This document shows, piece after piece, positions 1-64,000 of a DNA stretch of 64,000 nt. Position 1 is the first letter of the stretch. The number at the start of each line of letters is the position of its first letter. The position numbers were made by a program, and so were the translations under genes. The DNA lies in assembly GCF_024138145.1 (NCBI RefSeq), contig NZ_CP099997.1, positions 1,984,001 to 2,048,000 of the forward strand, written 5' to 3'. The DNA comes from Natronosalvus halobius. GTDB lineage: Archaea > Halobacteriota > Halobacteria > Halobacteriales > Natrialbaceae. The notes beneath the pieces were generated by a model that saw only the letters and a list, made by a program, of their open reading frames with translations, was not told the DNA's origin and made no database searches.

Positions 1-77
1 CCGAGAGACTCGAACGAAGAGCAAAACGGACTGACCGAGAGTAAAGGGTTTTCACCCTCGAGTGGCTATCTCGAGTA

Positions 78-734
78 ATGCTTCGGTGGATCCTCGCACT
101 ATTGCTCATTCCGTTTCTCGACGCCGTGTTGCTCGCCGTCGTCGTGAGCCAGACGACGTACATCGGCTGGATCGGAATGGTCGCCCTCGTCGTCCTCACC
201 GGCCTGGTCGGCATGTTGCTCGTACGTGCCGAAGGCCGCAGAACGCTCCGAAAGACCCAGCGATCGCTCGCAGAGGGAAAACCACCGACCAACCAGCTCC
301 TGGACGGCGCTCTGTTGATCGCCGCCGGCGCGTTCTTGCTCACCCCGGGGCTGGTGACTGACCTGATCGGCTTTCTGTTCGTGATTCCGCTCACGCGGGT
401 GCCGATTCGCGCCGCGCTCAAGCGGTTCGTCATCGTCCCCTACCTCGACAAGAAGAGCGACGGGTTCGCCAGCGGCGTCACCTGGACAGGCGGGTTCCCC
501 GGAGAGGGGTCGACTGGCATCTCGTGGTCCAGCGGTTCTGGGGCGGACGCGGGAGTCGGGACTGGAGCTGGAACCGGAACCGGAACCGGAACTGAAACTC
601 GCAGCGACGACGCCACGACGGTCGACCTCGACGAGGACGACTACTCGGTCGATACCAGCTCGAGCGGTCGCCACGTGGGGTTCGACGACGAGGGAGATGA
701 CCGGGGCGACCGCGACGACCCCTCCGCTCGCTAG
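78..734 (+). CDS. FxsA family membrane protein
   Basis: A 218-residue protein. The first ~150 residues match the FxsA family: an N-terminal hydrophobic helix (residues 1-22), a second helix (~30-50), the family-like stretch LLDGALLIAAGAFLLTPG, and a third hydrophobic segment around 85-108. FxsA was named for suppressing phage F exclusion in E. coli; its molecular role in archaea is unknown. The C-terminal ~70 residues are a Gly/Thr/Asp-rich acidic tail with an alternating Gly-Thr run encoded by a short GGAACC-type DNA repeat near 565-600, likely cytoplasmic or surface-exposed disorder. It stands alone upstream of tRNA-Ile. Confidence 0.85.
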   Translation: MLRWILALLLIPFLDAVLLAVVVSQTTYIGWIGMVALVVLTGLVGMLLVRAEGRRTLRKTQRSLAEGKPPTNQLLDGALLIAAGAFLLTPGLVTDLIGFLFVIPLTRVPIRAALKRFVIVPYLDKKSDGFASGVTWTGGFPGEGSTGISWSSGSGADAGVGTGAGTGTGTGTETRSDDATTVDLDEDDYSVDTSSSGRHVGFDDEGDDRGDRDDPSAR

Positions 735-801
735 CGGTTCTCACGGCCCACAGAGAAAGAAACGTTTAAACGTCCCTCCGCGCAACTCACAGATGCGACG
801 C

Positions 802-875
802 GGGCCAATAGCTCAATCAGGTTGAGCGCCACTCTGATAAGGTGGAGGCTCTCGGTTCAAATCCGAGTTGGCCCA
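802..875 (+). tRNA. tRNA-Ile (GAT anticodon)
   Basis: Full cloverleaf without intron. The acceptor stem is GGGCCAA/TTGGCCC with discriminator A at 875. The anticodon loop CTGATAA gives anticodon GAT, and the T-arm carries GGTTCAAATCC. CCA is not encoded. A T-run follows directly (876-882) and may terminate transcription. The last 22 nt recur at 993-1014. Confidence 0.95.
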
Positions 876-992
876 TATTTTTGTAGCGATCAAATTCTCG
901 AACGGAGAGTACTGGATCCTGCTCGAATTTGAATGACGTGAGTCGCAAGCCCGGGAAGCGAGCGAAACGAGCGACCCGGAACGTCTCGAGAT

Positions 993-1014
993 GGTTCAAA
1001 TCCGAGGTGGCCCA
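993..1014 (+). repeat. Partial copy of the tRNA-Ile 3' end
   Basis: These 22 nt match tRNA-Ile positions 854-875 with one mismatch (GGTGGCCCA here against GTTGGCCCA). Similarity continues loosely for about 40 nt beyond both copies, with AGCGA(T/C)CAA followed by GAGAGTAC. No other tRNA arm is present, so this is not a second tRNA. Such 3'-end copies are typical footprints of integrases that target tRNA genes, and the 117 bp between the copies is too short to be an element. Integrase origin is inference. Confidence 0.6.
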
Positions 1015-1439
1015 CTCTTCTCAGCGACCAATTTCGTGAGCCGAGAGTACGGGCTGCCGCGGGGGTCTTTCTTAGGCATCAGCGACCGGGTTATAACCCA
1101 GCGAGTGGTTTCCGTCGTTCGCAACTGGGCATTACTCGAGGAGAAGTTTCAGAGTTCGTGGCGGTGGTCGAAGAATTTCACCCTCCCTTCTCGACCCCGC
1201 CGAACGGGCTGGAGCGGTCGCAGTCGACTCCTCGAGGCGCTGGTGTAACGGAACGCACGGTTACCGGCTCGAGCCGTGGGGGAACAATGAACCCCGTTTT
1301 TATCGCACAGCGGTCTGGATAGGAAGATGATTCCGAACCTCTGCGCCTGGTGCACGGTATCACATGAAAGCCCCACAAATCTCGCTTCACCGTCTAACGA
1401 GGCAACGTTCGATTCACGGCACGGGGGTCGTTTCGAGCG
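1015..1439. other. Intergenic region, no gene recognised
   Basis: About 425 bp between the tRNA-Ile fragment and the long surface-protein gene. Short open frames here resemble no family. An AT-rich segment CGTTTTTATCGC near 1296 is the only plausible TATA element and would imply a leader of over 100 nt for the downstream gene. Confidence 0.4.
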
Positions 1440-4400
1440 ATGAAGCGACTTCTGTTCGCGTTTCTCGTCGCCGTGATCGTGAGCGGGTTGGTCGTCGGCG
1501 CTTCCGGATTGACGCTCGGGAGCGCTCCGCTCGCTGGTTCAGGAGACGGCGAGACGCAACCCGAATCCTCCGCTGGTGGCGATGCAATCGACGGAACAAG
1601 CGACGTTTCGGAGGACGGTGTCGAACTCGTCGAGTTCGACGAGACGCACTCGAGCGCACGACAGGACGAAGCGACTGCCCAGTCGAAGCGAGAGGCGGCC
1701 GAGGAGGGTGCCGACCGAGGGATCGAACTCGCCCAGGCACAGGGCGTAAACGTCACCCAGGAGCAACGAGAGGCCGCGACGTCCGCCGCCGTCGATGCCG
1801 TCGAACAACATCAGGAGGCGACCGTCGAGCAAGTTCAGCACGCCGCCACGGGTGCGGTTCACGGCGCGTTGCTTCAGCACCAGGCGGTCAACGTTACGCA
1901 GTTGCAGTCGGCCGTGACCGGCAGCGCGGACGGCGCGCTGAGCCAGCACCAATCGGCCAACGTCACGCAGATGCAGAACGCGGCGTGGGGCGGCGCTCAC
2001 GGTGCGCTGGACCAGTACCAGGCGGTGACGGTCGAGCAGATCCAGTACGCGGCTCGCGGGGCCGCCGCAGGCGCCGCACGAGAGGCCGGCGAGAAGGGAG
2101 TCGGTCACGTCGGCGTGATCCAGGAGGCCGCCCAGGGTGCGGCCCACGGGGCGCTCGAGGCCGCGAAGAAGCAGAAGCACCCCTCTCGACAGCACGTCGT
2201 CCAGCGCCAGGAGATAACCGTCGAGCAAATTCAACACGCGGCAGCAGGGGCGGCAGCGGGGGTCGTCGACGGGCACCAGGAACAGCACGTCAGGGTCGAG
2301 CAGCGACAGCACGTGTCGATCAAGCAGATTCAGACGGCTGCGATGGGCGCCGCGAAAGGCGCACTCGTCCAGAAGCAACGGGTCACCGTCGAGCAGACGC
2401 AGGTCGCCGCACGCGGCGCCGCGAAGGGCGTGCTGTCGGTTACGCAAATCCAGAGGGTAGAGATCACGCAGATCCAGGCGGCGGCGACCGGCGCCGCGAC
2501 GGGCGCGATCTACCAGAGCCAGGAGGCGACGGTCGAACAGATCCAGGCGGCGGCGATCGGCGCAGCGAAGGGAACGATTGTCCAGAAACAGGAAATTCAC
2601 GTGACGCAGGTCCAGTACGCCGCTCGCGGCGCCGCGATGGGCGCCGTCGAATCCGCGATCCAGTACCAGGCCGTCACCGTCACGCAGATCCAGGCCGCGT
2701 CGATGGGCGCCGGAAAAGGTGCCGTCGAACAGACGCAGACGGTGCGCGTACAGCAGGTACAGACGATCGCCCGCGGCGCGGCGAAAGGCGTCCTGTCGGT
2801 CGCCCAGGAACAGCGCGTGACGATCCTCCAGATACAGAAGGTGGCCGAAGTAACGTGCCAGTCGGTCTCGGAGACGGTTCAGGACCAGCGAGTCACCGTC
2901 GAGCAAGTTCAGCGGATCAGCGAACGTACCGCCGCGGACACGACCCAGCAGACGGTCGATGATGACCTCGACCGCGAGGTCGACATCCGCGAGCGTGCGG
3001 AGGCGAGCGCGGTCGATAGAACCGCCGAAGAAGAGCCTTCGGAGGGGGAGGCGACGGTGAGCACCGTCGGTCAGACGATCGACGGGGAGACGGTCACGAT
3101 CGACGACGTGACGCTCTCGGAGGGCGGATTCGTCGCCGTCCACGACGGGAGGTGGCTGGAAGGCGAACGCGCCGACAGCGTGATCGGCGTCTCCGAGTAC
3201 CTCGAGCCCGGCGAACACGAATCGGTGACCGTTCCCCTGTTCGAAGACGTTCCCGGTGCCGAGTACGAAGTCGACGCGCTCGAGGCCGGCGAGCACTCGC
3301 TCTTCGTCGTCCCGTATCGCGACGGCGACGACGACCAGGTGTTCGATCGCATCGACACCGACGACGGGGCGGATCCGCCGTACGTCCGGCAGGGTGGCGA
3401 ACCGGTGGTGGCATCGCTCGAGGCGACGGTCGCCGAGGAACGCACCGCCGACCTCGAGGTCGCCGACCAGACCGGGGAGGGTGAAACGGTGACCGTCGAG
3501 CGCGCGACGGCGAACGTCGAATTCTACGTCGAGGCGAGCGACGGCGACCGGGTCGTCCAGAGCGAGGGATTCGGGGCGAACGAGACCGCCGCCAATCTGA
3601 CGCTCGATCTGGACCCGCCGCTCGAGGAGGCTACCGACCTCGAGGTGACGATCCGTGCCGTCGAGGACGGTGAGGGACTCGAGTCGGCGGAGCTCGAGTA
3701 CGACGTCGACGCCGCCGGCGCCGACGAACCGGCGGAGGCGACGGCGAGCCTGAACGTTTCGGACCAGGCCGGCGACGGCGAGACGCTGTCCGTCGATCGG
3801 GCGACCGCGGACGAGGAGTTCGCAGTCGAAGCGCGCTACGACGGCGAGGTGGTACGAACCGACGCTATCGATGCCGACGAGGTCGTCGAGAACCTGACGC
3901 TCGAACTCGATCCGCCCCTCGAGGCGGATGCAGAGGTCGAGATCGCCGTCGTAACGACCGAAGACGACGAGGACCTGGCCGTCGAAGCGATCGAGTACGC
4001 CGTCGATGCGGAACCGGTCGAGCCGACGGCCGATCTCGAGGTGACGGACCAGACCGGCGACGGGGGGACCCTCGCCGTCGAAAACGCCACCGCGACTGTC
4101 GACTTCTTCGTCGATGCTCGTTACGACGATGAGGTGGTGCAAAGCGAATCGTTCGACGCGGACGAGGTCGTCGAGAACCTGACGCTCGAACTCGATCCAC
4201 CCCTCGAGGAGACCAGCGACGTCGAGGTCGCCGTCAGAGCCGACGACGACGATTCGGAACTGACGGGTCAGACGATCGAGTACGCCGTCGAGGCTCCGGT
4301 GGCGTTCCTCAATTGTACCGCGCTCGAGGTCCGGGACGCGGCCGAAATCGATCGCCTCTCGCTACGCGTCTCGTACCTGGAGGGGCCCCTGGCGGGTAAC

Positions 4401-5699
4401 GAGACGGAACTCGAGGAGGAAGTGCTCGCGGAGACGGTCGACGGCCCGATCGAAGACGGGACCGTCCTCTCGACGGCCGATCTGTACCCCTTTAGCGAGT
4501 TCACCCACTACGTCGAGTTCGCGTCCCTCTCCGAAGCCGACGACGAGAACGTCGTCGAGAATCCGCACCCCGCGACCGTCGAGGACTGTCAGGAACTCGG
4601 CTTCGGCGAGCGCCCGACCGCCGACGTCGCGTTCGGCGACCAGGAGACCGACGGGACGAGCGCGACCGTCGACACCGTTTCGCTCTCGGAAGGCGGCTTC
4701 GTCGCCCTCTACGAAGCAGGAGCGCCGATCGAGGACGAGGCCGTCCTCGGCGTCTCCGAGTACCTCGAGCCCGGCGAGCACGAGAACGTCACCGTCGACC
4801 TCGCGGAATCGATCGACGAGGACCGAACGCTCGTCGCGATCGTCCACCGCGATCTGACCGACGACGGCCAGTTTACGTTCGAGAGCGTCGACGAAATCGG
4901 CGTCCACGACGGCCCGTACCTCGACGCGGACGGCGACCCCGTCGCCGACGAGGCCGAACTCACCCTCTCGGCCGAGTTCGCCGTCTCCATCGTCGACGCG
5001 CCGGAAACCGTCGAGCCCGACCAGCCGATCGAACTCGCCGTCGAGGTGGAGAACCGCGGCGCCGGTCCCGGCGAGGCGCCCGTGGTGATCGGCGTCGGTG
5101 CGCAGGAGGCGGTCGTCGAAGAGTCCGTCACGCTTTCACCCGGCGAGACGACGACGCTCACGGTGGCCGTCGACCCGCCGACCGACGCCGTCGGCGAACT
5201 CGAGGTGACAGTTCGCGTCGACGACCCAGACGTGGCTGCGCCCGAGGAGGGAAGCGATTCGGTGACCGTCACCGTCGAGGAGGCCGGCGAACCGGCGTTC
5301 GAGGTGACGGCCCTCGACGCACCCGAAACCGTCGAGGCAGGCGAGTCCATCGAGGTCGCCGCGGAGGTGACGAACGTCGGTGCGGCTCCCGGTGAAGCCG
5401 AAGTGGTGTTCGACATCGACGGCTTCGACGCCGCTACCGATTTCGTCTCGCTCTCTCCCGACGAAACGGCGACGCTCGTCGTCACCGTCGAGACCGGCCC
5501 GGGCGACGTGGGCGACCTCGAGATCGGGGTTCGCACGGCCGATGACCGGACGTCGACGACTGTCGAGGTGATCGAGTCTTCGGATGGAGGCGACCAGCAG
5601 GACGCTCGAGCGGGACCGACGGCTGGGACGGATCCGGCAGTCTCGGCGTCCGCGTACGTACCGAGCTATCTGATCTCGGTCGATCGAGTGGATTCGTAG
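1440..5699 (+). CDS. Giant secreted surface protein with Gln/Ala repeats, DUF7282-like and CARDB-like domains
   Basis: A 1,419-residue protein starting with an apparent Sec signal peptide (MKRLLFAFLVAVIVSGLVVG). Residues ~30-115 are an acidic linker. Residues ~120-500 are about 16 copies of a 22-24-residue unit with the pattern Q-x-Q-x-V-x-V-x-Q-I-Q-x-A-A-x-G-A-A-x-G-A. Next come a domain with EGGFVAVHDG and YLEPGEHESV motifs (~540-665, DUF7282-like), three ~90-residue beta-rich repeats (~667-950), a Cys-containing domain (~950-1055), a second EGGFVALYEA/YLEPGEHENV domain (~1057-1180) and two CARDB-like beta-sandwiches (~1182-1380). No C-terminal transmembrane or PGF-type anchor is visible, so it may be secreted or held non-covalently. 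The function is unknown, and the long frames on the other strand are shadows of its biased codon use. Confidence 0.85.
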   Translation: MKRLLFAFLVAVIVSGLVVGASGLTLGSAPLAGSGDGETQPESSAGGDAIDGTSDVSEDGVELVEFDETHSSARQDEATAQSKREAAEEGADRGIELAQAQGVNVTQEQREAATSAAVDAVEQHQEATVEQVQHAATGAVHGALLQHQAVNVTQLQSAVTGSADGALSQHQSANVTQMQNAAWGGAHGALDQYQAVTVEQIQYAARGAAAGAAREAGEKGVGHVGVIQEAAQGAAHGALEAAKKQKHPSRQHVVQRQEITVEQIQHAAAGAAAGVVDGHQEQHVRVEQRQHVSIKQIQTAAMGAAKGALVQKQRVTVEQTQVAARGAAKGVLSVTQIQRVEITQIQAAATGAATGAIYQSQEATVEQIQAAAIGAAKGTIVQKQEIHVTQVQYAARGAAMGAVESAIQYQAVTVTQIQAASMGAGKGAVEQTQTVRVQQVQTIARGAAKGVLSVAQEQRVTILQIQKVAEVTCQSVSETVQDQRVTVEQVQRISERTAADTTQQTVDDDLDREVDIRERAEASAVDRTAEEEPSEGEATVSTVGQTIDGETVTIDDVTLSEGGFVAVHDGRWLEGERADSVIGVSEYLEPGEHESVTVPLFEDVPGAEYEVDALEAGEHSLFVVPYRDGDDDQVFDRIDTDDGADPPYVRQGGEPVVASLEATVAEERTADLEVADQTGEGETVTVERATANVEFYVEASDGDRVVQSEGFGANETAANLTLDLDPPLEEATDLEVTIRAVEDGEGLESAELEYDVDAAGADEPAEATASLNVSDQAGDGETLSVDRATADEEFAVEARYDGEVVRTDAIDADEVVENLTLELDPPLEADAEVEIAVVTTEDDEDLAVEAIEYAVDAEPVEPTADLEVTDQTGDGGTLAVENATATVDFFVDARYDDEVVQSESFDADEVVENLTLELDPPLEETSDVEVAVRADDDDSELTGQTIEYAVEAPVAFLNCTALEVRDAAEIDRLSLRVSYLEGPLAGNETELEEEVLAETVDGPIEDGTVLSTADLYPFSEFTHYVEFASLSEADDENVVENPHPATVEDCQELGFGERPTADVAFGDQETDGTSATVDTVSLSEGGFVALYEAGAPIEDEAVLGVSEYLEPGEHENVTVDLAESIDEDRTLVAIVHRDLTDDGQFTFESVDEIGVHDGPYLDADGDPVADEAELTLSAEFAVSIVDAPETVEPDQPIELAVEVENRGAGPGEAPVVIGVGAQEAVVEESVTLSPGETTTLTVAVDPPTDAVGELEVTVRVDDPDVAAPEEGSDSVTVTVEEAGEPAFEVTALDAPETVEAGESIEVAAEVTNVGAAPGEAEVVFDIDGFDAATDFVSLSPDETATLVVTVETGPGDVGDLEIGVRTADDRTSTTVEVIESSDGGDQQDARAGPTAGTDPAVSASAYVPSYLISVDRVDS
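1800..2960 (+). repeat. Array of ~23-residue Gln/Ala repeats within the surface protein
   Basis: The coding repeat has a period near 66-72 bp, and the units are divergent in DNA but conserved in protein. Each pairs a beta-like Gln-alternating half (for example QAVTVEQIQ) with a helix- or turn-like AAxGAAxGAL half. DNA divergence together with protein conservation argues for selection on the pattern rather than recent expansion. Confidence 0.8.
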
Positions 5700-5798
5700 C
5701 CGCCCGAGGCAACCGGTCGTAGCGCTCGAAGGGCGTCAAAACTCGATCGCTCTCGTGATTTTACCGGGTTGTGCAGAAACAGCGACCGTCGCGTCCGC

Positions 5799-6155
5799 TT
5801 ACGGTGCGCCCGTAACGACCATCAGCGAGTCGTCCGCCGTAAACCGCAGTTCGCGCGTCGTCTCCGGGTCGACGCGAACGGCGTCACCGGACGCGAGGTC
5901 GACCTGGTCGCCGTCGATTTGGATGGTCGCCTCGCCCTCGATCAACAGGTACACTTCCTCCTGGCCGTCGTCTTCGTGGTCGTGTTCCAGGCCGTCCCAG
6001 CCCTCGTCGGCTTCGATGACGGTTAGCCCGTGCGTCTCGCAGTCGAGCGCGTCCCGAAGGAAGGACATACCCGGCGCGCGCGGTTCGACATCCTCGTACG
6101 AGGTTGCGTCGTACCCCGTGACATCCTCCTCGCCGTTGACGGCGAGGCTTCCCAC
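5799..6155 (-). CDS. Cupin domain protein with IS-derived N-terminus
   Basis: A 118-residue single-domain cupin. The segment HDHEDDGQEEVYLLIEGEA carries the conserved His and Glu positions of cupin motif 1, and GDAVRVDP with the following beta strands forms motif 2. The substrate is unknown; small haloarchaeal cupins of this type are common. The native sequence appears to begin at TGYDATSYEDVEP. The only in-frame start upstream is a GTG at 6155 that lies inside the right-end hairpin of the neighbouring tnpB element, so the first ~11 residues (V/MGSLAVNGEED) are encoded by the IS. The native start and promoter have probably been lost or replaced, and expression is uncertain. Confidence 0.75.
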   Translation of the reverse strand: MGSLAVNGEEDVTGYDATSYEDVEPRAPGMSFLRDALDCETHGLTVIEADEGWDGLEHDHEDDGQEEVYLLIEGEATIQIDGDQVDLASGDAVRVDPETTRELRFTADDSLMVVTGAP

Positions 6156-6276
6156 GCATGGGGAATACCAGTCAGTCGCCGTCTCCAGAACTTTCGGTTC
6201 TGGCGGGCTGCACGAGACTTTTAGTCTCGTGAACGCTGGCAGAGGGTTTCGACTCTTCGCAGGCCGTGAGCGTCAT
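6128..6276 (-). ncRNA. Candidate omega RNA / right-end structured RNA of tnpB
   Basis: Downstream of the tnpB stop, three perfect short hairpins (stems of 9, 7 and 9 bp) stand close together and end at the element boundary. TnpB nucleases use an RNA made from the 3' part of tnpB plus the right end, with the guide read from the flanking DNA. Here the guide would be the N-terminal region of the cupin gene. The RNA itself is inferred; only the hairpins are seen. Confidence 0.5.
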
Positions 6277-7482
6277 CTACGCTGGTATGCTCTGCTCACA
6301 GTGAGTCGTGGCGGTGTCACAACCGCTCCCATCCCGAGGCGAGTCATCGCGCTCCGCCTTGTCAAGCGGGACGCTCTCTCCCCACGGGTCAACCCGCCGT
6401 GCGATATTCGCGGAAGCGTTGATGTCGGCCTGAAACGTCGAAACGTGGCAGTCGTCGTGCGGACACCGGAACTCAGCCTGGGAGTCCCGCCGACCGATAC
6501 GGTGGCACGAGTGGCACGTCTTCGAGGTGTACGCCGGGTTCACGTACTCGACCGGGATGCCTGCTTCCGTCGCCTTGTCCTCGATGCGCCCTTGGAGTCG
6601 GGCGAACGCCCACGAGTGAAGCCGACGGTTCATGTACTTCCCGTAGTCGAGACGCTCACGGATGTACGTCAAGTCCTCCATCACCAACACCGGATTCTCG
6701 AACTGTTTGGTGTACTGGACAGCCTGCCGAGACGCTTTCTCCACGATGTCGGTGAATGCGTTCTGGTAGTGCGAGAAGCGGTCGTCGGTACGCCACTCGG
6801 ATGCGTCACGCTCTTGGAGTCGTTTCAGGGTGGTGTGCATCTCTTTGCGGAGATGCTTCGCTCTGCTTCCGCTACACACGAACGGGTCAGTCGGAGAACC
6901 GTCCTTGAGGGCACAGCCCGTGATGAGGGCAGTCTCTCCGATGTCTAAGCCGATGTGCGTGGTGTCACCGTCCGTTGCTGGTTCTTCGACCAGGTACTCG
7001 ACGGTGACATGCAGTACCCAGTTCTTCCGGTGCTTCTGAAGCCGTATCTCGCCCGCTTTCGCGTCCTCCGTTACGAGGGCGTGCCAGAGGTCCTCCTGTT
7101 CGGGATTGATGCGGAGCGGAATCCAAAAGTTCGTTCCCCGACCGGGACGGGGAACCCACCACGTGAATTCGTAGCGACGTTCTTCGGAGCGGTCGAACGT
7201 CGCGGCTTGGTTCGTGAGGCGTATCGGGTGTTCGTCGTCCAATTCTTTCGCGTTGTACGTCTTGTGGAGTTTCGGGACGTAGTTGCAGAGGGCGGCTTTG
7301 GCCTGATACGGCAGGTCGTAGGGCGTCACGATGTCACTCACCGCCGACATGGTACTCGCCCCGGCGTCGAACGCTTCTTGCAGACCGTCACGGTAGGTTT
7401 CGAGCAGGTCGTTCAGTTTCGACTGCTTGTGCGCGGTCGGTGGGGCGAACGTCGCTTGAAGCGTCTTAGTTATCGTCGTCAC
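6277..7482 (-). CDS. tnpB: RNA-guided nuclease TnpB (IS605 OrfB family)
   Basis: A 401-residue TnpB with a GTG start at 7482. All RuvC catalytic positions are visible: Asp in HIGLDIGETALI (~185), Glu in VLVMEDLTYI (~275) and Asp in FQADINASANIA (~358). The zinc ribbon is present between them as CHSC and CPHDDC (~325-350). The N-terminal region contains the WED/REC-type segment with YNAKELDDEHPIRLTNQ. The length is normal for the family and no frameshift is seen, so the nuclease should be functional. Its start overlaps the end of the small upstream ORF by 17 nt, which suggests translational coupling. Confidence 0.92.
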   Translation of the reverse strand: MTTITKTLQATFAPPTAHKQSKLNDLLETYRDGLQEAFDAGASTMSAVSDIVTPYDLPYQAKAALCNYVPKLHKTYNAKELDDEHPIRLTNQAATFDRSEERRYEFTWWVPRPGRGTNFWIPLRINPEQEDLWHALVTEDAKAGEIRLQKHRKNWVLHVTVEYLVEEPATDGDTTHIGLDIGETALITGCALKDGSPTDPFVCSGSRAKHLRKEMHTTLKRLQERDASEWRTDDRFSHYQNAFTDIVEKASRQAVQYTKQFENPVLVMEDLTYIRERLDYGKYMNRRLHSWAFARLQGRIEDKATEAGIPVEYVNPAYTSKTCHSCHRIGRRDSQAEFRCPHDDCHVSTFQADINASANIARRVDPWGESVPLDKAERDDSPRDGSGCDTATTHCEQSIPA

Positions 7483-7609
7483 TGGCGTCTAACCCTTTCT
7501 CGATTAGTTCGGCGTAGGCGCGAGGATGTCGGATGCCATTGTCGCGGGCGTACTCTTTCACCCGCTCGTGGAGGTCGCCCCCTCGCTCCATATCGATTTC
7601 AGTTCGCAC
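7466..7609 (-). CDS. Small RHH-like protein encoded upstream of tnpB
   Basis: A 47-residue frame from GTG 7609 to TAA 7466, with an alternative ATG at 7591. The sequence begins VRTEIDMERGGDLHERVKEY and continues with RHPRAYAELIEKGL. A short beta-like N-terminus followed by two helices resembles a ribbon-helix-helix or antitoxin-like fold. It overlaps tnpB by 17 nt in another frame. Small ORFs in this position occur beside other haloarchaeal tnpB genes, which suggests they are part of the element, perhaps as a regulator. That role is inference. Confidence 0.6.
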   Translation of the reverse strand: MRTEIDMERGGDLHERVKEYARDNGIRHPRAYAELIEKGLDASDDDN

Positions 7610-7702
7610 AACTCTTTGAACGTTTTCTTGGTGCTAATAACTTCTGTTTGGCATTCAGACTGCTGTAGACGGTGGGTTGCGTAGTCAAGTGGCGCGATTC
7701 AC

Positions 7703-7752
7703 GCCCGCCGTGGACGGCGGGATTCTCTCGCTGTTCAAAGATAGGAGAATCC
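7703..7752 (+). repeat. Two hairpins resembling a second IS605 right-end remnant
   Basis: CCCGCCGT/ACGGCGGG forms a tight hairpin close to the form of the tnpB right-end hairpin at 6128-6147 but on the opposite strand. It is followed by GGATTCTC...GAGAATCC, an 8-bp inverted repeat with a 17-nt loop. No tnpB ORF is attached, so this could be the solitary end of another element or a terminator for the leftward LarA-like gene. Confidence 0.4.
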
Positions 7753-7806
7753 TCGCACTCGTCGCCTAAGAAACCACGCGAAGCGGAACGTGACCGCCGA
7801 CAAGCG

Positions 7807-9132
7807 TTATTCTGGGGACGGAGCGACGAACTGCCCGTCGTCGTCGAACTCGAGTGGCGCCGGTTCCGAAATTATTTGGAGATCATCGCGTTCCCGCGCA
7901 ACTTCGACGAGTGGACTCGAGGCGTAACACCGCTTCAGGCGCATCGTGTCCGTCACTCTGAGAACGCGAGCGTCTTCACCTGGAACGGGGCCGATGGTAC
8001 CGAGGGCGGCCACGAGTCCCGCGCGGTCGGTCTCGACCACCGGCGGGAGACGGACCCCGCGCACCGTGCTCGCGGTGATGGCGTTGATGAGGGATTTCGA
8101 CCAGTCGAGTTCAGCGAGCACGTCGCGATGGGCGACGTCCGCCTGGCCCATTCCCATCGCGTTCCCCTTCGTCTTCGGGGTGAGAGTACGAGCGAAGACG
8201 CGCTTGATCTCGGGCGAGTCCGGTTCAGGTTCGTTGATCGTGAAGTGGCGTCGACCCGTGACGTTGGGATCCATCCCCTGGCCGCTGACGTCCTTGCCGA
8301 GCCGATCGATGACGAGGACGTCCAGGTCGTCGAACGGCAGCGTCGGCATGCGCTCGCGGGCGACGTCGAGGAGGTCGGCCTCTCGAGTCAGAAATCCCTC
8401 CGGTGGGACGCCCTCAACGAGTGTGGTGTCGTCGTGCTGGTCCTCGACGACTGCAACGCCGCCGGCGACCGGCAGCGTCCGCAGCAACTGGTCGGCGATC
8501 TCGGGAATCATATTGCTGAGGCTCCACTCGACCGCCCAGTCGTGGGCGAGTTTCGCGCCGCGCTGTTTCCCCATCCCGATGACGAGCATCTTCGAGAGGC
8601 CGCTCTCGACGTCGCCGCTGAAGCCGGTGTGGGGCTTGATCCGGTTTATCGGCACGATGGCGTCCGCCTCGACCGCGTACGCGTCCGCGTACACCGGCAC
8701 TCCGCGATCCGGCGTCTCGCCGACCTGGACGACGTCCATGGTCGCCCGGATCGCACAGCCAATCGATGCCTCGGTGACGCCGAGAGTCTCGAGTTTGTCG
8801 CGCTGTCCGGAGGCGGTCGCCCCGCCGTGGCTCCCCATCGCGGGGACGACGAAGGGCTCGTACCCCCGGTCCTCGAGCGCGTCGACGACGCCGCGAACGA
8901 TCTCGGGGAGGTTGTCGATGCCGCGGCTGCCGACGCCGACGGCCACGTCGCCACCCGCGGGGACGTCCGCGAACTCGAGGGCCGCCACCGCCTCGGCTGC
9001 CTCGGCCGACACGTCTTCGGGCGGGACCGGGTCGGTCTCCCACCGCTGTTCGATGACGCCCATTCGCGGGAGCGCGACGTCTCCGCAGGCGTCCTGGACG
9101 GTCGACTCGCCAATCGCGAGTTCGTCGATCAT
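7807..9132 (-). CDS. LarA-like (lactate racemase/DUF2088-type) protein
   Basis: A 441-residue cytosolic protein. Residues ~60-130 contain VGVGSRGI, LPEIVRGVVDALEDRGY and MGSHGGATASGQ, the order seen in the N-terminal Rossmann-like domain of LarA/DUF2088 proteins. ADAIVPINRIKPHTGFSG followed by KMLVIGMGKQRGA also recalls DUF362 proteins. LarA-type enzymes use a nickel-pincer cofactor for 2-hydroxy-acid racemisation or epimerisation; substrate and cofactor here are unknown and no larBCE genes are nearby. I chose ATG 9132 over a TTG at 9159. The gene is divergent from the aldo/keto reductase. Confidence 0.65.
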   Translation of the reverse strand: MIDELAIGESTVQDACGDVALPRMGVIEQRWETDPVPPEDVSAEAAEAVAALEFADVPAGGDVAVGVGSRGIDNLPEIVRGVVDALEDRGYEPFVVPAMGSHGGATASGQRDKLETLGVTEASIGCAIRATMDVVQVGETPDRGVPVYADAYAVEADAIVPINRIKPHTGFSGDVESGLSKMLVIGMGKQRGAKLAHDWAVEWSLSNMIPEIADQLLRTLPVAGGVAVVEDQHDDTTLVEGVPPEGFLTREADLLDVARERMPTLPFDDLDVLVIDRLGKDVSGQGMDPNVTGRRHFTINEPEPDSPEIKRVFARTLTPKTKGNAMGMGQADVAHRDVLAELDWSKSLINAITASTVRGVRLPPVVETDRAGLVAALGTIGPVPGEDARVLRVTDTMRLKRCYASSPLVEVARERDDLQIISEPAPLEFDDDGQFVAPSPE

Positions 9133-9193
9133 GGGCGCGTAGACGGCGGTGACCGTCAAAAACGTGTGGGCGAGATGATCGCCGCTTCCTCAG

Positions 9194-9204
9194 GGCTTTT
9201 TTCT
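9194..9204 (+). promoter_or_regulatory. TATA-like element of the aldo/keto reductase gene
   Basis: The T-rich box GGCTTTTTTCT is centred about 28 nt upstream of ATG 9227, the spacing expected for a leaderless archaeal transcript. Confidence 0.45.
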
Positions 9205-9226
9205 CCTGGCCGCGAACGGTCGGTGC

Positions 9227-10246
9227 ATGACTGACTCGTTCGACGACGTCGACCTCGAGTTCGTTTCGCTCGGTCGAACCGGCATCCAGACCAGCGAACT
9301 CCAGTTCGGGACCTGGCGCTTCGGCCGGACCACGGAGGAGGGGAACCTCGAGATCACCGAGGAACGCGCCCACGAATTGCTCGACGCCTACGCCGAGGCC
9401 GGCGGTCGGTACATCGACACGGCCGACGTCTACGGCGGCGGCGACAGCGAGCGCTGGATCGGCGACTGGCTCGCCGACGGTGACCGCGACCGCGAGCGCT
9501 ACACCATTGCCTCGAAGATCTACTGGCAGATCCGCGACGGCGACCCGAACAGCAAGGGGACGAACCGGAAGACCGTCAGGAATCGCATCGACGCCCTCCT
9601 GAATCGTCTCGACACCGACTACGTCGACGTCCTCTACATCCACCGTTGGGACGACGCGACCTCAACCCGCGAACTGATGAAGACACTGAACGGGCTCGTC
9701 CAGGACGGGAAAGTCCACTACCTCGGCGCGTCGACCATGCGACCGAACGCCTGGAAAGTGGCTCGCGCGAACGCCATCGCCGATGCCCACGGCTGGGAGC
9801 CTTTCACCATCCTCCAGCCGCGATACAACCTCGTCGACCGAGAGATCGAGGGCGACTACCTCGAATTCGCCCGCCAACGCGACCTCGCGATCTGTCCGTG
9901 GAGCCCGCTCGGGCAGGGGTTCCTGACCGGGAAGTACTCCCGAGAGGAGGACGTCCCGGAGGACTCGAAGTCCGCTGAGTCGAGTCGGTTCAGGGAGAAT
10001 TACCTCACCGAGGAGAACTTCGACCTGCACGACGAACTCGACGCGGTCGCCGAAGAGGTCGACGCGTCGCCGGCCCAGGTCGCGCTGGCGTGGCTCTCCC
10101 ACCGAGAGGGGGTCAGTGCACCCATCGTCGGCGCCCGGACGGTCGAGCAACTTGAGGAGAATCTCGCGGCCGCGACGGTCAACCTCTCCGACGAGCAGAT
10201 GGATCGGTTGACGACCGCGAAGGCGGGCCCCTACGAGGGACTGTAA
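9227..10246 (+). CDS. Aldo/keto reductase
   Basis: A 339-residue NADPH-dependent aldo/keto reductase with a TIM-barrel fold. The N-terminal LGRTGIQTSELQFGTW is the usual barrel entry. IDTADVYGGGDSERWIG supplies the catalytic Asp and Tyr, IASKIYW the Lys, and DVLYIHRWD the His. The cofactor segment near the C-terminus is PIVGARTVEQLEENLAA. The substrate cannot be inferred. It is divergent from the LarA-like gene across a ~95-bp spacer; both may act on hydroxy-acid or carbonyl compounds, but this is speculative. Confidence 0.9.
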   Translation: MTDSFDDVDLEFVSLGRTGIQTSELQFGTWRFGRTTEEGNLEITEERAHELLDAYAEAGGRYIDTADVYGGGDSERWIGDWLADGDRDRERYTIASKIYWQIRDGDPNSKGTNRKTVRNRIDALLNRLDTDYVDVLYIHRWDDATSTRELMKTLNGLVQDGKVHYLGASTMRPNAWKVARANAIADAHGWEPFTILQPRYNLVDREIEGDYLEFARQRDLAICPWSPLGQGFLTGKYSREEDVPEDSKSAESSRFRENYLTEENFDLHDELDAVAEEVDASPAQVALAWLSHREGVSAPIVGARTVEQLEENLAAATVNLSDEQMDRLTTAKAGPYEGL

Positions 10247-10388
10247 GGAGCCCGGGGACGCTCGCCGACTCGAGTTCGAGTACCGATTCTTCGTTCCTCA
10301 CTGTGGATCGTTCGACTTTACCGGAGAGGTCGGCGACCGAGGGTCCGCGAAGGCAGCGAACGGTGCCAGGAAGAGCGACCCAAAGACG

Positions 10389-10450
10389 AACGTGAGCGTG
10401 GACGCAGACACGAACGCGGACACTGACACGAACGTGGATACGAACTCGAG
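10389..10450 (+). repeat. Short imperfect tandem repeat, ~18-20 bp period
   Basis: GACACGAACGCGGACAC-type units recur three to four times (ACGAACGTGAGCGTGGAC, ACACGAACGCGGACAC, ACACGAACGTGGATAC). The array lies in the 250-bp gap upstream of the DUF457-type gene, just before its likely promoter near 10463. Confidence 0.5.
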
Positions 10451-10495
10451 GCGGGCGACGGATTCATACTGTCGTGTCCCCTCATAAACGACAAA

Positions 10496-11146
10496 ATGAT
10501 GCTGCCGACCCACGCGTTCGCGGGAATGGTGATTGCCCTCCCGTACGCACTTGCGTTCCCCGAATTCGGCCCTGTGGCCCTGCTCGCCGGATTTCTCGGC
10601 GGGATCGTTCCGGACCTGGATCTGTACGCCGGTCACCGGAAGACGCTGCACTACCCGGTGTACTACTCGGGGGTCGCCACGCTCGTCGTCCCAATCGCCC
10701 TCTTACGGCCAACCCTCCCCGTGGTCGTCGCCACGTGGTTCCTGGTCGGCGCCGCCCTCCACAGCGTCGGCGACGTCTTCGGCGGCGGACTGGAGCTTCG
10801 CCCCTGGGAGGCGACATCGAACCGTGCGGTTTACGACCACCACAACCGCCGATGGATCGCTCCCCTGCGCTGGGTACGCTACGATGGGGCGCCGGAGGAC
10901 CTAGCACTGTCAGTCGTCCTCGCCGTGCCGCTCGTGGTCGCCCTTGAGGGCGCGCTCGAGTGGCTCGTGATCGCGTTCCTGGGTATCGCGGTCACGTACA
11001 CGGCCGTTCGACGGATGCTGCCCGCAGTCGCCAGTCGACTGCTCGGTGACCTCGTGGTCCCGAACGCCTCGAATCGCGTCCTGGCGTACGTCCCGGCCCG
11101 TTATCTGGAAGCCAGCGCCGAACGCGGTTCGACGCAGTCTCGATAG
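10496..11146 (+). CDS. YdjM/DUF457-type membrane-bound metal-dependent hydrolase
   Basis: A 216-residue integral membrane protein. The N-terminal MLPTHAFAGM and GGIVPDLDLYAGHRKTLHY, then LHSVGDVFGGG, are the conserved His/Asp clusters of the YdjM (LexA-regulated, DUF457) family of predicted metal hydrolases. About five hydrophobic segments alternate with these motifs. The start is ATGATG at 10496/10499. The physiological substrate is unknown. It is followed by an unrelated membrane protein on the same strand after 98 bp. Confidence 0.8.
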   Translation: MMLPTHAFAGMVIALPYALAFPEFGPVALLAGFLGGIVPDLDLYAGHRKTLHYPVYYSGVATLVVPIALLRPTLPVVVATWFLVGAALHSVGDVFGGGLELRPWEATSNRAVYDHHNRRWIAPLRWVRYDGAPEDLALSVVLAVPLVVALEGALEWLVIAFLGIAVTYTAVRRMLPAVASRLLGDLVVPNASNRVLAYVPARYLEASAERGSTQSR

Positions 11147-11170
11147 ACTCGAGTACGCGAGCGACGATTT

Positions 11171-11189
11171 TACTATAGAATATATAGTA
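11171..11189. promoter_or_regulatory. AT-rich palindrome TACTATAGAATATATAGTA
   Basis: A 19-bp dyad with 7-bp arms, TACTATA and TATAGTA, around a 5-bp centre, set in GC-rich sequence 56 bp upstream of the next start. The inner 17 bp match 15 of 17 bases of a palindrome at 31122-31138. It could be an operator, a symmetrical TATA element or part of a terminator. Confidence 0.55.
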
Positions 11190-11244
11190 ATAACGACCAA
11201 AGAATCATATCAACTCGGCATCAGTCATCAGCAAGGCGTTTGCG

Positions 11245-11928
11245 ATGACTGGATGGATGACAGTTGCACTCGTTTCGTTCCAGGTCGGGATTCTCGCCAT
11301 CTTACTGGAGGCGCTTCGTCGCCGAGACGCCGCCGCTGCCACGAACGCGCTCGTGTCGTTCGCCGTCACGCTGCTTCCGGCAGCCGTCGAGTACGTCGCG
11401 GAAGCCCGCTTCGGCGCATCCATCGCGTTCGGAACGGACCTACCCCTCTGGATTGCCATCGCGGGGTTCTTGCACGCCGTCGGGATGCTGGGTCCGTACG
11501 ATTCGGTCTGGTGGTGGGATCACCTCACTCACCTGGTGTCCGCCGCCCTCGTTGCGGCGCTGGTCTACGCCGGGTTCCTGGTTCTGACCCCTGCGCTCGG
11601 GTGGTGGCAAATCGGGCTCCTGACCATCTGTGTCACGTTCGTCGTCGGCGTGTTGTGGGAACTGCTCGAGATCATCGCACGTCGGGTCGGGATCCGGTAC
11701 GACGTCGAACCCGTCCTCGTCCACTACGGCTGGCGCGACACGGCGTTCGACCTCGTCTTCGACGTGCTCGGGGCGCTGCTGGTCGTGCTCTTCGACCTGC
11801 GGCTGTTCGTTCCGGTCGCCGACCAGTCGCTCGAGTCACGGGGCGTGACGGTAATAGGAGCCAGCGTGCTAGTGTTCGCCGTCGCGCTCGTCGTTCTCGG
11901 CCTCGATGCCCGAAGCGGAGAGTCGTGA
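11245..11928 (+). CDS. YjdF/DUF2238-like integral membrane protein
   Basis: A 227-residue protein with about six transmembrane segments. Conserved polar motifs lie inside or beside the membrane: WWWDHLTHLVSA (~88-100), VLWELLEIIAR (~135-145) and DTAFDLVFDVLGALL (~165-180). These follow the D-H/W-E/D-D pattern of DUF2238/YjdF-type membrane proteins of unknown function. The short gap to the upstream DUF457-type gene includes an AT-rich palindrome that may regulate it. It converges with the DUF5518 gene, leaving only 19 bp between stops. Confidence 0.7.
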   Translation: MTGWMTVALVSFQVGILAILLEALRRRDAAAATNALVSFAVTLLPAAVEYVAEARFGASIAFGTDLPLWIAIAGFLHAVGMLGPYDSVWWWDHLTHLVSAALVAALVYAGFLVLTPALGWWQIGLLTICVTFVVGVLWELLEIIARRVGIRYDVEPVLVHYGWRDTAFDLVFDVLGALLVVLFDLRLFVPVADQSLESRGVTVIGASVLVFAVALVVLGLDARSGES

Positions 11929-11947
11929 TTAGGCGCGCGTCATCGGA

Positions 11948-12343
11948 CTACAACTCGTCCTTGAGGTAGACGCCGAGGTAGCCACCGACTGCGCTCAGGC
12001 CGACGGTGTACAGCGCGCCGAACGTGAGCACGAAAAACCCCATCAGACCGAACGCGATAGGCGCGCCTCTGGCGCCGAACCCGAGGAAGAACAGGACGAA
12101 AAACAAACCCATAAACACGAACGGGATCAGCATGATGAGTCCCGCGATGGCCCCCACTTTCATCCCCTCGGTCGGCTCGCCGTCCTCGAGGTACCCCGCA
12201 ACCGCGCCACCGAGGAGCGTCGAGAGCGGGATGAACGTCAGAATAATTCCGGCTGCCGCACCGATCAGCGCGTTGATCAGGGTGCTCGAACCGCCGGTAT
12301 CGGGCGTGTCGGCCGGTCTTCTCGAGGACGTGTCGGCAGTCAT
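11948..12343 (-). CDS. DUF5518 family membrane protein
   Basis: A 131-residue haloarchaeal small membrane protein. A disordered Ser/Thr/Pro-rich N-terminus precedes four hydrophobic segments. The Gly-rich GAVAGYLEDGEPTEGMKVGA loop between helices 2 and 3 is typical of DUF5518. The function is unknown. Confidence 0.8.
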   Translation of the reverse strand: MTADTSSRRPADTPDTGGSSTLINALIGAAAGIILTFIPLSTLLGGAVAGYLEDGEPTEGMKVGAIAGLIMLIPFVFMGLFFVLFFLGFGARGAPIAFGLMGFFVLTFGALYTVGLSAVGGYLGVYLKDEL

Positions 12344-12450
12344 ACCAGAGACGTACCGAACCTGCGGTTAAAAGCGTTGGCGTGTGAGTGGCCGTAATCG
12401 GCCGGAGACGTACCAGCTACCTCACCCCTCCTCTCCCGTCAGAACGACGG

Positions 12451-13806
12451 TCATGGTGTCGAAAGTCGTCCGTCCACCCTCGAGAACACGTCGGTCTGGT
12501 CGTTGGACGTCCCACCTCGCTGCTCGGAGACGACGAACCGGACCTCGACGACGACCGACTCGCCCGTGTGCGCTGTGATCCCCTCCTGGATCCGCTCGGT
12601 CAGCGCCGGTAACTGGCCGGGGTCGTCTCCAGAGACGGTGACGACGACCTGGTCGACCGACCGGACGGGATAGTCGTCGTCGAGCGTCACCTCGACCGAC
12701 TCGGCCTCGAGACCGTCGAATCGCGGTTGTTCGAGTGCGGCGTCAACCTCGTCGGTCGCGCTCGAGCGCAGTTCCGTCGTGTGAAAGTCGACCAGAGTAA
12801 CGCTAACGAGAGGGGCGGCCAGCACGAGCAACGCGACCCCAAAAACCGCCGCGTACGTGTAGGTTGGTCGTCGAGTTGGCGACACCTCGAACAGTCCCTG
12901 CGGACGGTAGCCGGCGATCCACAGCGTGGTCAGCGCGGCAAGATTGATCGAGAGCACGTTGACGGTCACGAGCACGGCGGCACCGAGTGCCGCGCCGTAC
13001 ATTCCCCAGGCGACAGTGATCCCGACCGCGGCCGCTGGCGGGATGAGCGCGGCGGCAATCATCACGCCGACGATGGCCTCCGAAAAGCCCCGCGTGAGAC
13101 TCAGGATGCCGGCAACGCCGGCCCCCAGCGCGACGGCGAGCGAGAGCAGGTTCGGGGACACCCGCTCTTGCAGTTCGGCGACCACGACGATGTCGACGCC
13201 CGCGGGCTCGAGACCGGCGAACCGAGCGAGCGTCGCGAGGCCGACTGACGCGGCGACGACGATAGCGACGCCGACGACCTGGTAACGAAACCCCGTCGAC
13301 GTGAGTTCGCTATCGCCGGTGACGATGCCGACGTTCGCAGCCAGCGCGGGGCCGATTAGCGGCGCGATGACCATCGATCCGACGACGACTGCCGGCGAGT
13401 CCGCCAGGAGGCCGGCGGTCGCGACGACGGCACTGATGAGCAACATCACCACGTAGATCGAAAACGACGGCGTGAGTTCGTCGGCCCTGGTTCGGAGCAC
13501 CTGTCTCGATGTTCGCTCTCCTTTCGTGCCGCCGTGGCTGTACTGGTCCAGCAGGGCGTCGAAACTCCGTGAGATGACGGTCTCGGCGTTGATCACGACG
13601 ACGCGCGCCTCGTTGTCTACGCCAGCCCGAGTCAATCGGTCGAGAAGCGGTTCGACGGCTCGCGTCGGAAGCGGAAACCGGACGACGGCCGCGTACCCTC
13701 GCCCGCTCGTTTCGTCGCCGACGACGTAGTCGATTCCCTCGTCCTCCAGGATGTCGAGTACGGCCTGGCGACGGCCCTCCGGAATAGCGATTTCGAGGTA
13801 CCGCAT
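12451..13806 (-). CDS. DUF389 (TIGR00341) family membrane protein
   Basis: A 451-residue protein. Residues ~1-75 form a ferredoxin-like cytosolic domain beginning MRYLEIAIPEGRRQAVLDIL, followed by the multi-helix DUF389 domain with VVVGSMVIAPLIGPALAANV and IVGVMIAAALIPPAAAVGI. A C-terminal ~100-residue soluble domain follows. Family members are widespread in archaea and actinobacteria; their transport role is unproven. I chose ATG 13806 because MRYLEIAIP is the usual family N-terminus; an upstream start at 13842 would add 12 residues. Confidence 0.85.
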   Translation of the reverse strand: MRYLEIAIPEGRRQAVLDILEDEGIDYVVGDETSGRGYAAVVRFPLPTRAVEPLLDRLTRAGVDNEARVVVINAETVISRSFDALLDQYSHGGTKGERTSRQVLRTRADELTPSFSIYVVMLLISAVVATAGLLADSPAVVVGSMVIAPLIGPALAANVGIVTGDSELTSTGFRYQVVGVAIVVAASVGLATLARFAGLEPAGVDIVVVAELQERVSPNLLSLAVALGAGVAGILSLTRGFSEAIVGVMIAAALIPPAAAVGITVAWGMYGAALGAAVLVTVNVLSINLAALTTLWIAGYRPQGLFEVSPTRRPTYTYAAVFGVALLVLAAPLVSVTLVDFHTTELRSSATDEVDAALEQPRFDGLEAESVEVTLDDDYPVRSVDQVVVTVSGDDPGQLPALTERIQEGITAHTGESVVVEVRFVVSEQRGGTSNDQTDVFSRVDGRLSTP

Positions 13807-14236
13807 GGAGACTTCGACCACGGACAGTGACATATAGGCCACCCGGGGTCGAGACGAGAAGAACAGCCGCCGGGTAGGCAGCGAGTTAGACCGATTCGAG
13901 GGATGACGAAGCGAAAATCGCGACTTTCGGGGTGCACCTCGAGATGCTCAAGACCTGGCGAGACTGGATCGAGCACACCTGTGGGTTTTCGACGTTCGGC
14001 AAGGCCACGAGTGATCGACGGAGCGAGACGAAGACGTGGCGTCTCGGGATCCGTCATCGTATTGAGTCCTGCGGAGGTGATAACGGACGAGACGGGGTTC
14101 GTCAACGTGCCGAGCGACGCGAGGCCGTTGACGGGCGAGACAGGATTCGAACCACGCGAACGGCTCGCGTTGCTCGCCGTTCTCTACTTCGAACCCGCTG
14201 TGCCGTTTTCACTGCTCGCTGACGCTCGCAGGAAAA
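13807..14236. other. Gene-free region between the DUF389 gene and tRNA-Arg
   Basis: About 430 bp with no convincing coding frame. It holds the partial tRNA-Arg 3' ends described separately, which suggests a used integration hot spot. Confidence 0.5.
13950..14152 (-). repeat. Partial copies of the tRNA-Arg 3' end
   Basis: The segment at 14132-14152 (CGGGCGAGACAGGATTCGAAC) matches the tRNA-Arg 3' part at 14237-14257 with one mismatch. Weaker versions lie near 14088-14107 (GGACGAGACGGGGTTCG) and 13955-13974 (GGCGAGACTGGATCGAGC). No complete tRNA accompanies them. They sit on the 3' side of the tRNA, as expected for residues of successive integrase-mediated events. The two outer copies are uncertain. 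Confidence 0.55.
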
Positions 14237-14309
14237 CGGGCGAGACGGGATTCGAACCCGCGATCAGAAGGTTAGGAACCTCCTGCCCTCTCCGCTAGGC
14301 CACTCGCCC
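14237..14309 (-). tRNA. tRNA-Arg (CCT anticodon)
   Basis: A 73-nt cloverleaf on the minus strand. The acceptor stem is GGGCGAG/CTCGCCC with discriminator G, the anticodon stem GGAGG/CCTTC encloses loop TTCCTAA giving anticodon CCT, and the T-arm is GCGGGTTCGAATCCCGT. There is no intron and CCA is not encoded. It is the minor AGG-decoding tRNA. The end of tatA is only 11 bp upstream. Confidence 0.95.
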
Positions 14310-14320
14310 CGAGAAAAATG

Positions 14321-14629
14321 TTAGTTGACTTCCGTTTCGGTTTCCGTTTCCGTTTCGGTTTCCGTCTCCTCGTCCTCAGCCGTGACGGGCTCCGTGTCGA
14401 CGAACTCCTCTTCCTCGTCGTCATAGTTCCCCGTTTCACGCATTTCTTCGAGTTCTTTCTCGACCTTTTCCTGACCCTTCTTGAACTCCCCCATGGCCTC
14501 TCCGGTCGACCGTGCCAGTTTGGGGATCTTGTTCGCCCCAAAGAGCAAAATGGCGATGAAGAGGATGATCAGGAGTTCCGGACCCCCGGGGACGCCGGGG
14601 ATGACAAGCGGTGCGATTTCGGCTACCAT
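14321..14629 (-). CDS. tatA: Twin-arginine translocase subunit TatA
   Basis: A 102-residue TatA/E-type protein of the Tat pathway, which exports folded proteins and is the main secretion route in haloarchaea. A short N-terminus and transmembrane helix (PELLIILFIAILLFGANKIP, ~15-35) are followed by the amphipathic helix LARSTGEAMGEFKKGQEKVEK and an acidic tail ending in a Glu-Thr dipeptide run. ATG 14629 is preferred over 14656 because the TATA box overlaps the latter. Several Tat substrates are encoded in this window (CapA, the DUF4397 protein and the 954-residue surface protein). Confidence 0.93.
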   Translation of the reverse strand: MVAEIAPLVIPGVPGGPELLIILFIAILLFGANKIPKLARSTGEAMGEFKKGQEKVEKELEEMRETGNYDDEEEEFVDTEPVTAEDEETETETETETETEVN

Positions 14630-14653
14630 CTCTGTCCGCAGATTACCCGCTGG

Positions 14654-14664
14654 CAATTATAACC
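14654..14664 (-). promoter_or_regulatory. TATA box of tatA
   Basis: GGTTATAATTG read on the minus strand is centred ~30 nt upstream of ATG 14629. It therefore fixes the start and predicts a leaderless transcript. Confidence 0.65.
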
Positions 14665-14963
14665 TTTTTGGACCGGCAAGTGAAGCCACAGGAAGCCACA
14701 AAAGGGGACGAGAGGCGCCATACGCCCAATTCAGTGCGCACAGATGGAGCATCTCCACCGTTCACTCGCCCACAGTTGGTATGACCGGTTAATTCCGTCA
14801 CCTTGGCCTAATGCTGACCATCGGTCCGACAGAACGATTCTGACCGCAATCCGGGCTAAACCTGCGGGAGCGGCGTGACGTGCCGACGCTCGCAACGACC
14901 GCGAGTCACCTCGTATACGCCGCTGGCGGAGGGCTTTTTTGCTTGCCCGACGACGGCTAGGCT
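14665..14963. other. Intergenic region between tatA and the HD gene
   Basis: About 300 bp with no credible ORF or RNA. A short direct repeat GAAGCCACA(G/A) occurs twice near 14681-14700. The T-rich box GGGCTTTTTTGC at 14932-14942, ~27 nt before the HD protein start, is its likely promoter. Confidence 0.45.
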
Positions 14964-15785
14964 ATGAGTGACAGCGAACACGTCGAGAGTCCCTCCGATG
15001 GCCGCATCTACGACCCAGACGACGATCATCACTTTCCCGACGAGAAACTGAACGCGGTGCTCGAGTTCGTCGAGGCAGACGAAGAGATACAGACCTACCT
15101 CGAGGCCCAGAACGTCAACGCGGTCGACCGCAAACGGTACAACGACCACGGGGCGAAACACATCGAGATCGTTCGCAATCGTGCGCTCTGTCTCTACGAC
15201 CTGCTGAAAGCGGGCGACGTCGACTTCAACGGAGCCAGACAACAGGGCCTCGAGGAGGCCGACGAAGCGGTGATCATCGCGCTGGCGGCCACCCTCCACG
15301 ACGTCGGCCACATCGTCCACCGCGACCAGCACGCCTATTACTCGATTCCGCTGGCCGCTGACATTCTCGACCGGATACTGCCGGAGTTCTACGACATCGC
15401 CGATCGCGTCCGCGTAAAGGGCGAGACCCTGCACGCAATTCTCTGTCATCACACGGCCGAAAAGCCCCTGACGACCGAGGCGGGCGTCATCCGGGTTTCG
15501 GACGCGCTCGATATGGAGCGGGGTCGCTCGCGGATCCCGTACGAACAGGGTGGCCGCGGGATCAACACCCTCTCGAGCCAGGCGATCAGCCGCGTCTCGC
15601 TTCACGAGGGCGAATCCAGCCCCGTAATGGTCGAGATCGCGATGACCAACGCCGCCGGCGTCTACCAGGTCGACAATCTGCTAAAGGCCAAGCTCAAGGG
15701 ATCGGGGCTCGAAGACGACATCCGGATCGTCGCCGTGAACACGAACGAGAACCGCGAACAGCTCGTCGAACGTATCGAACTGTGA
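14964..15785 (+). CDS. HD domain phosphohydrolase
   Basis: A 273-residue HD-superfamily protein. Metal ligands are visible as His in DHGAKHIEIV (~70), the His-Asp pair in ATLHDVGHIVHRDQH (~112-125), His residues in LHAILCHHTAE (~153-160) and Asp in RVSDALDMERGRSR (~178). Such enzymes hydrolyse phosphate esters of nucleotides or second messengers; the substrate here is unknown. The C-terminal ~75 residues form a separate domain containing VDNLLKAKLKGSGLEDDIRI. It appears monocistronic. Confidence 0.88.
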   Translation: MSDSEHVESPSDGRIYDPDDDHHFPDEKLNAVLEFVEADEEIQTYLEAQNVNAVDRKRYNDHGAKHIEIVRNRALCLYDLLKAGDVDFNGARQQGLEEADEAVIIALAATLHDVGHIVHRDQHAYYSIPLAADILDRILPEFYDIADRVRVKGETLHAILCHHTAEKPLTTEAGVIRVSDALDMERGRSRIPYEQGGRGINTLSSQAISRVSLHEGESSPVMVEIAMTNAAGVYQVDNLLKAKLKGSGLEDDIRIVAVNTNENREQLVERIEL

Positions 15786-15942
15786 GACGACTCCGTCGCG
15801 AAACGGGGATAGCCCAGTAACGTACTGGTCGTTCAGGGTGCCGTTTCACGAGGGATTGCTCGAGACGTTGGTGGCCTCCACGGCCGATATCGACGGTCGT
15901 CGATGGCACTGCGACGTGTAATCGTTCCGAGAACAGGAGCCT

Positions 15943-16167
15943 TCAGCAGACGCGATACCGACCGTCCAGGCGTTCGACGTGACCGCGTTCCCTGAGTGTT
16001 CCGAGGATCGAGAGTGCCGCGCCTTTCTCGACGTCGAGTTCCGTACAGAGGTCGTCGACGGACGTTCCCTCCCAGACGGCGAGCGAGAGGTAGATGAGTT
16101 TCGCCTGCGCCGATTCGATATCCGGTGGGACCGCCACCAGGGTCTGCTGTCGAACGTCGGTTTGCAT
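15943..16167 (-). CDS. Small winged-helix (TrmB/MarR-like) regulator
   Basis: A 74-residue stand-alone winged helix. Helices carry DIESAQAKLIYLSLAV and TSVDDLCTELDVEKGAALSI (recognition region), and the wing is RGHVERLDGRYRV. There is no ligand domain. The TATA-like GTTTTAATATCG at 16189-16200 lies ~27 nt upstream of ATG 16167, supporting that start. It is divergent from the XapX gene and may regulate it or itself. Confidence 0.75.
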   Translation of the reverse strand: MQTDVRQQTLVAVPPDIESAQAKLIYLSLAVWEGTSVDDLCTELDVEKGAALSILGTLRERGHVERLDGRYRVC

Positions 16168-16275
16168 ACTACAGGGTCGGGTGTTCGACGATATTAAAAC
16201 CTTGTATCGACGATTGACGTAACTTGTCGGAGCAGACTCAGAGCCCTTTTTGGTTTCGCCGACCCGGTGTCCGGT

Positions 16276-16470
16276 ATGACAGTCAAACTCATCGCACTGG
16301 GGCTGCTGACGGGATTCCTGACCGGAGCGTTCTTCGCGCTAGTCGACGTGCCGATTCCGGCCCCGCCCGAACTCCCCGGGCTCCTGGGTATCGTGGGAAT
16401 CTACCTCGGCTACAAGTTCGTGGAGACGGCAGGACTCGGCACAACCGTGCTCGAAACGCTCGGATTGTAG
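16276..16470 (+). CDS. XapX domain small membrane protein
   Basis: A 64-residue protein with two transmembrane helices. VKLIALGLLTGFLTGAFFAL, the Pro-rich PIPAPPELPG, and then LLGIVGIYLGYKFVE define the XapX (DUF1427) family of unknown function. ATG 16276 is chosen over GTG 16267; the box CCTTTTTGG at 16240-16248 lies ~30 nt upstream. Confidence 0.82.
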   Translation: MTVKLIALGLLTGFLTGAFFALVDVPIPAPPELPGLLGIVGIYLGYKFVETAGLGTTVLETLGL

Positions 16471-16597
16471 GTGCTGCAGAACTCGAGTCCGTGCTCGCAC
16501 CGTCGCGTGAGCGGTGGATTCGGATGCTTTCGGACGCCTCGACACCGACTGCGACCGGAGCGGACGCAGTTCTGGCGAGTAATCGATGTCCGGCCCG

Positions 16598-17902
16598 CTA
16601 CGGCGCCGCCTCGAGTCCCGACGCAATTTCGGCCGCGCGGGCACGAAGCCGTTCAGCGTCGATACCGACCGCTTCCCCGTCTCGCAACCGGACCTCTCCG
16701 TCGACCATCGTGAACGTCACGTCGTCGCCGTGGGCGGCGAACACGAGGTGTGAGAGCACGTCGTGGATCGGCGTGGCCCGCGTGCGGTCCGTCCGCAGGC
16801 CGATAATGTCAGCTTTCCACCCCTCGCGCAGTTTCCCGACGCGGTCGAATCCCGCGGCGGTCGCACCGTTCATCGTCGCCATCTCGAAGACCGTCTCCGC
16901 GGGGAGTGCTCGTGGCTCGAGGGCTTCGACCTTCTGGAGCAGAGACGCCTGTCGCATCTCGGTGAACGGATCGAGCGTGTTGTTACACGGCGGCCCGTCG
17001 TTGCCCAACGCGACGTTGATCCCGCGGTCGAGGTAGTCGGTGATGGGTGCGACGCCGCTCGCTAGCTTCATGTTCGACGACGGGCAGTAGGTGACGTTGG
17101 TCCCCGTCTCGGCCAGCACCTCGCGTTCGGATTCGTCGGTCCAGACGCAGTGGGCCAGGACGACGTCTTCGCCGGTGAGGCCGACCTCGTGCAGCCAGTG
17201 GACGTTTCGCAACCCGGTCCGTTCCTCGACTGCGGCGATCTCGCCCCGGTTCTCGCTCGCGTGGGTGTGGATGCGAACGCCGTCGTAGCTGTCGGCCAGC
17301 CGCCTCGCCCCCCGCAGACACTCCTCGGTGCAGCTCACGGCGAATCGAGGGGTGACCGCGTACTGGATTCGGCCACCGTCGACCCCGTGGTAGCGCCGGA
17401 TGAGGCGTTCGCTCTCGGCTAACGCTTCGTCAGTGTCCTCGAGCAGGCCGGACGGGGACTCGGTGTCCATCATGACCTTGCCGAGGCGCGCCCGGATGCC
17501 CATCTCACGTGCGGCCTCGAAGGCCTCCTCGGCGTGGCGGACCGAAAGGTGGTCGATGCAGGTCGTCGTCCCGCTCTCGAGCAATTCGAGGTAGCCGAGT
17601 TCGGCGGCAACGCGCATCGCCTCCGGGTCCAGTTCGGCTTCCATGGGGAGCACGTACTCGAAGAGCCACTCCAGCAGTTCCGTGTCGTCCGCGATGCCAC
17701 GGCCGAGGCTCTGGACGGAGTGGACGTGCGCACCGACGGTCCCCGGAGCCACGATGTCACAGGTGTGACGCTCGTGGTCGGGATACCGGTCGAGACACTC
17801 GGTTCGAGGGCCGACGGCGACGATTTGGTCGCCCTCGACGACGACGGCTCCGTCCTGGATGATCGTCTCAGCGTCGACGACGACGGTTCCCGCGATCAAC
17901 AT
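16598..17902 (-). CDS. Amidohydrolase, MTA/SAH or 5'-deoxyadenosine deaminase type
   Basis: A 434-residue member of the amidohydrolase superfamily, subfamily MtaD/SsnA-like. Metal and catalytic positions are present: His-x-His in GAHVHSVQSLGRG (~58), TCIDHLS, HTHASENRGE (~210), VLAHCVWTDE (~242) and GNDGPPCNN (~300, where GTDGAASNN is more usual). The enzymes hydrolytically deaminate adenine nucleosides such as methylthioadenosine or S-adenosylhomocysteine in methionine salvage. The altered GNDGPPCNN segment makes substrate assignment cautious. Confidence 0.82.
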   Translation of the reverse strand: MLIAGTVVVDAETIIQDGAVVVEGDQIVAVGPRTECLDRYPDHERHTCDIVAPGTVGAHVHSVQSLGRGIADDTELLEWLFEYVLPMEAELDPEAMRVAAELGYLELLESGTTTCIDHLSVRHAEEAFEAAREMGIRARLGKVMMDTESPSGLLEDTDEALAESERLIRRYHGVDGGRIQYAVTPRFAVSCTEECLRGARRLADSYDGVRIHTHASENRGEIAAVEERTGLRNVHWLHEVGLTGEDVVLAHCVWTDESEREVLAETGTNVTYCPSSNMKLASGVAPITDYLDRGINVALGNDGPPCNNTLDPFTEMRQASLLQKVEALEPRALPAETVFEMATMNGATAAGFDRVGKLREGWKADIIGLRTDRTRATPIHDVLSHLVFAAHGDDVTFTMVDGEVRLRDGEAVGIDAERLRARAAEIASGLEAAP

Positions 17903-18344
17903 ACCGACACCGGGTAGCGTCGCCGCCGCCTTAGCTATGGCGTTCTCTCTCTCGAGGAGCGGCGATAGCTCCTGAGGTGGGCAAAGGTGACGTCGGCGAG
18001 GAGTACGCGAATTGCGACGAAAGGTGACCCGTCTCGAGGGACTCTCGAATCATTCGACCCGAAAACATTGGTACAGTCGGAAAAGCCCGATTGCTCGAGG
18101 AATTTCCGTGCTCCAAGTATCGTTGAAGTCCTTGAATAGTGATAGGATTTAGAGACTGTGCTGAATGCAGGGCGCGAATGTTGCATGAGTTCTGGCTCGA
18201 TTTGCGTGGGCGGTGTTCGGTCAACACAGAGGGGGTGGATTCATCATAACGGGATATTCTGTCTTCCGAAATCAGCTCTGAACGCTCTCCCTCTTCCCGG
18301 GATAGCCCTTCTGCGTTCGCGAGAACGGCCTCAGATCTCGAGTG
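17903..18344. other. Gene-free region with degenerate repeat copy A
   Basis: No convincing gene. Short minus-strand frames here share a peptide pattern (KSxQxSCxIRAL) with frames near repeat copy B, but they translate a repeat rather than a recognisable gene. The region marks the left edge of the accessory segment. Confidence 0.5.
18119..18255 (+). repeat. Degenerate repeat copy A (IS-end-like)
   Basis: Core TGCTGAATGCAGGGCGCGAA at 18159-18178. The first ~65 bp match copy E (23631-23698), including GTGATAGG and GGGCGCGAATGTTGCA. The last ~95 bp match copy B (18963-19055), including GCGCGAATGT and CGATTTGC. Lying on the 3' side of gvpA, it is in direct orientation to copy B on the 5' side. 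Confidence 0.65.
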
Positions 18345-18623
18345 TTACTCGGCTGCTGTCTTGGGTGATGACTCCGGCCGTGTCTCAACTTCGAGGTCTT
18401 CGAGGCCGCCCTCGGCGGTGGCCCGCTCGATTTTCGCGATTTCCTCCGCGTAGTGCAGGAAGGTATCGACGGAGGCCACGACGACTCGAGCCTCGACGGT
18501 GATGAGCTCGATTCCGACAACGGAGATGCGTGCCCAAACGTCAATAACGACGCCTTTGTCAAGAATGCGATCGAGCACTTCTGCGAGACTCGAGGAATCT
18601 GGTCGACGTTGTGGTGATGCCAT
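18345..18623 (-). CDS. gvpA: Orphan gas vesicle structural protein GvpA
   Basis: A 92-residue GvpA, the hydrophobic subunit that forms the ribs of gas vesicle shells. The core is essentially canonical: [40 protein letters not shown] and [17 protein letters not shown]. It is followed by a divergent acidic tail. ATG 18623 ([12 protein letters not shown]) fits the usual N-terminus; ATG 18635 would add four residues. No gvpC, N, O or F-M gene exists anywhere in this window, although GvpA alone cannot build vesicles. No clear TATA box is seen. The gene is bracketed by related repeats A and B, suggesting transfer or a remnant of a lost cluster. Confidence 0.92.
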
Positions 18624-19143
18624 TGTGATCGCCATCGAAGAGTAGAGTCTGGATTCGGTTTACCGTTCTGTCTGCGGTAGCAAGCAAAATCTGAAAACGG
18701 TAGCGAAGACTCTCTTACGGACCGAAACGACCATTTGAGGCCAATTGAATACGTCTCACCCTGATTTTGATTAGGGACAGGGTGGGACGACGACTGGCTG
18801 TCGAATATGACAGTGATAGTTGATAGAAGTAACAGGGGTAGGTTCGCAGGTTTTCTTTTGGGTAATTCAGAACCACTCCTATGAAACAAAGTTGGTCGCC
18901 GTGCTGCACTCATCCTCTGTATCTTGCATGCTCCTCTTGATAGCGGTTCGATATATCGTTCAGAGTATGCTAAATACAAAGCGCGAATGTCACACGAAAT
19001 CTGGTCCGATTTGCAAAGGTGGTGATCGCTCAGCATAGGGGGAATCATCAATGGGAGCCCGACTTTTGACAGAATCAGAGATGTATCTATCAGATTCCAA
19101 AATCAGATGTATACCACAACTGGATCGCGCCACAACTGGGGTA
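18624..19143. other. Gene-free region with repeat copy B
   Basis: About 520 bp upstream of gvpA. It has lower GC than the core genome and no credible ORF. It holds copy B of the degenerate repeat (18900-19055). Confidence 0.5.
18900..19055 (+). repeat. Degenerate repeat copy B
   Basis: The left half (GTGCTGCACTCATCCTCTGT) matches copy C at 20466. The right half (TGCTAAATACAAAGCGCGAA) matches copies A, C and E. The arms CTCTGTAT...GCATGCTC and GAGTATGC...ATACAAAG are imperfect inverted repeats around a ~30-bp spacer, so the unit can fold into a long hairpin. Confidence 0.65.
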
Positions 19144-19800
19144 CTAAGGCTCTGAAGTGCCGGAATGAACGGTCTGGACGATAAGCATATTTACAGCACG
19201 GCGAACCCGTTCCGAGGTCGCCGTTTCGGAAATTCCAAGATGCTCTCCAAGCTCAGCAAGTGAACACTCCCGGGGGATCTCAAAATACCCGCAGTCAACA
19301 GCCCCAACAAGCGTTTCCCGCTGTCGTTCGGTTAATCCGTAACCCGCCCCATCACCGGTTTCATGCTCATCGTACATCCGGGTGAAGTCAAACCCGATCT
19401 CGTGCTCACGACAAAAATCGTGAAATCGAACAAATGACGTCCGGTCAGGAAACGAAGCTCGAAACTCCCAACCGTCATGGGACGCAGTCAGATTCTGAAT
19501 CACTCCTCCCTCCTCAACCACCAACGGGTAAATACTCGTACGCAATCCTTCTCCAACCAGATCGATCTGATAGAGCCGTCGGTCCCCTACCTCGATCACT
19601 CGAGACGGAGGCGCAACCGTAGGATCGTCATCGAGAGCGTCTTCAAAAGTCTTGAAATCACCGCCCTCTGCCCAGACGAGGGTTCGGACTTGACTGTCAT
19701 CGACGGCGTCCGACCGCTCCCACGTAATCTCCATCTCCGGCACTTGGTTCAATGCCTTCTTCAGGATCGGATGGTCCAGTCGAAACTCGACGATGATCAT
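19144..19800 (-). CDS. Bacterio-opsin-activator (Bat-type) HTH regulator
   Basis: A 218-residue transcription regulator of the haloarchaeal HTH_10 class. The N-terminal ~150 residues form the Bat-associated domain (MIIVEFRLDHPILKKAL onward). The C-terminal HTH_10 starts GLTERQRETLVGAVDCGYFE and continues IPRECSLAELGEHLGISETA with TSERVRRAVNMLI. This class includes regulators of bacterioruberin/opsin genes and many orphans. No PAS or GAF domain precedes it. The TATA-like CACTTTATTG near 19830 lies ~30 nt upstream of ATG 19800. It is divergent from the DUF7344-like gene. Confidence 0.88.
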   Translation of the reverse strand: MIIVEFRLDHPILKKALNQVPEMEITWERSDAVDDSQVRTLVWAEGGDFKTFEDALDDDPTVAPPSRVIEVGDRRLYQIDLVGEGLRTSIYPLVVEEGGVIQNLTASHDGWEFRASFPDRTSFVRFHDFCREHEIGFDFTRMYDEHETGDGAGYGLTERQRETLVGAVDCGYFEIPRECSLAELGEHLGISETATSERVRRAVNMLIVQTVHSGTSEP

Positions 19801-19893
19801 GGAGCTCGGTTAGGGGATAGGGATTGAGGGCAATAAAGTGCAGGAATATTTCTGCTATGGACTGAATTTGCCTGACCATCAACCCAATCAATA

Positions 19894-20256
19894 ATGACTG
19901 AAAACAGTGGACGGCTTCAAATCGAACTGCTCTTTGGTGCGCTGAGCGATCGTCATCGACGACAGCTCGTCGCCTATATGCACACCATCAACAAGGATCT
20001 CTTTCACCTTGACGACCTTGCCCAGATAATTGCTATCCAGGAGACCGATCCTTCTGAAGTCTCTGAGGAAAAACGAGAGCAGGTGAAAATAGAGCTTCAT
20101 CACCGACACTTGCCGAAATTAGATGATGCAGGACTCATCGAATACGACTCCCGAAACGGCGATGTTCGATATCGAGGGACAACCGACAGCGAACTCATCG
20201 ATGTATCCCAGTTCCTGAACTCCACGGAAGAGATAGCTGCCAATATCGATCAATAG
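19894..20256 (+). CDS. DUF7344-type winged-helix protein
   Basis: A 120-residue protein with a winged-helix shape common in haloarchaea: LLFGALSDRHRRQLVAYM at the start, a middle section with VKIELHHRHLPKLDDAGLIE, then YDSRNGDVRYRG as the wing. It is likely a DNA-binding regulator. The divergent Bat-type gene starts 93 bp away. Its targets are unknown. Confidence 0.75.
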   Translation: MTENSGRLQIELLFGALSDRHRRQLVAYMHTINKDLFHLDDLAQIIAIQETDPSEVSEEKREQVKIELHHRHLPKLDDAGLIEYDSRNGDVRYRGTTDSELIDVSQFLNSTEEIAANIDQ

Positions 20257-20556
20257 ATGTCGAACTTCCCAAGCTTCGGTAAGTATAGGACTCAAAGTTG
20301 CCAGGATCGATAGAGATTGAGAGTTCGATCTGCTTTGCAAGATACGCGCTGTACATTCAGCAAGATTCGAAGGGCATCATCAAATATGATAGAATATCGC
20401 CGGTCAGTCAGCATCCTCACGAGTCCGCTGATTCAGTAACCTGGAGCCGGAAGAACGAGATGAGCGTGCTGCATACGTCCTCTATATTCAGCAGACACCT
20501 TCTGGCAGGATTTGAATAGAACGTTCAGTTTCTGCTGAATACAGAGCGCGTATCGG
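20257..20556. other. Gene-free region with repeat copy C
   Basis: A 300-bp intergenic stretch. It contains copy C of the degenerate repeat (20466-20560) and an ATTCAGCA motif at 20355 that resembles its left arm. No gene is seen. Confidence 0.5.
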
Positions 20557-20560
20557 TCAC
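20466..20560 (+). repeat. Degenerate repeat copy C
   Basis: About 95 bp aligned with copy B, from GTGCTGCA to GCGCG(T/A)AT..GTCAC. Arms CTCTATATTCAGCAGA and TCTGCTGAATACAGAG form a 16-bp nearly perfect inverted repeat with a ~40-nt spacer. This is the best-preserved hairpin of the family. Confidence 0.65.
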
Positions 20561-21360
20561 AGTGAGTTGATGAACTGGCTCACTACCCGGTTGAACCGCT
20601 CGGGTTGCTCTATAGGCGGACAGTGGCCGCAGTTTTCGAAGAGTTCGAACGTGGCGTCCGGGACGAGGTCTGTGACGTGTCTCACCGCTTCGACGGTCCC
20701 CGTTCCCCGCGTTTCGTCCCCGCCGGCGCACACCAACATCGGGACATCGATCTCGGGGAGGACTGCTCGGTAATCACGTGTGAGCGCATCGAACAGGATG
20801 GCGCTTTTGATGGGGGTCGGAGTTCGAGACGTCTCGTCGACCTGCAACGTTCTCATCTCAGTGGTGGGGTTTGAGAAGACTTGCTCCGTGAGGCGTTGGA
20901 TGAAACTCGTCTGATCTTCCTGGACCAGTGCGAGCGTATCTTTCAGTCCCACTAAATCGGTGAGTCCATAGTCGTAATCATCCCACTGAAAACGCGATGC
21001 CTCGATATCGATATCAACCAGTCCCCGTATCCGCTCAGTGCCGAATTGATTCACGTAGTCCCACGAGACGAACGCTCCCATCGACCACCCCACCATGACA
21101 ACTTCTTCGAGGTCTCGCTGTTTGAGGAACGTGTGAAGATCACGGGCGTACTGCGCGACTGTGTGTCCGAGTTCCGTCTTCTCAGATCGGCCATGCCCTC
21201 TGAAATCGACGGCGACTGTGCGGTACTCGTTCGAGAGACTGGCTAACTGCGGCTCGAAAAACCTGAGACCACACATCACGCCGTGAAGAAAAATGATCGG
21301 CTGGCCCTCGCCGTGGTCCTCGTAATAGAGGTCTGCCCCGTTACACTGGACGTACGGCAT
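20557..21360 (-). CDS. Alpha/beta hydrolase
   Basis: A 267-residue alpha/beta-hydrolase fold enzyme. The oxyanion-hole motif is FLHGVMCGLRFF (~25), the nucleophile elbow is MVGWSMGAFVSWD (Ser ~93), the catalytic acid is the Asp in VCAGGDETRG (~213) and the His is in NCGHCPPIEQPERFN (~243). Related proteins include lipases, esterases and haloperoxidase-like hydrolases; the substrate is unknown. ATG 21360 (MPYVQCNGADLYYE) is the usual N-terminus; the start at 21381 adds seven residues. It lies in the accessory region beside the IS5-type element. Confidence 0.88.
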   Translation of the reverse strand: MPYVQCNGADLYYEDHGEGQPIIFLHGVMCGLRFFEPQLASLSNEYRTVAVDFRGHGRSEKTELGHTVAQYARDLHTFLKQRDLEEVVMVGWSMGAFVSWDYVNQFGTERIRGLVDIDIEASRFQWDDYDYGLTDLVGLKDTLALVQEDQTSFIQRLTEQVFSNPTTEMRTLQVDETSRTPTPIKSAILFDALTRDYRAVLPEIDVPMLVCAGGDETRGTGTVEAVRHVTDLVPDATFELFENCGHCPPIEQPERFNRVVSQFINSL

Positions 21361-21425
21361 AACGATGATTGTACGCTTCACTCGATGATAAGCCTACGCC
21401 ACAGGCTAAGGGGAGGTGGTGAGTA

Positions 21426-22422
21426 CATCCTCTGGGCCTTGTTAGAACGCCTGATTTCACGGGTGTGAGTCCTCGATGGCGCGTTCGATGTTGCGGACGG
21501 CGGATTTCATGACAAGTTCGCGGAATTGACCGAACCAGGTTCTGGACCAGAGCGTATCGCCGTATCTGCGTCGGAGCCCGAAAAACACCGATTCAGCGTT
21601 CGAGCGCTGGTGATACGCCCGATCCTTGATGAGTAAATTTCTCGCCCACCCCCGCATCCCAGGATCTCGCTGCGGAATCAGCGGCGTGATACTTTCCGCA
21701 CGTAACCTCGTACGAAGCTCTTCCCAGTCGTAGCCCTTATCGGCAGCGACAGTCGCCAACTCGTCGAGATTCCGTACTAGCACCTGCCAGCCGACTTGCG
21801 TATCGTGCGGTTGTTTCATCGAGCAGTGTATATCGAGAATCGCACTGGTTTCACAATCGATGAGTAGCGTCGTCTTCACCGCCTCGAACGTGTAATCCGT
21901 CCGTTTTGCGTAGTGCTGGCTAGCTTGAACGCGATCGACACCGGTTGCGTCGATTGCCTGCACATCACCGAGATCATACAGTTCGACGGACTGATCGAGG
22001 ATCGCTCGCCACCGCTTCATCGGAATCGCCTGCTTTCGCGTACATACTGTCGAGAAGTGAGGGACTGTTTCAGGCGTCAATCCGAGTGATTTCGTGACTC
22101 TCGGCATCTCACGGAGGACGTCCATCAGCTTCCGGTATGGATGACCGAGATACTCTTTTAATCCCTGAATGGCGAGAATTACCCAGTTAGCGTAGCCTTC
22201 TTCCCCCGGACGGTAGGCCGGAGCTGGCGTACCAACGACGGCTTTTTGGGCGAGCGATACAACCTTCTCTGTGAAGCGGGAGGTCATCGTGTGCACAACG
22301 AACCCGTCCCGCTTCACTTCCTAGTAAATTTGGTATTTTCTCCGAGCTACTAGCACGACGATATGAGTTCGATCGGTTCTACACTGCCAACGTTTGAGCG
22401 TCTAAACAAGGCCCATCCTCTG
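21426..22422 (-). mobile_element. IS5-family insertion sequence with target-site duplication
   Basis: The element is about 979 bp (21435-22413). Terminal inverted repeats begin GGCCTTGTT: left GGCCTTGTTAGAACG, right read inward GGCCTTGTTTAGACGCT. It is flanked by the direct repeat CATCCTCTG at 21426-21434 and 22414-22422 (8-9 bp, since the last base is ambiguous with the IR). An 8-9-bp duplication fits the ISH1/IS903-like subgroups of IS5. It has one transposase and no frameshift, so it may be active. It inserted into a copy of the degenerate repeat family. Confidence 0.85.
21457..22317 (-). CDS. IS5-family transposase
   Basis: A 286-residue DDE transposase. Catalytic residues are recognisable as Asp in VQAIDATGVDR (~123), Asp in VAADKGYDWEEL (~195) and Glu in RSNAESVFFGLRRRYGD (~250). 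The downstream R-R-Y follows the usual IS5 pattern. The N-terminal ~90 residues contain the helical DNA-binding region. Starts at 22317 or the ATG at 22287 are both possible. The reading frame is intact between both inverted repeats. Confidence 0.9.
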   Translation of the reverse strand: MKRDGFVVHTMTSRFTEKVVSLAQKAVVGTPAPAYRPGEEGYANWVILAIQGLKEYLGHPYRKLMDVLREMPRVTKSLGLTPETVPHFSTVCTRKQAIPMKRWRAILDQSVELYDLGDVQAIDATGVDRVQASQHYAKRTDYTFEAVKTTLLIDCETSAILDIHCSMKQPHDTQVGWQVLVRNLDELATVAADKGYDWEELRTRLRAESITPLIPQRDPGMRGWARNLLIKDRAYHQRSNAESVFFGLRRRYGDTLWSRTWFGQFRELVMKSAVRNIERAIEDSHP

Positions 22423-22492
22423 TATTCAGCAGACAACTCTTGTTATCTACTGAAGATTACAACAAAACGTACTAACCGCGTTTCAGATACCT

Positions 22493-23060
22493 CATAATCG
22501 GGTTCTCTGTCCGGAAGAGTGAGTATGGTCTCTGTTTCGAGAGCCGATTATGAAGATAGTCTAGGAAAGGTTGCACGATGAGGATCTTCCTCGAGAGCAT
22601 GAGTTGTGTCCCAATCGTCGAATAGGAGGATTCTCGAGGGGGTTAGGATACTTTCGCGTGTGTCTCGATGATTTCCGAGACTGATGGGCGAGCGAGGTCC
22701 GTTTCGTAATCGGTACTCGCTGCGTAGATGCAGGGGTCAAGGCGTCAAACGTTCATAACCGGTTCGAGACGCGCTCTATGGTGTGTTATCCTTCTCAAAA
22801 AGTGTCTCAACCTGTTCGGACATTCAAGCGTCGTCTAGGACCTCAAAATCGATAGCAGAGGACCGATTATGAACTTTTGAATCGTGTCCTGGACGGCCAC
22901 ACGTTCGACTCGAGCGGGTGAGTAAGATCCCTCCGGAGAAGGCTCTAAAACGCCGAATACGATTTTGTGAGACTGGCTTGAGGCTCTCTTCGTGGCGTTT
23001 TTCTTCCTGGTTGCCGCTAACTCGGGAAACGCAAGATGGAAACCGATTATGAACGTTTGA
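22493..23060. repeat. Five copies of the motif AACCGRTTATGAACGTTTGA
   Basis: Full copies: 22745-22764 (minus, AACCGGTTATGAACGTTTGA), 22861-22880 (plus, GACCGATTATGAACTTTTGA) and 23041-23060 (plus, AACCGATTATGAACGTTTGA). The last two are exactly 180 bp apart. Partial copies: 22493-22504 (minus, AACCCGATTATG) and 22544-22554 (plus, CCGATTATGAA); these two form an inverted pair. The motif was not noticed elsewhere in the window. Confidence 0.7.
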
Positions 23061-23626
23061 AAGCGTGATTTCTCCTCTTTTTGGGTCACTCTCTTTGTCC
23101 CGCTCACGCCTACCTCTGTCCTGAAAAGCCATCTCGAGCGATAACCACCCACTCCAGGATCTCTTCCTAGGTTCGTCCATAGACCACTTCTACACACATC
23201 TTCCGGACAGCTGTCGTGGTTATGATCACCAAGGTAGTCTGGCCAATACGATCATAGAAGCGCTCATTCCTCTGTGAATTCCTCCATTCGTTAGGGAGCA
23301 TATTCACTGAGATCCCTACCTTCCGCTTTCAGTTTAGCGGTTACTCTGGAATCAAGAGCTGCTACGTCAAACTTATACTCCATGTCGGGGTGAGCATGCG
23401 GTTAGTAGCCCGAAACCGGTATGCGCGATATCACCATACGTACTCGTAGTTGAGGGCTACACAAACGCCCATCATTTATGTTCTATATCCTCAAACGTCG
23501 CCGTTGACACTCTCTCACGGTAAAAAACGAGGAAATTTCGATCCTCTTTCGAATTCTGGATCGTCAATTTGTTTCTGTGGCCAGGAAGACGACATAGTGC
23601 GAGCAATGTGAGCGAGTAGGATTTGA

Positions 23627-23702
23627 AGGCTTTGTTGAAATCCTCAAACGGTGATAGGTTTCAACGATCGTGCTGAATTTAGGGCGCGAATGTTGCACAG
23701 TC
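23627..23702 (+). repeat. Degenerate repeat copy E
   Basis: Starts GGCTTTGTTGAAATCCTC and contains GTGATAGG and TGCTGAATTTAGGGCGCGAA. It aligns with copy A over ~65 bp. The opening GGCTTTGTTGAAATCC looks like a haloarchaeal IS terminus, so the family may be solitary IS ends. That identity is from memory and needs a database check. Confidence 0.6.
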
Positions 23703-23793
23703 TGAGAAGGGAACAACGCGGAAGGTCGAACCCTCAGTACAGAGGGCGCATGCAGTAACCGTTATCAATAGTCGTTACACCAGATGATACCTG

Positions 23794-24726
23794 CTACTGA
23801 TCTTTCGGCAGTTGCGTCTCGCGTACCGAGTTTGTTTCGCCCACAGCGGAGCCAGTCGAGATGGGATACCTCCCCCTTGCAAAATTACGGGTTAAGCGCG
23901 GTGATCCAGTAATCGCAATCATGAACGCGATGAATGCGAACACGACCATCCCTATTACACCGCCCTCACTGGCAACAAGTTGTCTGAGAACGGCGTCATC
24001 GGTTGCTGCATATCCCACCAGCCCAACTGCGTTGAACACACCATGAAAGATAGCCGCAGGGAAAACGGATTGCGACCGAATGACGATGTAGGTGAACAGC
24101 GGGGCCAAAGCGATACACGTGAGGGCGAACGCTCCGACCCCGATAATCGGGAACGACGGGTAATTGTGTCCGACGAGGATGAGGGGGGCGTGCCAGACTC
24201 CCCACACGGCACCAATCACCAGCGACGCCTTCCAGAAGCCCAGTGGAGCGAGTTCCCACAAGAGGTAGCCCCGCCATCCGAACTCTTCACCGAAGCCAAA
24301 GATCGCATTGAACGTCGCACCAATCACGACGACGATACCCCACGCAATGAGTGCCCAGAACACTCCCGACGGAAGGCCGACCTCGACCGCGATATCGAGA
24401 GAGGAATCGAACGTCACGCCCGGCACGCCAATCGAGAGTGCCGTTATGGCACTGAGGATTGGAAGCGGCAGGATCGCGGCCAGAGCGAGCCACCGCTTCC
24501 GCCCGATTACCAGACCGACGTCCGAGAGTGCAATGCCGTTGTGCAGGCACACGATCAGTCCGGCGATCCCAGGTGTGAACATGTAGAGTGGCCCAACGGC
24601 TACGAGATCAATATCCGTAACGTGAGTGACGCCGGTGAACCCCAGGGTGAGCACTGTCAGGATGCAGAGGAACTCTGCGAGGTTGCGCGTATCGATAGTT
24701 TCTGGTGTTGAGGTGGTTCGGCTCAT
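23794..24726 (-). CDS. CPBP-family intramembrane metalloprotease
   Basis: A 310-residue multi-pass membrane protein of the CPBP/Abi (CAAX-processing-like) family. The family motifs are EEFGWRGYLLWE (~167), a His in VWHAPLILVGHNY (~205) and FHGVFNAVGL (~250), which together form the zinc site of the protease domain. Family members process prenylated proteins, mature bacteriocins or confer self-immunity; the archaeal role is unsettled. ATG 24726 (MSRTTSTPET) is preferred; the longer frame to 24798 adds 24 atypical residues and would overlap the upstream gene. It follows the small membrane protein gene directly as an operon. Confidence 0.87.
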   Translation of the reverse strand: MSRTTSTPETIDTRNLAEFLCILTVLTLGFTGVTHVTDIDLVAVGPLYMFTPGIAGLIVCLHNGIALSDVGLVIGRKRWLALAAILPLPILSAITALSIGVPGVTFDSSLDIAVEVGLPSGVFWALIAWGIVVVIGATFNAIFGFGEEFGWRGYLLWELAPLGFWKASLVIGAVWGVWHAPLILVGHNYPSFPIIGVGAFALTCIALAPLFTYIVIRSQSVFPAAIFHGVFNAVGLVGYAATDDAVLRQLVASEGGVIGMVVFAFIAFMIAITGSPRLTRNFARGRYPISTGSAVGETNSVRETQLPKDQ

Positions 24727-24731
24727 TGGAA

Positions 24732-25109
24732 TCACAGGTTGAGGCCAATGATAACGAATTGACCAACAACAACCGTTCCGAGGGTCACCAGGACACAAAT
24801 GTCGTAAATGGTACAGAACCCCTCGATGTCGTCACTCGCGTCGCTACGCTCCAGGTAGGCCTTGAGCCACCGTGCTCCGACGTATAGGCTCGCTACAGTC
24901 ACTGGAAACGCTACAAGTACGAGTAACGTCGAGATGTATTCTGGCCCGTAGTGTTGGTAGGTTCCGACAGTCCATCGAATTCGAACAGTGTTTTCGAGGT
25001 GACTGTAGGAAACGATACTCAGAACGACACTTGTAAGGACGATTACGAGCCCACCGAGCGTTGTTGATGGTACTCGAACTGCGTTTTCCGTGGCGGCGTG
25101 TGCTGCCAT
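24732..25109 (-). CDS. Small membrane protein (DUF1648-like), CPBP operon
   Basis: A 125-residue protein with three hydrophobic segments (~15-38, ~58-80, ~100-125). The segment VRIRWTVGTYQHYGPEYIST followed by LLVLVAFPVTVASL recalls DUF1648/SdpI-type proteins, but the match is weak. The stop lies 5 bp before the CPBP start, so the two are co-transcribed. In SdpI-like systems such proteins partner with immunity or sensing, which would suit a CPBP neighbour; this is speculative. It is divergent from the winged-helix gene. Confidence 0.6.
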   Translation of the reverse strand: MAAHAATENAVRVPSTTLGGLVIVLTSVVLSIVSYSHLENTVRIRWTVGTYQHYGPEYISTLLVLVAFPVTVASLYVGARWLKAYLERSDASDDIEGFCTIYDICVLVTLGTVVVGQFVIIGLNL

Positions 25110-25178
25110 ACGCTGAGTGACGGAGAGTAGATGGATAGTGGGTCGAGCACGACTTCAGCCCCTGTAGTTATGCTAACC

Positions 25179-25190
25179 TCTTTAAAAATG
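25179..25190 (+). promoter_or_regulatory. AT-rich promoter element between divergent genes
   Basis: TCTTTAAAAATG is the only AT-rich box in the 90-bp spacer between the membrane-protein operon (minus) and the winged-helix regulator (plus). It lies very close to ATG 25200, so the real translation start could be slightly downstream, or the box may serve the minus-strand operon. Confidence 0.35.
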
Positions 25191-25199
25191 TAGCTACGG

Positions 25200-27852
<2,653 letters not shown>

Positions 27853-28101
27853 CTAAATCGATAACGAAGTATTCGCTGCAGCGAAAGCAATATTCCGAAT
27901 TTGCAAATTCGCCGTCGACGATGGATTCGCGCTGTACGGCCACTACGGCCATCGAGGCCCGTTAGTAATCGCGATTTACCAGGCATGGTCGTGTCCTGGC
28001 TACACCGTAAGGGAAAATTGTATCCCAACCCGCGCTCAGAAGCCGGCAACGCCGAACGAGACGGGAGCCCTTTTGCTGCTTCCCCGAGGAGAATCACCGA
28101 C

Positions 28102-29700
28102 GTGGTGTCTCCGGGGGCCGACGATAGCGACGACGTGCTCGAGTCCGACTCGTCGACGAGCGACGGTGAAGCGGCCGCACACGAGGCCGGGTCCGGTTCC
28201 CGTTCCGGCGATGTCGATGTCGAGGCACGAAAAGGGATCGACATGACGACCGGATCGATCCCACCGAAGCTCGCGCGGCTGGCCTGGCCACTGGTCCTCG
28301 GCAACCTCCTGCAGACGGTCTACAATCTCGCGGACATGTTCTGGGTCGGGCGTGTCAGTTCGGAGGCGGTAGCGGCTGTCTCGCTGATGTTCCCGCTCTC
28401 GTGGATGTTCGTCTCGACGGCGATGGGGTTGACGGCGGCGACCATCGCCCTCGTCTCCCAGCACGTCGGCGCCGGCGACCAGCGCGCAGCCGACCGGGTC
28501 GTCGGCCAGACCATCATCCTCGCCCTCGTCGTTTCCGGCCTCCTGGCGACGCTCGGCCTGACGTTCCGGCGACCGTTACTCCAGCTCATCGGCGCGCGTG
28601 ACCAGGTGTTCGTCGAGGCGCTGGCGTACATCGAGGTGATCTTCCTCGCCCTGCCGCTGACGTTCCTGTTCTTTGCGTTCCGGTCGTCCCTGCAGGGTGC
28701 CGGCGACACGAAGACGGCGATGTGGTTGGTCCTGATATCGGCCGGGCTGAACGTCATCCTGGACCCGTTTCTCATCCTCGGCTGGGGGCCGTTTCCCGAA
28801 TGGGGGACGCGGGGGGCGGCCATCGCGACCTTCCTCTCGCGGGCCGTCGCCGGGATCGCCGGAATCGCCATCCTCCTGGACGGTCGCTACGGGGTTCGAC
28901 TCCGCCTTCGAGACCTCGCACCGAACTTGACGATCCAGCGTCGATTGATCGACGTCGGCTACCCGGCCACGTTCGACGGCTGGGCGCGAAGCTTCGCGTC
29001 GGTCGCGATGGCCGGGTTCGTCGCCCGTTTCGGCGCGACGCCGACTGCCGCCTACGGAATCGTCGTTCGGCTCATGTCCGTGACGTGGTCCGTCGCGGGC
29101 GCCGTCGGCGACGCGACCGCGACCGGCGTCGGCCAGAACCTCGGCGCACGGACGCCCGACCGGGCGGCAACGGTGGCGAAAACGGCGACGGCGGGAACGA
29201 TCGGATTCATCTTCGCGATTGCTGCCGTCGTCTTCGCGTTCCCCGCCCAGGCGATGGCCATCTTCGTCGACGATCCCGACGTGATCGCTGAGGGGATCGT
29301 CTTCATCCGAATCAACGCCCCCTTCTGGGCGGTTTTCGCCGGCGTGATGGTCATCCAGGGTGCGTTCCGCGGCGCCGGGAACACCCGCGAGGCGATGGTG
29401 CTCTCGATGCTCTCGCGGTGGGTCTTTCGCGTTCCCGTCGCGCTCGTGCTCGCGTTCGCCTGGACGGTGACGGTCCCCGGCCTCGGTATCACGGTCTCGG
29501 GGCTCGAGTGGGGCGTCGACGGCATCTGGTGGGCGTTCTCGATCGGCATGGGCGCCACGTTCGTCGTCGCCGTAGTCTGGTTCCGGCTCGGTACGTGGCG
29601 CGAGGCGATCGTCGAGGACGACCCGGGTGAGCCTCGAGCCCCAGCGAGCGGAGCGGACGCGGCGGACGTCGACCGAGATTCCGACGCACCGACCGAGTAG
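28102..29700 (+). CDS. MATE family efflux transporter
   Basis: About 532 residues with 12 predicted transmembrane helices in two homologous halves. The first helix contains PPKLARLAWPLVLGNLLQTV followed by YNLADMFWVG, a standard MATE start. LQGAGDTKTAMW and FRGAGNTREAM are the paired half-repeat signatures. These exporters use Na+ or H+ gradients to expel cationic drugs or metabolites. The true start is uncertain. I chose GTG 28102 (VVSPGADD) because the upstream 67 residues are basic and unlike a haloarchaeal N-terminus. An acidic ~45-residue tail precedes the first helix, and the C-terminus is also acidic. Confidence 0.9.
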   Translation: MVSPGADDSDDVLESDSSTSDGEAAAHEAGSGSRSGDVDVEARKGIDMTTGSIPPKLARLAWPLVLGNLLQTVYNLADMFWVGRVSSEAVAAVSLMFPLSWMFVSTAMGLTAATIALVSQHVGAGDQRAADRVVGQTIILALVVSGLLATLGLTFRRPLLQLIGARDQVFVEALAYIEVIFLALPLTFLFFAFRSSLQGAGDTKTAMWLVLISAGLNVILDPFLILGWGPFPEWGTRGAAIATFLSRAVAGIAGIAILLDGRYGVRLRLRDLAPNLTIQRRLIDVGYPATFDGWARSFASVAMAGFVARFGATPTAAYGIVVRLMSVTWSVAGAVGDATATGVGQNLGARTPDRAATVAKTATAGTIGFIFAIAAVVFAFPAQAMAIFVDDPDVIAEGIVFIRINAPFWAVFAGVMVIQGAFRGAGNTREAMVLSMLSRWVFRVPVALVLAFAWTVTVPGLGITVSGLEWGVDGIWWAFSIGMGATFVVAVVWFRLGTWREAIVEDDPGEPRAPASGADAADVDRDSDAPTE

Positions 29701-29815
29701 GTTTCCGACAGTCTTTCTCGTGTCCGGAATCACGCCCGCACCGGGAACGCTCGTGTGCAGAACGCATGCAAGCAAACCCGTTATCGACGGTGCCGTGGTG
29801 CATCCGGCTATAGAT

Positions 29816-30940
29816 ATGGTTCTCGACGTTCGCCGGCGGCTATCGACGGGAAAGGACGTCGTCGCGGGCATCCAGCAGAAGAACGTGACGTTCATGGCGG
29901 CGAGCATCGCCTACCAGGCGTTCATTTCGCTGATTCCGCTGCTCGTCCTCGTGTTCTTCCTCGTCTCCATCGCCGGTGACGAACAGGTCGCCGAACAGGT
30001 CGCCGCGACGACCGAAGGCGTCCTCCCGGAGAGTGGCCAGGTGCTGCTCGAGGAGGCGATCGCCGGCTCCGTAGAGAGCGCGGGCGCGTCGATCATCGGC
30101 CTCGTGACGCTGGTGTGGGGGTCGCTGAAGATATTCCGCGGCCTCGACACCGCGTTCTCGGAGATCTACGAGTCGTCCGCGGAGAACAGTTTTTTAGAGC
30201 AACTTCGCGATGCGTTCGTCGTCTTCGCCGCGATCGGGCTCGCGCTGCTCGCCGCCGCAGTCGCGACGGCGGTCTTCGCGTCCCTCCCCGACAGTCCGCT
30301 GCTCGGGGTCGCGAACCCGCTCATGCTCGTCGTCGGGTTCACGCTCGCCTTCCTCCCGATGTACTACTTCTTCCCCGACGTCGACGTCGGCGTCCGCGAG
30401 ATTCTCCCGGGAGTCGTCGTCGCCGCCGTCGGCTGGGCGGCGCTCCAGGCGCTGTTTCAGGTGTACGTCGCCCTCTCGGGTAGCACCGACTCCGCTGGTG
30501 CGATCGGCGCCATCCTCTTGCTTTTGACCTGGCTGTACTTCGGTGGCCTGGTGTTGCTCGTCGGCGCGGTCGTCAACGCCACGACGGCGGGACGGCTCAC
30601 CCTCGAGGTCGAAGACGAGGACGACCTCGATCGGGCCCCCGCCAGGCAGGTCACCCGCGAGCGGGAACTCGAGCAACTCGAACAGCAGCGAAATCGACTC
30701 ACGCGTGAGCGCGATCACCTTCGATCGACCCTGCGCACCCAGCGGTCACGTCGGAACGACCTCGAGACCCGCGTCGATCGGCTCGCATCGACGGTCCACC
30801 GGCTCGAGCGCGAGAACGAGGCGCTCCGGCGAGAACTCGAGCGCCAGGAGGAGCCGTCCTGGAGACGGACACTGATGGCGGCCCTGGGACGGGTCGAGAC
30901 GGTGAAGGTGGGTACTGTCCGTCGGTCTCGCGACTCCTGA
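29816..30940 (+). CDS. YihY/BrkB-type membrane protein with C-terminal coiled coil
   Basis: A 374-residue protein of the former RNase BN family. Six hydrophobic segments cover residues ~25-260, including FMAASIAYQAFISLIPLLVL and the C-terminal LLLTWLYFGGLVLLVGAVV. The RNase annotation of this family was wrong, and a transport or envelope role is likelier. Residues ~275-350 form a charged coiled coil rich in Arg/Glu/Leu (QLEQQRNRLTRERDHLRSTL), an extra cytosolic module. ATG 29816 gives the usual N-terminus MVLDVRRRLSTGKDVVAG; the longer frame overlaps the MATE gene end. Confidence 0.87.
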   Translation: MVLDVRRRLSTGKDVVAGIQQKNVTFMAASIAYQAFISLIPLLVLVFFLVSIAGDEQVAEQVAATTEGVLPESGQVLLEEAIAGSVESAGASIIGLVTLVWGSLKIFRGLDTAFSEIYESSAENSFLEQLRDAFVVFAAIGLALLAAAVATAVFASLPDSPLLGVANPLMLVVGFTLAFLPMYYFFPDVDVGVREILPGVVVAAVGWAALQALFQVYVALSGSTDSAGAIGAILLLLTWLYFGGLVLLVGAVVNATTAGRLTLEVEDEDDLDRAPARQVTRERELEQLEQQRNRLTRERDHLRSTLRTQRSRRNDLETRVDRLASTVHRLERENEALRRELERQEEPSWRRTLMAALGRVETVKVGTVRRSRDS

Positions 30941-30990
30941 GTCCCTCCGGTGGCTGGCTATCGACGGGAACGACCTGCCCGACGTTAGCC

Positions 30991-31084
30991 GTACAGGCTT
31001 CCCGGCGCTACCGGTACGGGCTTCCCGGCGCTGGCCAGTACGGGCTTCCCGGCGCTGGCCAGTACGGGCTTCCCGGCCTGACCG
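30991..31084. repeat. Four tandem 24-bp repeats between convergent genes
   Basis: Units of GTACGGGCTTCCCGGCGCTG plus four bases (GCCA in the two central copies, which are identical). The outer copies are diverged. The array lies between the stops of the BrkB-type and capA genes, with no ORF of its own. Confidence 0.75.
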
Positions 31085-31121
31085 ATACAAGCTTTTGAGA
31101 AGACGATCAGTCGGGAAGCAA

Positions 31122-31138
31122 ACTATAGAAGGTATAGT
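31122..31138. promoter_or_regulatory. Palindrome ACTATAGAAGGTATAGT
   Basis: Arms ACTATA and TATAGT separated by 5 bp, extended outward by AGCAA and TTGCT. It shares 15 of 17 bases with the palindrome at 11172-11188. Here it lies between two convergent gene ends rather than at a promoter. Confidence 0.5.
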
Positions 31139-31189
31139 ATTGCTCGTTACAAGCGATTTCGAGCGTGACTGCGCTCGAGACCGTCAGTC

Positions 31190-32341
31190 CTACTCGAGCG
31201 TGACTACCAGCGCGTCGTCGTCGCGCTCGAAGTCGGTGTCGAACGGGTCAGAGCGCTCGCGCATGGTGCCTCGCGCCCAGTCGGCCGCGTCGTCGCTCGC
31301 GTGATGGACCCGACAGTCGTCGATCGCGATCGGGACCAGTCGGACCGCCTCGAGCGTACCCGCCTCCAGGACGAGTTCGAAGCAGTAGCTGCGGTCGTTT
31401 CGCAGTTCCTCCTCAATCACGTAGTCGTCGACGAAGTCGCCCGTGTCGTGGAGGATGACGCCACCGTTGTAGGTCTCGACGCCCTGGAAGACGTGGGCGC
31501 TGTGGCCGTGGACGACGTCGGCACCCGAATCGATCAGGTAGTGAGCGAACTTTCGATACGCCGTTTCGGGGTACTCGACCCAGTTCGGTCCCCAGTGAAC
31601 CGAGACGACGACGAGGTCGGGGCCGGAATCGAACGCCCTCGCCTGCGAGAGTGCCTCCCGCAGCCGAACCTGGGTCCGGGCCTCCGTCGGGTCGCACTCG
31701 AGGTAGGCCGTTCCAGGACGGTCGTCGGTGACGCCGTAGGACTGGAAGTGGTCGGCGATCGAGACGACCGCGAGGTCGGCCCCGTCGACGGAGACGCGCG
31801 TCGGCGCGTAGGCATCGTCGGGCGTCCCACCCGCGCCGGCGTGGGCGATTCCCTCCTCGTCCAGCGCCTCGAGCGTGTCGAGCAGCGCCGTCGGACCGTA
31901 ATCCAGCAGGTGGTTGTTGGCGAGCGAGAGCGCGTCGAACCCGGCCCGCGAGAGCGCCGGCGCCGCCCACGACGGGTCCGCCCGGAAGTAGAACTCTCGG
32001 TCGGGAAATCGTTCGCCGCGAGTCGAGAGACAGCACTCGAGGTTCCCGACCAGGCCGTCGAGCGAGTCGAGGTACGGGAGGACGGGTTCCCAGGGGTCGG
32101 ACGGACCGCCGTCGACGTGCTCGGCCTCGACGCCTCGTGCCAGCATGACGTCGCCGACGAAGCCAATGCGGGTTCGCTCCTGGTCCGCCTTCTCCTCGCG
32201 ACGCGACCCATTCTCGTTCGCACCCCGTGCCTCATTCTGATCCGAACGGTTGCGGTCGAGAACCGACGCACATCCCGAGAGCACAACTGCGCCGCCGGTC
32301 GCGAGAACTGACCGTCGGCGCGTCACCCGTCGCTCCGTCAT
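31190..32341 (-). CDS. CapA family protein, Tat-lipoprotein
   Basis: A 383-residue CapA/PgsA-type metallophosphoesterase-like protein. The N-terminus has a Tat motif and lipobox: TRRRSVLATGGAVVLSGCAS, so it is exported folded and lipid-anchored outside the cell. The catalytic-like motifs are RIGFVGDVMLARG (~70), GLVGNLECCLS (~105), SLANNHLLDYGP (~150), VVSVHWGPNW (~255) and HGHSAHVFQG (~285). In Bacillus CapA takes part in poly-gamma-glutamate capsule export. ATG 32341 is chosen and GGTTTTTGTC lies ~28 nt upstream. It is divergent from a glycosyltransferase gene, which suits an envelope role. Confidence 0.9.
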   Translation of the reverse strand: MTERRVTRRRSVLATGGAVVLSGCASVLDRNRSDQNEARGANENGSRREEKADQERTRIGFVGDVMLARGVEAEHVDGGPSDPWEPVLPYLDSLDGLVGNLECCLSTRGERFPDREFYFRADPSWAAPALSRAGFDALSLANNHLLDYGPTALLDTLEALDEEGIAHAGAGGTPDDAYAPTRVSVDGADLAVVSIADHFQSYGVTDDRPGTAYLECDPTEARTQVRLREALSQARAFDSGPDLVVVSVHWGPNWVEYPETAYRKFAHYLIDSGADVVHGHSAHVFQGVETYNGGVILHDTGDFVDDYVIEEELRNDRSYCFELVLEAGTLEAVRLVPIAIDDCRVHHASDDAADWARGTMRERSDPFDTDFERDDDALVVTLE

Positions 32342-32415
32342 TGCTCGACCTACCGAGCAAACTGACAAAAACCTTCAGCCTCGAGCAGGGGTTGCGTGCA
32401 GTTCGAACGTTCGTT

Positions 32416-32425
32416 CATAATATTG
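32416..32425 (+). promoter_or_regulatory. TATA box of the glycosyltransferase gene
   Basis: CATAATATTG is centred ~34 nt upstream of ATG 32455 and supports that start over in-frame codons further upstream that overlap capA. Confidence 0.5.
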
Positions 32426-32454
32426 AATACGGGTCGGTTGGAACGTTGCCCTGT

Positions 32455-33780
32455 ATGGGTTCCCCGATTTCTCGAGTGATCGAACGGTTCGGGACGGGAG
32501 TCGGGACCGGATCGCTGGTCCTCGCCGGCCTCTACCAAGGGGCGGACATCCAGACGGTCACCGTCGAGTTACTGTTAGTGACCGTTCAGGTCGTCTACCT
32601 CGAGGCCCTGCCTGCCGTCGTCCTCTTCACGGCGTTCCTCCTCGCGACGGGCGCACTATTGCTCCGGGAAGTGTGGGCCTCGAACGACGACGACCCGCGA
32701 ATTACCGACGGGCCGCCACTCGAGGCCATCGTGCCCGTCTACGGGGACGCGGAGACGCTCCCGATCAGCGTCGAGAGTCTGGTCGAGAGCGAGTACGAAA
32801 ACCTGGCCGTGACGGTCGTCGTCGAACCGAACGACGAGCCCACCGTATCGGTGGCCTGCCGACTGGCCGCCCGTCACGACCGGGTTCGGTGTCGCGTCAA
32901 CGGCCGTCCAGGCTCGAAGGCGGGCGCGATCAACTGGGCGGTCGCCGAGAGCGACGCCGACCACTTCGCGGTCTTCGACGCCGACGAGTGGGTCGACCCG
33001 GCTTTTCTTCCGCGGGCGATGGCCGAACTCGAGGGAGAGGGCGAAGGCAAGGACGAGGCTGACGGCGGCGACGCAGACGTCTTCCAGGGCCGTCGCGTCC
33101 CGCGAGCGACCGGCCCCGTCGAGACGCTGGCGTACTGCGAGCGCGTCCTCTTTCACTCGAGCTACAAGCTCGTCGAACTGTTCGGCTTCGCGAACTGCCG
33201 GAGTTCCTCTACCGTCTTTACCCGCGAGGCCCTCGAGCGCGTCGGGGGGTTCGACGACGTGCTCACCGAGGACCTGGCGTTCGCCCACGACTGCTACCGG
33301 GCGGGCTGTTCGGTCACACAGGCACGCCAGTGGACGAACACGATGGAAGCACCTCACACGCTCCGGGACCTGTGGGGCCAACGGAAGCGCTGGCGCGTCG
33401 GCCAGGTCGAGGTGCTCCACCGGACGCTTCGCGAGGCCCTCACGGAGGGGATCGATCGGCGCGGCCTGGTCTCGATCGGCCGCCTGACGTCTGCCCTGCT
33501 GGGCACCCTCGCCGTCCTCTTGCTGGCCGGCAAAATCGCTCTCTTGCTCATGCTCGACACCGAATCGGCCCTGCTCGTGCCCGTGGCCTGCCTCCTGGCC
33601 CTGATCGGCGGCGTCGCGCTCAGGGACGTCCGGGACGGGCGCATCGACGGACTCCACTGGAGCGCCTGTTTCGTCGTCTTCGTCGTGCCTGCCTTCGGCG
33701 TCCTGACGCTCAAGGCCGTCCTCGAGTACGCGATCAGCTGGAACGGCGAGTGGTACCGGGTGACGAAAACGGGAGCGTAA
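32455..33780 (+). CDS. Membrane glycosyltransferase, GT2 family
   Basis: A 441-residue processive-type GT2 enzyme. An N-terminal hydrophobic region (~15-75) precedes the catalytic domain with EAIVPVYGDAETLPISVESL, the nucleotide-binding NGRPGSKAGAINWAV, DXD-like FDADEWVDP (~170), LTEDLAFAHDCYRAG and the product-binding WGQRKRWRVGQ. Three C-terminal transmembrane helices follow. It resembles cellulose/hyaluronan-synthase-like proteins, so a surface polysaccharide is probable, but the sugar is unknown. An acidic insertion (GEGEGKDEADGGDADV) sits after the DXD motif. Confidence 0.9.
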   Translation: MGSPISRVIERFGTGVGTGSLVLAGLYQGADIQTVTVELLLVTVQVVYLEALPAVVLFTAFLLATGALLLREVWASNDDDPRITDGPPLEAIVPVYGDAETLPISVESLVESEYENLAVTVVVEPNDEPTVSVACRLAARHDRVRCRVNGRPGSKAGAINWAVAESDADHFAVFDADEWVDPAFLPRAMAELEGEGEGKDEADGGDADVFQGRRVPRATGPVETLAYCERVLFHSSYKLVELFGFANCRSSSTVFTREALERVGGFDDVLTEDLAFAHDCYRAGCSVTQARQWTNTMEAPHTLRDLWGQRKRWRVGQVEVLHRTLREALTEGIDRRGLVSIGRLTSALLGTLAVLLLAGKIALLLMLDTESALLVPVACLLALIGGVALRDVRDGRIDGLHWSACFVVFVVPAFGVLTLKAVLEYAISWNGEWYRVTKTGA

Positions 33781-33813
33781 ACGGCTGCGGTCGGCCAGGG
33801 TGGTGACGGCCGA

Positions 33814-34578
33814 TCACTCGTAGTACGTCGGCGCCGCCAGCTCGACCGTCTCGGTCGCCAGCGTCTCGAACGTCGCCTCGCTCGCGACCAGGTCGACGTC
33901 GATTCCTGCCGCGGCTGCGGTCTCGCGCGTCGGCTCGCCGATGACGCCGACCGTGGCATTCGAGAGTCCTTCGAGCGCCGCGTCCCGAATACCCCGCTCG
34001 TCAGCGGCCTCAAGCCAGTTGGTGACCGTCAGCGAGGAGGTGAAACAGGCCACGTCGAGGTCCCCCGCGGCGGCGAGTTCCGTGGAATCGCCGCTCCCGT
34101 CGGGCCGGACGAGTCGGTAGAGGACGGTCTCGTGGACGTAGGCGCCGGCGGCCTCGATCCCCTCGAGCAGGACCGGACTTCCGTGGTCACTCCGGGCGAC
34201 CTCGACGCGAGCGCCGTCGACGCGGCCCTCGAGGTCGGCCACGAGACCGCTCGAGGTGTACTCCGTGGGGACGATTTCGGGATCGTACCCCTGTTCGCGG
34301 AGGGCGTCGGCGGTCTTCGGGCCGATGGCACAGACGGTCGCGGTACCCGGGTCCCAGCGGTCACGTTCTTCGCTCTCGGCCGACCCGGCGACGAGTTCGA
34401 CCCCCGTCTTGCTCGTCAGGATCGCGTAATCCGCGTCTTCGCGCGGACTCGCGCCGGTCGGCTCGACGGCCAGCATCGAGTCGGGAACGGGCGTCGCGCC
34501 GAGGGACTCGACCAATTCGATAGCGTCTTCGAGGCGGTCGTCGTCGGGGCGAAAGACGGCGACGGTGAGGTCACGCAC
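33814..34578 (-). CDS. hemD: Uroporphyrinogen-III synthase
   Basis: A 254-residue HemD, which cyclises hydroxymethylbilane with D-ring inversion to give uroporphyrinogen III. The family is poorly conserved in sequence, but ILTSKTGVELV, CAIGPKTADALREQGYDP and CFTSSLTVTNWLEAADERG occur in the usual order, and the operon context with hemC and SUMT is decisive. The GTG start at 34578 is 3 nt beyond the upstream stop. It is the last gene of the operon. Confidence 0.92.
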   Translation of the reverse strand: MRDLTVAVFRPDDDRLEDAIELVESLGATPVPDSMLAVEPTGASPREDADYAILTSKTGVELVAGSAESEERDRWDPGTATVCAIGPKTADALREQGYDPEIVPTEYTSSGLVADLEGRVDGARVEVARSDHGSPVLLEGIEAAGAYVHETVLYRLVRPDGSGDSTELAAAGDLDVACFTSSLTVTNWLEAADERGIRDAALEGLSNATVGVIGEPTRETAAAAGIDVDLVASEATFETLATETVELAAPTYYE

Positions 34579-34581
34579 GGG

Positions 34582-35385
34582 TCAGTTCCCCCCGTTCTCG
34601 ATCCGATCGCCACCCTGCTCTCGCTCGTTCGCCAGGAACTCGAGCACCCGTTTGCGCGTTCCCGCCACGTCGCCGATAACCGTCACGGCGGGCGGTTCGA
34701 TGCCGGCCTCGTCGCGAACGTCGACGATGGTCTCGAGGGTTCCCGTCGCGACCCGCTGACCGGGCCAGGTGCCGCGCTCGACGAGGGCGACGGGCGTCTC
34801 GGGCGCCATACCGGCCTCGAGCAGGGCCGCGGTGTAGTCGGGGAGGCGACCGACGCCCATCAGGACGACGATGGTCCCGCCCGTGGCGGCCAGCGCCTCC
34901 CAGTCGACGACCGACTCGGGTTTCGTGGGGTCCTCGTGGCCGGTGACGAACGACACCGAGGAAGCGTGGTCGCGGTGGGTGACCGGGATGCCGGCCACGG
35001 CGGGCGCGGCGACCGCCGAGGTGACCGCAGGGACGACCTCGAACGGGACCTCGTGGTCGGCGAGATACTCGGCTTCCTCGCCGCCCCGTCCGAAGACGAA
35101 CGGGTCGCCGCCCTTGAGGCGGGCGACGTCATTTCCCTCCCGGGCCAGCGCGACCAGCCGTTCGTTGATCTCCGCCTGAGACGTGCGTTCGCCGCCGGCA
35201 CGTTTGCCGACGTCCTCGGCGTCGTCGGGGAGCGACTCGAGGATCTCGGGGCCCGGTAGCTTGTCGTGGAGGACGACGTCACAGGTCTCGAGCAATCGTT
35301 TCGCTTTCACGGTGAGCAGGTCGGGATCGCCCGGTCCGCTGCCGATGAGGTAGACGGTGCCGATGTCGGCCTCAGCCTCAGTCAT
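34582..35385 (-). CDS. cobA: Uroporphyrinogen-III C-methyltransferase (SUMT)
   Basis: A 267-residue SAM-dependent methyltransferase converting uroporphyrinogen III to precorrin-2, the branch point to siroheme, cobalamin and archaeal haem. Motifs: VYLIGSGPGDPDLLTVKAKR (N-terminal SAM site), VARLKGGDPFVFGRGGEE, VPAVTSAVAAPAVAGIPVTH and TIVVLMGVGRLPDY. ATG 35385 overlaps the hemC stop by 8 nt (ATGACTGA), which indicates translational coupling. The frame continues further upstream, but there it overlaps hemC. Confidence 0.94.
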   Translation of the reverse strand: MTEAEADIGTVYLIGSGPGDPDLLTVKAKRLLETCDVVLHDKLPGPEILESLPDDAEDVGKRAGGERTSQAEINERLVALAREGNDVARLKGGDPFVFGRGGEEAEYLADHEVPFEVVPAVTSAVAAPAVAGIPVTHRDHASSVSFVTGHEDPTKPESVVDWEALAATGGTIVVLMGVGRLPDYTAALLEAGMAPETPVALVERGTWPGQRVATGTLETIVDVRDEAGIEPPAVTVIGDVAGTRKRVLEFLANEREQGGDRIENGGN

Positions 35386-36604
35386 CGCGGCCCTCTTCGG
35401 TCTGGACGTCCGCCGCACCTTCTTCGGCCTGGACGTCCGCCGCGCCCGCTTCATTCTCTTCGTCTTCTGTGTCTCGAGCGGCCTCGATCAACTCGGCGGC
35501 GCCGCGTTCGGCCAGGTCGCGGGCGAACTGTCGGGCGGCCTCGGCGTGGCGTTCCACCGGCAGGTCGCGACTGCCGACTACCGACTCCTGGCCGTCCTCG
35601 TCGAACACCTGCACGTTCGCGTGGACGTACTCCCCCTGCAAGACGGCGTAGATGCCCACTGGGGCGATACACCCGCCGCCGAGTTCCGCCAGGATCGACC
35701 GTTCGACGGTCGTCTCGACGCGGGTCCGGGGATGGTCGAGAACCTCGTTGAATTCGCGGGCAGTCTCGCCGTCGACGGCCGTCACCGCGAGCGCCCCCTG
35801 GCCGGGTGCGGGGACGAACGTCTGGGGGGAGAGTCGCTGGTACTCGACGTACTCGTTCAGTCCGCTGCGCTCGAGGCCGGCCTCGGCGAGGACGAGCGCG
35901 TCGTACGCGACGTCGACCTCGCGCTCGAGGGCGCGTTGCTCGAGGTCACTCAGGGTGGCGTACCAGTCGTCGACCGTGGTGATTTCGTCGGCCTCGTCTC
36001 CGTTCTCGGCGTCGTCGTCAGGGTCGTCGTACGACGGCTTGTAACTCCCACCATCGCTACCCGCGTTCCCCTTCCGTTCGCTGTCCGCCTCGCGTCGCTC
36101 CTCGCGCTCGGCCTGAAGCGCGGGCGCCAGCACCTTCTCGAGGCGGGTGTCGACGTTGCCGCGGATCGGTTCGATCTCGAGGTCCGGGCGCTCCGAGAGG
36201 AGCTGGGCCCGTCGGCGCAGGCTCGAGGTCCCCACAACAGCACCATGGGGGAGATCCTCAAGGCTCGTTCCGTCGGGGGTCACCAGCACGTCGCCAGGTC
36301 GGGCGCGTTCCGGCACCGCCGCGGTGACGAGGTCGCCGGGCTGTTCAGTCGGCATGTCCTTCATCGAGTGGACCGCGCCGTCGACGCTCCCCTCCAGGAC
36401 GCGCTCGTCGAGTTCGCGGACGAACGCGCCGGTTTTCCCCAGTCGGTGGATCAACTCGTCTCGTAGCTGGTCGCCCGTGGTTTCGACGGTCTCGAACGCG
36501 ACGTCGTAGCGGCGGTTCTCGAGGGCCTCGCCCACGAGGTCCGCCTGGCGCCGGGCGAGGGTGGAGCCTCGCGTCGCCAGTGTGACCGTCCCCTTGGTTC
36601 GCAT
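35378..36604 (-). CDS. hemC: Hydroxymethylbilane synthase (porphobilinogen deaminase)
   Basis: A 408-residue HemC that condenses four porphobilinogens. The N-terminal LATRGSTLARRQADLVGEAL, VHSMKDMPTEQP, GTSSLRRRAQLL and GNVDTRLEK are the cofactor and substrate Arg/Lys motifs. The dipyrromethane-binding Cys is in LGGGCIAPVG. Two non-standard acidic segments are present: an insertion of ~45 residues (~165-210, DSERKGNAGSDGG onward) before the second domain resumes, and a C-terminal tail with a repeated AADVQAEEG. ATG 36604 gives the usual N-terminus. It is the first gene of the hemC-SUMT-hemD operon. Confidence 0.95.
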   Translation of the reverse strand: MRTKGTVTLATRGSTLARRQADLVGEALENRRYDVAFETVETTGDQLRDELIHRLGKTGAFVRELDERVLEGSVDGAVHSMKDMPTEQPGDLVTAAVPERARPGDVLVTPDGTSLEDLPHGAVVGTSSLRRRAQLLSERPDLEIEPIRGNVDTRLEKVLAPALQAEREERREADSERKGNAGSDGGSYKPSYDDPDDDAENGDEADEITTVDDWYATLSDLEQRALEREVDVAYDALVLAEAGLERSGLNEYVEYQRLSPQTFVPAPGQGALAVTAVDGETAREFNEVLDHPRTRVETTVERSILAELGGGCIAPVGIYAVLQGEYVHANVQVFDEDGQESVVGSRDLPVERHAEAARQFARDLAERGAAELIEAARDTEDEENEAGAADVQAEEGAADVQTEEGRDD

Positions 36605-36703
36605 ATCCATGAGTCCGAGCCTCGAGTATGAAAAGCGCACGCTCTCGAGTTGGGTGACGCAGAAAGGAATGCACTTAAACGAGGAGGTGGTAGGAGTGGG
36701 CGA

Positions 36704-36774
36704 GCGCGGTTGGTCCAGTGGCAGGACATAAGCTTCCCAAGCTTAGAGCCCGGGTTCAATTCCCGGACCGCGCA
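36704..36774 (+). tRNA. tRNA-Gly (CCC anticodon)
   Basis: A 71-nt cloverleaf with acceptor GCGCGGT/ACCGCGC and discriminator A, anticodon stem TAAGC/GCTTA with loop TTCCCAA giving CCC, and T-arm CCGGGTTCAATTCCCGG. No intron. It is followed 165 bp downstream by an HNH endonuclease gene. Confidence 0.95.
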
Positions 36775-36938
36775 CTTCTTAATCAGTCCTTCGGGAAGAA
36801 GGTAGCTACGAGAGTCTCGAGATCGCGTCAGTTTGTTTCGTGAGTTGTTCCGATGATCGTCGGGATGAGATCCATCATCCTGACTGTTGGATCGCTGAAG
36901 AATCAGTTTATTTGTGAAAACGCTCGAAGTGGTTTCAT

Positions 36939-37400
36939 ATGGCGACAGTCTACACGAAGGCTGATTGTATCTCATCGCTCCAGAAAGCGGCTCAGAAGCT
37001 CGAGAAGTCACCCACGCAAGCCGAATATAGAGAACTCAATCTTTCGCCGTGCGTAACCCATATCTGCGATATTGTAGGAGGATGGAATAAAGCGAAGGAG
37101 GCGGCAGGTGTTGAGACGTACGATCAAGTCGGGGAAGCATACGATCACGTCCCGTACCATCCAGACTCAAGCGGCTACGAGCGGTGGGTGCATACATACG
37201 AGGGAGAGCAATCTGAGGTTAGCGTTCATCGTCTTCTCGCGGTATCTGAGTTCGGATTTGACGCAGTAGTGGACAAGCAAATTCATCACAAAAAGCCGAT
37301 TCCATGGCTCAACACTCCCGACAACATCATTGCACTAACCAAACGTCAACACCTTGCGCTGCATATACTCATGGAAGATTTTGAGGTGATGATCGAGTAA
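36939..37400 (+). CDS. HNH endonuclease
   Basis: A 153-residue protein. The N-terminal half contains a homing-endonuclease-associated repeat (DCISSLQKAAQKLEKSPTQA then IVGGWNKAKEAAGV). The C-terminal half is an HNH nuclease core: SVHRLLAVSEFGF, DKQIHHKKPIPWLNTPDNII and ALTKRQHLALH. Such free-standing HNH genes are common next to tRNAs and in proviruses. The TATA box GTTTATTTG (36906-36914) is ~29 nt upstream of ATG 36939. Codon use and lower GC differ from neighbouring nadE and hemC, which suggests acquisition. Confidence 0.87.
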   Translation: MATVYTKADCISSLQKAAQKLEKSPTQAEYRELNLSPCVTHICDIVGGWNKAKEAAGVETYDQVGEAYDHVPYHPDSSGYERWVHTYEGEQSEVSVHRLLAVSEFGFDAVVDKQIHHKKPIPWLNTPDNIIALTKRQHLALHILMEDFEVMIE

Positions 37401-37604
37401 TTCCTGTGCCAATAAGTGCGTAACTAGTCGAGACGGTGGATAATGAATACGACCATAAATAGAGTACTAACTCGAATTCTCAATCCACTCTCGAGAATGG
37501 GCAAACGATGAACGCTTTGCGGTGGGCGTTGCCAAATCGAACGCCCGTCCACTTTTCCCGCTCGAGGCGAGCCTATTAGTCGCTCTCGAGCAAACACACG
37601 CGCG
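37401..37604. other. Intergenic region with nadE promoter
   Basis: About 200 bp. The box CCTATTAG at 37572-37579 is ~29 nt upstream of the nadE ATG and fits a leaderless promoter. No further gene is seen. Confidence 0.5.
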
Positions 37605-38399
37605 ATGATCGATCTTCGATTCTCGGACGCGGAACTCGAGGCGCGACGCGAACATATGGTGCAGTTCGTCCGCGACCAGGTCGAAGCCGCGGGCGTCGAC
37701 GGCGTCGTCCTAGGACTCTCTGGCGGGATCGACAGCACGACCGTCGCCTACCTCGCCGTCGAGGCCCTCGGTGCTGAGCGCGTCCACGGTCTCGTGCTCC
37801 CCGCCCGCGTCAGCAGCGAGGACAACATGAGCGACGCCGAGCGGGTAGCGCGGGACCTCGAGATGAGTTACGACGTGATCGAAGTCGAACCCGTCGTCGA
37901 GGCACTGCTCGCGGCCTACCCCGAAGCCGAGGGTGACCACGTGGCGGTCGGCAACGCCCGCGCTCGCGTCCGGGCGGTGTTCAACTACCTGGTGGCGAAC
38001 CACGACGGGCAACTGGTGCTGGGGACCGGCAACCGCAGCGAGGCCGCCGTGGGCTACTTCACGAAGTACGGCGACGGCGCGGTCGACTGCCACCCGATCG
38101 GCAACCTGTACAAACAGCAGGTTCGCCAACTCGCCCGCGTCCTGGACGTCCCGGAGGACCTGGTGACGAAGACGCCGACGGCCGAGCTCTGGGCCGATCA
38201 GACCGACGAGGACGAACTCGGCATCGACTACGACACCCTCGATGCGATACTCGTGAGCCACGTCGACGGGCCGCTCTCGGTCGCGGCGACGGCTCGGCGT
38301 CTCGAGGTCGATCCTGAAACGGTCGAGATGGTTCGAGGGTTGTACGAGGTCAGCGCGCACAAACGGCAGGTCCCGCCCGCCCCGGAACCCCTCGAGTGA
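37605..38399 (+). CDS. nadE: NH3-dependent NAD+ synthetase
   Basis: A 264-residue NadE that amidates deamido-NAD with ammonia in the final step of NAD synthesis. The ATP pyrophosphatase P-loop is VLGLSGGIDSTTVAYL (~34-50). The deamido-NAD site is LVLGTGNRSEAAVGYFTKYG, and NLYKQQVRQLARVLDVP with TPTAELWADQTDEDELGIDY completes the family. No glutaminase domain is present. The start is supported by the upstream TATA box. Confidence 0.96.
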   Translation: MIDLRFSDAELEARREHMVQFVRDQVEAAGVDGVVLGLSGGIDSTTVAYLAVEALGAERVHGLVLPARVSSEDNMSDAERVARDLEMSYDVIEVEPVVEALLAAYPEAEGDHVAVGNARARVRAVFNYLVANHDGQLVLGTGNRSEAAVGYFTKYGDGAVDCHPIGNLYKQQVRQLARVLDVPEDLVTKTPTAELWADQTDEDELGIDYDTLDAILVSHVDGPLSVAATARRLEVDPETVEMVRGLYEVSAHKRQVPPAPEPLE

Positions 38400-38588
38400 T
38401 CGGCGTTCGCTGGCCACGACAGGTGCCGTTTTCTAACTCGAGCCGCGAGCAATCAGCTATTCGACCGCGAGAATGGTTCTCATCACCGGTCGTGACGGTC
38501 ACTGGACACGTACTATCTCCCCCCTTGTGAGTTAGTGGCACCTGCAGGCCGCACTGGTTTGCAGAAATCCGTGGTTCGCATAGATGGT

Positions 38589-38735
38589 ATGCTCGAACTG
38601 GCACTGCTGTTCTTCGTGATAGCATTGATCGCCGCCGCCCTCGGGGCAGGTGGTGTAGCAGGCCTGAGCATGACCATCGCCAAGTGGCTGGTCCTGATCT
38701 TCCTGGTACTGGCCGTGGCGTCGCTGTTACTGTAG
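38589..38735 (+). CDS. DUF1328 small membrane protein
   Basis: A 48-residue protein with two transmembrane helices: [20 protein letters not shown] and [22 protein letters not shown]1328 (YtjA-like) members are tiny membrane proteins of unknown function, widespread in halophiles. ATG 38589 is the usual start. A GC-rich dyad at 38755-38790 (GGTCGGCCACC with GGTGGTCGGCC) may terminate transcription. Confidence 0.85.
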
Positions 38736-38918
38736 CCCGGGGGCGGTCCCGGGCAGGGGTCGGCCACCAGCGGGGTGGTCGGCCCTCTTCGGCGCAGCAC
38801 GCAGTAATCGCCAGCGACCGCCGTTCTCCGACGAGATAGGTGCTCGGGAGCGCCAGCTCTCTCGAGCGATTCGGACACAGTTACCGACGCTATGGTGGCA
38901 ACCACGAGATCGAGTCCC

Positions 38919-40643
38919 TCAGACGGCGACGACCGCGTTGACGACGTACGTCGTAATCGCGGCGACGATGGCGCCCAGCCAGGACATGAACACGAAGTGG
39001 ACGAGCCCGCTCAGGATGTGCCCCCGGTCGGTGAGCCGAATCATGATGGCAGAGAGCGCGGCGTTGATGAAGATCGTCGTGATCAACAGGTACTCCATCA
39101 CGACGAGGTTGTACTGGCTGGTATTGAGCAAGTCGCCGACGAGTTGTTGATCTAGGTCCATCTCCGCGGTGATGTCCATCATGACCTCGACGATCTCGAG
39201 ACCGATGAAGAACGCGAAGACGCTCGAGGCGGTGATCCCGTAGAGGACCCCGATGAGCGTGGTCGTCGCCTGCTGGCGCTTCTCGCGCACCTTCAGCACC
39301 TGGTTCTGGTTCTTACTGATGACCTGGCCGAGCACCTTCGGATCGCCGCCCATCTGCCGGCCGACGACGTACATGTCGCCGAACTTCTGGATCAGGTACG
39401 ACCCCGTCTCCGCGGCGAACAGCCGCCAGGATCGAACGTCGTCGATCCGCATGTTCAGCCGCTTGTAGAGCGCGTCGACGTTCTTCGTGAGCGAGCCGAA
39501 GTCCTTGTGGCGCAGGCTCTCCAGGACGCTCCCGGTCGAGGTCTGCTTGACGCTCTCGACGGCCCCGAGTGCACGGATGAAACTCGGAAACTCGCTGTCG
39601 CGATTCTTGACCTTCTGTTCCTCCTGTCGCATCCGCCACCCGGGGAGCAACAGCGGCGTCACCGGGATGGCTGCCATGATTGGGAGCGGAATCCGATCCG
39701 GCGCGAGCGGCGTGAATCCGAGGGCGACGGCGACGACGAGGACGGCGAGCAGGAGGCACCCGCCGACGCCGACGACGAGCGCCTGCGGAATACGGACGAG
39801 CGGTCCCTCGCCGTCGGTCTCTTCGATGTACCAGAGCGGGTCGTACGGGGAGATGGTGTGGACGGCGTAGACGAAGCCGGCCTGGACGAAGCCGAACATG
39901 ACGATGGTCCCGGCGATGAGCAAGGTCGGACTCGTTCCAATCAGGATCGGGAGGATGATGGCGAACACGAGCACGAATGCCACCGAGAGCATCATCGACA
40001 GGTACAGCTCTTTCATCACGTCGAGTTTGGTCAGGTCGCCCTCGTACCGGGTGACGAACTGCTGGATGATCGTATCCTGTTCGTCCATCAGGAAGTCGCT
40101 GATCTCCTGGCCACCGCCGACAGTGTACGCCAGGCGCTCGAGGAAGTCCGAGAGCAGGGGGCTCTGGGTCTGTTTCGCCCGGATGCGACAGGCGTCGTCG
40201 AGACTCAGGTTCCAGGTGTCTACGAGGGCGACGAGATGGCCCATCTCCTCGGCGATGGCCTGGTACTCGTCTTCCTCCGCGAGGATCCGGAACACCTCGA
40301 CGCGGTTGACGTTGGTCGTCGAGAGGACGGTGATATGAGTCAGGAAGAGGTGAAAGCGCTGGCGAACTTCCTTGCGCCTGCGATCCTGGGCGATTTTCGG
40401 GTAGATGACTGCGACGACGACGGCGAACAGTCCGAAGACGACGGCGGGAACCGTCACCGTGAGCGAGAAGCCGAGCACGAACGGCACGACGACCGACGCG
40501 ACGAAGATGGCAAACGCCGGGAGAACGACGAGCAGGAGGTACCGCTCGACGGACATCTCCATGGTCTCGTAGGCCGCGTTGATCGAGGCCAGCGCCGAGC
40601 GAGTGGAGAAGTCGGGCGGTTGAGTCTGGGTGTCGGTCGCCAT
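38919..40643 (-). CDS. arlJ: Archaellum assembly membrane platform ArlJ (FlaJ)
   Basis: A 574-residue polytopic membrane protein that anchors the ArlI motor ATPase and forms the archaellum platform. Two GspF-like domains are visible: FHLFLTHITVLSTTNVNRVE with EEMGHLVALVDTWNLSLDDA, and later FPSFIRALGAVESVKQTSTG with DVRSWRLFAAETGSYLIQKF. Hydrophobic segments surround them (~30-80, ~200-320 and ~450-570). It is the last gene of the cluster, 14 bp after arlI. Confidence 0.96.
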   Translation of the reverse strand: MATDTQTQPPDFSTRSALASINAAYETMEMSVERYLLLVVLPAFAIFVASVVVPFVLGFSLTVTVPAVVFGLFAVVVAVIYPKIAQDRRRKEVRQRFHLFLTHITVLSTTNVNRVEVFRILAEEDEYQAIAEEMGHLVALVDTWNLSLDDACRIRAKQTQSPLLSDFLERLAYTVGGGQEISDFLMDEQDTIIQQFVTRYEGDLTKLDVMKELYLSMMLSVAFVLVFAIILPILIGTSPTLLIAGTIVMFGFVQAGFVYAVHTISPYDPLWYIEETDGEGPLVRIPQALVVGVGGCLLLAVLVVAVALGFTPLAPDRIPLPIMAAIPVTPLLLPGWRMRQEEQKVKNRDSEFPSFIRALGAVESVKQTSTGSVLESLRHKDFGSLTKNVDALYKRLNMRIDDVRSWRLFAAETGSYLIQKFGDMYVVGRQMGGDPKVLGQVISKNQNQVLKVREKRQQATTTLIGVLYGITASSVFAFFIGLEIVEVMMDITAEMDLDQQLVGDLLNTSQYNLVVMEYLLITTIFINAALSAIMIRLTDRGHILSGLVHFVFMSWLGAIVAAITTYVVNAVVAV

Positions 40644-40657
40644 AATTTCGGTGATCG

Positions 40658-42337
40658 TTACGCGAACTGCTCGAGCCCGCGAACCTGGATCGGGAGCCCC
40701 TGGACGCCGTCGCGCTGGAAGTCCGTGATGGCCTTGTTGACCTCGGTGTACCCGAGCACGTCGGCGTCGATGAGCTGGCGGATGATCTCCGCGCGACGGT
40801 CGAGTTCGTTGTAGATGTCGCGGGTGTCCTGATAGCCGAGCAGGGTCGCGATCTGTTCTTCGAGGACGTAGGAGTTGTTCCGCCCGGTGAACGTCACGTT
40901 GTCGTCCCTGGGGTCCCAGCTGAAGGCCTCGCGGGTGACGACACCGCCCTCGTAGTCGGAGTAGCCTTCGATCTCCTGGACCGAGGTCACCCGTCGAAGG
41001 ATGTCGTCGCCCTGTTTCACCCGGTTCTGGAACAGCGCGACGTCGCAGTTGTCCATGAACGTCTCCGGGACGTTGATCGGGTTCCCGGTAAATCGCTGAA
41101 TCATCGAGACGATGTCGCTCGCGTGGAACGTCAGGATGACCGGGTGGCCGGTCTGAGCGGCCTGGAACGCCATCTGTCCTTCCGCACCACGAACCTCACC
41201 GACGATGATGTAGTCGGGGCGGGAACGGAGGGCGGCCGCCACGAGATCGAACATGTCGACGTCAGCGTTGCCGTCGCTCGAGCCCTCCCTGGTGAGGAGC
41301 TGCTGCCAGGTACTGTGAGGCGGCACGACCTCGGCGGTGTCCTCCGCGGTGTAGATCTTGGCGTCACGCGGGATGAACGAGAGCATCGCGTTGAGCGTCG
41401 TCGTCTTCCCGGACGCCGTCTCGCCGACGACGAACACCGTCTGCTCGTTCTCCAGACAGAGCCAGAGGTAGGCCGCGAGTTCGGGGCTGAGCGTTCCCCA
41501 CTTCGTGATCTGGAGGATGGTGAGCGGGATCTCCTCGCCCTGCCGGATCGTCAGCGACGGCCCCTGCACGGAGACGTCGTCGGAGTAGATGATGTTGATA
41601 CGCGAGCCGTCGGGCAGGGTCGCGTCGATCACCGGGTCCGAGTCCGAGATGGGGTGGTTCATCCGCTCGCCCATGTTCCGGAGCCACTGCTCGAACTCCT
41701 CGGCGGAGCCGAAGTCGACCGTCGCCTCGACCATCCCGTAGGTGCCGTGATCGATGTAACACTGGTGGGGGCCGATGACGTGGATGTCCTCGTTGGCCGT
41801 GTCGACCATCACCGGTTCCAGGGGGCCGAGGCCCACGATGTCGCGCTGGAGCTGGTAGCGTATTTTGTCGTACTGTGCCTGGGTAAGGCCGATCTTTCCG
41901 CCGCCGAAGGCGCGCAGTCGACCGATCGACTGGCCGGTAATTCCCGAAGTTACCTCGGCGACCTCGCTCAGCAACTCGTCGAGGTGGGCCTCGAACTCCT
42001 CGTTGTCGGTCGGGGCGGGCCGGGTGACGCTCTTGTCGAGGATCCGCTGTCTGATCTGGTTGTACAGCGCCTTGTCGGCCTCGTCCAGGATGGGTTCGAC
42101 GCAGTAGTACGTCTTGTCGATGCCCACGTCACCGTGAACGTGGCAGAAGATTGGCGCCTCCGCTTCGTAGATCACGTTCGGGCGGTGGGACTCCCACTCG
42201 CCCGACGGCTCCTCGATGAGCGTCGGGTACTCGCCGTACTCCTCGTGGAACCACTCGAGGTGCTCGCGGAGGTGAGGATACTCGTTCGCCAGTGCCTCGA
42301 GTTCGTTCGAGAGTCGCGCGGTGCCGAAGTCCGCCAT
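40658..42337 (-). CDS. arlI: Archaellum motor ATPase ArlI (FlaI)
   Basis: A 559-residue type II/IV secretion-like ATPase that powers archaellin assembly and archaellum rotation. Motifs are in order: Walker A VVGETASGKTTTLNA (~298), Asp box YTAEDTAEVVPPH, Walker B YIIVGEVRGAEGQMAF (~365) and His box QTGHPVILTFHASD. A ~150-residue N-terminal domain includes the Cys-containing YYCVEPILDE. The start is 1 nt after the arlH stop. Confidence 0.97.
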   Translation of the reverse strand: MADFGTARLSNELEALANEYPHLREHLEWFHEEYGEYPTLIEEPSGEWESHRPNVIYEAEAPIFCHVHGDVGIDKTYYCVEPILDEADKALYNQIRQRILDKSVTRPAPTDNEEFEAHLDELLSEVAEVTSGITGQSIGRLRAFGGGKIGLTQAQYDKIRYQLQRDIVGLGPLEPVMVDTANEDIHVIGPHQCYIDHGTYGMVEATVDFGSAEEFEQWLRNMGERMNHPISDSDPVIDATLPDGSRINIIYSDDVSVQGPSLTIRQGEEIPLTILQITKWGTLSPELAAYLWLCLENEQTVFVVGETASGKTTTLNAMLSFIPRDAKIYTAEDTAEVVPPHSTWQQLLTREGSSDGNADVDMFDLVAAALRSRPDYIIVGEVRGAEGQMAFQAAQTGHPVILTFHASDIVSMIQRFTGNPINVPETFMDNCDVALFQNRVKQGDDILRRVTSVQEIEGYSDYEGGVVTREAFSWDPRDDNVTFTGRNNSYVLEEQIATLLGYQDTRDIYNELDRRAEIIRQLIDADVLGYTEVNKAITDFQRDGVQGLPIQVRGLEQFA

Positions 42338-42338
42338 C

Positions 42339-43064
42339 TCAGGCCACCGTCCGGCTGACGATCGAGACGCCCCGGCCCTGCTGGACGTTGAACCCGATGG
42401 AGTCGTCGACCGGGCTCTTCATGTTCTGGAAGCGACGCACCCTGATCTGGCGGCGAATCTCCTGGCCGACTGCGGACGTCTCGATGTCGAAGTAGACGTC
42501 CGCGACGTTCCGAAGCGGACGGAGCGCGTCGTCGTCGACGCTCGTCGGATCGACCGTCAACACGACCGTCTTGTCCTGGAGCGTGACCTGCCGGAGGAAC
42601 GTGACCAGTCGCTGGAGGACGTGATCGGTGTCGGCCGGGTCGGCCGCCTCGAAGTTGGGATCGTTTCGCAACAGCGCCGAGAGCGTGTCGACGTAGACCA
42701 CGTCCGCCCGCCAGAGCGTCTCGGCGTCGGCCAGTCGCGCCAGCAACTGGCGCTTCTTCCCCCGCGAGTGGGTGTCGACGTTTGCGTGCAGGAACAGCAT
42801 TTGCTCGCCGAGTAAGTGCTCGACGACGTCGTAGGACAGCGAGTGCATCTGCTGGACGAACTCCCAGGACTCGAGTTCCGTCGAGACGTAGGTGACGTAG
42901 GTCCCCTCCTCGGCCATCCCGTAGGAGAAGCGCTGGGAGAGGGCGCTCTTGCCGGCGCCGTCTTCACCCTCGATGAGCACGACGCTCCCCTCCGGCAGGC
43001 CGCCGCCAATAGCGTTGTCCACGCGGTCCGTCTCCGTCAATCCGAGTGAGTAGTGGTCGGTCAT
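42339..43064 (-). CDS. arlH: Archaellum regulatory ATPase ArlH (FlaH)
   Basis: A 241-residue RecA/KaiC-like protein that binds ATP and stacks on ArlI. Walker A is LIEGEDGAGKSALSQRF (~30), and the Walker B-like strand is ADVVYVDTLSALL (~115). It overlaps arlG by 4 nt, consistent with translational coupling. Confidence 0.96.
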   Translation of the reverse strand: MTDHYSLGLTETDRVDNAIGGGLPEGSVVLIEGEDGAGKSALSQRFSYGMAEEGTYVTYVSTELESWEFVQQMHSLSYDVVEHLLGEQMLFLHANVDTHSRGKKRQLLARLADAETLWRADVVYVDTLSALLRNDPNFEAADPADTDHVLQRLVTFLRQVTLQDKTVVLTVDPTSVDDDALRPLRNVADVYFDIETSAVGQEIRRQIRVRRFQNMKSPVDDSIGFNVQQGRGVSIVSRTVA

Positions 43065-43528
43065 AGGTAGAATTCGAACACCTCCCTGTCACCGCCGACG
43101 TCGACGACGACGCGGTGGTCGCCGGGATCGAGCCCGCCGTCGACGGCGACGACGAGTTCGGCGACCTCGCCGCGTCGCCAGGTCGGGCCGGCGGTGAGCA
43201 CCGACACCTCGAGGCCGTCGCTCTGGATGTAAGTTCCGTCGACGAGGACGTCCAGGTTCGCGCCGTCAGTGGGGAGCGTTCGCTTGCCCGTGTTCTTGAC
43301 GAGGAGCGTGATTCGCTCCTCGCCTTCGGAGTCGTTGTAGACGGCGTTGCTCCCGGCGTCGCTGATGATCTCGATGTCGGTGTCGATTTCTTGCTTGACG
43401 CTACTACTCTGGGTGTCGATCGAGTTGCTGAGTTCGTTGACGTTCGCTACGAGCGTGCCCGCGATTCCCGCCGCGACGAGCATCGCGGCGATGAACAGAA
43501 TCAGAGTCGAGACGGATTCACTGGCCAT
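43061..43528 (-). CDS. arlG: Archaellum stator protein ArlG (FlaG)
   Basis: A 155-residue protein with an N-terminal archaellin-like transmembrane helix (STLILFIAAMLVAAGIAGTL) and a beta-sandwich outer domain including RITLLVKNTGKRTLPTDGAN. ArlG and ArlF form the stator that binds the S-layer. It overlaps arlH by 4 nt and arlF by 11 nt. Confidence 0.94.
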   Translation of the reverse strand: MASESVSTLILFIAAMLVAAGIAGTLVANVNELSNSIDTQSSSVKQEIDTDIEIISDAGSNAVYNDSEGEERITLLVKNTGKRTLPTDGANLDVLVDGTYIQSDGLEVSVLTAGPTWRRGEVAELVVAVDGGLDPGDHRVVVDVGGDREVFEFYL

Positions 43529-43961
43529 CGGTCACCTCCGTGAGGATTCGGGCGAGGCCGTGTTCGGTGACGACCTTGACCCGGTTGGGGTAGTCGGTAA
43601 CGTCCGAGACGATGAACTGGAGTTCCTCGCCGCTGTGGACGCGCTCGCGCGTCGCGTCGTCCTCCACGCTGGTTGCGGCGTCCGGCCGAACGACGCCGTC
43701 GACGAGCAGCGTCGTCTCGGTCGCCGATAACGTCGTCGCCCCTGTGTTCGTCACGTTCACGCGAAGTTCGTTCGCCACATCGTCGTAGGTCGCCTCGAGC
43801 GCAACGTCCGAGTTCCGCAGGTCGAGCGCGCGCTCGTCCCGTTCGTCGATCGCGTCGGCCCGTCGCTCGTGGGCGGTCTCGACGGTCGGGTAGACGATGC
43901 CGACGGCGACGAGGAGCCCGATGAAGAGGATCGCCACGGCCCCGCTGGTGCTGAATCCCAT
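43518..43961 (-). CDS. arlF: Archaellum stator protein ArlF (FlaF)
   Basis: A 147-residue protein. The N-terminal helix FSTSGAVAILFIGLLVAVGI spans the membrane, and the rest is a beta-sandwich with LRVNVTNTGATTLSATETTL that binds S-layer protein in characterised homologues. It overlaps arlG by 11 nt and follows arlCE by 4 nt. Confidence 0.93.
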   Translation of the reverse strand: MGFSTSGAVAILFIGLLVAVGIVYPTVETAHERRADAIDERDERALDLRNSDVALEATYDDVANELRVNVTNTGATTLSATETTLLVDGVVRPDAATSVEDDATRERVHSGEELQFIVSDVTDYPNRVKVVTEHGLARILTEVTDGQ

Positions 43962-43965
43962 CCTG

Positions 43966-45063
43966 TCACCTCTGGGGGGTTACTTCTCGCTTGGTCTCGT
44001 GGATTTCCTGGAGTTTCATGATGTACGTGTAGCTGTCGGCGTGGTCTTCGGCGGTGAGTTCGTCGGGTGTCGTCTCCGGATCGACGTGCATGTCGAGGTC
44101 CGGCCCGCTGAGAACGCTCTCGAGGTGGTCCTTGACGTCCTCGCTGATCCAGCCGATCTCGCGATAGTACGAGATGGCCCGCAGTGTGGCGGCCGGGCCG
44201 CCGGTCCGTACGAGAGCGGTGAGCCACTCGAAGACGATGATGTCGCTCGCGTACGTGTTCGAGAGACGCGCGAGGGTGGCGTCGCTCGTGTCAGCCTCGT
44301 CCTCGTCCTCGTCTTCGGCTGCCTCTCCGTCCGCACCATCGACGCTATCGGTGGCCTGCACCTCGACGTGCGTGTCGTCGACGTCGTCCTCGTCGAACGT
44401 GATGGTCTGCCCGGTTTCGTCGGCGGTCGCGTCGGCCGCCGCGTCCTCGATCATCCCTTTCAGGTCGTCGAAGGAGACGGATTCCGCTTCTGGGTCGGCA
44501 TCCATCTCGAGGCCGTCACGGTCGCGGCTCGCCTCGGTCGCCTCCGTCGCCGGTTGACCGAGGCCGAAGCCCTCGGGTTCGTCCTCGTCGTCGAAGACCC
44601 CGAACCCGTGGCGCTCCTCGCCGCTCCCCGTAAAGGGGTTCACGTCGTCGGTCAACCGGTCGTAGATCCCCAGCAGTTGGCGGATCGTGTCGTTGACGTC
44701 CTCGACCTGGCTCGAGACGTGCTGGGTGGAGTCCTGGATCGATCCCAGCGTGTTGCCCTTCTGCTCGAGGTCGTCCTCGAGATTCTCGATGCGGTGGTAG
44801 AGGTCGTCGACGACCTCGTCCTCGTCGAGTTCGTCGGGGTCGGGACGTTCCTCGCGTTCGAAGGTCGTGGCTTCGGACTGGCCAGTGGCGGCTTCGTCGG
44901 GTCCGGGTTCGTCGCCGTCGTGTGCGGCGTCAGTGTCGGCGGCTCCGGCTTCGGCCTCCGCGTTCGCCTGCCGCTCTGCCTCACGGTCCCGCCCTCGTCG
45001 ACCCCCGGAGTTCCCGAGGAAGTTCTCGAGCAGTTCGCGGATGTTTCCCAGGCCGAGATTCAT
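43966..45063 (-). CDS. arlCE: Archaellum cytosolic ring protein ArlCE (FlaCE fusion)
   Basis: A 365-residue fusion of ArlC- and ArlE-type parts, the chemotaxis switch interface of euryarchaeal archaella. The middle has a coiled coil (YHRIENLEDDLEQKGNTLGS and then DVNDTIRQLLGIYDRL). The C-terminal conserved ArlE/D domain starts LARLSNTYASDIIVFEWLTA and includes AISYYREIGWISEDVKDHLE. Long acidic linkers separate these parts. It is the first gene of the leftward operon. The 606-bp gap to the archaellins probably holds both promoters. Confidence 0.93.
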   Translation of the reverse strand: MNLGLGNIRELLENFLGNSGGRRGRDREAERQANAEAEAGAADTDAAHDGDEPGPDEAATGQSEATTFEREERPDPDELDEDEVVDDLYHRIENLEDDLEQKGNTLGSIQDSTQHVSSQVEDVNDTIRQLLGIYDRLTDDVNPFTGSGEERHGFGVFDDEDEPEGFGLGQPATEATEASRDRDGLEMDADPEAESVSFDDLKGMIEDAAADATADETGQTITFDEDDVDDTHVEVQATDSVDGADGEAAEDEDEDEADTSDATLARLSNTYASDIIVFEWLTALVRTGGPAATLRAISYYREIGWISEDVKDHLESVLSGPDLDMHVDPETTPDELTAEDHADSYTYIMKLQEIHETKREVTPQR

Positions 45064-45669
45064 CGGATCACCGCGCGTGTGGCGCGTCGCGTGTCGTGAG
45101 TGGGAGCGTAAGGGAGGTCGAGTGCGACAGCAGAAGCGAAGGCGGAAGTAGAATTCAAAACGGAACCAAAAGCGAAAACGGGACTGCGGCCGGAACCCTG
45201 ACGACGGCCACAGACACCAGAGAGGCAGTGACGCGGGCCGGCGGCGAGCCCGTCGTCACGTCGCGCAGTTACAGTCATTCATCACTCAGTAGTCACAGTA
45301 GCGGTATAGTAGTACGCTCGAGTTCGCTCCACGATTCGGCCTGCGTATCGAGTCGTGAGTCGGCGTTCGATACGCCGTTCGATATTCTACGGAGGTTGAT
45401 TACCTAACTAGGCTATGGATCGACTGGGGTACATCCCCAGAATCTGTGATGTCAACGATATCGCCGCACGCCGACTTTCGACGGGGTTCAGACGCGTCCG
45501 TTCGCGTCCACACGACTCCGTCGCTACGTCCCCCCAGGAAGCGACGGGCTGTGCCCGTCGAGTCGGCGGAGACAGGCTCGAGGGACCGACAGGGTGTCTC
45601 GAGGGACAATGGTGGGTTGACTGCTATTGCGACCGGCGGCTCGAGAGGGCACACAGGGTGTACGCATAC
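45064..45669. other. Divergent regulatory region between arlCE and archaellin genes
   Basis: 606 bp without a recognised gene. The archaellin frame stays open upstream to 45415, but this extension lacks a family match and no export signal would fit before the prepilin-like N-terminus. Short self-similar blocks (AGTAGAATTCAAAACGG and AACCAAAAGCGAAAACGG; TTCGATACGCCGTTCGAT) occur between 45140 and 45385. They are candidate regulator sites. Confidence 0.45.
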
Positions 45670-46272
45670 ATGTTCGAAACAATAACAGATAACGACGAAC
45701 GCGGTCAGGTGGGTATCGGTACCCTCATCGTCTTCATTGCGATGGTGCTGGTTGCGGCGATCGCCGCCGGCGTCCTGATCAATACGGCTGGCTCTTTGCA
45801 GAGCCAGGCGTCCGATACCGGTACAGAAACCCAGCAGGCGGTGGCGAACCAAATCGAGGTCATTCACGCGACGGGCGAGGTGAACCAGACAGAGGCTGAC
45901 CCGAACTACGGTAACATCACCGACCTCAACATTATTGTCAAGAAATCCGCCGGTTCTGACGTAATTGACCTCACGTCGATGACCGTCCAGTATACGAGCT
46001 CCGACGTCTCGCAAGCGTTGCTGTACGACGACGGGTTCAACACAACCGGTATCGCCGGCACGGAAGCCGAGGGTGACTCGCTGACGGATACGGACGACCG
46101 GGTCCGGATCGAGATCGATCTCACCGACGCCAATCCGCAGTTCGAGAACGACGCCGTGCTCGAAGAGGGTGACAGTGCGACGCTCAGCCTCGTCGACCAG
46201 TCCGGTGCGAAGTTCACGTACGGTGTAACCGCACCCGCGACCTTCGGTGACAAGAGCGTGGTGGAGGTCTAA
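45670..46272 (+). CDS. arlA1: Archaellin, first of three
   Basis: A 200-residue archaellin. After the prepeptide [13 protein letters not shown], the class III signal site is followed by [20 protein letters not shown], the helix that packs in the filament core and is processed by the archaeal prepilin peptidase. The outer beta domain is variable, with sequons at NQT, NIT and NTT that may be N-glycosylated. ATG 45670 is fixed by the prepeptide. 2 nt separate it from the second copy. Confidence 0.96.
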
Positions 46273-46274
46273 TC

Positions 46275-46895
46275 ATGTTCGAGAATCTAACAAACACTGA
46301 CGAACGCGGGCAGGTGGGTATCGGTACCCTCATCGTCTTCATCGCGATGGTGCTGGTTGCGGCGATCGCCGCCGGCGTCCTGATCAACACGGCTGGCTCC
46401 TTGCAGAGTCAGGCGTCCGATACCGGGACCGAGACCCAGCAGGCGGTGGCGAACCAGATCGAAGTCGTCCACGCCGTTGGCTACGTCGACAACAGTAACA
46501 TCTCGAACATCGACCTGACGATCAAGAAGTCAGCCGGTTCCGATGTAATCGATTTGACGTCCATGACCGTCCAGTACACGAGTAAAACTACCGATCAAAC
46601 GCTCGAATACGCGAACAACTCCAACATCAATAATGCTGCTACCGCTACCACGTTCGGTACGGTGGAAGTTGGCGGCAACTTCAGCGCTGATGCCGGTTCG
46701 GACGAGAGTAAGTCCCTGACCAACACAGACGACCGTGTCGTTCTCCGACTAGACGCAAGCGCTATCGAAGATACGAATGCTCTCGGAGAAGGTGACAGCG
46801 CGACCGTCACCATCACCGACCAGTCCGGTGCGCAGTTCACGTACGGCGTGACTGCCCCCGTAACCTTCGGTGACAAGAGCGTGGTGGAGGTCTAA
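46275..46895 (+). CDS. arlA2: Archaellin, second of three
   Basis: A 206-residue archaellin. The first ~70 residues are almost identical to the first and third copies ([20 protein letters not shown]...). The variable outer domain differs and contains NIS, NNS and NFS sequons. Its DNA from 46272 to ~46483 matches the third gene almost base for base. The stop-to-start gap to copy three is 2 nt. Confidence 0.96.
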
Positions 46896-46897
46896 TC

Positions 46898-47497
46898 ATG
46901 TTCGAGAATCTAACAAACACTGACGAACGCGGGCAGGTGGGTATCGGTACCCTCATCGTCTTCATCGCGATGGTGCTGGTTGCGGCGATCGCCGCCGGCG
47001 TCCTGATCAACACGGCTGGCTCCTTGCAGAGTCAGGCGTCTGATACCGGAACCGAGACCCAGCAGGCAGTGGCGAACCAGATCGAAGTTGTCCACGCCGT
47101 CGCTGAGACCAACGAATCCGGCGAGCCATTTGAGCAGCTCAACTTGACTGTGAAGAAGTCGGCCGGCTCCGATGTGATCGATCTGACTGCAGTAACGGTT
47201 CAGTATACGGACAGCAATGAATCACTCACACTCGCACACGAGAGCGTAGTTGACTCAACTAACGATCCGTACTTCAACACGACTGCAGCAACGACGGATT
47301 CGGACGCTAATTCGCTAACTGACACGTCCGACCGAGTCGTCATCGCGATCAATCTGAACGAATCGGTGAACCCATCCGCACTCAACACCGGCGACAGCGC
47401 TACGGTCGAAATTGTCGACCAGTCCGGTGCAAAATTCACCTACGGCGTAACGATGCCGCAGACGGTTAGCTCCGATCAGACAGTCGTCAACGTCTGA
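46898..47497 (+). CDS. arlA3: Archaellin, third of three
   Basis: A 199-residue archaellin with the same processing region and core helix as copy two. The outer domain is distinct, with sequons NES, NLT and NTT. The C-terminus [12 protein letters not shown] lacks the FGDKSVVEV end shared by copies one and two. It probably makes a minor or terminal filament subunit, or an alternative one; this is inference. Confidence 0.95.
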
Positions 47498-47523
47498 TCA
47501 CCCACGCCTACAACTACTAACGC

Positions 47524-48024
47524 ATGACCCCTAACCCGACACACGACGACGCAATACTCACCCCCGACGACCTCGAGGTCACACCTGACAACGAGACCGT
47601 CAAACAGTTGGATGAGAATCGGTACGTCGTGCGGTCGGACTCGAATTCGAGTTCCGAACTCGAGTCCCCCTTGTTGCCGTCACCCGACGGCGACCACGGC
47701 CTCGAGACCGAGGCGGCTGGTGAACGCACACGCCGGCGTGCCGATATCGGTCTCGAGTCCGATGGCGGACTCGAGTTCGGAACCGGTTCCAACGATTCGG
47801 ACGCGAACGAGCCCGACGAGTGGCTCGCGACCGCGTCCGAACCCCACGGGGTCGAGATCACCTTGAAGACCGACGGCGAAATCGCACACCACCGCGCGAC
47901 GTCTCACGACGTTCGCGAGGTGTTCGCCGACCTCCTGACCTGGTACGCCGGGCAGCTCGACGACGACATGTCGCCGACCGACGCGTTGCAGGTGCTGCTG
48001 GCGACCACGGATCTCGAGGCCTAG
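47524..48024 (+). CDS. Haloarchaeal archaellum-linked protein (DUF7500-like)
   Basis: A 166-residue acidic, soluble protein. The N-terminal ILTPDDLEVTPDNETVKQLD with ENRYVVRSD forms one conserved block. A disordered Ser/Glu/Asp-rich middle leads to the C-terminal block GVEITLKTDGEIAHHRATSH with DVREVFADLLTWYAGQLDDD. Its position 26 bp after the last archaellin suggests co-transcription. The family name is from memory and the function is unknown. Confidence 0.6.
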   Translation: MTPNPTHDDAILTPDDLEVTPDNETVKQLDENRYVVRSDSNSSSELESPLLPSPDGDHGLETEAAGERTRRRADIGLESDGGLEFGTGSNDSDANEPDEWLATASEPHGVEITLKTDGEIAHHRATSHDVREVFADLLTWYAGQLDDDMSPTDALQVLLATTDLEA

Positions 48025-48207
48025 GCAGGCCGCCGGTTTTCACTCACGCTGTTACTCCCTCGAGCGACGGCTCTCCGCAGGATGGGTCGGACTCGAACCG
48101 GTTGGACCGGACTCGAGTCGCCTGGATCGGACTCAAGCCGTCTGGAACAGACTCGAGTCGGACTCACGTCCAGGAACCGAACGTCGATCTCGAGGGGGCG
48201 CCGGTGA

Positions 48208-48333
48208 TCACCGCTCGCACTCGACCGGCGAGTCCGTCGTGATCCAGCGCTCGGGCTGGTCATACTCGCGAATCTCGAACCATCCGTCGTCGGTGAACGA
48301 CGCTTCGTAGGCGTCCGTGTGCTCGGCGGACAT
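48208..48333 (-). CDS. Small haloarchaeal protein, 41 residues
   Basis: The frame MSAEHTDAYEASFTDDGWFE then IREYDQPERWITTDSPVECE and R stop. An upstream in-frame ATG at 48360 would give 50 residues. The composition and the WFEIREYDxPERWI segment resemble very small haloarchaeal proteins of the DUF7331 type. No partner or function can be named. Confidence 0.6.
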   Translation of the reverse strand: MSAEHTDAYEASFTDDGWFEIREYDQPERWITTDSPVECER

Positions 48334-48520
48334 ACTCGTGTCGAGGAGACCGAGGGTCATGAGTACGGACGTGTTAATCCAGCCCGTCCCATTGCAGCCA
48401 GTTCTTAATCAGTCCTTAGCGACTGCATACCACGAGGAACGACCGGGATTTCGTTCAAGACTATAGGTTACCGTTCCCGGGGGCGATACCGGTTTGTTCC
48501 TGGCACCCCTCTAGGGACGT

Positions 48521-49384
48521 ATGTGTGGCCGTTACACCCTCTTTCTCGAGCGCGGCGACCTGGAGGACCGGTTCGACGCCAGGTTCCCGTCCGACGAAAC
48601 GTTTGCGCCGCGGTACAACGCGGCACCAGGACAACGCCTGCCGGTGATCACGAACGACGAACCCGCCACGTTCCAGCGCCTCGAGTGGGGGCTGCGCCCG
48701 GCCTGGCTCGAGGACGTGCAGGCCTCGAGTGGCTCGAGTAGGTCGAGCAGGTCGAACGGCCTGATCAACGCCAGGGCAGAAACGGTAGCCGAGAAGCCGA
48801 GTTTTCGCCCGGCGTACGAGATGCAGAACGAGCGGTCTGCGGGCGTTCAGGACGCGAATGAACCGTCTGAACGGAGTAAATCCGGTGCAGGAGATCGGGA
48901 CCGGACGCCCGTCTCCCGAGGACGGTGTCTGGTCCCGGCCGACGGCTTCTACGAGTGGGCCCCAACCGAAAATGGGGGCAAGCAACCCTACCGGGTCGCG
49001 CTCGCGGACGACCGCCCGTTCGCGATGGCCGGGCTCTGGGAACGCTGGAAGCCCGACCCGGAGACCACCCAGGCGGGGCTCGAGGCGTACGGCGGTGGCT
49101 CGAGCGAGAGTAGGGACGAAAGCGCTGCCGAACGCGAACCAGGACCGGTCGAGACGTTCACCGTGCTCACGACTCGCCCGAACGACCTCGTCGCGGACCT
49201 CCACGACCGTATGGCGGTCATCCTGGAGCCGGGTCGCGAACGCGAGTGGCTGACTGCCGACGACCCGCGAGAGTTGCTCAAGTCCTACCCCGCTGAGGAG
49301 ATGCGGACGTACCCAGTGTCGACGGCGGTCAACAGTCCGGCGGTGGACGAGCCGTCGCTGGTGGAACCGCTCGAGGGCGTCTAG
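48521..49384 (+). CDS. SRAP (YedK/HMCES) abasic-site response protein
   Basis: A 287-residue SOS-response-associated peptidase family protein that forms a thiazolidine DNA-protein crosslink at abasic sites in single-stranded DNA. Catalytic Cys2 directly follows the initiator Met (MCGRYTLF). Further motifs are PRYNAAPGQRLPVI, the Asn in LINARAET, the Glu in GFYEWAPTENGGKQPY and His in ADLHDRMAVILEPG. Two haloarchaeal acidic insertions are present (~70-85 and ~185-205). The start is fixed by the essential Cys2. Confidence 0.95.
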   Translation: MCGRYTLFLERGDLEDRFDARFPSDETFAPRYNAAPGQRLPVITNDEPATFQRLEWGLRPAWLEDVQASSGSSRSSRSNGLINARAETVAEKPSFRPAYEMQNERSAGVQDANEPSERSKSGAGDRDRTPVSRGRCLVPADGFYEWAPTENGGKQPYRVALADDRPFAMAGLWERWKPDPETTQAGLEAYGGGSSESRDESAAEREPGPVETFTVLTTRPNDLVADLHDRMAVILEPGREREWLTADDPRELLKSYPAEEMRTYPVSTAVNSPAVDEPSLVEPLEGV

Positions 49385-49423
49385 AATCGGTTCATTGGCT
49401 ATACATAGTCACTGGCTATGCCC

Positions 49424-49511
49424 GGTTGGCCGGCTGAACTGGTTGGCCGACTGATCCGGTTGGCCGGCCAAACCTGGGTTACCAGCTAGACCTGGTTCGC
49501 CAGGCCGGAAC
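49424..49511 (+). repeat. Five tandem 17-19-bp units (GGTTGGCCGGCTGAACT type)
   Basis: Units start with GGTT at 49424, 49441, 49458, 49477 and 49494. The first three are close (GGTTGGCCGGCTGAACT, GGTTGGCCGACTGATCC, GGTTGGCCGGCCAAACC) and the last two are diverged. It lies just after the SRAP gene, with potential to fold through GGCCGGCC. Confidence 0.65.
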
Positions 49512-49743
49512 GGCTAGCCGGCACTCATGCCCGGAGGCTCAGAGCCCCTCGAAACCCGCGGGCCCCTGTGTGGGGAGCAGGATCAAAGGCCCGAGACGAC
49601 GTCAGCACGAGCGTAGGGATGGCAGTGTACTGGAAGTAGGCGACCTCCTGGACCCACAAGAGACGATCAGGGTGCCGAAGCCGGTCGGACGCGAGAGGAG
49701 GGACGTGGGCAGTTCCGTCATCGTCGATCCCCGCTCGACGACC

Positions 49744-49779
49744 GTCCGACGAACTTATATAAAAGACAGGGCGTCGGAC
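49744..49779. promoter_or_regulatory. TATA-like box in the loop of an inverted repeat
   Basis: Perfect 8-bp arms GTCCGACG and CGTCGGAC enclose AACTTATATAAAAGACAGGG. The box works on either strand (TTTTATATAAG in reverse). No gene starts at the expected distance, so it may drive an RNA or be an upstream thermosome promoter. Confidence 0.45.
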
Positions 49780-49905
49780 TTTCAATTGCCGCGATTGTCT
49801 GCGTCAAAGAGTAGCAAGGTCAACCCGCTCGAGTCGCTCCTTCCGGTGGTTTCAGCGATTTTGATCGGCCGAAGGCCATACAGTTCGAGTGCACGATAAA
49901 CGGTA

Positions 49906-49916
49906 TTTTTATATAG
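49906..49916 (+). promoter_or_regulatory. TATA box of the thermosome gene
   Basis: TTTTTATATAG ends 27 nt before ATG 49943. The ATG at 49928 would lie too close for transcription to include it, so 49943 is the start. Confidence 0.7.
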
Positions 49917-49942
49917 AAGGGCAAACAATGATTCGAGCGACT

Positions 49943-51607
49943 ATGAGTCAGCGAATGCAACAGGGACAGCCGATGATCGTGATGAGCGAGGACTCCCAGC
50001 GCGTCAAAGACCGAGACGCGCAGGATTACAACATTCAGGCCGCTCGAGCGGTCGCGGAGGCCGTACGCTCTACGCTCGGCCCGAAAGGGATGGACAAGAT
50101 GCTCGTCGACTCGATGGGATCGGTGACGATCACCAACGACGGCGTCACCATCCTCCAGGAGATGGACATCGACAACCCGACAGCCGAGATGATCATCGAG
50201 GTCGCCGAGACCCAGGAGGACGAGGCAGGTGACGGCACCACGACCGCCGTCGCGATCGCTGGCGAGTTGTTGAAAAACGCCGAGGACCTCCTCGAGCAGG
50301 AGATCCACCCGACGGCCATCATCAAGGGCTTCCACATGGCCGCCGAACAGGCCCGCGAGGAGATTGACGACATCGCGACCGAGATCGACACCACCGACGA
50401 GGACCTGCTCAAGAAGACCGCCGAGACGTCGATGACCGGCAAGGGCGCCGAGGTCAACAAGGAACACCTCGCCCAGCTTATCGTCGACGCCGTTTCCGGC
50501 GTCACCGTCGAGACCGACGAGGGCGACAGCGTCGTCGACCTCGAGTTCCTCAACATCGAGACTCAGACCGGCCGCGCCGTCGACCAGTCCGAACTGCTCG
50601 AGGGCGGCATCGTCAACAAGGATCCCGTCCACGACAACATGCCCACCGAGGCGACGGACGCCAACATTCTCCTGCTGAACGACCCCATCGAGGTCGAAGA
50701 GACCGACGTCGACACCGAAGTCTCCGTCACCGATCCCGACCAGCTCCAGAAGTTCCTCGACCGCGAGGAGAAACAGCTCAAGGACAAGGTCCAGCACATC
50801 GTCGACCTCGGCGCGGACGTCGTCTTCTGCCAGAAGGGCATCGACGACCTCGCCCAGCACTACCTCGCGAAGGAGGGCATCCTGGCCGTCCGCCGCGCCA
50901 AAAAGAGTGACCTCGAGTTCCTGACGGAGGTCGTCGGCGCCTCGGTCGTCTCCGACCTCGAGAGCGCGTCCGAGGACGACCTCGGCTTCGGTGACGTCAC
51001 CCGCGACGACGAGGACGAACTGTTCTACGTCGAGGGCGACGACGCCCACGGCGTCACCCTCCTGCTTCGTGGCTCTACCGAGCACGTCGTCGACGAACTC
51101 GAGCGCGGCGTCAACGACGCCCTCGACGTGGTCGCCCAGACCGTCTCCGACGGCCGCGTCCTCGCGGGCGGCGGCGCAATCGAAGTCGAACTCGCCTCAC
51201 GCCTGCGCGACTACGCCGACTCCGTCTCCGGCCGCGAGCAGCTTGCCGTCGAGGCATTCGCCGATTCGCTCGAACTCGTCCCCCGCGTGCTCGCCGAGAA
51301 CGCCGGCCTGGACAGCATCGACACGCTGGTCGATCTCCGCGCGGCCCACGAGGACGGCGAGATCCGCGCTGGCCTTAACGTCTTCAGCGGCGACGTCGAG
51401 GACACGTTCGAGGCTGGCGTCGTCGAACCGGCCCACGCCAAAGAGCAGGCCGTGACCTCCGCCACCGAGGCCGCGAACCTCGTGCTCAAGATCGACGACA
51501 TCATCTCCGCCGGCGACCTGTCGACGGACAAGGGCGACGACGAGGGAGGCGCGCCGGGTGCCGGCGGCATGGGCGGCGGTATGGGCGGCATGGGCGGCAT
51601 GATGTAG
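49943..51607 (+). CDS. ths: Thermosome subunit (group II chaperonin)
   Basis: A 554-residue archaeal chaperonin subunit that folds proteins in an ATP-driven double ring. ATP-binding motifs are visible in the equatorial domain: [37 protein letters not shown] and later [20 protein letters not shown]. The apical domain spans ~200-365. The C-terminus is the usual Gly/Met-rich tail ([16 protein letters not shown]). The start is supported by the promoter and family alignment ([20 protein letters not shown]). A poly-T stretch at 51661-51668 may be its terminator. Confidence 0.97.
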
Positions 51608-51931
51608 ACGTCGGTCGAAATCGTCTCCACTCGCTCACCGCCGATCGTTCACCGATTGTTTCGTTTTTTGACGGCGTCACCGTATCCGATAAGCGCTAGC
51701 GTCGATTGACGAGAGGCATCCGGCGTGGTTCCTGGACGGCGTGGCTGGCGACGTACGCAAACTGTTCGAGTCGATCGTTCGACTTTTCGTGTCGTCGACA
51801 CCCTCGAGAAGACGCCCTTCCGATGTTGTTCGTCGAGACAGCCGTCTGGGGAGATACATTTTGGCTCGAGCGGGGAACGAGACGATTCGAATCCGTACAC
51901 ATTTACGATTCGAAACAGTACCCCATCAGCA
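51608..51931. other. Intergenic region between thermosome and ABC exporter genes
   Basis: About 320 bp. A T-tract at 51661-51668 follows the thermosome gene. The box CATTTACGA near 51899 lies ~30 nt before the exporter GTG. The open frames here show no family match. Confidence 0.45.
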
Positions 51932-53917
51932 GTGAGTACCGAGGACGAAACCCCATTCGACGCCTACCGGGAGCACGTCGACCGGCCGCTCTGGCGGCTC
52001 TTTCGCGAGTACGGGCCCGGTCGGTTGGGCTGGTTCAGCGTCGGCATGGTCGCCAACTTCCTGGCCCGAATGGCGAGTCTGGTGCCGCCGCTGGTGCTGG
52101 GTGCAGCCATCGACGCCGTCTTCGTCGGCGAAGGAGACTACAGCCTCCCCGTCGTCCCCAACGCCTGGCTCCCGACGGAGAGCCTCGAGCAGTTCTGGTT
52201 CTCGATCACGGCCATCGCGGGCGCGTTCGTCGCCGTCGCCCTCTTTACCTGGATTTACGGAGTGTCGGCGAACCTCTTCGCCCACAGCGTCATGCACGCC
52301 GTCCGGGTCGACTGCTTCCGGAAGATGCAGAACCTCGACATGACCTTCTTCGACGACAAGCAGACCGGCGAGGTCATGGCCGTCCTCAACAACGACACCC
52401 AGAACTTAGAGCGATTCCTGGACAACGCGCTGATGAACTCCGCCCGGCTGCTCGTGATGGTCGGGGGCATCGCGGGCGTCCTCTTCTACCTGAACTGGCA
52501 ACTGGCGGCCGTCACGCTCGTCGCGGTGCCAGTGATGTTCGTCTTCACGCTGTGGTTCATGCGCGTCATCGAACCCCGATACGTCCGCCAGCGGTCCTCG
52601 GTCGGGTGGCTCAACACCCGCCTCGAAAACAGCCTCTCGGGGATGGACCTGACGAAGACGACCGCCAGCGAAGAGTACGAGGTCTCGCGGGTCCGAAAGG
52701 CCTCGAAGCGGCTGTTCGACGACACGATGGCCGTCCTCAAGCTCTCGTACGTCTACCGGCCGGGGATGGAACTGCTCGCCGGTCTCGCCTTCGCCGCGAC
52801 CTTCCTCGTCGGCGGCCTCTGGCTCGCCAACGGCGCGGCGCCGGGCCCGTTCACGGGGACACTCTCGGTCGGCAACTTCGTCATCTTTCTCTTTCTCACC
52901 CAGCGGATCGTCGCCCCGCTCGCGGAGGTCTCGAACATCGTCGACCAGTACGAGAACGCGAAGGCCTCGAGTGAGCGCGTCTTCGGCCTGCGAGACATCC
53001 CGGTTTACGTCTCCGATCCCGACGACCCCGAATCGCTCGAGAACGTCGCGGGTCGCGTCGAGTACGACGACGTGACGTTCAGTTACGCGACCGGCGAGCG
53101 GCGAGCCGTCGGCGATAGCGAGGTATCCGGCGACGAGGGCTTCGAGAACGATGGTGGCGGCACCGGTGACGGTAGCGACGGTGACGACCAGGACGCAGAA
53201 ATCGTCGTCGAGGACATCTCCTTCACCGCCGATCCAGGAGACACCGTCGCCCTGGTCGGACCAACCGGCGCCGGCAAGTCCACCGTGCTCAAACTCCTCC
53301 TGCGACTCTACGACGTCGACGACGGCGAGATACGGGTCGACGGCCACGACGTTCGCGACGTTCGACTCGCGGACCTCCGAGAGTCCGTCGGCTACGTCAG
53401 CCAGGAGACGTTCCTCTTCGACGGCACTATCGCGGACAACGTCCGGTACGGCCACTTCGACGCCACCGACGAGGCCGTCCGCGACGCCGCGAAGGCCGCC
53501 CAGGCCCACGAGTTCATCGAGGACCTCCCCGACGGCTACGAGACGCGGGTCGGCGAACGCGGCGTCAAACTCTCGGGCGGCCAACGCCAGCGAATCGCCA
53601 TCGCCCGGACGGTCCTGCAGGATCCCGAAATCCTGATCCTGGACGAGGCGACGAGCGCGGTGGACACGAAGACCGAACTCCTGATCCAGCAGTCGATCGA
53701 CCGTCTGACGGAGGGGCGGACCACCCTCGCCATCGCCCACCGCCTCTCGACGATTCGCGAGGCGGACGTAATCCTCGTCCTCGAGGGCGGCCGGGTCGTC
53801 GAGCGCGGCGACCACGAGGAACTGCTCGCGGCCGGGGGCCGGTACGCGACCCTCTGGGAGGCCCAGGCCGGAACGCTCGACGAGGCGCTCGAGGCGATGG
53901 CCGACGGCGGGAATTGA
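51932..53917 (+). CDS. ABC exporter (fused permease and ATPase)
   Basis: A 661-residue type IV ABC half-transporter, probably acting as a homodimer to export lipid, peptide or drug-like substrates. Six transmembrane helices lie in ~25-340 (LFREYGPGRLGWFSVGMVAN at the start). The ATPase has Walker A VGPTGAGKSTVLKLL, Q-loop VGYVSQETFLFDG, signature KLSGGQRQRIAIA, Walker B ILILDEATSAVD and the switch His in AIAHRLST. An acidic insertion of ~40 residues (GDSEVSGDEGFENDGGGTGD onward) interrupts the ATPase before Walker A. GTG 51932 (VSTEDETPFDAY) is preferred over the longer frame from 51725. Confidence 0.93.
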   Translation: MSTEDETPFDAYREHVDRPLWRLFREYGPGRLGWFSVGMVANFLARMASLVPPLVLGAAIDAVFVGEGDYSLPVVPNAWLPTESLEQFWFSITAIAGAFVAVALFTWIYGVSANLFAHSVMHAVRVDCFRKMQNLDMTFFDDKQTGEVMAVLNNDTQNLERFLDNALMNSARLLVMVGGIAGVLFYLNWQLAAVTLVAVPVMFVFTLWFMRVIEPRYVRQRSSVGWLNTRLENSLSGMDLTKTTASEEYEVSRVRKASKRLFDDTMAVLKLSYVYRPGMELLAGLAFAATFLVGGLWLANGAAPGPFTGTLSVGNFVIFLFLTQRIVAPLAEVSNIVDQYENAKASSERVFGLRDIPVYVSDPDDPESLENVAGRVEYDDVTFSYATGERRAVGDSEVSGDEGFENDGGGTGDGSDGDDQDAEIVVEDISFTADPGDTVALVGPTGAGKSTVLKLLLRLYDVDDGEIRVDGHDVRDVRLADLRESVGYVSQETFLFDGTIADNVRYGHFDATDEAVRDAAKAAQAHEFIEDLPDGYETRVGERGVKLSGGQRQRIAIARTVLQDPEILILDEATSAVDTKTELLIQQSIDRLTEGRTTLAIAHRLSTIREADVILVLEGGRVVERGDHEELLAAGGRYATLWEAQAGTLDEALEAMADGGN

Positions 53918-53997
53918 GACGGTCTGTTGTGGTTCGTTACCGCCGATCTTCGGGATCGTGATCGGCAGTAATACGTTACAACGATCCGTACGACCGG

Positions 53998-54447
53998 TCA
54001 GGTCCCTACCCGTCGAACGGACGCAACCAGGCGCCGGTGGAGGTCTCGGCGGATACCCGCTCGAGCGAGGACGACGACGGCCAGCGGGGTGGCGCTGGCG
54101 AGAGTGAACAGGCCGCCGAAGAAGACGCCACCGCCGGTTCCGGCGTAGAGCGTGTAGAGGCTGAGCGACGCCCACCAGAGCGTCAGCACCCCGAGGCCGA
54201 GCGCCGCTAACTGACTGGCACGGAGTCCCAGTCCCTCCCTCACCACGCCGACGATGACGAGGATCGCCAGTACGCCCGGCAACACGAGTTCGGGGTCGAT
54301 GGGCACGGAACCCAGTTCCGGCCACGACGGCCACGGCAGGGGCCGATTGGCGAGCAGGACGACGTCGACGAATAGCACGAAGACTGCGAGCGCGACTTCG
54401 CTCCCTCGATGCAGGGTGCCGGGCGGGCGAACCATCTCGTTTCTCAC
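53998..54447 (-). CDS. Small polytopic membrane protein, unknown function
   Basis: A 149-residue protein with four hydrophobic segments (~18-34, ~52-67, ~75-98, ~103-128) and a basic C-terminus (RRDLHRRLVASVRRVG). No family is recognised. The gene stands between the ABC exporter (plus) and the DUF4397 gene (minus). Confidence 0.6.
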   Translation of the reverse strand: MRNEMVRPPGTLHRGSEVALAVFVLFVDVVLLANRPLPWPSWPELGSVPIDPELVLPGVLAILVIVGVVREGLGLRASQLAALGLGVLTLWWASLSLYTLYAGTGGGVFFGGLFTLASATPLAVVVLARAGIRRDLHRRLVASVRRVGT

Positions 54448-54572
54448 TCATCAGATAAGCGTAAAAACATTTCCACGGCGCTGGTTCGCTCGAGTCCGTC
54501 AGTGGATATCGAGGGGGCGAAGCAGGGCTCCAGCCGAGGAGTGAACCGCGCGACGGCGGTTTCGAGCGTCGA

Positions 54573-55337
54573 TTAGCGATCGCTCGCCGCAGCCATCGGC
54601 CCGTCGAGGGTCGCTCGGATGGTGAACTCGGCGTCGCCGTCACCCGGTTCGAGGGCACCGACCGCGTACCCGGTGTAGGCGCCGCCGCGCTCGAGGTCGA
54701 GGTCGACCGAGGCGACGGTCGTTTCGGGATCGCCGGCCGGCCGCACATCGAGCGCGTACTCGGCGGCCGGGACCGCGACGTAGTTCGATGTCTCGCCGTA
54801 GGAGAGGTCCGACACGATCGGGTTGTCGCCGTCGTTGGCGTAGAGGTCGACGGCTGGCGCGTCGGGCGAGCCGTGAACGGCCCGGAACAGGACGGAGCCG
54901 TCGTCGACCAGGACGTGCGGGCGGATGGTCCCGGCCCCGAGTTCGCCGATGGCGGCGACGGTGTAGAACGCCTGTCCGAACCAGTACTCGCGCTCGAAGA
55001 CGACGGTGTCGGCGTCGTCTGCGGCCGTGACCGTCACGGTGGTCGTCCCCGGGTCGAGCTCGAGGTACGGCGTCAGGGTGTCGTACTCGAGGCCCGAGAC
55101 GACGCGTTCGCCGTCGACCAGGACGTCGACTCCAGGCGCGTCCGGCGAGAGGTGGGCGACGCGGACGGCCGTCAGCGGCGCCCCTCGCTCGGCCGTGCCG
55201 TTCGATTCCTGGTCGTCCGGGTCCCGTTCCCGCTCGTCGTCGTCGTGTTCCCCGCGTCCGAAGACGATTCCGCTGGTCGTGGCCGCCCCGCCGGCGATGC
55301 CGAGGGCGGCGAGCGTTCGTCGTCGTGAAAGTGGCAT
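54573..55337 (-). CDS. Secreted DUF4397 domain protein
   Basis: A 254-residue protein exported by Tat: PLSRRRTLAALGIAGGAATT. An acidic linker is followed by two tandem DUF4397 repeats, each containing a variant of HLSPDAPGVDVLVDG or HGSPDAPAVDLYANDG (~58 and ~150). The fold is beta-rich. The role is unknown, though such proteins are common cell-surface components. It is divergent from the next surface protein gene. Confidence 0.88.
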   Translation of the reverse strand: MPLSRRRTLAALGIAGGAATTSGIVFGRGEHDDDERERDPDDQESNGTAERGAPLTAVRVAHLSPDAPGVDVLVDGERVVSGLEYDTLTPYLELDPGTTTVTVTAADDADTVVFEREYWFGQAFYTVAAIGELGAGTIRPHVLVDDGSVLFRAVHGSPDAPAVDLYANDGDNPIVSDLSYGETSNYVAVPAAEYALDVRPAGDPETTVASVDLDLERGGAYTGYAVGALEPGDGDAEFTIRATLDGPMAAASDR

Positions 55338-55544
55338 GGGGAAGTCGGCGGACGGCGAACGGATAAACTACTACGTCAGTTGCGGAGACAGTCAGAACGC
55401 AGTTTCGGCCTACGACTATCGCTCTGGGGTGACAGTCCGCGTAGCGAGGACGTACTCGCGTTTCCGGCCACGGGAGGCCCATCGAACCAATGTCACCGGC
55501 CATGAAACTCACCATTGTATGATTAATTTCTAATTTACTCGATA

Positions 55545-55553
55545 GAATATATT
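55545..55553 (+). promoter_or_regulatory. TATA box of the 954-residue surface protein gene
   Basis: GAATATATT centred 30 nt upstream of ATG 55579 in a markedly AT-rich segment (55517-55556). It excludes the in-frame start at 55552, which would sit inside the promoter. Confidence 0.65.
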
Positions 55554-55578
55554 GCCTTTCGCCTGCGAAGTCACACAT

Positions 55579-58443
55579 ATGCGCCGAAGAGGCTATTTGG
55601 TGGGACTCGGCACCGGCGTCGGGGTGCTCGTCTCGGTCACCGACGGGAGGCTCGCGACGGCCACGGACCTGTCCGTGCGGATCCTCGAGACGAACGACCC
55701 CGTCGAAGCCGGCGAGTACCTGACCGTCACGGCGGAGGTAACGAACACGACCGCATCGGAACTCGAGGTCACGGCTCAGTTCGTCGTGGGCGACGAACCG
55801 GTGGGTGGCCGCTGGATCTTTCAGCTCGCTAGCGGCGAGACGCGCGACATCGAGTTCAGCCACCTGACCTATCCCGTCCGCCAGGACGTCGAGTTCCCCG
55901 TCCGCATCGAGACGCGAGACGGGAGCGACGAGCGGCTCGTAACGGTTACCGGCATCGACGACCTGCCTGTCGACCGCGTGCGACCCGATTCACAGGTCAC
56001 GGTCGCGCCTGGAACCACGGTCCAGTTCGAGACCGAACCCGACGACGCGGAGAGCTACGGCGGGCTCACACACTGGTACGTCGACGACGACTACGCCGGC
56101 TGGTCGATGGGGCCGTGGCAGGCGGAGTACTTCGGCTGGACGGGTCGTGACTACTGGCAGTACATCTTCGACGAGCCCGGCACGTACACCGTTCGAGCGA
56201 GCGTCGTCCAGGAAGGGGCGAACGCGACCGCCGAGTGGACCGTCGAAGTCGCCGAGGGTGGGCACGGCGGCCCGGCCGTCGAGGAGGTTCGCCCCGTTCC
56301 CGGCCGGCTCGCCATTGGCAACGAGGAGACGGTCGAACTCGCCGTCGACGTGACCGACGCCGAGGGACGCCTCGAGGAGGTCGTCTGGTGGCTCGGTCAC
56401 GCCGACCGCATCCTGGACATCTCCTCGGTCTCGGGCTCGTCGGACACCGCGACGCTCGCAGTCGACGGTTCGTCGCTCTGTCACGGGTGTCCGGTGATCG
56501 TCTGGGTTCGCTCGAGCGACGGCACCGTGACGACGGCCCAGCCGTGGACGCCGGTCGAACCCGACGGCGGCCACCTGCACGTCTCGATCCGCGAGTCGAA
56601 CGACCCGGTCGGTGCCGGCGACCCTCTCGAGTTCGTCCTCGACCTCGAGAACGTCGGCCCGGAGGCGGCGACGCGGGAGGTCTCGATGATCGTCGGCAGC
56701 GACGTGGTCGACGCTCGTTCGGTTACGGTCGACGGCGGCGGGACGGATTCGATGACTCTGGGCTACGACACCTATCCCGTCCGCCAGGACGTCGAGTTTC
56801 CCGTCTGGGTGACGACCGGCGACGACGCGGACCACCGAACCGTCTCAGTGTACGCCGACGGCGTGGCCGACCTCGAGATCCGGATCCTCGAGACGAACGC
56901 GCCCGTGGCGGCGGGCGAGGTGCTCTCGGTGCTCGCTGAGGTCGAGAACGTGGGTACCCAATCCGAGACGCGAGACATCCACCTGGTCGCCGGCGACCGG
57001 GTCGCGAGCGAAACGGTGTCTCTCGACCCTGGTGCGGTCGAGACCCTCGAGTTAGGGTACGAGACCTATCCTGTCCGCCGAAACGTGGAATTTCCCGTGT
57101 CGGTGTGGACCGAGGGGGCCTGCGACCGCCGACTCGTGCGCGTGTACGCAGATGGACTCCCCGCGCTCGTACCGCGGATTATCGGGGTGAACGACCCCGT
57201 CACCGGAGGTGAGCGCCTCGAGGCGACGGTCGAACTCGAGAATCGGAGCGGCGAGCGCGCGACCGAGGACGTCTCGCTGGTCGTCGGCGGCGAAGTGGTC
57301 GATTCGGTGTCGGCAACCGTCGAGGGTGACGAGACGGAGACGCTCGCGCTGGGCTACGAGACGTACCCCGTCCGCCAGGACGTCGAGTTCCCGATTACCG
57401 TCTCCGCGGGCGGAGAGCGAGACGAACGGACAGTCTCGGTTCGGGGGGTCGACGGCGGTGGCGGCGACGGGGACGACGATGGCAGCGAAGATGACGAAGA
57501 CGAGGACGGCGAGGACGGCGAGGACGAAGACGGTCCCGGGAACGACGACCTCGATGTCACCTTCGTCGACTGCTCGCGCGCCGAAGTCACCGGCACCTTC
57601 GAAGACGGTGACACGATCATGGCCCACACCGCCTTCAACACGGACCACGGAATCGGGACGACCGCAGGCGAGGACTTCGTCACTATCGGCGAGCACGTCC
57701 CCGCTCCCTTCTCCGGCACCATCGTCTTCGAGATCGGCGACGACCGCAGCGTTTCCGGCGATGACTCGAGCGCCACCGTCACCGTCGAAGACTACGGCGT
57801 CCTGGGGACGGCGATCACCGGGATCGGCGGCCCGAGCGCGATCGGTCCCGAGACGACCCACTCGAACCCCCACAACTGCAGCGGGTCGATCGCCCCGGTT
57901 CCGCCGGAACTCGATGTCGCGTCCGTCTCCCCCGTGGGGGACGGCTACGACGTGACCTTCGGCTACACGAACGACAACGGCATTCCGATCGTCGTCAGGA
58001 GTTCGTTCACCGCGGGAACCGCGACCAGCCAGCCCCCGAACGAACTCACAGCTGGCGGCGGGTCGTTCACCACCCGGTGGACGCCCCAGAGCGGGGACGA
58101 GCGCCTCGAGTGGACGATCGATCTCTCGGCGTTCGGGGGTCAGGAGTCGATTCGAGTGGCGACGCAAGCGGCGAGTGCGTACGGTGACGGCGAGGAGCCC
58201 AGTAGTGACGACGGCGCGGAAACTGACGATGGTGGTGAGACAGCCGACGGAGCAAACGCAGACGGCGATGGCGAGACCGATGGCGAAGGTAGTGAAAACG
58301 GCGACGCAACCGACGATACAAACGAGACGAGCGACACAGGAAGTGGCCAAACGGATGGCACAGACGCCGAAGGGAGTGGCGACGGCGAGAGTACCGACGA
58401 TGGAACCGAGGACACAGACGACAACGCCTCGAGCGACAGATAA
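55579..58443 (+). CDS. Tat-type secreted surface protein with tandem beta-sandwich repeats
   Basis: A 954-residue protein. The Tat-like signal is MRRRGYLVGLGTGVGVLVSV. At least four tandem CARDB-like modules start with an (I/V)xE(T/S)NDPVxAG motif (RILETNDPVEAGEYLTV, SIRESNDPVGAGDPLEFV, RILETNAPVAAGEVLSV, RIIGVNDPVTGGERLEA). Each ends in a YPVR(Q/R)(D/N)VEFPV motif. A separate domain with CSRAEVTGTFEDGDTIM follows from ~655. The C-terminal ~100 residues are a Gly/Asp/Glu/Thr low-complexity tail with no visible anchor. An additional linker of Asp/Glu (DGDDDGSEDDEDEDGEDGED) separates the halves. Ligand-binding or S-layer-linked adhesion is possible. Confidence 0.85.
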   Translation: MRRRGYLVGLGTGVGVLVSVTDGRLATATDLSVRILETNDPVEAGEYLTVTAEVTNTTASELEVTAQFVVGDEPVGGRWIFQLASGETRDIEFSHLTYPVRQDVEFPVRIETRDGSDERLVTVTGIDDLPVDRVRPDSQVTVAPGTTVQFETEPDDAESYGGLTHWYVDDDYAGWSMGPWQAEYFGWTGRDYWQYIFDEPGTYTVRASVVQEGANATAEWTVEVAEGGHGGPAVEEVRPVPGRLAIGNEETVELAVDVTDAEGRLEEVVWWLGHADRILDISSVSGSSDTATLAVDGSSLCHGCPVIVWVRSSDGTVTTAQPWTPVEPDGGHLHVSIRESNDPVGAGDPLEFVLDLENVGPEAATREVSMIVGSDVVDARSVTVDGGGTDSMTLGYDTYPVRQDVEFPVWVTTGDDADHRTVSVYADGVADLEIRILETNAPVAAGEVLSVLAEVENVGTQSETRDIHLVAGDRVASETVSLDPGAVETLELGYETYPVRRNVEFPVSVWTEGACDRRLVRVYADGLPALVPRIIGVNDPVTGGERLEATVELENRSGERATEDVSLVVGGEVVDSVSATVEGDETETLALGYETYPVRQDVEFPITVSAGGERDERTVSVRGVDGGGGDGDDDGSEDDEDEDGEDGEDEDGPGNDDLDVTFVDCSRAEVTGTFEDGDTIMAHTAFNTDHGIGTTAGEDFVTIGEHVPAPFSGTIVFEIGDDRSVSGDDSSATVTVEDYGVLGTAITGIGGPSAIGPETTHSNPHNCSGSIAPVPPELDVASVSPVGDGYDVTFGYTNDNGIPIVVRSSFTAGTATSQPPNELTAGGGSFTTRWTPQSGDERLEWTIDLSAFGGQESIRVATQAASAYGDGEEPSSDDGAETDDGGETADGANADGDGETDGEGSENGDATDDTNETSDTGSGQTDGTDAEGSGDGESTDDGTEDTDDNASSDR

Positions 58444-58538
58444 TCCCGACCTCGAGGGAGGCCACCGTACACTCGAGTACGCCGACTCCTCCGAACCGTC
58501 CTCGAGGCCACGCCCTCGAAAACATCAAATAATCTGAA

Positions 58539-58940
58539 ATGAAACACGATCGCATGGTCTCCCGCGACACTCGCGTCCACCTCGTTGCCATCGCTCTCGC
58601 GATTGCCATCTTCGCCGTCGTCTCGAGGTTCGACTTCGCGACCGACGGTCCCGAACACCTCGTCGCCTTCCTCGTGAGCTACGGCATCATCTTCGGCGGC
58701 GCGCACCTCTACCTGGCCGCTCGCGGCGACGACGGCATGATCCCGACTGCGTCCCGCTGGCGGTACGTCGCCGTCGTCGCCGTCTTCCTCCTGGTCGGCG
58801 CGCTCCTGTGGGTCGCTGGCGACGCCGCACTCGGCCCCGTCACCGTCCGACAGATCGGCCTCGCGGTGCTCACGCTCACGGCCCTGGTCTACCTCGCCGT
58901 CGAATCCGTGTCGGGGTATCGGGCGACGCAACTCGAGTAG
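58539..58940 (+). CDS. Small membrane protein, four transmembrane helices
   Basis: A 133-residue hydrophobic protein: helices at ~13-30, ~42-60, ~72-90 and ~100-120. MKHDRMVSRDTRVHLVA opens the frame and a second ATG at 58554 is possible. No family is recognised with confidence. It follows the surface-protein gene by 95 bp on the same strand and converges on citrate synthase. Confidence 0.65.
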   Translation: MKHDRMVSRDTRVHLVAIALAIAIFAVVSRFDFATDGPEHLVAFLVSYGIIFGGAHLYLAARGDDGMIPTASRWRYVAVVAVFLLVGALLWVAGDAALGPVTVRQIGLAVLTLTALVYLAVESVSGYRATQLE

Positions 58941-58997
58941 CGAGCAACGCAACTCGAGTGAACTCGAGGCAACCGCAGAGAAAGAACCTGACCGGGT

Positions 58998-60146
58998 CTA
59001 CCGCTCCTCGAGCGGCACGAACGTCTGGTCCTCGGGACCCGTGTAGCGCGCTCGCGGGCGGATGAGTCGATTGTCGCGCTGGTACTCGAGCACGTGGGCG
59101 ATCCAGCCGCCGGCGCGGCTCATCGCGAAGATGGGCGTGTACGTGTCGATTGGGATACCAAGCTGGTAGTAGACCGACCCGGAGTAGAAGTCGACGTTGG
59201 GGGCGATCCCCTTCTCGACGAGGCCCTTCTCCTCGGTGAGGTAGTCCTCGATGGTCGTGGTGATCTCGTACCAGGTGTCGTCGCCGGTTTCGGCGAGTTC
59301 CTCGCTTCGTCGCTGCAGAATCTTCGCGCGGGGGTCCTTGACGTTGTAGACGCGGTGGCCGAAGCCGGGAATGCGCCGACCCTCCTCGGTCGCCTGCTCG
59401 ACCCAGTCGCGTGGATCGAGGTGGCTCTCTTCGATCTCGAAGAGAACCTCCATGACGTCCTGGTTGGCCCCGCCGTGAAGCGGCCCCGAGAGCGCCCCGA
59501 TGCCGCCGGTCAACGAACTGTAGACGTCGGCCATCGTCGAACCGATGACCATCGCGGTGAACGTCGAGGCGTTCAGGCCGTGGTCAGCGTGGAGGATGAG
59601 CGCCTGGTCGAACGTTTCGGCGGCGACGTCGTCGGGTTCCTCGCCCGTGAACATGTAGAGGAAGTTCGCCGCGTGTCCGAGATTGGGGTCGGGGTCGACC
59701 GGCTCCTCGCCCTGGCGGAAGCGCTCGAAAGCGGCCAGGACGGTCGGGATCTTGGCGGTGATCCGGCGTCCCTTTCGTAGCGAGGCCTCGAAATCCTCGG
59801 CACCGGCGTCGCTCTCGGATTCCATCGCCGAGAGCATCGACGTCGCGGTCCGAAGTGCAGCCATCGGCGTCTCGTCGGCCTCGGCCAGGCTGCGAACGGC
59901 CTCCAGGATGGCGTCGTCGACGGCCCGCTCGGCAACCATCGCGTCGGTGAACGACTCGAGTTCGCCCGCGTCGGGGAGCTGGCCGTGCCAGAGCAAGTAG
60001 AGTACCTCCTCGTAGCTGGCTCCCTCCGCGAGGTCCTCGATCGGGTACCCGCGGTAGATCAGTCGACCGGCGTCACCGTCGATCGAACTGAGCTGGGATT
60101 CGGCGACCAACACACCCTCGAGCCCTTTCTTCAGATCGTCAGCCAT
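58998..60146 (-). CDS. citZ: Citrate synthase
   Basis: A 382-residue type I/II citrate synthase condensing oxaloacetate with acetyl-CoA. Motifs: IYRGYPIEDLAEGASYEEVL, the catalytic His in ALILHADHGLNASTF (~185), GALSGPLHGGANQDVM (His ~225), GFGHRVYNVKDPRA and the Asp in APNVDFYSGSVYYQLGIP. The box AATACTTTTCC is ~29 nt upstream of ATG 60146. Monocistronic. Confidence 0.97.
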   Translation of the reverse strand: MADDLKKGLEGVLVAESQLSSIDGDAGRLIYRGYPIEDLAEGASYEEVLYLLWHGQLPDAGELESFTDAMVAERAVDDAILEAVRSLAEADETPMAALRTATSMLSAMESESDAGAEDFEASLRKGRRITAKIPTVLAAFERFRQGEEPVDPDPNLGHAANFLYMFTGEEPDDVAAETFDQALILHADHGLNASTFTAMVIGSTMADVYSSLTGGIGALSGPLHGGANQDVMEVLFEIEESHLDPRDWVEQATEEGRRIPGFGHRVYNVKDPRAKILQRRSEELAETGDDTWYEITTTIEDYLTEEKGLVEKGIAPNVDFYSGSVYYQLGIPIDTYTPIFAMSRAGGWIAHVLEYQRDNRLIRPRARYTGPEDQTFVPLEER

Positions 60147-60298
60147 AGCAGGAACTTTCGTGCGGGATTGGAAAAGTATTGCCGTTTGCCCGTTGGCACC
60201 ACGGCACTCGTCCCGGCGCCTGCATCGGTATCCATCGGATCAGGATCTCGAACGATCGGCCTCGGATCGGCTCTCGCTCGGCTGACGGCCGATTCGGG

Positions 60299-60583
60299 TC
60301 AGGGCCGTTCGTCCGCTGACAGTTCCCGTGAGAGGCCGACGGCAGCGTACACCGTCAGCGCGATCCAGACGGTTCCGGCGCTGGTCGTCGCGAGGACGAA
60401 CGCGAGCGCGACCAGGTAGCTCGACTGCTGGTTCGAGCCGGGGATAACGACGAAGAAGGCGAAGACCGCGACGGTAAACGCGACGCCGACGAGTAGCGAA
60501 ATGATTGCGTTTCGCTTTACGTCGAGGGCCTCGAGCAGGGCCGCCGTCGGCGGGCGGTCCGGACGATCCGGTGACGGTGACAC
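60299..60583 (-). CDS. Small membrane protein (DUF7536-like)
   Basis: A 94-residue protein with a Pro-rich N-terminus and the segment PPTAALLEALDVKRNAIISL. Two transmembrane helices follow (LLVGVAFTVAVFAFFVVIPG and YLVALAFVLATTSAGTVWIA). GTG 60583 is preferred over the TTG at 60610. The family label is tentative and the function unknown. Confidence 0.65.
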   Translation of the reverse strand: MSPSPDRPDRPPTAALLEALDVKRNAIISLLVGVAFTVAVFAFFVVIPGSNQQSSYLVALAFVLATTSAGTVWIALTVYAAVGLSRELSADERP

Positions 60584-60632
60584 GTTTCGATCTTTCGACC
60601 GGGTGTACAAAGCCGCGTCGGATTCGATGAGG

Positions 60633-61217
60633 TTACAACCCGAGCACGAGCCACGAGACCCCGATGAAGATGAGCATCCCGAAAACGTCGACGACGTTCG
60701 TCACGATGGGAATCGTCAGGTCGTCGGGATCGACCCCGAGTCGGTAGGAGGCGTACGTCGCGCCGAAACTGCAGACGATGGCGATGACGGCGGTCGAGAT
60801 TCCGCTGACCAGGGCGATAAAGAGCAACGTCGGGAGCGCGATGGCGATACCGAACGCGACGCCGAGCAGGTACGCACCGATCGCGAGCACCGTGAAGACC
60901 GTCACCGCCAGCGCGAGAATGGCGGCGATGTTCGCCCAGAGACCAGTATCCCGCACGTCGAACGTCGCGACGCCCAGGTGGAGGCGACTCGAGAGTCGCG
61001 AACTCAAAATCGCGCCGAGGTTGCCGCCGAGTCCGACCATCGTGGGAACCATGATCGCCAGCACGCGATACTGCTCGAGGAGCGCCTCGGCCCGATCAAG
61101 GGTGATCCCGGCCGCGAGGACGATGATCGAGAGCACGATCAGTAGGGGGAACATCGTGGAGACGATCGATCGGGCACTCCAGGAGCCCAGCGAGTCGTTC
61201 GTGGAGAGAATCGACAT
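60633..61217 (-). CDS. MgtE-type integral domain protein, half transporter B
   Basis: A 194-residue protein consisting only of the MgtE/SLC41 integral membrane domain with about five helices. MVPTMVGLGGNLGAILSSRL is the conserved family pore motif and LGVDPDDLTIPIVTNVVDVF the second. No N-domain or CBS regulatory domain is attached. It joins head to tail with the other half (stop/start overlap at 61217), so the two likely form a heterodimer resembling eukaryotic SLC41, which carries two such domains. Confidence 0.88.
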   Translation of the reverse strand: MSILSTNDSLGSWSARSIVSTMFPLLIVLSIIVLAAGITLDRAEALLEQYRVLAIMVPTMVGLGGNLGAILSSRLSSRLHLGVATFDVRDTGLWANIAAILALAVTVFTVLAIGAYLLGVAFGIAIALPTLLFIALVSGISTAVIAIVCSFGATYASYRLGVDPDDLTIPIVTNVVDVFGMLIFIGVSWLVLGL

Positions 61218-61786
61218 CAGGGCATCACCCCGACGAGTGTGACGGCAAAGACAAGAAAGAGCATGCCGAAGATGTCACCCAGCGTCGTCACGATGGGGCC
61301 GACGAGATTGTCGGGGTCGTAGCCCGCCTCGTACCCGCCGAAGAGCACCAGCAAGAGACCGAAGATCAACACGGTCGAGGTGAGCACGCCCGAAATGAGC
61401 ATGATGGCGAGAAACTCCCAGAGCGCCGCAGACTCCCAGCCAAGCACCGCCAGCGCGAGTCGCGTGAGCACGGCGATGACGATCGAGATACCGATGCCGT
61501 TGACGAAGGAGGCCACCACCGCATTGACCAGGCGTTCGTCCCACGAGAAGCGCGGCTCGATCAGCCCCTGGTGGAGCCCGCTGGCGAGTCGTCCCCCGAG
61601 CGCGCCGTAGACGTTCCCGCGCGTGGCGAGGAAGACCGGAACCATCACGAGCAGCCCGGGAAACCGTTCGACGCTGGCGAGGAGGTTCTCCAGGATGACG
61701 CCGGAGGCGAGGCCGCCGCCGAGCGCGATCAACAGCACCGGGAGCGTCTCCCGATAGATCGACACGAACTCCTCGCGAGCGCTCAT
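61217..61786 (-). CDS. MgtE-type integral domain protein, half transporter A
   Basis: A 189-residue lone MgtE integral domain: ERFPGLLVMVPVFLATRGNV with YGALGGRLASGLHQG, then GYDPDNLVGPIVTTLGDIFG. The two MgtE pore motifs are shared with half B but sequences differ, so the pair is old. The substrate is probably Mg2+ or another divalent cation. The pair is encoded upstream of crcB and near a CDF exporter. Confidence 0.88.
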   Translation of the reverse strand: MSAREEFVSIYRETLPVLLIALGGGLASGVILENLLASVERFPGLLVMVPVFLATRGNVYGALGGRLASGLHQGLIEPRFSWDERLVNAVVASFVNGIGISIVIAVLTRLALAVLGWESAALWEFLAIMLISGVLTSTVLIFGLLLVLFGGYEAGYDPDNLVGPIVTTLGDIFGMLFLVFAVTLVGVMP

Positions 61787-61844
61787 GGGGTGGCCTCCAA
61801 GCGACCGCGCGGCGTTGTTCGAGCGTTTCGTGCGGTACCGGACT

Positions 61845-61914
61845 CACTCGTTTCGGCCTCGAACGACCCACGTCGATCCTCACTCGTCTCGGTCTCGTAC
61901 GACCCACGTCGATC
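61845..61914. repeat. Two tandem 35-bp direct repeats
   Basis: Copies at 61845-61879 and 61880-61914 share TCACTCGT(T/C)TCGG(C/T)CTCG(A/T)ACG and CCCACGTCGATCC, with three mismatches. They lie upstream of the MgtE pair start. Confidence 0.75.
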
Positions 61915-62192
61915 CACTTCCGGTGCTCGTCGTTCAGCAACCTCCATAGACGTCACCCCGGACGTGCGAGCAGCGATGGCGGCGTGGACCGACGCGTCTC
62001 CTGTCGACGGAACCGTCTGCCGGAGCGTGGGGACACACCGGCTGCGCAGTTCGGCGTCGGTGTCGGTCGACGGGAGTGGCGGCCCACGTGAACATGTACG
62101 TTCGTTACTGAGACGAGTCTGATAGGCGTTTTCCTCCGCACAGTCCGTGGTAACACCCGACAGTGTACGCTCGACCGTCGTCGATCCGTTGC
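61915..62192. other. Intergenic region between MgtE and CrcB genes
   Basis: About 280 bp without a credible gene; long open frames crossing it in several phases are GC shadows. Together with the 35-bp repeats it probably holds the promoter of the MgtE pair. Confidence 0.45.
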
Positions 62193-62597
62193 TCAGAGCG
62201 TGACCAGCCACCACGCCAGCCAGATCCCGCCTATCGAGGCGAGCAGATTCGACCCGGCCGCGATGGCTGCCGGGCGACGGTCGCCGCGCTCGAGCAACTG
62301 AACGGTCTCCACCGAGAACGTCGAGAACGTCGTGAACGCGCCGCAGATTCCCGTCCCGACGAACTGGGCGGTCGCTGGTCCCGGATTGGCGAAGGTAACC
62401 ACGCCCAGCAGGAAACTCCCCAGCACGTTGACCGCGAGGGTCGCGACCGGGAACGAGTCCCAGGAGAGGCGCTGGTACACCCAGTGACGAGCGAGTGCTC
62501 CCACGGCACCACCGACGCCGACGAGGTGGGCTGGCTCGAGACCGTCCGCGAGTCGAGCCAGCTCGCTCGCGAACGAGAGCGAGAGGTCGGCGCTCAC
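62193..62597 (-). CDS. crcB: Fluoride channel CrcB (Fluc), subunit B
   Basis: A 134-residue four-helix Fluc channel that exports fluoride. Motifs: VGVGGAVGALARHWVYQRL, NVLGSFLLGVVTFA (pore Asn) and CGAFTTFSTFSVETV (Phe box and Na+ site). It retains the full set of family residues. It overlaps the upstream crcB by 4 nt. Two divergent paralogues in tandem imply an antiparallel heterodimer. Confidence 0.94.
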   Translation of the reverse strand: MSADLSLSFASELARLADGLEPAHLVGVGGAVGALARHWVYQRLSWDSFPVATLAVNVLGSFLLGVVTFANPGPATAQFVGTGICGAFTTFSTFSVETVQLLERGDRRPAAIAAGSNLLASIGGIWLAWWLVTL

Positions 62598-62980
62598 GAG
62601 CGATCACCGCCCGTCGCTCGAGCCAGCGACCGTCCGACGAAGACGCCGGCGAAGCCGAGCGCGTAGTTGCCGACGACGACGGCGCCGAATAGCAGCGGCC
62701 CATTGGCGGTCCCCGCTTGCAACGCGAAGCCGCTGTAGGTCGTCAGCGATGAGAGAAAGCCCGTCGTCAGAAAGATCCGGGTCGCCGGATCGATCCGTCC
62801 CCGGTACTGGGCCTCGTAGACCAGGAAGCCGAGGACGGCACTCCCGACGACGTTGACGGTGAGGAGGGCGAGTTCTTCGGGAAGCGCGCCGAACGCGTAG
62901 AATCGGAGGTTCGACCCGACGAAGCCGCCGATGGCGATCAGGGCGAGCGTCTCGAGTCGAGTGAGTGCGGTGTCGGACAT
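62594..62980 (-). CDS. crcB: Fluoride channel CrcB (Fluc), subunit A
   Basis: A 128-residue Fluc paralogue. Matching segments are IAIGGFVGSNLRFYAFG, NVVGSAVLGFLVYEA and TGFLSSLTTYSGFALQA. The second Phe of the Phe box is replaced (TTYSGF in place of TTFSTF), which is common in the partner of a dual-subunit channel. ATG 62980 is 5 nt after the riboswitch switching stem. It is the first gene of the operon. Confidence 0.92.
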   Translation of the reverse strand: MSDTALTRLETLALIAIGGFVGSNLRFYAFGALPEELALLTVNVVGSAVLGFLVYEAQYRGRIDPATRIFLTTGFLSSLTTYSGFALQAGTANGPLLFGAVVVGNYALGFAGVFVGRSLARATGGDRS

Positions 62981-62985
62981 GCTGG

Positions 62986-63058
62986 CTGATCCAGGGACCG
63001 TCAGCCGACCGCCGTCGAGGTGGCGGTCGGCGGTTGGATCAGGCGGGCCCCATCGCCC
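62986..63058 (-). promoter_or_regulatory. Fluoride riboswitch (crcB motif)
   Basis: Read on the minus strand, the RNA starts GGGCGATGGGGCCCGCC, then AACCGCC, a perfect 10-bp hairpin (GCCGACCGCC/GGCGGTCGGC), then GGCTGACGGTCCCT. Order and sequence follow the crcB motif: pseudoknot GGGCG with CGCC, P1 GGGGCC with GGTCCC, and the conserved GGCUGAnGG. An 8-nt segment of the aptamer (CTGATCCA, 63042-63035) is complementary to TGGATCAG (62993-62986), directly before the crcB start codon. This suggests a built-in alternative pairing that changes on fluoride binding. Confidence 0.85.
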
Positions 63059-63178
63059 AACTACGCCGTGATTTGGATGCGGGTCCTATGAGCGTGTCGA
63101 AACACGTGGATTCGAACGTATCGCGGCGTCCCGAACTCGAGTGACAACGTTGAAGGATAGACTCACTCTAAATCGGGT

Positions 63179-64000
63179 ATGAGCGAGGGCGTACACCGAC
63201 ACCGGCGCGACTTCCGGCGCGCAGCCTGGGTGAACGTCATCGGCAACGCCGCCAAAATCGCCGTCGAAGGGGCCGCAGGTCTCGCCTTTGGCAGTTTCTC
63301 GCTGCTCGCCGACGCCGCCCACTCCCTGGCCGACCTCGTCGCCAGCGTCGTCGTCCTCGTCTGGGGAACGAGCAGTTACGACGAACCCGACGACACCCAC
63401 CCCCACGGCCACGACCGAATCGAACCCCTGACGGCGCTGTTCGTCGGCGCGGTCATCGCCTTGCTCGGCCTCTCCCTGCTCAACCAGTCGGTTCGGGGCC
63501 TCCTCTATAGCACCGACGTCACCTTCAGTCCCCTCCTGCTCGGCGCGCTGGCGTTCGCGATCGTCGACATGTACCTCGTCTACCGGTACACCCAGGCGAT
63601 CAACCGCGAGATTGGCTCGACCGCGCTCGACGCCCTCGCGGTCGACTGCCTGAACGACATCTACACCTCCCTCGCGGCAGTGATCGGCGTCACCGGCGTC
63701 GTCTTCGGCGTTCCAGAACTCGACGCCGTCGCCGGCGGCCTCGTGAGCCTGATCGTCGTCTCTCAGGGCGTCTCCATCGCCCGCGAGAACGTCGATTACC
63801 TCGTCGGTGCCGCCCCCTCGAGCGAGAAGCGCGAGGCCATCTCCAGGACGCTCCGGGACCATCCGGGCGTGCAGGGAATTCACGACCTCACCGTCTACTA
63901 CGACGGGACGGTCCTCGAGGTCGAGGTCCACGTGGAGGTCGACGGCGAGATGCCCCTGCGGGACGCCCACGACCTCGAGACGGCGCTCGTGACGGCCCTG
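63179..64000 (+). CDS. Cation diffusion facilitator transporter, truncated by window end
   Basis: At least 274 residues with no stop before the window edge. The N-terminal arm HRHRRDFRRAAWVNVIGNA leads into CDF helices. The helix II metal-site region is LLADAAHSLADLVAS, and helix V carries DALAVDCLNDIYTSL. A His-rich loop (PDDTHPHGHDRIEPL) follows helix II. The cytosolic C-terminal domain starts ISRTLRDHPGVQGIHDLTVY and includes DGTVLEVEVHVEVDG. It exports Zn2+, Mn2+ or Fe2+; the ion is not inferable. It is divergent from crcB. Confidence 0.9.
   Translation, partial: MSEGVHRHRRDFRRAAWVNVIGNAAKIAVEGAAGLAFGSFSLLADAAHSLADLVASVVVLVWGTSSYDEPDDTHPHGHDRIEPLTALFVGAVIALLGLSLLNQSVRGLLYSTDVTFSPLLLGALAFAIVDMYLVYRYTQAINREIGSTALDALAVDCLNDIYTSLAAVIGVTGVVFGVPELDAVAGGLVSLIVVSQGVSIARENVDYLVGAAPSSEKREAISRTLRDHPGVQGIHDLTVYYDGTVLEVEVHVEVDGEMPLRDAHDLETALVTAL

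Follow-up and report, generated by a model that had tools for sequence, protein, structure and literature searches.

Organisation of the repeat gene and of its product

The window (the whole 64,000-nucleotide stretch of the Natronosalvus halobius genome that was analysed) carries a gene whose putatively exported product combines a hydrophobic N-terminus, an acidic segment, an array of 23-residue repeats and several downstream domains. The features, in window positions, are:

1440..5699, forward strand: whole gene, exported repeat protein of 1,419 amino acids (open reading frame, ATG start)
1440..1511, forward strand: putative signal peptide or signal anchor, the N-terminal hydrophobic segment (MKRLLFAFLVAVIVSGLVVGASGL; hydropathy)
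1512..1730, forward strand: acidic linker and N-terminal segment, residues 25-97, partly predicted helical
1731..2984, forward strand: array of 16 units of the 23-residue repeat, residues 98-515 (repeat anchors; near-fixed colinear length)
1749..1757, forward strand: predicted N-glycosylation sequon NVT, residue 104, unit 1 (S/T at position 9 in 12 of 12 orthologs with N7)
1890..1898, forward strand: predicted N-glycosylation sequon NVT, residue 151, unit 3 (S/T at position 9 in 56 of 56 orthologs with N7)
1959..1967, forward strand: predicted N-glycosylation sequon NVT, residue 174, unit 4 (S/T at position 9 in 51 of 51 orthologs with N7)
2082..2199, forward strand: degenerate unit 6 and linker, residues about 215-253 (unit layout)
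3039..4298, forward strand: four tandem DUF7282-type segments, starting near residues 534, 668, 767 and 862 (PF23951)
4620..4964, forward strand: fifth DUF7282 domain, residues 1061-1175 (best PF23951 stretch)
4980..5534, forward strand: two CARDB-like Ig-fold domains, residues 1181-1262 and about 1285-1365 (PF07705; second boundary approximate)

The N-terminal hydrophobic segment is the sole stretch above the hydropathy cut, in this protein and in its orthologs, and signal-like N-termini were seen in the latter. Residues 25-97 have a net charge of -0.205 per residue and are helical from residue 72 onward in the first of two AlphaFold2 runs (see below). The DUF7282 model (PF23951) matched the protein above its cut-off in five stretches (E 6.7e-62; 207 bits, cut-off 27), the boundaries of the tandem segments being approximate because their starts were read from sequence motifs; the CARDB model (PF07705) matched two stretches, marginally above its cut-off (23.7 bits, cut-off 22.7). 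The initial annotation had described a surface-type exported protein with about 16 repeat copies and beta-sandwich domains downstream, and this description was right.

The array consists of 15 regular units plus a degenerate one near residue 229, with the consensus xQxQxVxVxQxQxAAxGAAxGAL, at a spacing that is mostly 23 and reaches 24-26 at some joints; the array previously placed at residues 115-500 is real, but it starts at about 98 and ends at about 515. Self-identity at lag 23 was 0.291, compared to 0.107 ± 0.015 in shuffled sequences (z 12.5), and the shuffle maximum over all lags from 10 to 60 was 0.169 (300 shuffles). The Gln alternation described earlier holds: Gln occupies positions 2, 4 and 12 in 98-99% of the units and position 10 in 90%; beta-branched residues are preferred at positions 6, 8 and 11, Leu is found at position 23, and many of the Gln, Gly and Ala columns are invariant. 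Between units, DNA identity was lower at the third codon position (0.46) than at the first and second (0.65), and Tandem Repeats Finder detected no more in the DNA than a 69-bp unit in 2.4 copies and a single array with a 24-bp period, 2.5 copies long. Just 53% of the codons at same-residue sites are identical between units, and the earlier statement that the DNA of the units diverges while the protein pattern is kept was right.

The array is an uncharged stretch inside an otherwise hyperacidic protein (net charge per residue -0.017, versus -0.236 in the rest of the protein). The window and 27 loci served as charge background. Among the orthologs, sequons are gained or lost as N7 together with S/T9 in units 1-4, and the array is probably N-glycosylated near its start.

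Distribution and conservation of the array

Repeat arrays were found in 105 of the 125 Natrialbaceae genomes, and the repeat protein is a Natrialbaceae core gene; four other families of Halobacteriales also have relatives, with 7-22 detectable units, and no repeat was found outside Halobacteria in one phylum sample and pattern-limited scans. Across Natrialbaceae the aligned array stretch is colinear and 462-497 aa long (mostly 479). The array is under purifying selection (dN/dS 0.08-0.19), and the best match of a unit was its positional ortholog in 473 of the 690 comparisons. In relatives the gene stands alone, with no operon partner, between a divergent transporter ATPase gene on one side and convergent small genes on the other. 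A mobile origin was considered and rejected: there was no match in phages or viral contigs, and just two haloarchaeal plasmids matched.

Conformation of the unit and packing of the array

AlphaFold2 was run twice (50-59 alignment rows each), and this check of the initially annotated solenoid gave a divided answer. Run 1 modelled the regular units as helical from about position 8 to position 24, without strands (pLDDT about 75-96 in units 1-5; pTM 0.47), and had low-confidence stretches particularly around units 6-8, the lowest of which begins at the degenerate unit 6 and its linker; run 2, on a fragment comprising units 10-16, put strands at positions 2-15, with low confidence (pLDDT 45). The two runs thus disagree on the fold of the array. 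Position 7 is S, T, D or N in 80% of the units in Natrialbaceae (648 units) and in 91% of those in distant relatives (208 units), and its surroundings resemble a capping box (V/I/A at 6, Gln at 10, I/V at 11); judged from the sequence, it looks like a helix N-cap. Proline never occurs at positions 11-20 and is tolerated at 7-9. Conservation periodicity is helical at positions 13-24 (100 degrees, p 0.02) and strand-like at 2-12 (180 degrees, p 0.001-0.004), and the variable positions 9, 13, 16, 20 and 24 form one helical stripe. The covariation pairs 13-16, 15-19 and 16-20 were counted for the helix; the lack of i+4 coupling in the disputed stretch 8-13 (9-13 about zero) and the 7-9 coupling that persists, weaker, outside units 1-4 were counted against it. 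Within units 1-4 the 7-9 covariation stems from the N-glycosylation sequons and was discarded as evidence for a strand. A helix at unit positions 8-24 is supported by these data, not proven.

Unit similarity was greater at even lags (p 0.023), and in-register covariation at lags 1-5 was 1.3, 4.1, 1.3, 3.4 and 0.7 (even-odd contrast p 0.009), both p-values being optimistic because the lag-parity statistic was picked after the lag means had been seen. The strongest antidiagonal between neighbouring units was 31 (8+23), with a pointwise p of 0.014; compared with the maximum across all diagonals, it loses significance (p 0.64). Antiparallel packing of neighbouring helices is weakly suggested.

These observations were weighed against three other folds. 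In a beta/alpha solenoid, parallel strands at positions 2-6 (or 2-12) would carry Gln ladders and a short helix would occupy 13-24, each coil being one unit, in the manner of a leucine-rich repeat whose helices are built of Gly/Ala; the passage from 180-degree to 100-degree periodicity along the unit, the beta-branched positions and the Leu at 23 would agree with this fold, but we consider it unlikely, given the N-cap at position 7, the strandless run 1 and the in-register coupling, which is strong between units two apart (lag 2) and weak between direct neighbours (lag 1); a parallel one-unit-per-coil solenoid fits poorly because of this two-unit periodicity. A low-complexity stalk without a stable fold would suit the composition of the array and the low-confidence stretches, but appears the least probable of the readings in view of the near-fixed length across Natrialbaceae, the invariant columns, the low dN/dS and the positional correspondence of the units. 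The stalk of the initial annotation is itself doubtful: a membrane-anchor-like hydrophobic segment ends the protein in several relatives, and because of this C-terminus the array would sit distally.

Curlin repeats (PF07012, CsgA) have a period of 22-23 residues and a VxVxQ-type stretch, and the array resembles them in repeat length, in VxVxQ-type alternation and in being Gln-rich; its uncharged Gln/Ala/Gly composition and the strands of run 2 would also be compatible with a curlin-like or other beta-solenoid or amyloid fibre. Unlike curlin, however, the unit has a helix-like Ala/Gly-rich second half with helical variability and an N-cap signature. The pLDDT of run 2 and the even/odd lag alternation also speak against such a fibre, a Curlin_rpt search of the own genome up to E 10 found nothing (the E. 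coli positive control was detected), and PF07012 was not among the Pfam matches of the repeat up to E 10. We regard it as highly improbable, and the beta-solenoid or amyloid initially proposed is disfavoured by the N-cap, the proline pattern, the covariation, the run 1 helix and the two-unit periodicity.

Comparison with known systems and proposed role

The 23-residue unit had no significant match in Pfam-A or NCBIfam and none among PDB sequences, in agreement with the earlier view that it is not an established family; sub-threshold Pfam rows such as V4R, LysM and SNARE were treated as noise. DUF7282 is common to the array protein and other haloarchaeal proteins, lies downstream of the array, and its model does not describe the repeat; within the literature searched, no paper named DUF7282 and none dealt with the repeat. 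Fold searches used the model from run 1 only (run 2 was left out), and no solved structure convincingly matched it; the searches returned just generic helical hits, and the lack of a family among them is no evidence. The best structural neighbours were designed helical repeats (8ugc flat repeat; DHR5, DHR10, DHR18), 8ugc aligning through helix-turn-helix repeats with Z 8.6 over 268 residues at an rmsd of 7.6, within the chance level for helical repeats; these designs have two-helix units and no sequence relation to the repeat. TAL-effector repeats were the top Foldseek rows by E-value, a resemblance that is generic (alternating helices) because the TM-score was 0.10-0.15 and the rmsd above 22; unit length and sequence also differ. 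The small-residue helix faces (GxxxG/AxxxA) recall glycine zippers, but the glycine-zipper Pfam models gave noise (E 4.1 for the consensus, E 0.1 in 1 of 50 members) and, unlike those domains, the haloarchaeal repeat is exported and forms a long regular array.

The proposal that we give about an even chance is that of an exported, packed all-helical Gly/Ala array, probably a structural or self-associating envelope module. The N-terminal signal or anchor would direct export, and the 16 units would form one packed helical repeat domain in which each unit contributes an extended connector (residues 2-6, QxQxV), a helix cap (residue 7) and one helix (residues 8-24). The faces made by Gly17/Gly21 and Ala14/15/18/22 would allow very close packing of neighbouring, probably antiparallel, helices, and the invariant Gln of the connectors and of the first helical turn would probably hydrogen-bond along the array edges, giving a stiff, uncharged domain of fixed length with N-glycans probably near its start. 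We infer for the protein a surface structural or adhesive role, with the array as surface module, most likely structural or self-associating, in the cell envelope or extracellular matrix. More tentatively, the array may be a new kind of repeat, with a single-helix 23-residue unit, Gly/Ala zipper faces and Gln-lined edges, that forms a charge-free rigid rod or a self-assembling surface fibre in saturated brine, an environment in which the surfaces of proteins are otherwise strongly acidic.

This undescribed repeat family is core to a whole haloarchaeal family and easily defined by a profile, and its 420-residue domain, nearly without net charge in a hyperacidic exported protein, breaks the rule for halophile proteins. 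A structure would reveal how, close to salt saturation, a charge-free helical array remains folded and in solution, or else forms assemblies, and would give databases a name for proteins annotated, where the annotation is readable, as hypothetical. The array would hold or cluster the DUF7282 and CARDB domains; in relatives, DUF7282 often accompanies the array and is absent from some array proteins (L122, L126).

The repeat array and its sequence constraint

The repeat array lies in the N-terminal part of the window protein, encoded by the following gene:
1440-5699, + strand: array protein gene, an ORF of 1,419 residues

A 23-residue repeat occupies residues about 98-515 in 16 units, of which 15 are regular and one is degenerate. 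Its consensus is xQxQxVxVxQxQxAAxGAAxGAL, in which Q2, Q4 and Q12 are conserved at 98-99%, Q10 at 90%, and G17 and G21 at 92%; self-identity at a lag of 23 residues is 0.291, compared to 0.107 ± 0.015 in shuffles. The initial annotation had described the DNA of the units as diverged, and this was borne out: identity between units was 0.46 at third codon positions versus 0.65 at positions 1 and 2. Comparison of close orthologs gave a dN/dS of 0.08-0.19 in the array. The repeat had also been placed outside the established families, in agreement with the lack of any match to the array in Pfam-A, NCBIfam or PDB sequences. The nearest analogue is presumably the Curlin repeat, whose profile did not recognise the array. 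DUF7282 (five stretches) and CARDB are both located downstream of the array.

Probable exposure, glycosylation sequons and charge

Positions 7 and 9 are the strongest covarying pair within the unit, and in units 1-4 they form an N-glycosylation sequon. Where Asn occupies position 7, Ser/Thr is present at position 9 in 56/56 orthologs (unit 3) and 51/51 (unit 4); when unit 3 has no Asn at 7, the pair almost always combines Glu or Asp with Glu. Ser/Thr was never found at 9 alongside Asn at 7 in units 8, 12, 13 and 14. The sites in the window protein are:
residues 104, 151 and 174: putative N-glycosylation sites (sequons)

This pattern supports export of the protein and an exposed position 7 close to the start of the array. 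Net charge per residue is -0.017 in the array versus -0.236 in the remainder of the protein, and was near neutral in the 19 relatives checked (least so in the relative L124, -0.116); hydrophilic 300-residue windows of other genes from 28 haloarchaeal stretches had a median of -0.123, with 2.8% above -0.03. At the level of sequence, the array is conserved, poor in charge and furnished with sequons.

Fold and packing of the units

The two AlphaFold2 predictions conflict: the array model (475 residues, 50 rows) was all-helical, with a mean pLDDT of 72 (about 75-96 in units 1-5), and for the fragment of units 10-16 (59 rows) strands were predicted at a mean pLDDT of 45. Because of this disagreement, sequence evidence was used for the fold. 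At positions 2-12 conservation alternates as in a strand, and from 13 to 24 its period is helical; for the disputed stretch 8-12 a helix is the better reading, although beta-branched residues at positions 6, 8 and 11 point against it. One of S/T/D/N occupies position 7 in 80% of the Natrialbaceae units and 91% of those of distant relatives, as expected for an N-cap; proline was seen at positions 7-9 and never at 11-20; and the variable positions (9, 13, 16, 20 and 24, from positional entropies) form one stripe on the helical wheel, with Q12 as sole exception.

Similarity between units was higher at even lags (p 0.023), and in-register covariation at lags 1-5 was 1.3, 4.1, 1.3, 3.4 and 0.7 (contrast p 0.009). 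These values are no more than suggestive, since the lag means were already known when the statistic was picked. The strongest antidiagonal between neighbouring units, non-significant once corrected over all diagonals, was 31 (8+23), the centre expected if neighbouring helices were antiparallel. Together, these observations hint at an alternating helix direction rather than a parallel solenoid.

We give about even chances to an exported protein whose array would pack as helices via Gly/Ala and would serve as a rigid or self-associating module at the surface. Export and the unit helix are supported, antiparallel packing is hinted at, and the surface role is what architecture and composition would suggest. 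A beta/alpha solenoid, compatible with strand-like alternation at 2-12 followed by a helical period, is unlikely, the packing signals leaning away from it. The strands of the fragment model would suit a beta-amyloid array, and the helical period and the all-helical model would not; we consider it improbable. Slightly less probable still is a disordered array, which the low-confidence stretches of the array model would fit and the conserved unit pattern would not. The helical array remains our preferred reading.

Distribution, architecture and neighbourhood

The array was found in 105/125 Natrialbaceae genomes; it was absent from every genome examined of two genera (g9 and g11), though present in most of the family, which suggests clade losses. 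Across the family, the standard copy varies little in length (aligned stretch of 462-497 aa, mostly 479) and is colinear, the same-place unit of the window protein being the best match for 69% of units. Arrays of 7-22 detectable units occur in four other Halobacteriales families and as short additional copies inside Natrialbaceae; genome G011 (contig 5, ORF from 2062) carries such a second, shorter array protein, L124, besides its standard copy, and comparable short copies are present in G050, G658 and G662. All matches in a 295-genome phylum sample came from Halobacteriales. Phages and viral contigs gave no match to the array; plasmids gave two, both haloarchaeal and annotated as hypothetical.

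In standard copies from Natrialbaceae, the N-terminus carries a hydrophobic segment and the C-terminus does not. A C-terminal hydrophobic segment is present in the relatives L111, L120, L121 and L127 (other families) and in L126 (Natrialbaceae), and L124 has a Tat-like signal at its N-terminus. Since the anchor may be at either protein end, the earlier label of stalk does not hold generally. L126 (G039, ORF from 1643; 2,292 aa) combines a shorter array with TSP3 repeats and with hemicentin-type and CAP domains, and ends in an anchor at its C-terminus. The - strand repeat ORF of L113 (G198) has a very regular array followed, past the last unit, by arginine-rich sequence, which looks like a frameshift.

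The array gene stands alone; in relatives its neighbours are a divergently oriented transporter ATPase gene on one side and small convergent genes on the other. Just downstream of it in the window is an ORF with C-terminal zinc-finger-like CxxC motifs, identified by eye:
6277-7482, - strand: candidate IS200/IS605-type TnpB, 401 aa

A tRNA-Ile gene lies upstream of the array gene in the window and in two close relatives. The last 22 nt (854-875) of this tRNA-Ile (802-875) recur with one mismatch at 993-1014, 139 bp downstream, resembling a leftover attachment site or a partial tRNA copy.

Follow-up and report, generated by a model that had tools for sequence, protein, structure and literature searches.

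A tnpB element in the start codon of a haloarchaeal cupin gene apparently provides an in-phase replacement start

The DNA analysed here (the window) is a stretch of 64,000 nucleotides from the Natronosalvus halobius contig NZ_CP099997.1. An insertion element of 1,623 bp occupies positions 6118..7740 of its minus strand. The element contains tnpB (6277..7482, minus, 401 aa), whose product matches PF07282 (Cas12f1-like_TNB, 62.5 bits, cut-off 26.3), and upstream of tnpB a 41-aa ORF (7466..7591, minus), to which no Pfam family was matched. OrfB_IS605 (PF01385) was not reported for TnpB in the Pfam profile search at E 0.001, and no tnpA was seen in the element, the minus strand of 7740-6118 holding tnpB and the 41-aa ORF. 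The boundaries were drawn from aligned copies: copies elsewhere in the same genome and in the genus match at the right end (6118) only up to ...GATGTCAC and then diverge, and at the left end (7740/7741) the copies align from CTTTGAACAG on. In 14 of 17 distinct sites the flank at the left end is CTAT, and no duplicate of CTAT is present at the right end, a pattern of insertion 3' of a short fixed target without target duplication. The TnpB domain, the lack of tnpA and this mode of insertion are, judged from sequence features, those of the IS1341-type members of the IS200/IS605 family. Positions 1440-5699 of the window encode a 1419-aa surface-type protein (DUF7282) with long VTVEQIQ-type repeats, for which dN/dS was 0.29-0.35 in the C-terminal 499 codons.

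The right end of the element consists of a GC-rich hairpin (8-bp, z -3.99 for 6118-6260) followed by GGATGTCAC. The guide of an omegaRNA is the segment directly after the right end of the element; a putative guide segment, assigned by position only, would thus comprise the 20 nt at 6098..6117 (minus), which are at the same time cupin 5' coding sequence. According to PMC12558985, haloarchaeal IS200/IS605 (IS1341-type) elements have sotRNA/omegaRNA at the 3' end of tnpB. The arrangement found here, tnpB and then a structured right end, resembles that of these elements, and a role of the right end as omegaRNA is suggested by family knowledge together with that text (PMC12558985). In contrast to these elements, the right end described here is at the same time the beginning of the cupin coding sequence, and no match to the Rfam omegaRNA models was obtained on the element at E 0.1.

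The cupin ORF (5799..6155, minus, 118 aa) starts with a GTG in the right end of the element, terminates at the native TAA stop and has the N-terminus MGSLAVNGEEDVTGYDATSYEDVEP. The protein matches Cupin_2 (PF07883) with 37 bits (profile search, cut-off 27.2), and H58, H60 and E66, which form the conserved HxH...E that we take to be cupin motif 1, are invariant in 25 of 25 aligned homologues. As the first-pass annotation had proposed, the cupin frame enters the right end of the tnpB element: the first 38 nt of the ORF (6118..6155, minus) lie within the right-end hairpin, and GTG 6155, 12 codons upstream of the boundary, is the sole start (ATG, GTG or TTG) in the cupin frame on the element side; the uninterrupted frame comprises 157 codons in each of the three genomes that carry the junction (G000, which is the genome of the window, G002 and G007). 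The codons from 6155 to 6118 are GTG GGA AGC CTC GCC GTC AAC GGC GAG GAG GAT GTC AC, and the open frame of the right end, VGSLAVNGEEDV, is in phase with the cupin. The annotation had correctly read the element-encoded stretch GSLAVNGEED and had counted 11 residues; this number has to be corrected, as 38 nt correspond to 12 residues plus two bases of an ACG codon. The native cupin sequence begins at 6117, directly after the element, and the alignment of homologues places native codons 2 onward, GYDATSYEDVEP...GAP, at 5802..6116 (minus). An element-derived N-terminus should be missing from homologues that lack the element: the residues GSLAVNGEEDV were encoded in frame upstream of none of 20 element-free homologues inspected, and in the alignment, whose element-free rows we had trimmed at or near the start, the 12-residue extension is present in only three of 25 rows, all of them element-bearing.

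The earlier statement that the native start is no longer visible has to be modified: the codon has been cut between T and G, and both parts persist. The left flank ends with the target CTAT (7741..7744, minus), whose AT (7742-7741) is the AT of the native ATG, and the right flank from 6117 reads G GGG TAC GAC, position 6117 being the third base (G) of the ATG. When the flanks were rejoined in silico, CT ATG GGG TAC GAC was obtained, which encodes MGYD; cupin homologues without the element start with MGYD (L012, L013, L014), MSYD or similar. The last bases of the right end are TCAC, so that the start codon is now ACG (6119-6117); as AC has simply taken the place of AT, any gene cut AT|G will automatically be in phase with the right-end frame. 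The element-free allele of the locus is predicted to read ...CTCCTATGGGGTACGAC. No such empty site was found for the cupin locus; in the five genomes of the genus other than those carrying the junction there is no close match to the cupin, the cupin matches obtained there having 29-42% identity.

A peak of A+T near -30..-27 is the pattern expected of leaderless haloarchaeal genes. In the 45 nt upstream of 31 native homologues, the A+T content was 0.81-0.87 at -30..-27 and mostly 0.16-0.48 at the other positions. The native cupin promoter has a TATA-like TTTCTTA (7767..7773, minus), which falls at -31..-25 from the native ATG with the flanks joined and now lies upstream of the element. The corresponding sequence in G002 and G007 is TTTCATA, so that the displaced promoter has been kept in all three species. 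Taken together, these features suggest that an element targeting CTAT entered a CTATG containing the start codon of the cupin gene, which was then leaderless; that CTAT and the promoter stayed beyond the left end and the final G at the right end can be read directly from the flanks.

The insertion is base for base identical in G000, G002 and G007; among the seven genomes of the genus other than G000, the junction is thus present in two. For the native part of the cupin, NG86 dN/dS values of 0.087, 0.151 and 0.127 were obtained for the three species pairs (Fisher p 4e-6, 6e-5 and 3e-7, respectively), estimates that rest on small counts. The variable sites in 105 codons of the three species are distributed over codon positions 1, 2 and 3 as 5, 5 and 22, none of the three cupins contains a frameshift or a stop, and the G000 and G002 proteins share 97% identity. 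The first-pass annotation had left open whether the insertion created a fusion ORF or broke the gene. The recurrence of the same junction and frame in two other species and the constraint seen in dN/dS and codon positions show that the junction is more than a chance open frame, and the purifying selection favours a working fusion ORF. A broken gene, with the open frame as a remnant in decay, could be argued for from the 1.6 kb that now separate the native promoter and start from the frame, and from a parallel case (G005, see below) in which no start codon is present in the right-end frame; taking into account dN/dS values of 0.09-0.15 in three species after the insertion, the 5, 5, 22 pattern and the intact frames, we consider this very improbable, and the cupin was not simply broken.

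Assuming a single insertion, these data show that the insertion is older than the split of the three species and that the cupin has been under purifying selection since. Synonymous divergence bears on this assumption: dS was 0.11-0.18 for tnpB, 0.09-0.24 for the flanking genes and 0.19-0.31 for the cupin. Separate insertion events at one and the same base, or exchange of the fused locus among the three species by transfer, would be compatible with the site specificity of the elements for CTAT and with a tnpB dS somewhat below that of the cupin. However, the tnpB values are inside the range of the flanking genes, which fits one old insertion, and the three species have the same gene order around the locus; the probability of several insertions or of transfer thus appears small. 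One ancestral insertion is assumed in what follows.

The element itself has fared differently in the three lineages. In G002 tnpB looks intact (436 aa) and stops 16 nt before the GTG. In G000 an in-frame TAG (6277-6279) removes about 35 aa relative to G002, and tnpB ends 121 nt before the GTG, and in G007 tnpB has a one-base insertion, its stop being 16 nt before the GTG; the two lesions are independent events. For tnpB a dN/dS of 0.16-0.20 was calculated. With tnpB damaged in two of three lineages and the cupin constrained, the cupin appears to have been maintained while the element began to decay. The 38-nt coding stretch derived from the element has no variable column in the three species (0/38, against 8/121 in the rest of the right end). 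This invariance was dropped as evidence of coding use, because slow change is seen in the remainder of the right end as well, and constraint on the hairpin would have the same effect.

How the fused gene is started can be approached from the sequence around GTG 6155. Neither a TATA-like sequence near -28 nor an evident close-range Shine-Dalgarno motif could be read upstream of this codon. GTG 6155 must therefore be a leadered start if it is used; for lack of a TATA-like sequence near -28, leaderless initiation was discarded both for this codon and for ATG 6159, which is out of frame. Most likely, a transcript would run through tnpB, either from the displaced cupin promoter or from a tnpB promoter, and initiation de novo at GTG 6155 would yield a cupin with a 12-residue N-terminal tail. 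The tail is probably disordered, as residues 1-15 of the model of the fused cupin have pLDDT below 50 (model mean 69). Translational coupling to tnpB was considered on account of the 16-nt gap in G002 and G007, and was downgraded: the gap is 121 nt in G000, and in Haloferax volcanii a gap of about 20 nt nearly abolishes coupling, according to PMC10666635. Coupling of the cupin to tnpB translation is thus unlikely.

Alternatively, translation of the cupin could begin at the hybrid ACG (6119-6117) or at the ATG of M30. GTG 6155 lies within or beside a hairpin predicted to be stable and has no visible ribosome-binding signal, and the in-frame internal ATG (VEPRAPGM) is conserved, both of which would agree with such a start. 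On the other hand, no TATA-like element was seen near -28 of either the ACG or the M30 ATG, and a start at M30 would remove the conserved N-terminal segment. The native N-terminal 49 nt do not differ between G000 and G002, compared with 18 differences in the remaining 270 nt, and Y20, V23 and neighbouring residues are near-invariant among the 25 homologues. In view of this conservation we regard a start at ACG or M30 as improbable. It counts against the fusion model, on the other side, that both changes in the 49 nt, found in G007, alter amino acids. Use of GTG 6155 is thus the preferred reading, and predicts the N-terminal peptide GSLAVNGEEDVTGYD / GSLAVNGEEDVTGYDATSYEDVEPR. The account as a whole, from the split start codon and the in-phase right end to read-through transcription and initiation at GTG 6155, is in our judgement probable.

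IStrons are reportedly IS insertions that do limited damage to the host gene. The case described here is similar in that damage to the host gene is limited, and differs in that there is no self-splicing and the host protein gains a tail instead of being restored. In Coxiella, the element QMITE2 supplies the C-terminus of enhC, according to PMC5896051. As with QMITE2 and enhC in that text, the end of a mobile element has turned coding and provides one end of a host frame; here, in contrast, the start codon is the target, the outcome is determined by the use of CTAT as target and by the phase in which the right end can be read, and the element is of the tnpB type and not a MITE (PMC5896051). At the level of titles and the beginnings of abstracts, no precedent for splitting of a start codon by an IS605-type element was found in the open-licence literature. 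The locus is a concrete case of a transposon that cut a start codon while the gene stayed under selection, apparently owing to an in-phase replacement start in the transposon end. It connects the choice of target by TnpB elements with an effect on host genes that can be predicted, and it shows that element ends have to be taken into account when genes are called and start sites curated in haloarchaea. It also poses the question whether one stretch of RNA can serve as omegaRNA scaffold and encode the start of a protein at the same time.

To assess recurrence, 125 genomes of the family were searched with a pattern for right ends of this type plus a following G, which gave 23 matches, spread over 17 genomes; the same was done for 391 genomes of the class (matches in 31), a set that overlaps with the first. 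With the cupin insertion counted once, 40 distinct sites were obtained, of which 38 were read (G403:C93 and G186:C2 were left out). An ATG was split AT|G at three of the 38 sites, the cupin, G005 (L097) and G310 (L123). Open frames of at least 60 codons were present at 8 of 38 sites, including the three start splits; the frame at L087 has its own start downstream, and those at L107, L109, L119 and L121 were judged non-coding, in all five cases by eye only. In G005, a related element with a different TnpB lies between CTAT and GGGGAATGAA and splits the ATG of a membrane-type protein (MGNEF); two true empty sites (L146 and L147, in G001 and G003) have the unbroken start CATCTATG, and no start codon was found in the right-end frame of the G005 element. 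In G310 a related element (L123:2308-3474) with a 130-aa ORF, presumably tnpA-like, and a tnpB ORF splits the ATG of the MARIAVLHN gene, which we take to be glycosyltransferase-like, and the right-end frame has a TTG 13 codons up. The element-free relative G322 (L144) reads CTATGGCTCGG; since the left flank in G310 is CGAT and does not match G322, the locus has probably been rearranged since. That one of three splits has no replacement start speaks against automatic rescue, and three start-codon hits in 38 sites may be near chance, so no enrichment is claimed; the window contains 22 CTATG on both strands. A broader possibility, which we put forward with considerable doubt, is that CTAT-targeting haloarchaeal tnpB elements act as start-codon swappers: hits in CTATG would give N-terminally tagged genes driven through the element, with omegaRNA scaffold and guide in the host mRNA, and TnpB-omegaRNA processing might regulate the tagged gene. 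On this view, as the target ends in AT, every hit in CTATG would convert the start to ACG and place the gene in phase with the open frame of the right end, which would often have a GTG, ATG or TTG 12-13 codons upstream.

In G002 a second tnpB element (L039:3806-5329; tnpB of 446 aa with PF01385 and PF07282) has its right end, ...GGATGTCAA, in the last cupin codon. Its target is TTAC on the plus strand, equivalent to positions 5799-5802 of the window, and the cupin end has changed from CCG TAA to CCT TGA, so that the protein ends in the same residue and the second element provides the stop. The G002 cupin thus sits between two convergent tnpB elements, and both its start and stop codons apparently derive from mobile elements. 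Shortly upstream of the first element G002 alone has a rhodanese gene (PF00581, L039:7460-7834), which is absent in G000 and G007, and at L039:11346-11569 the same genome matches the omegaRNA family sot0042 weakly, with 38.5 bits where the gathering score is 88.
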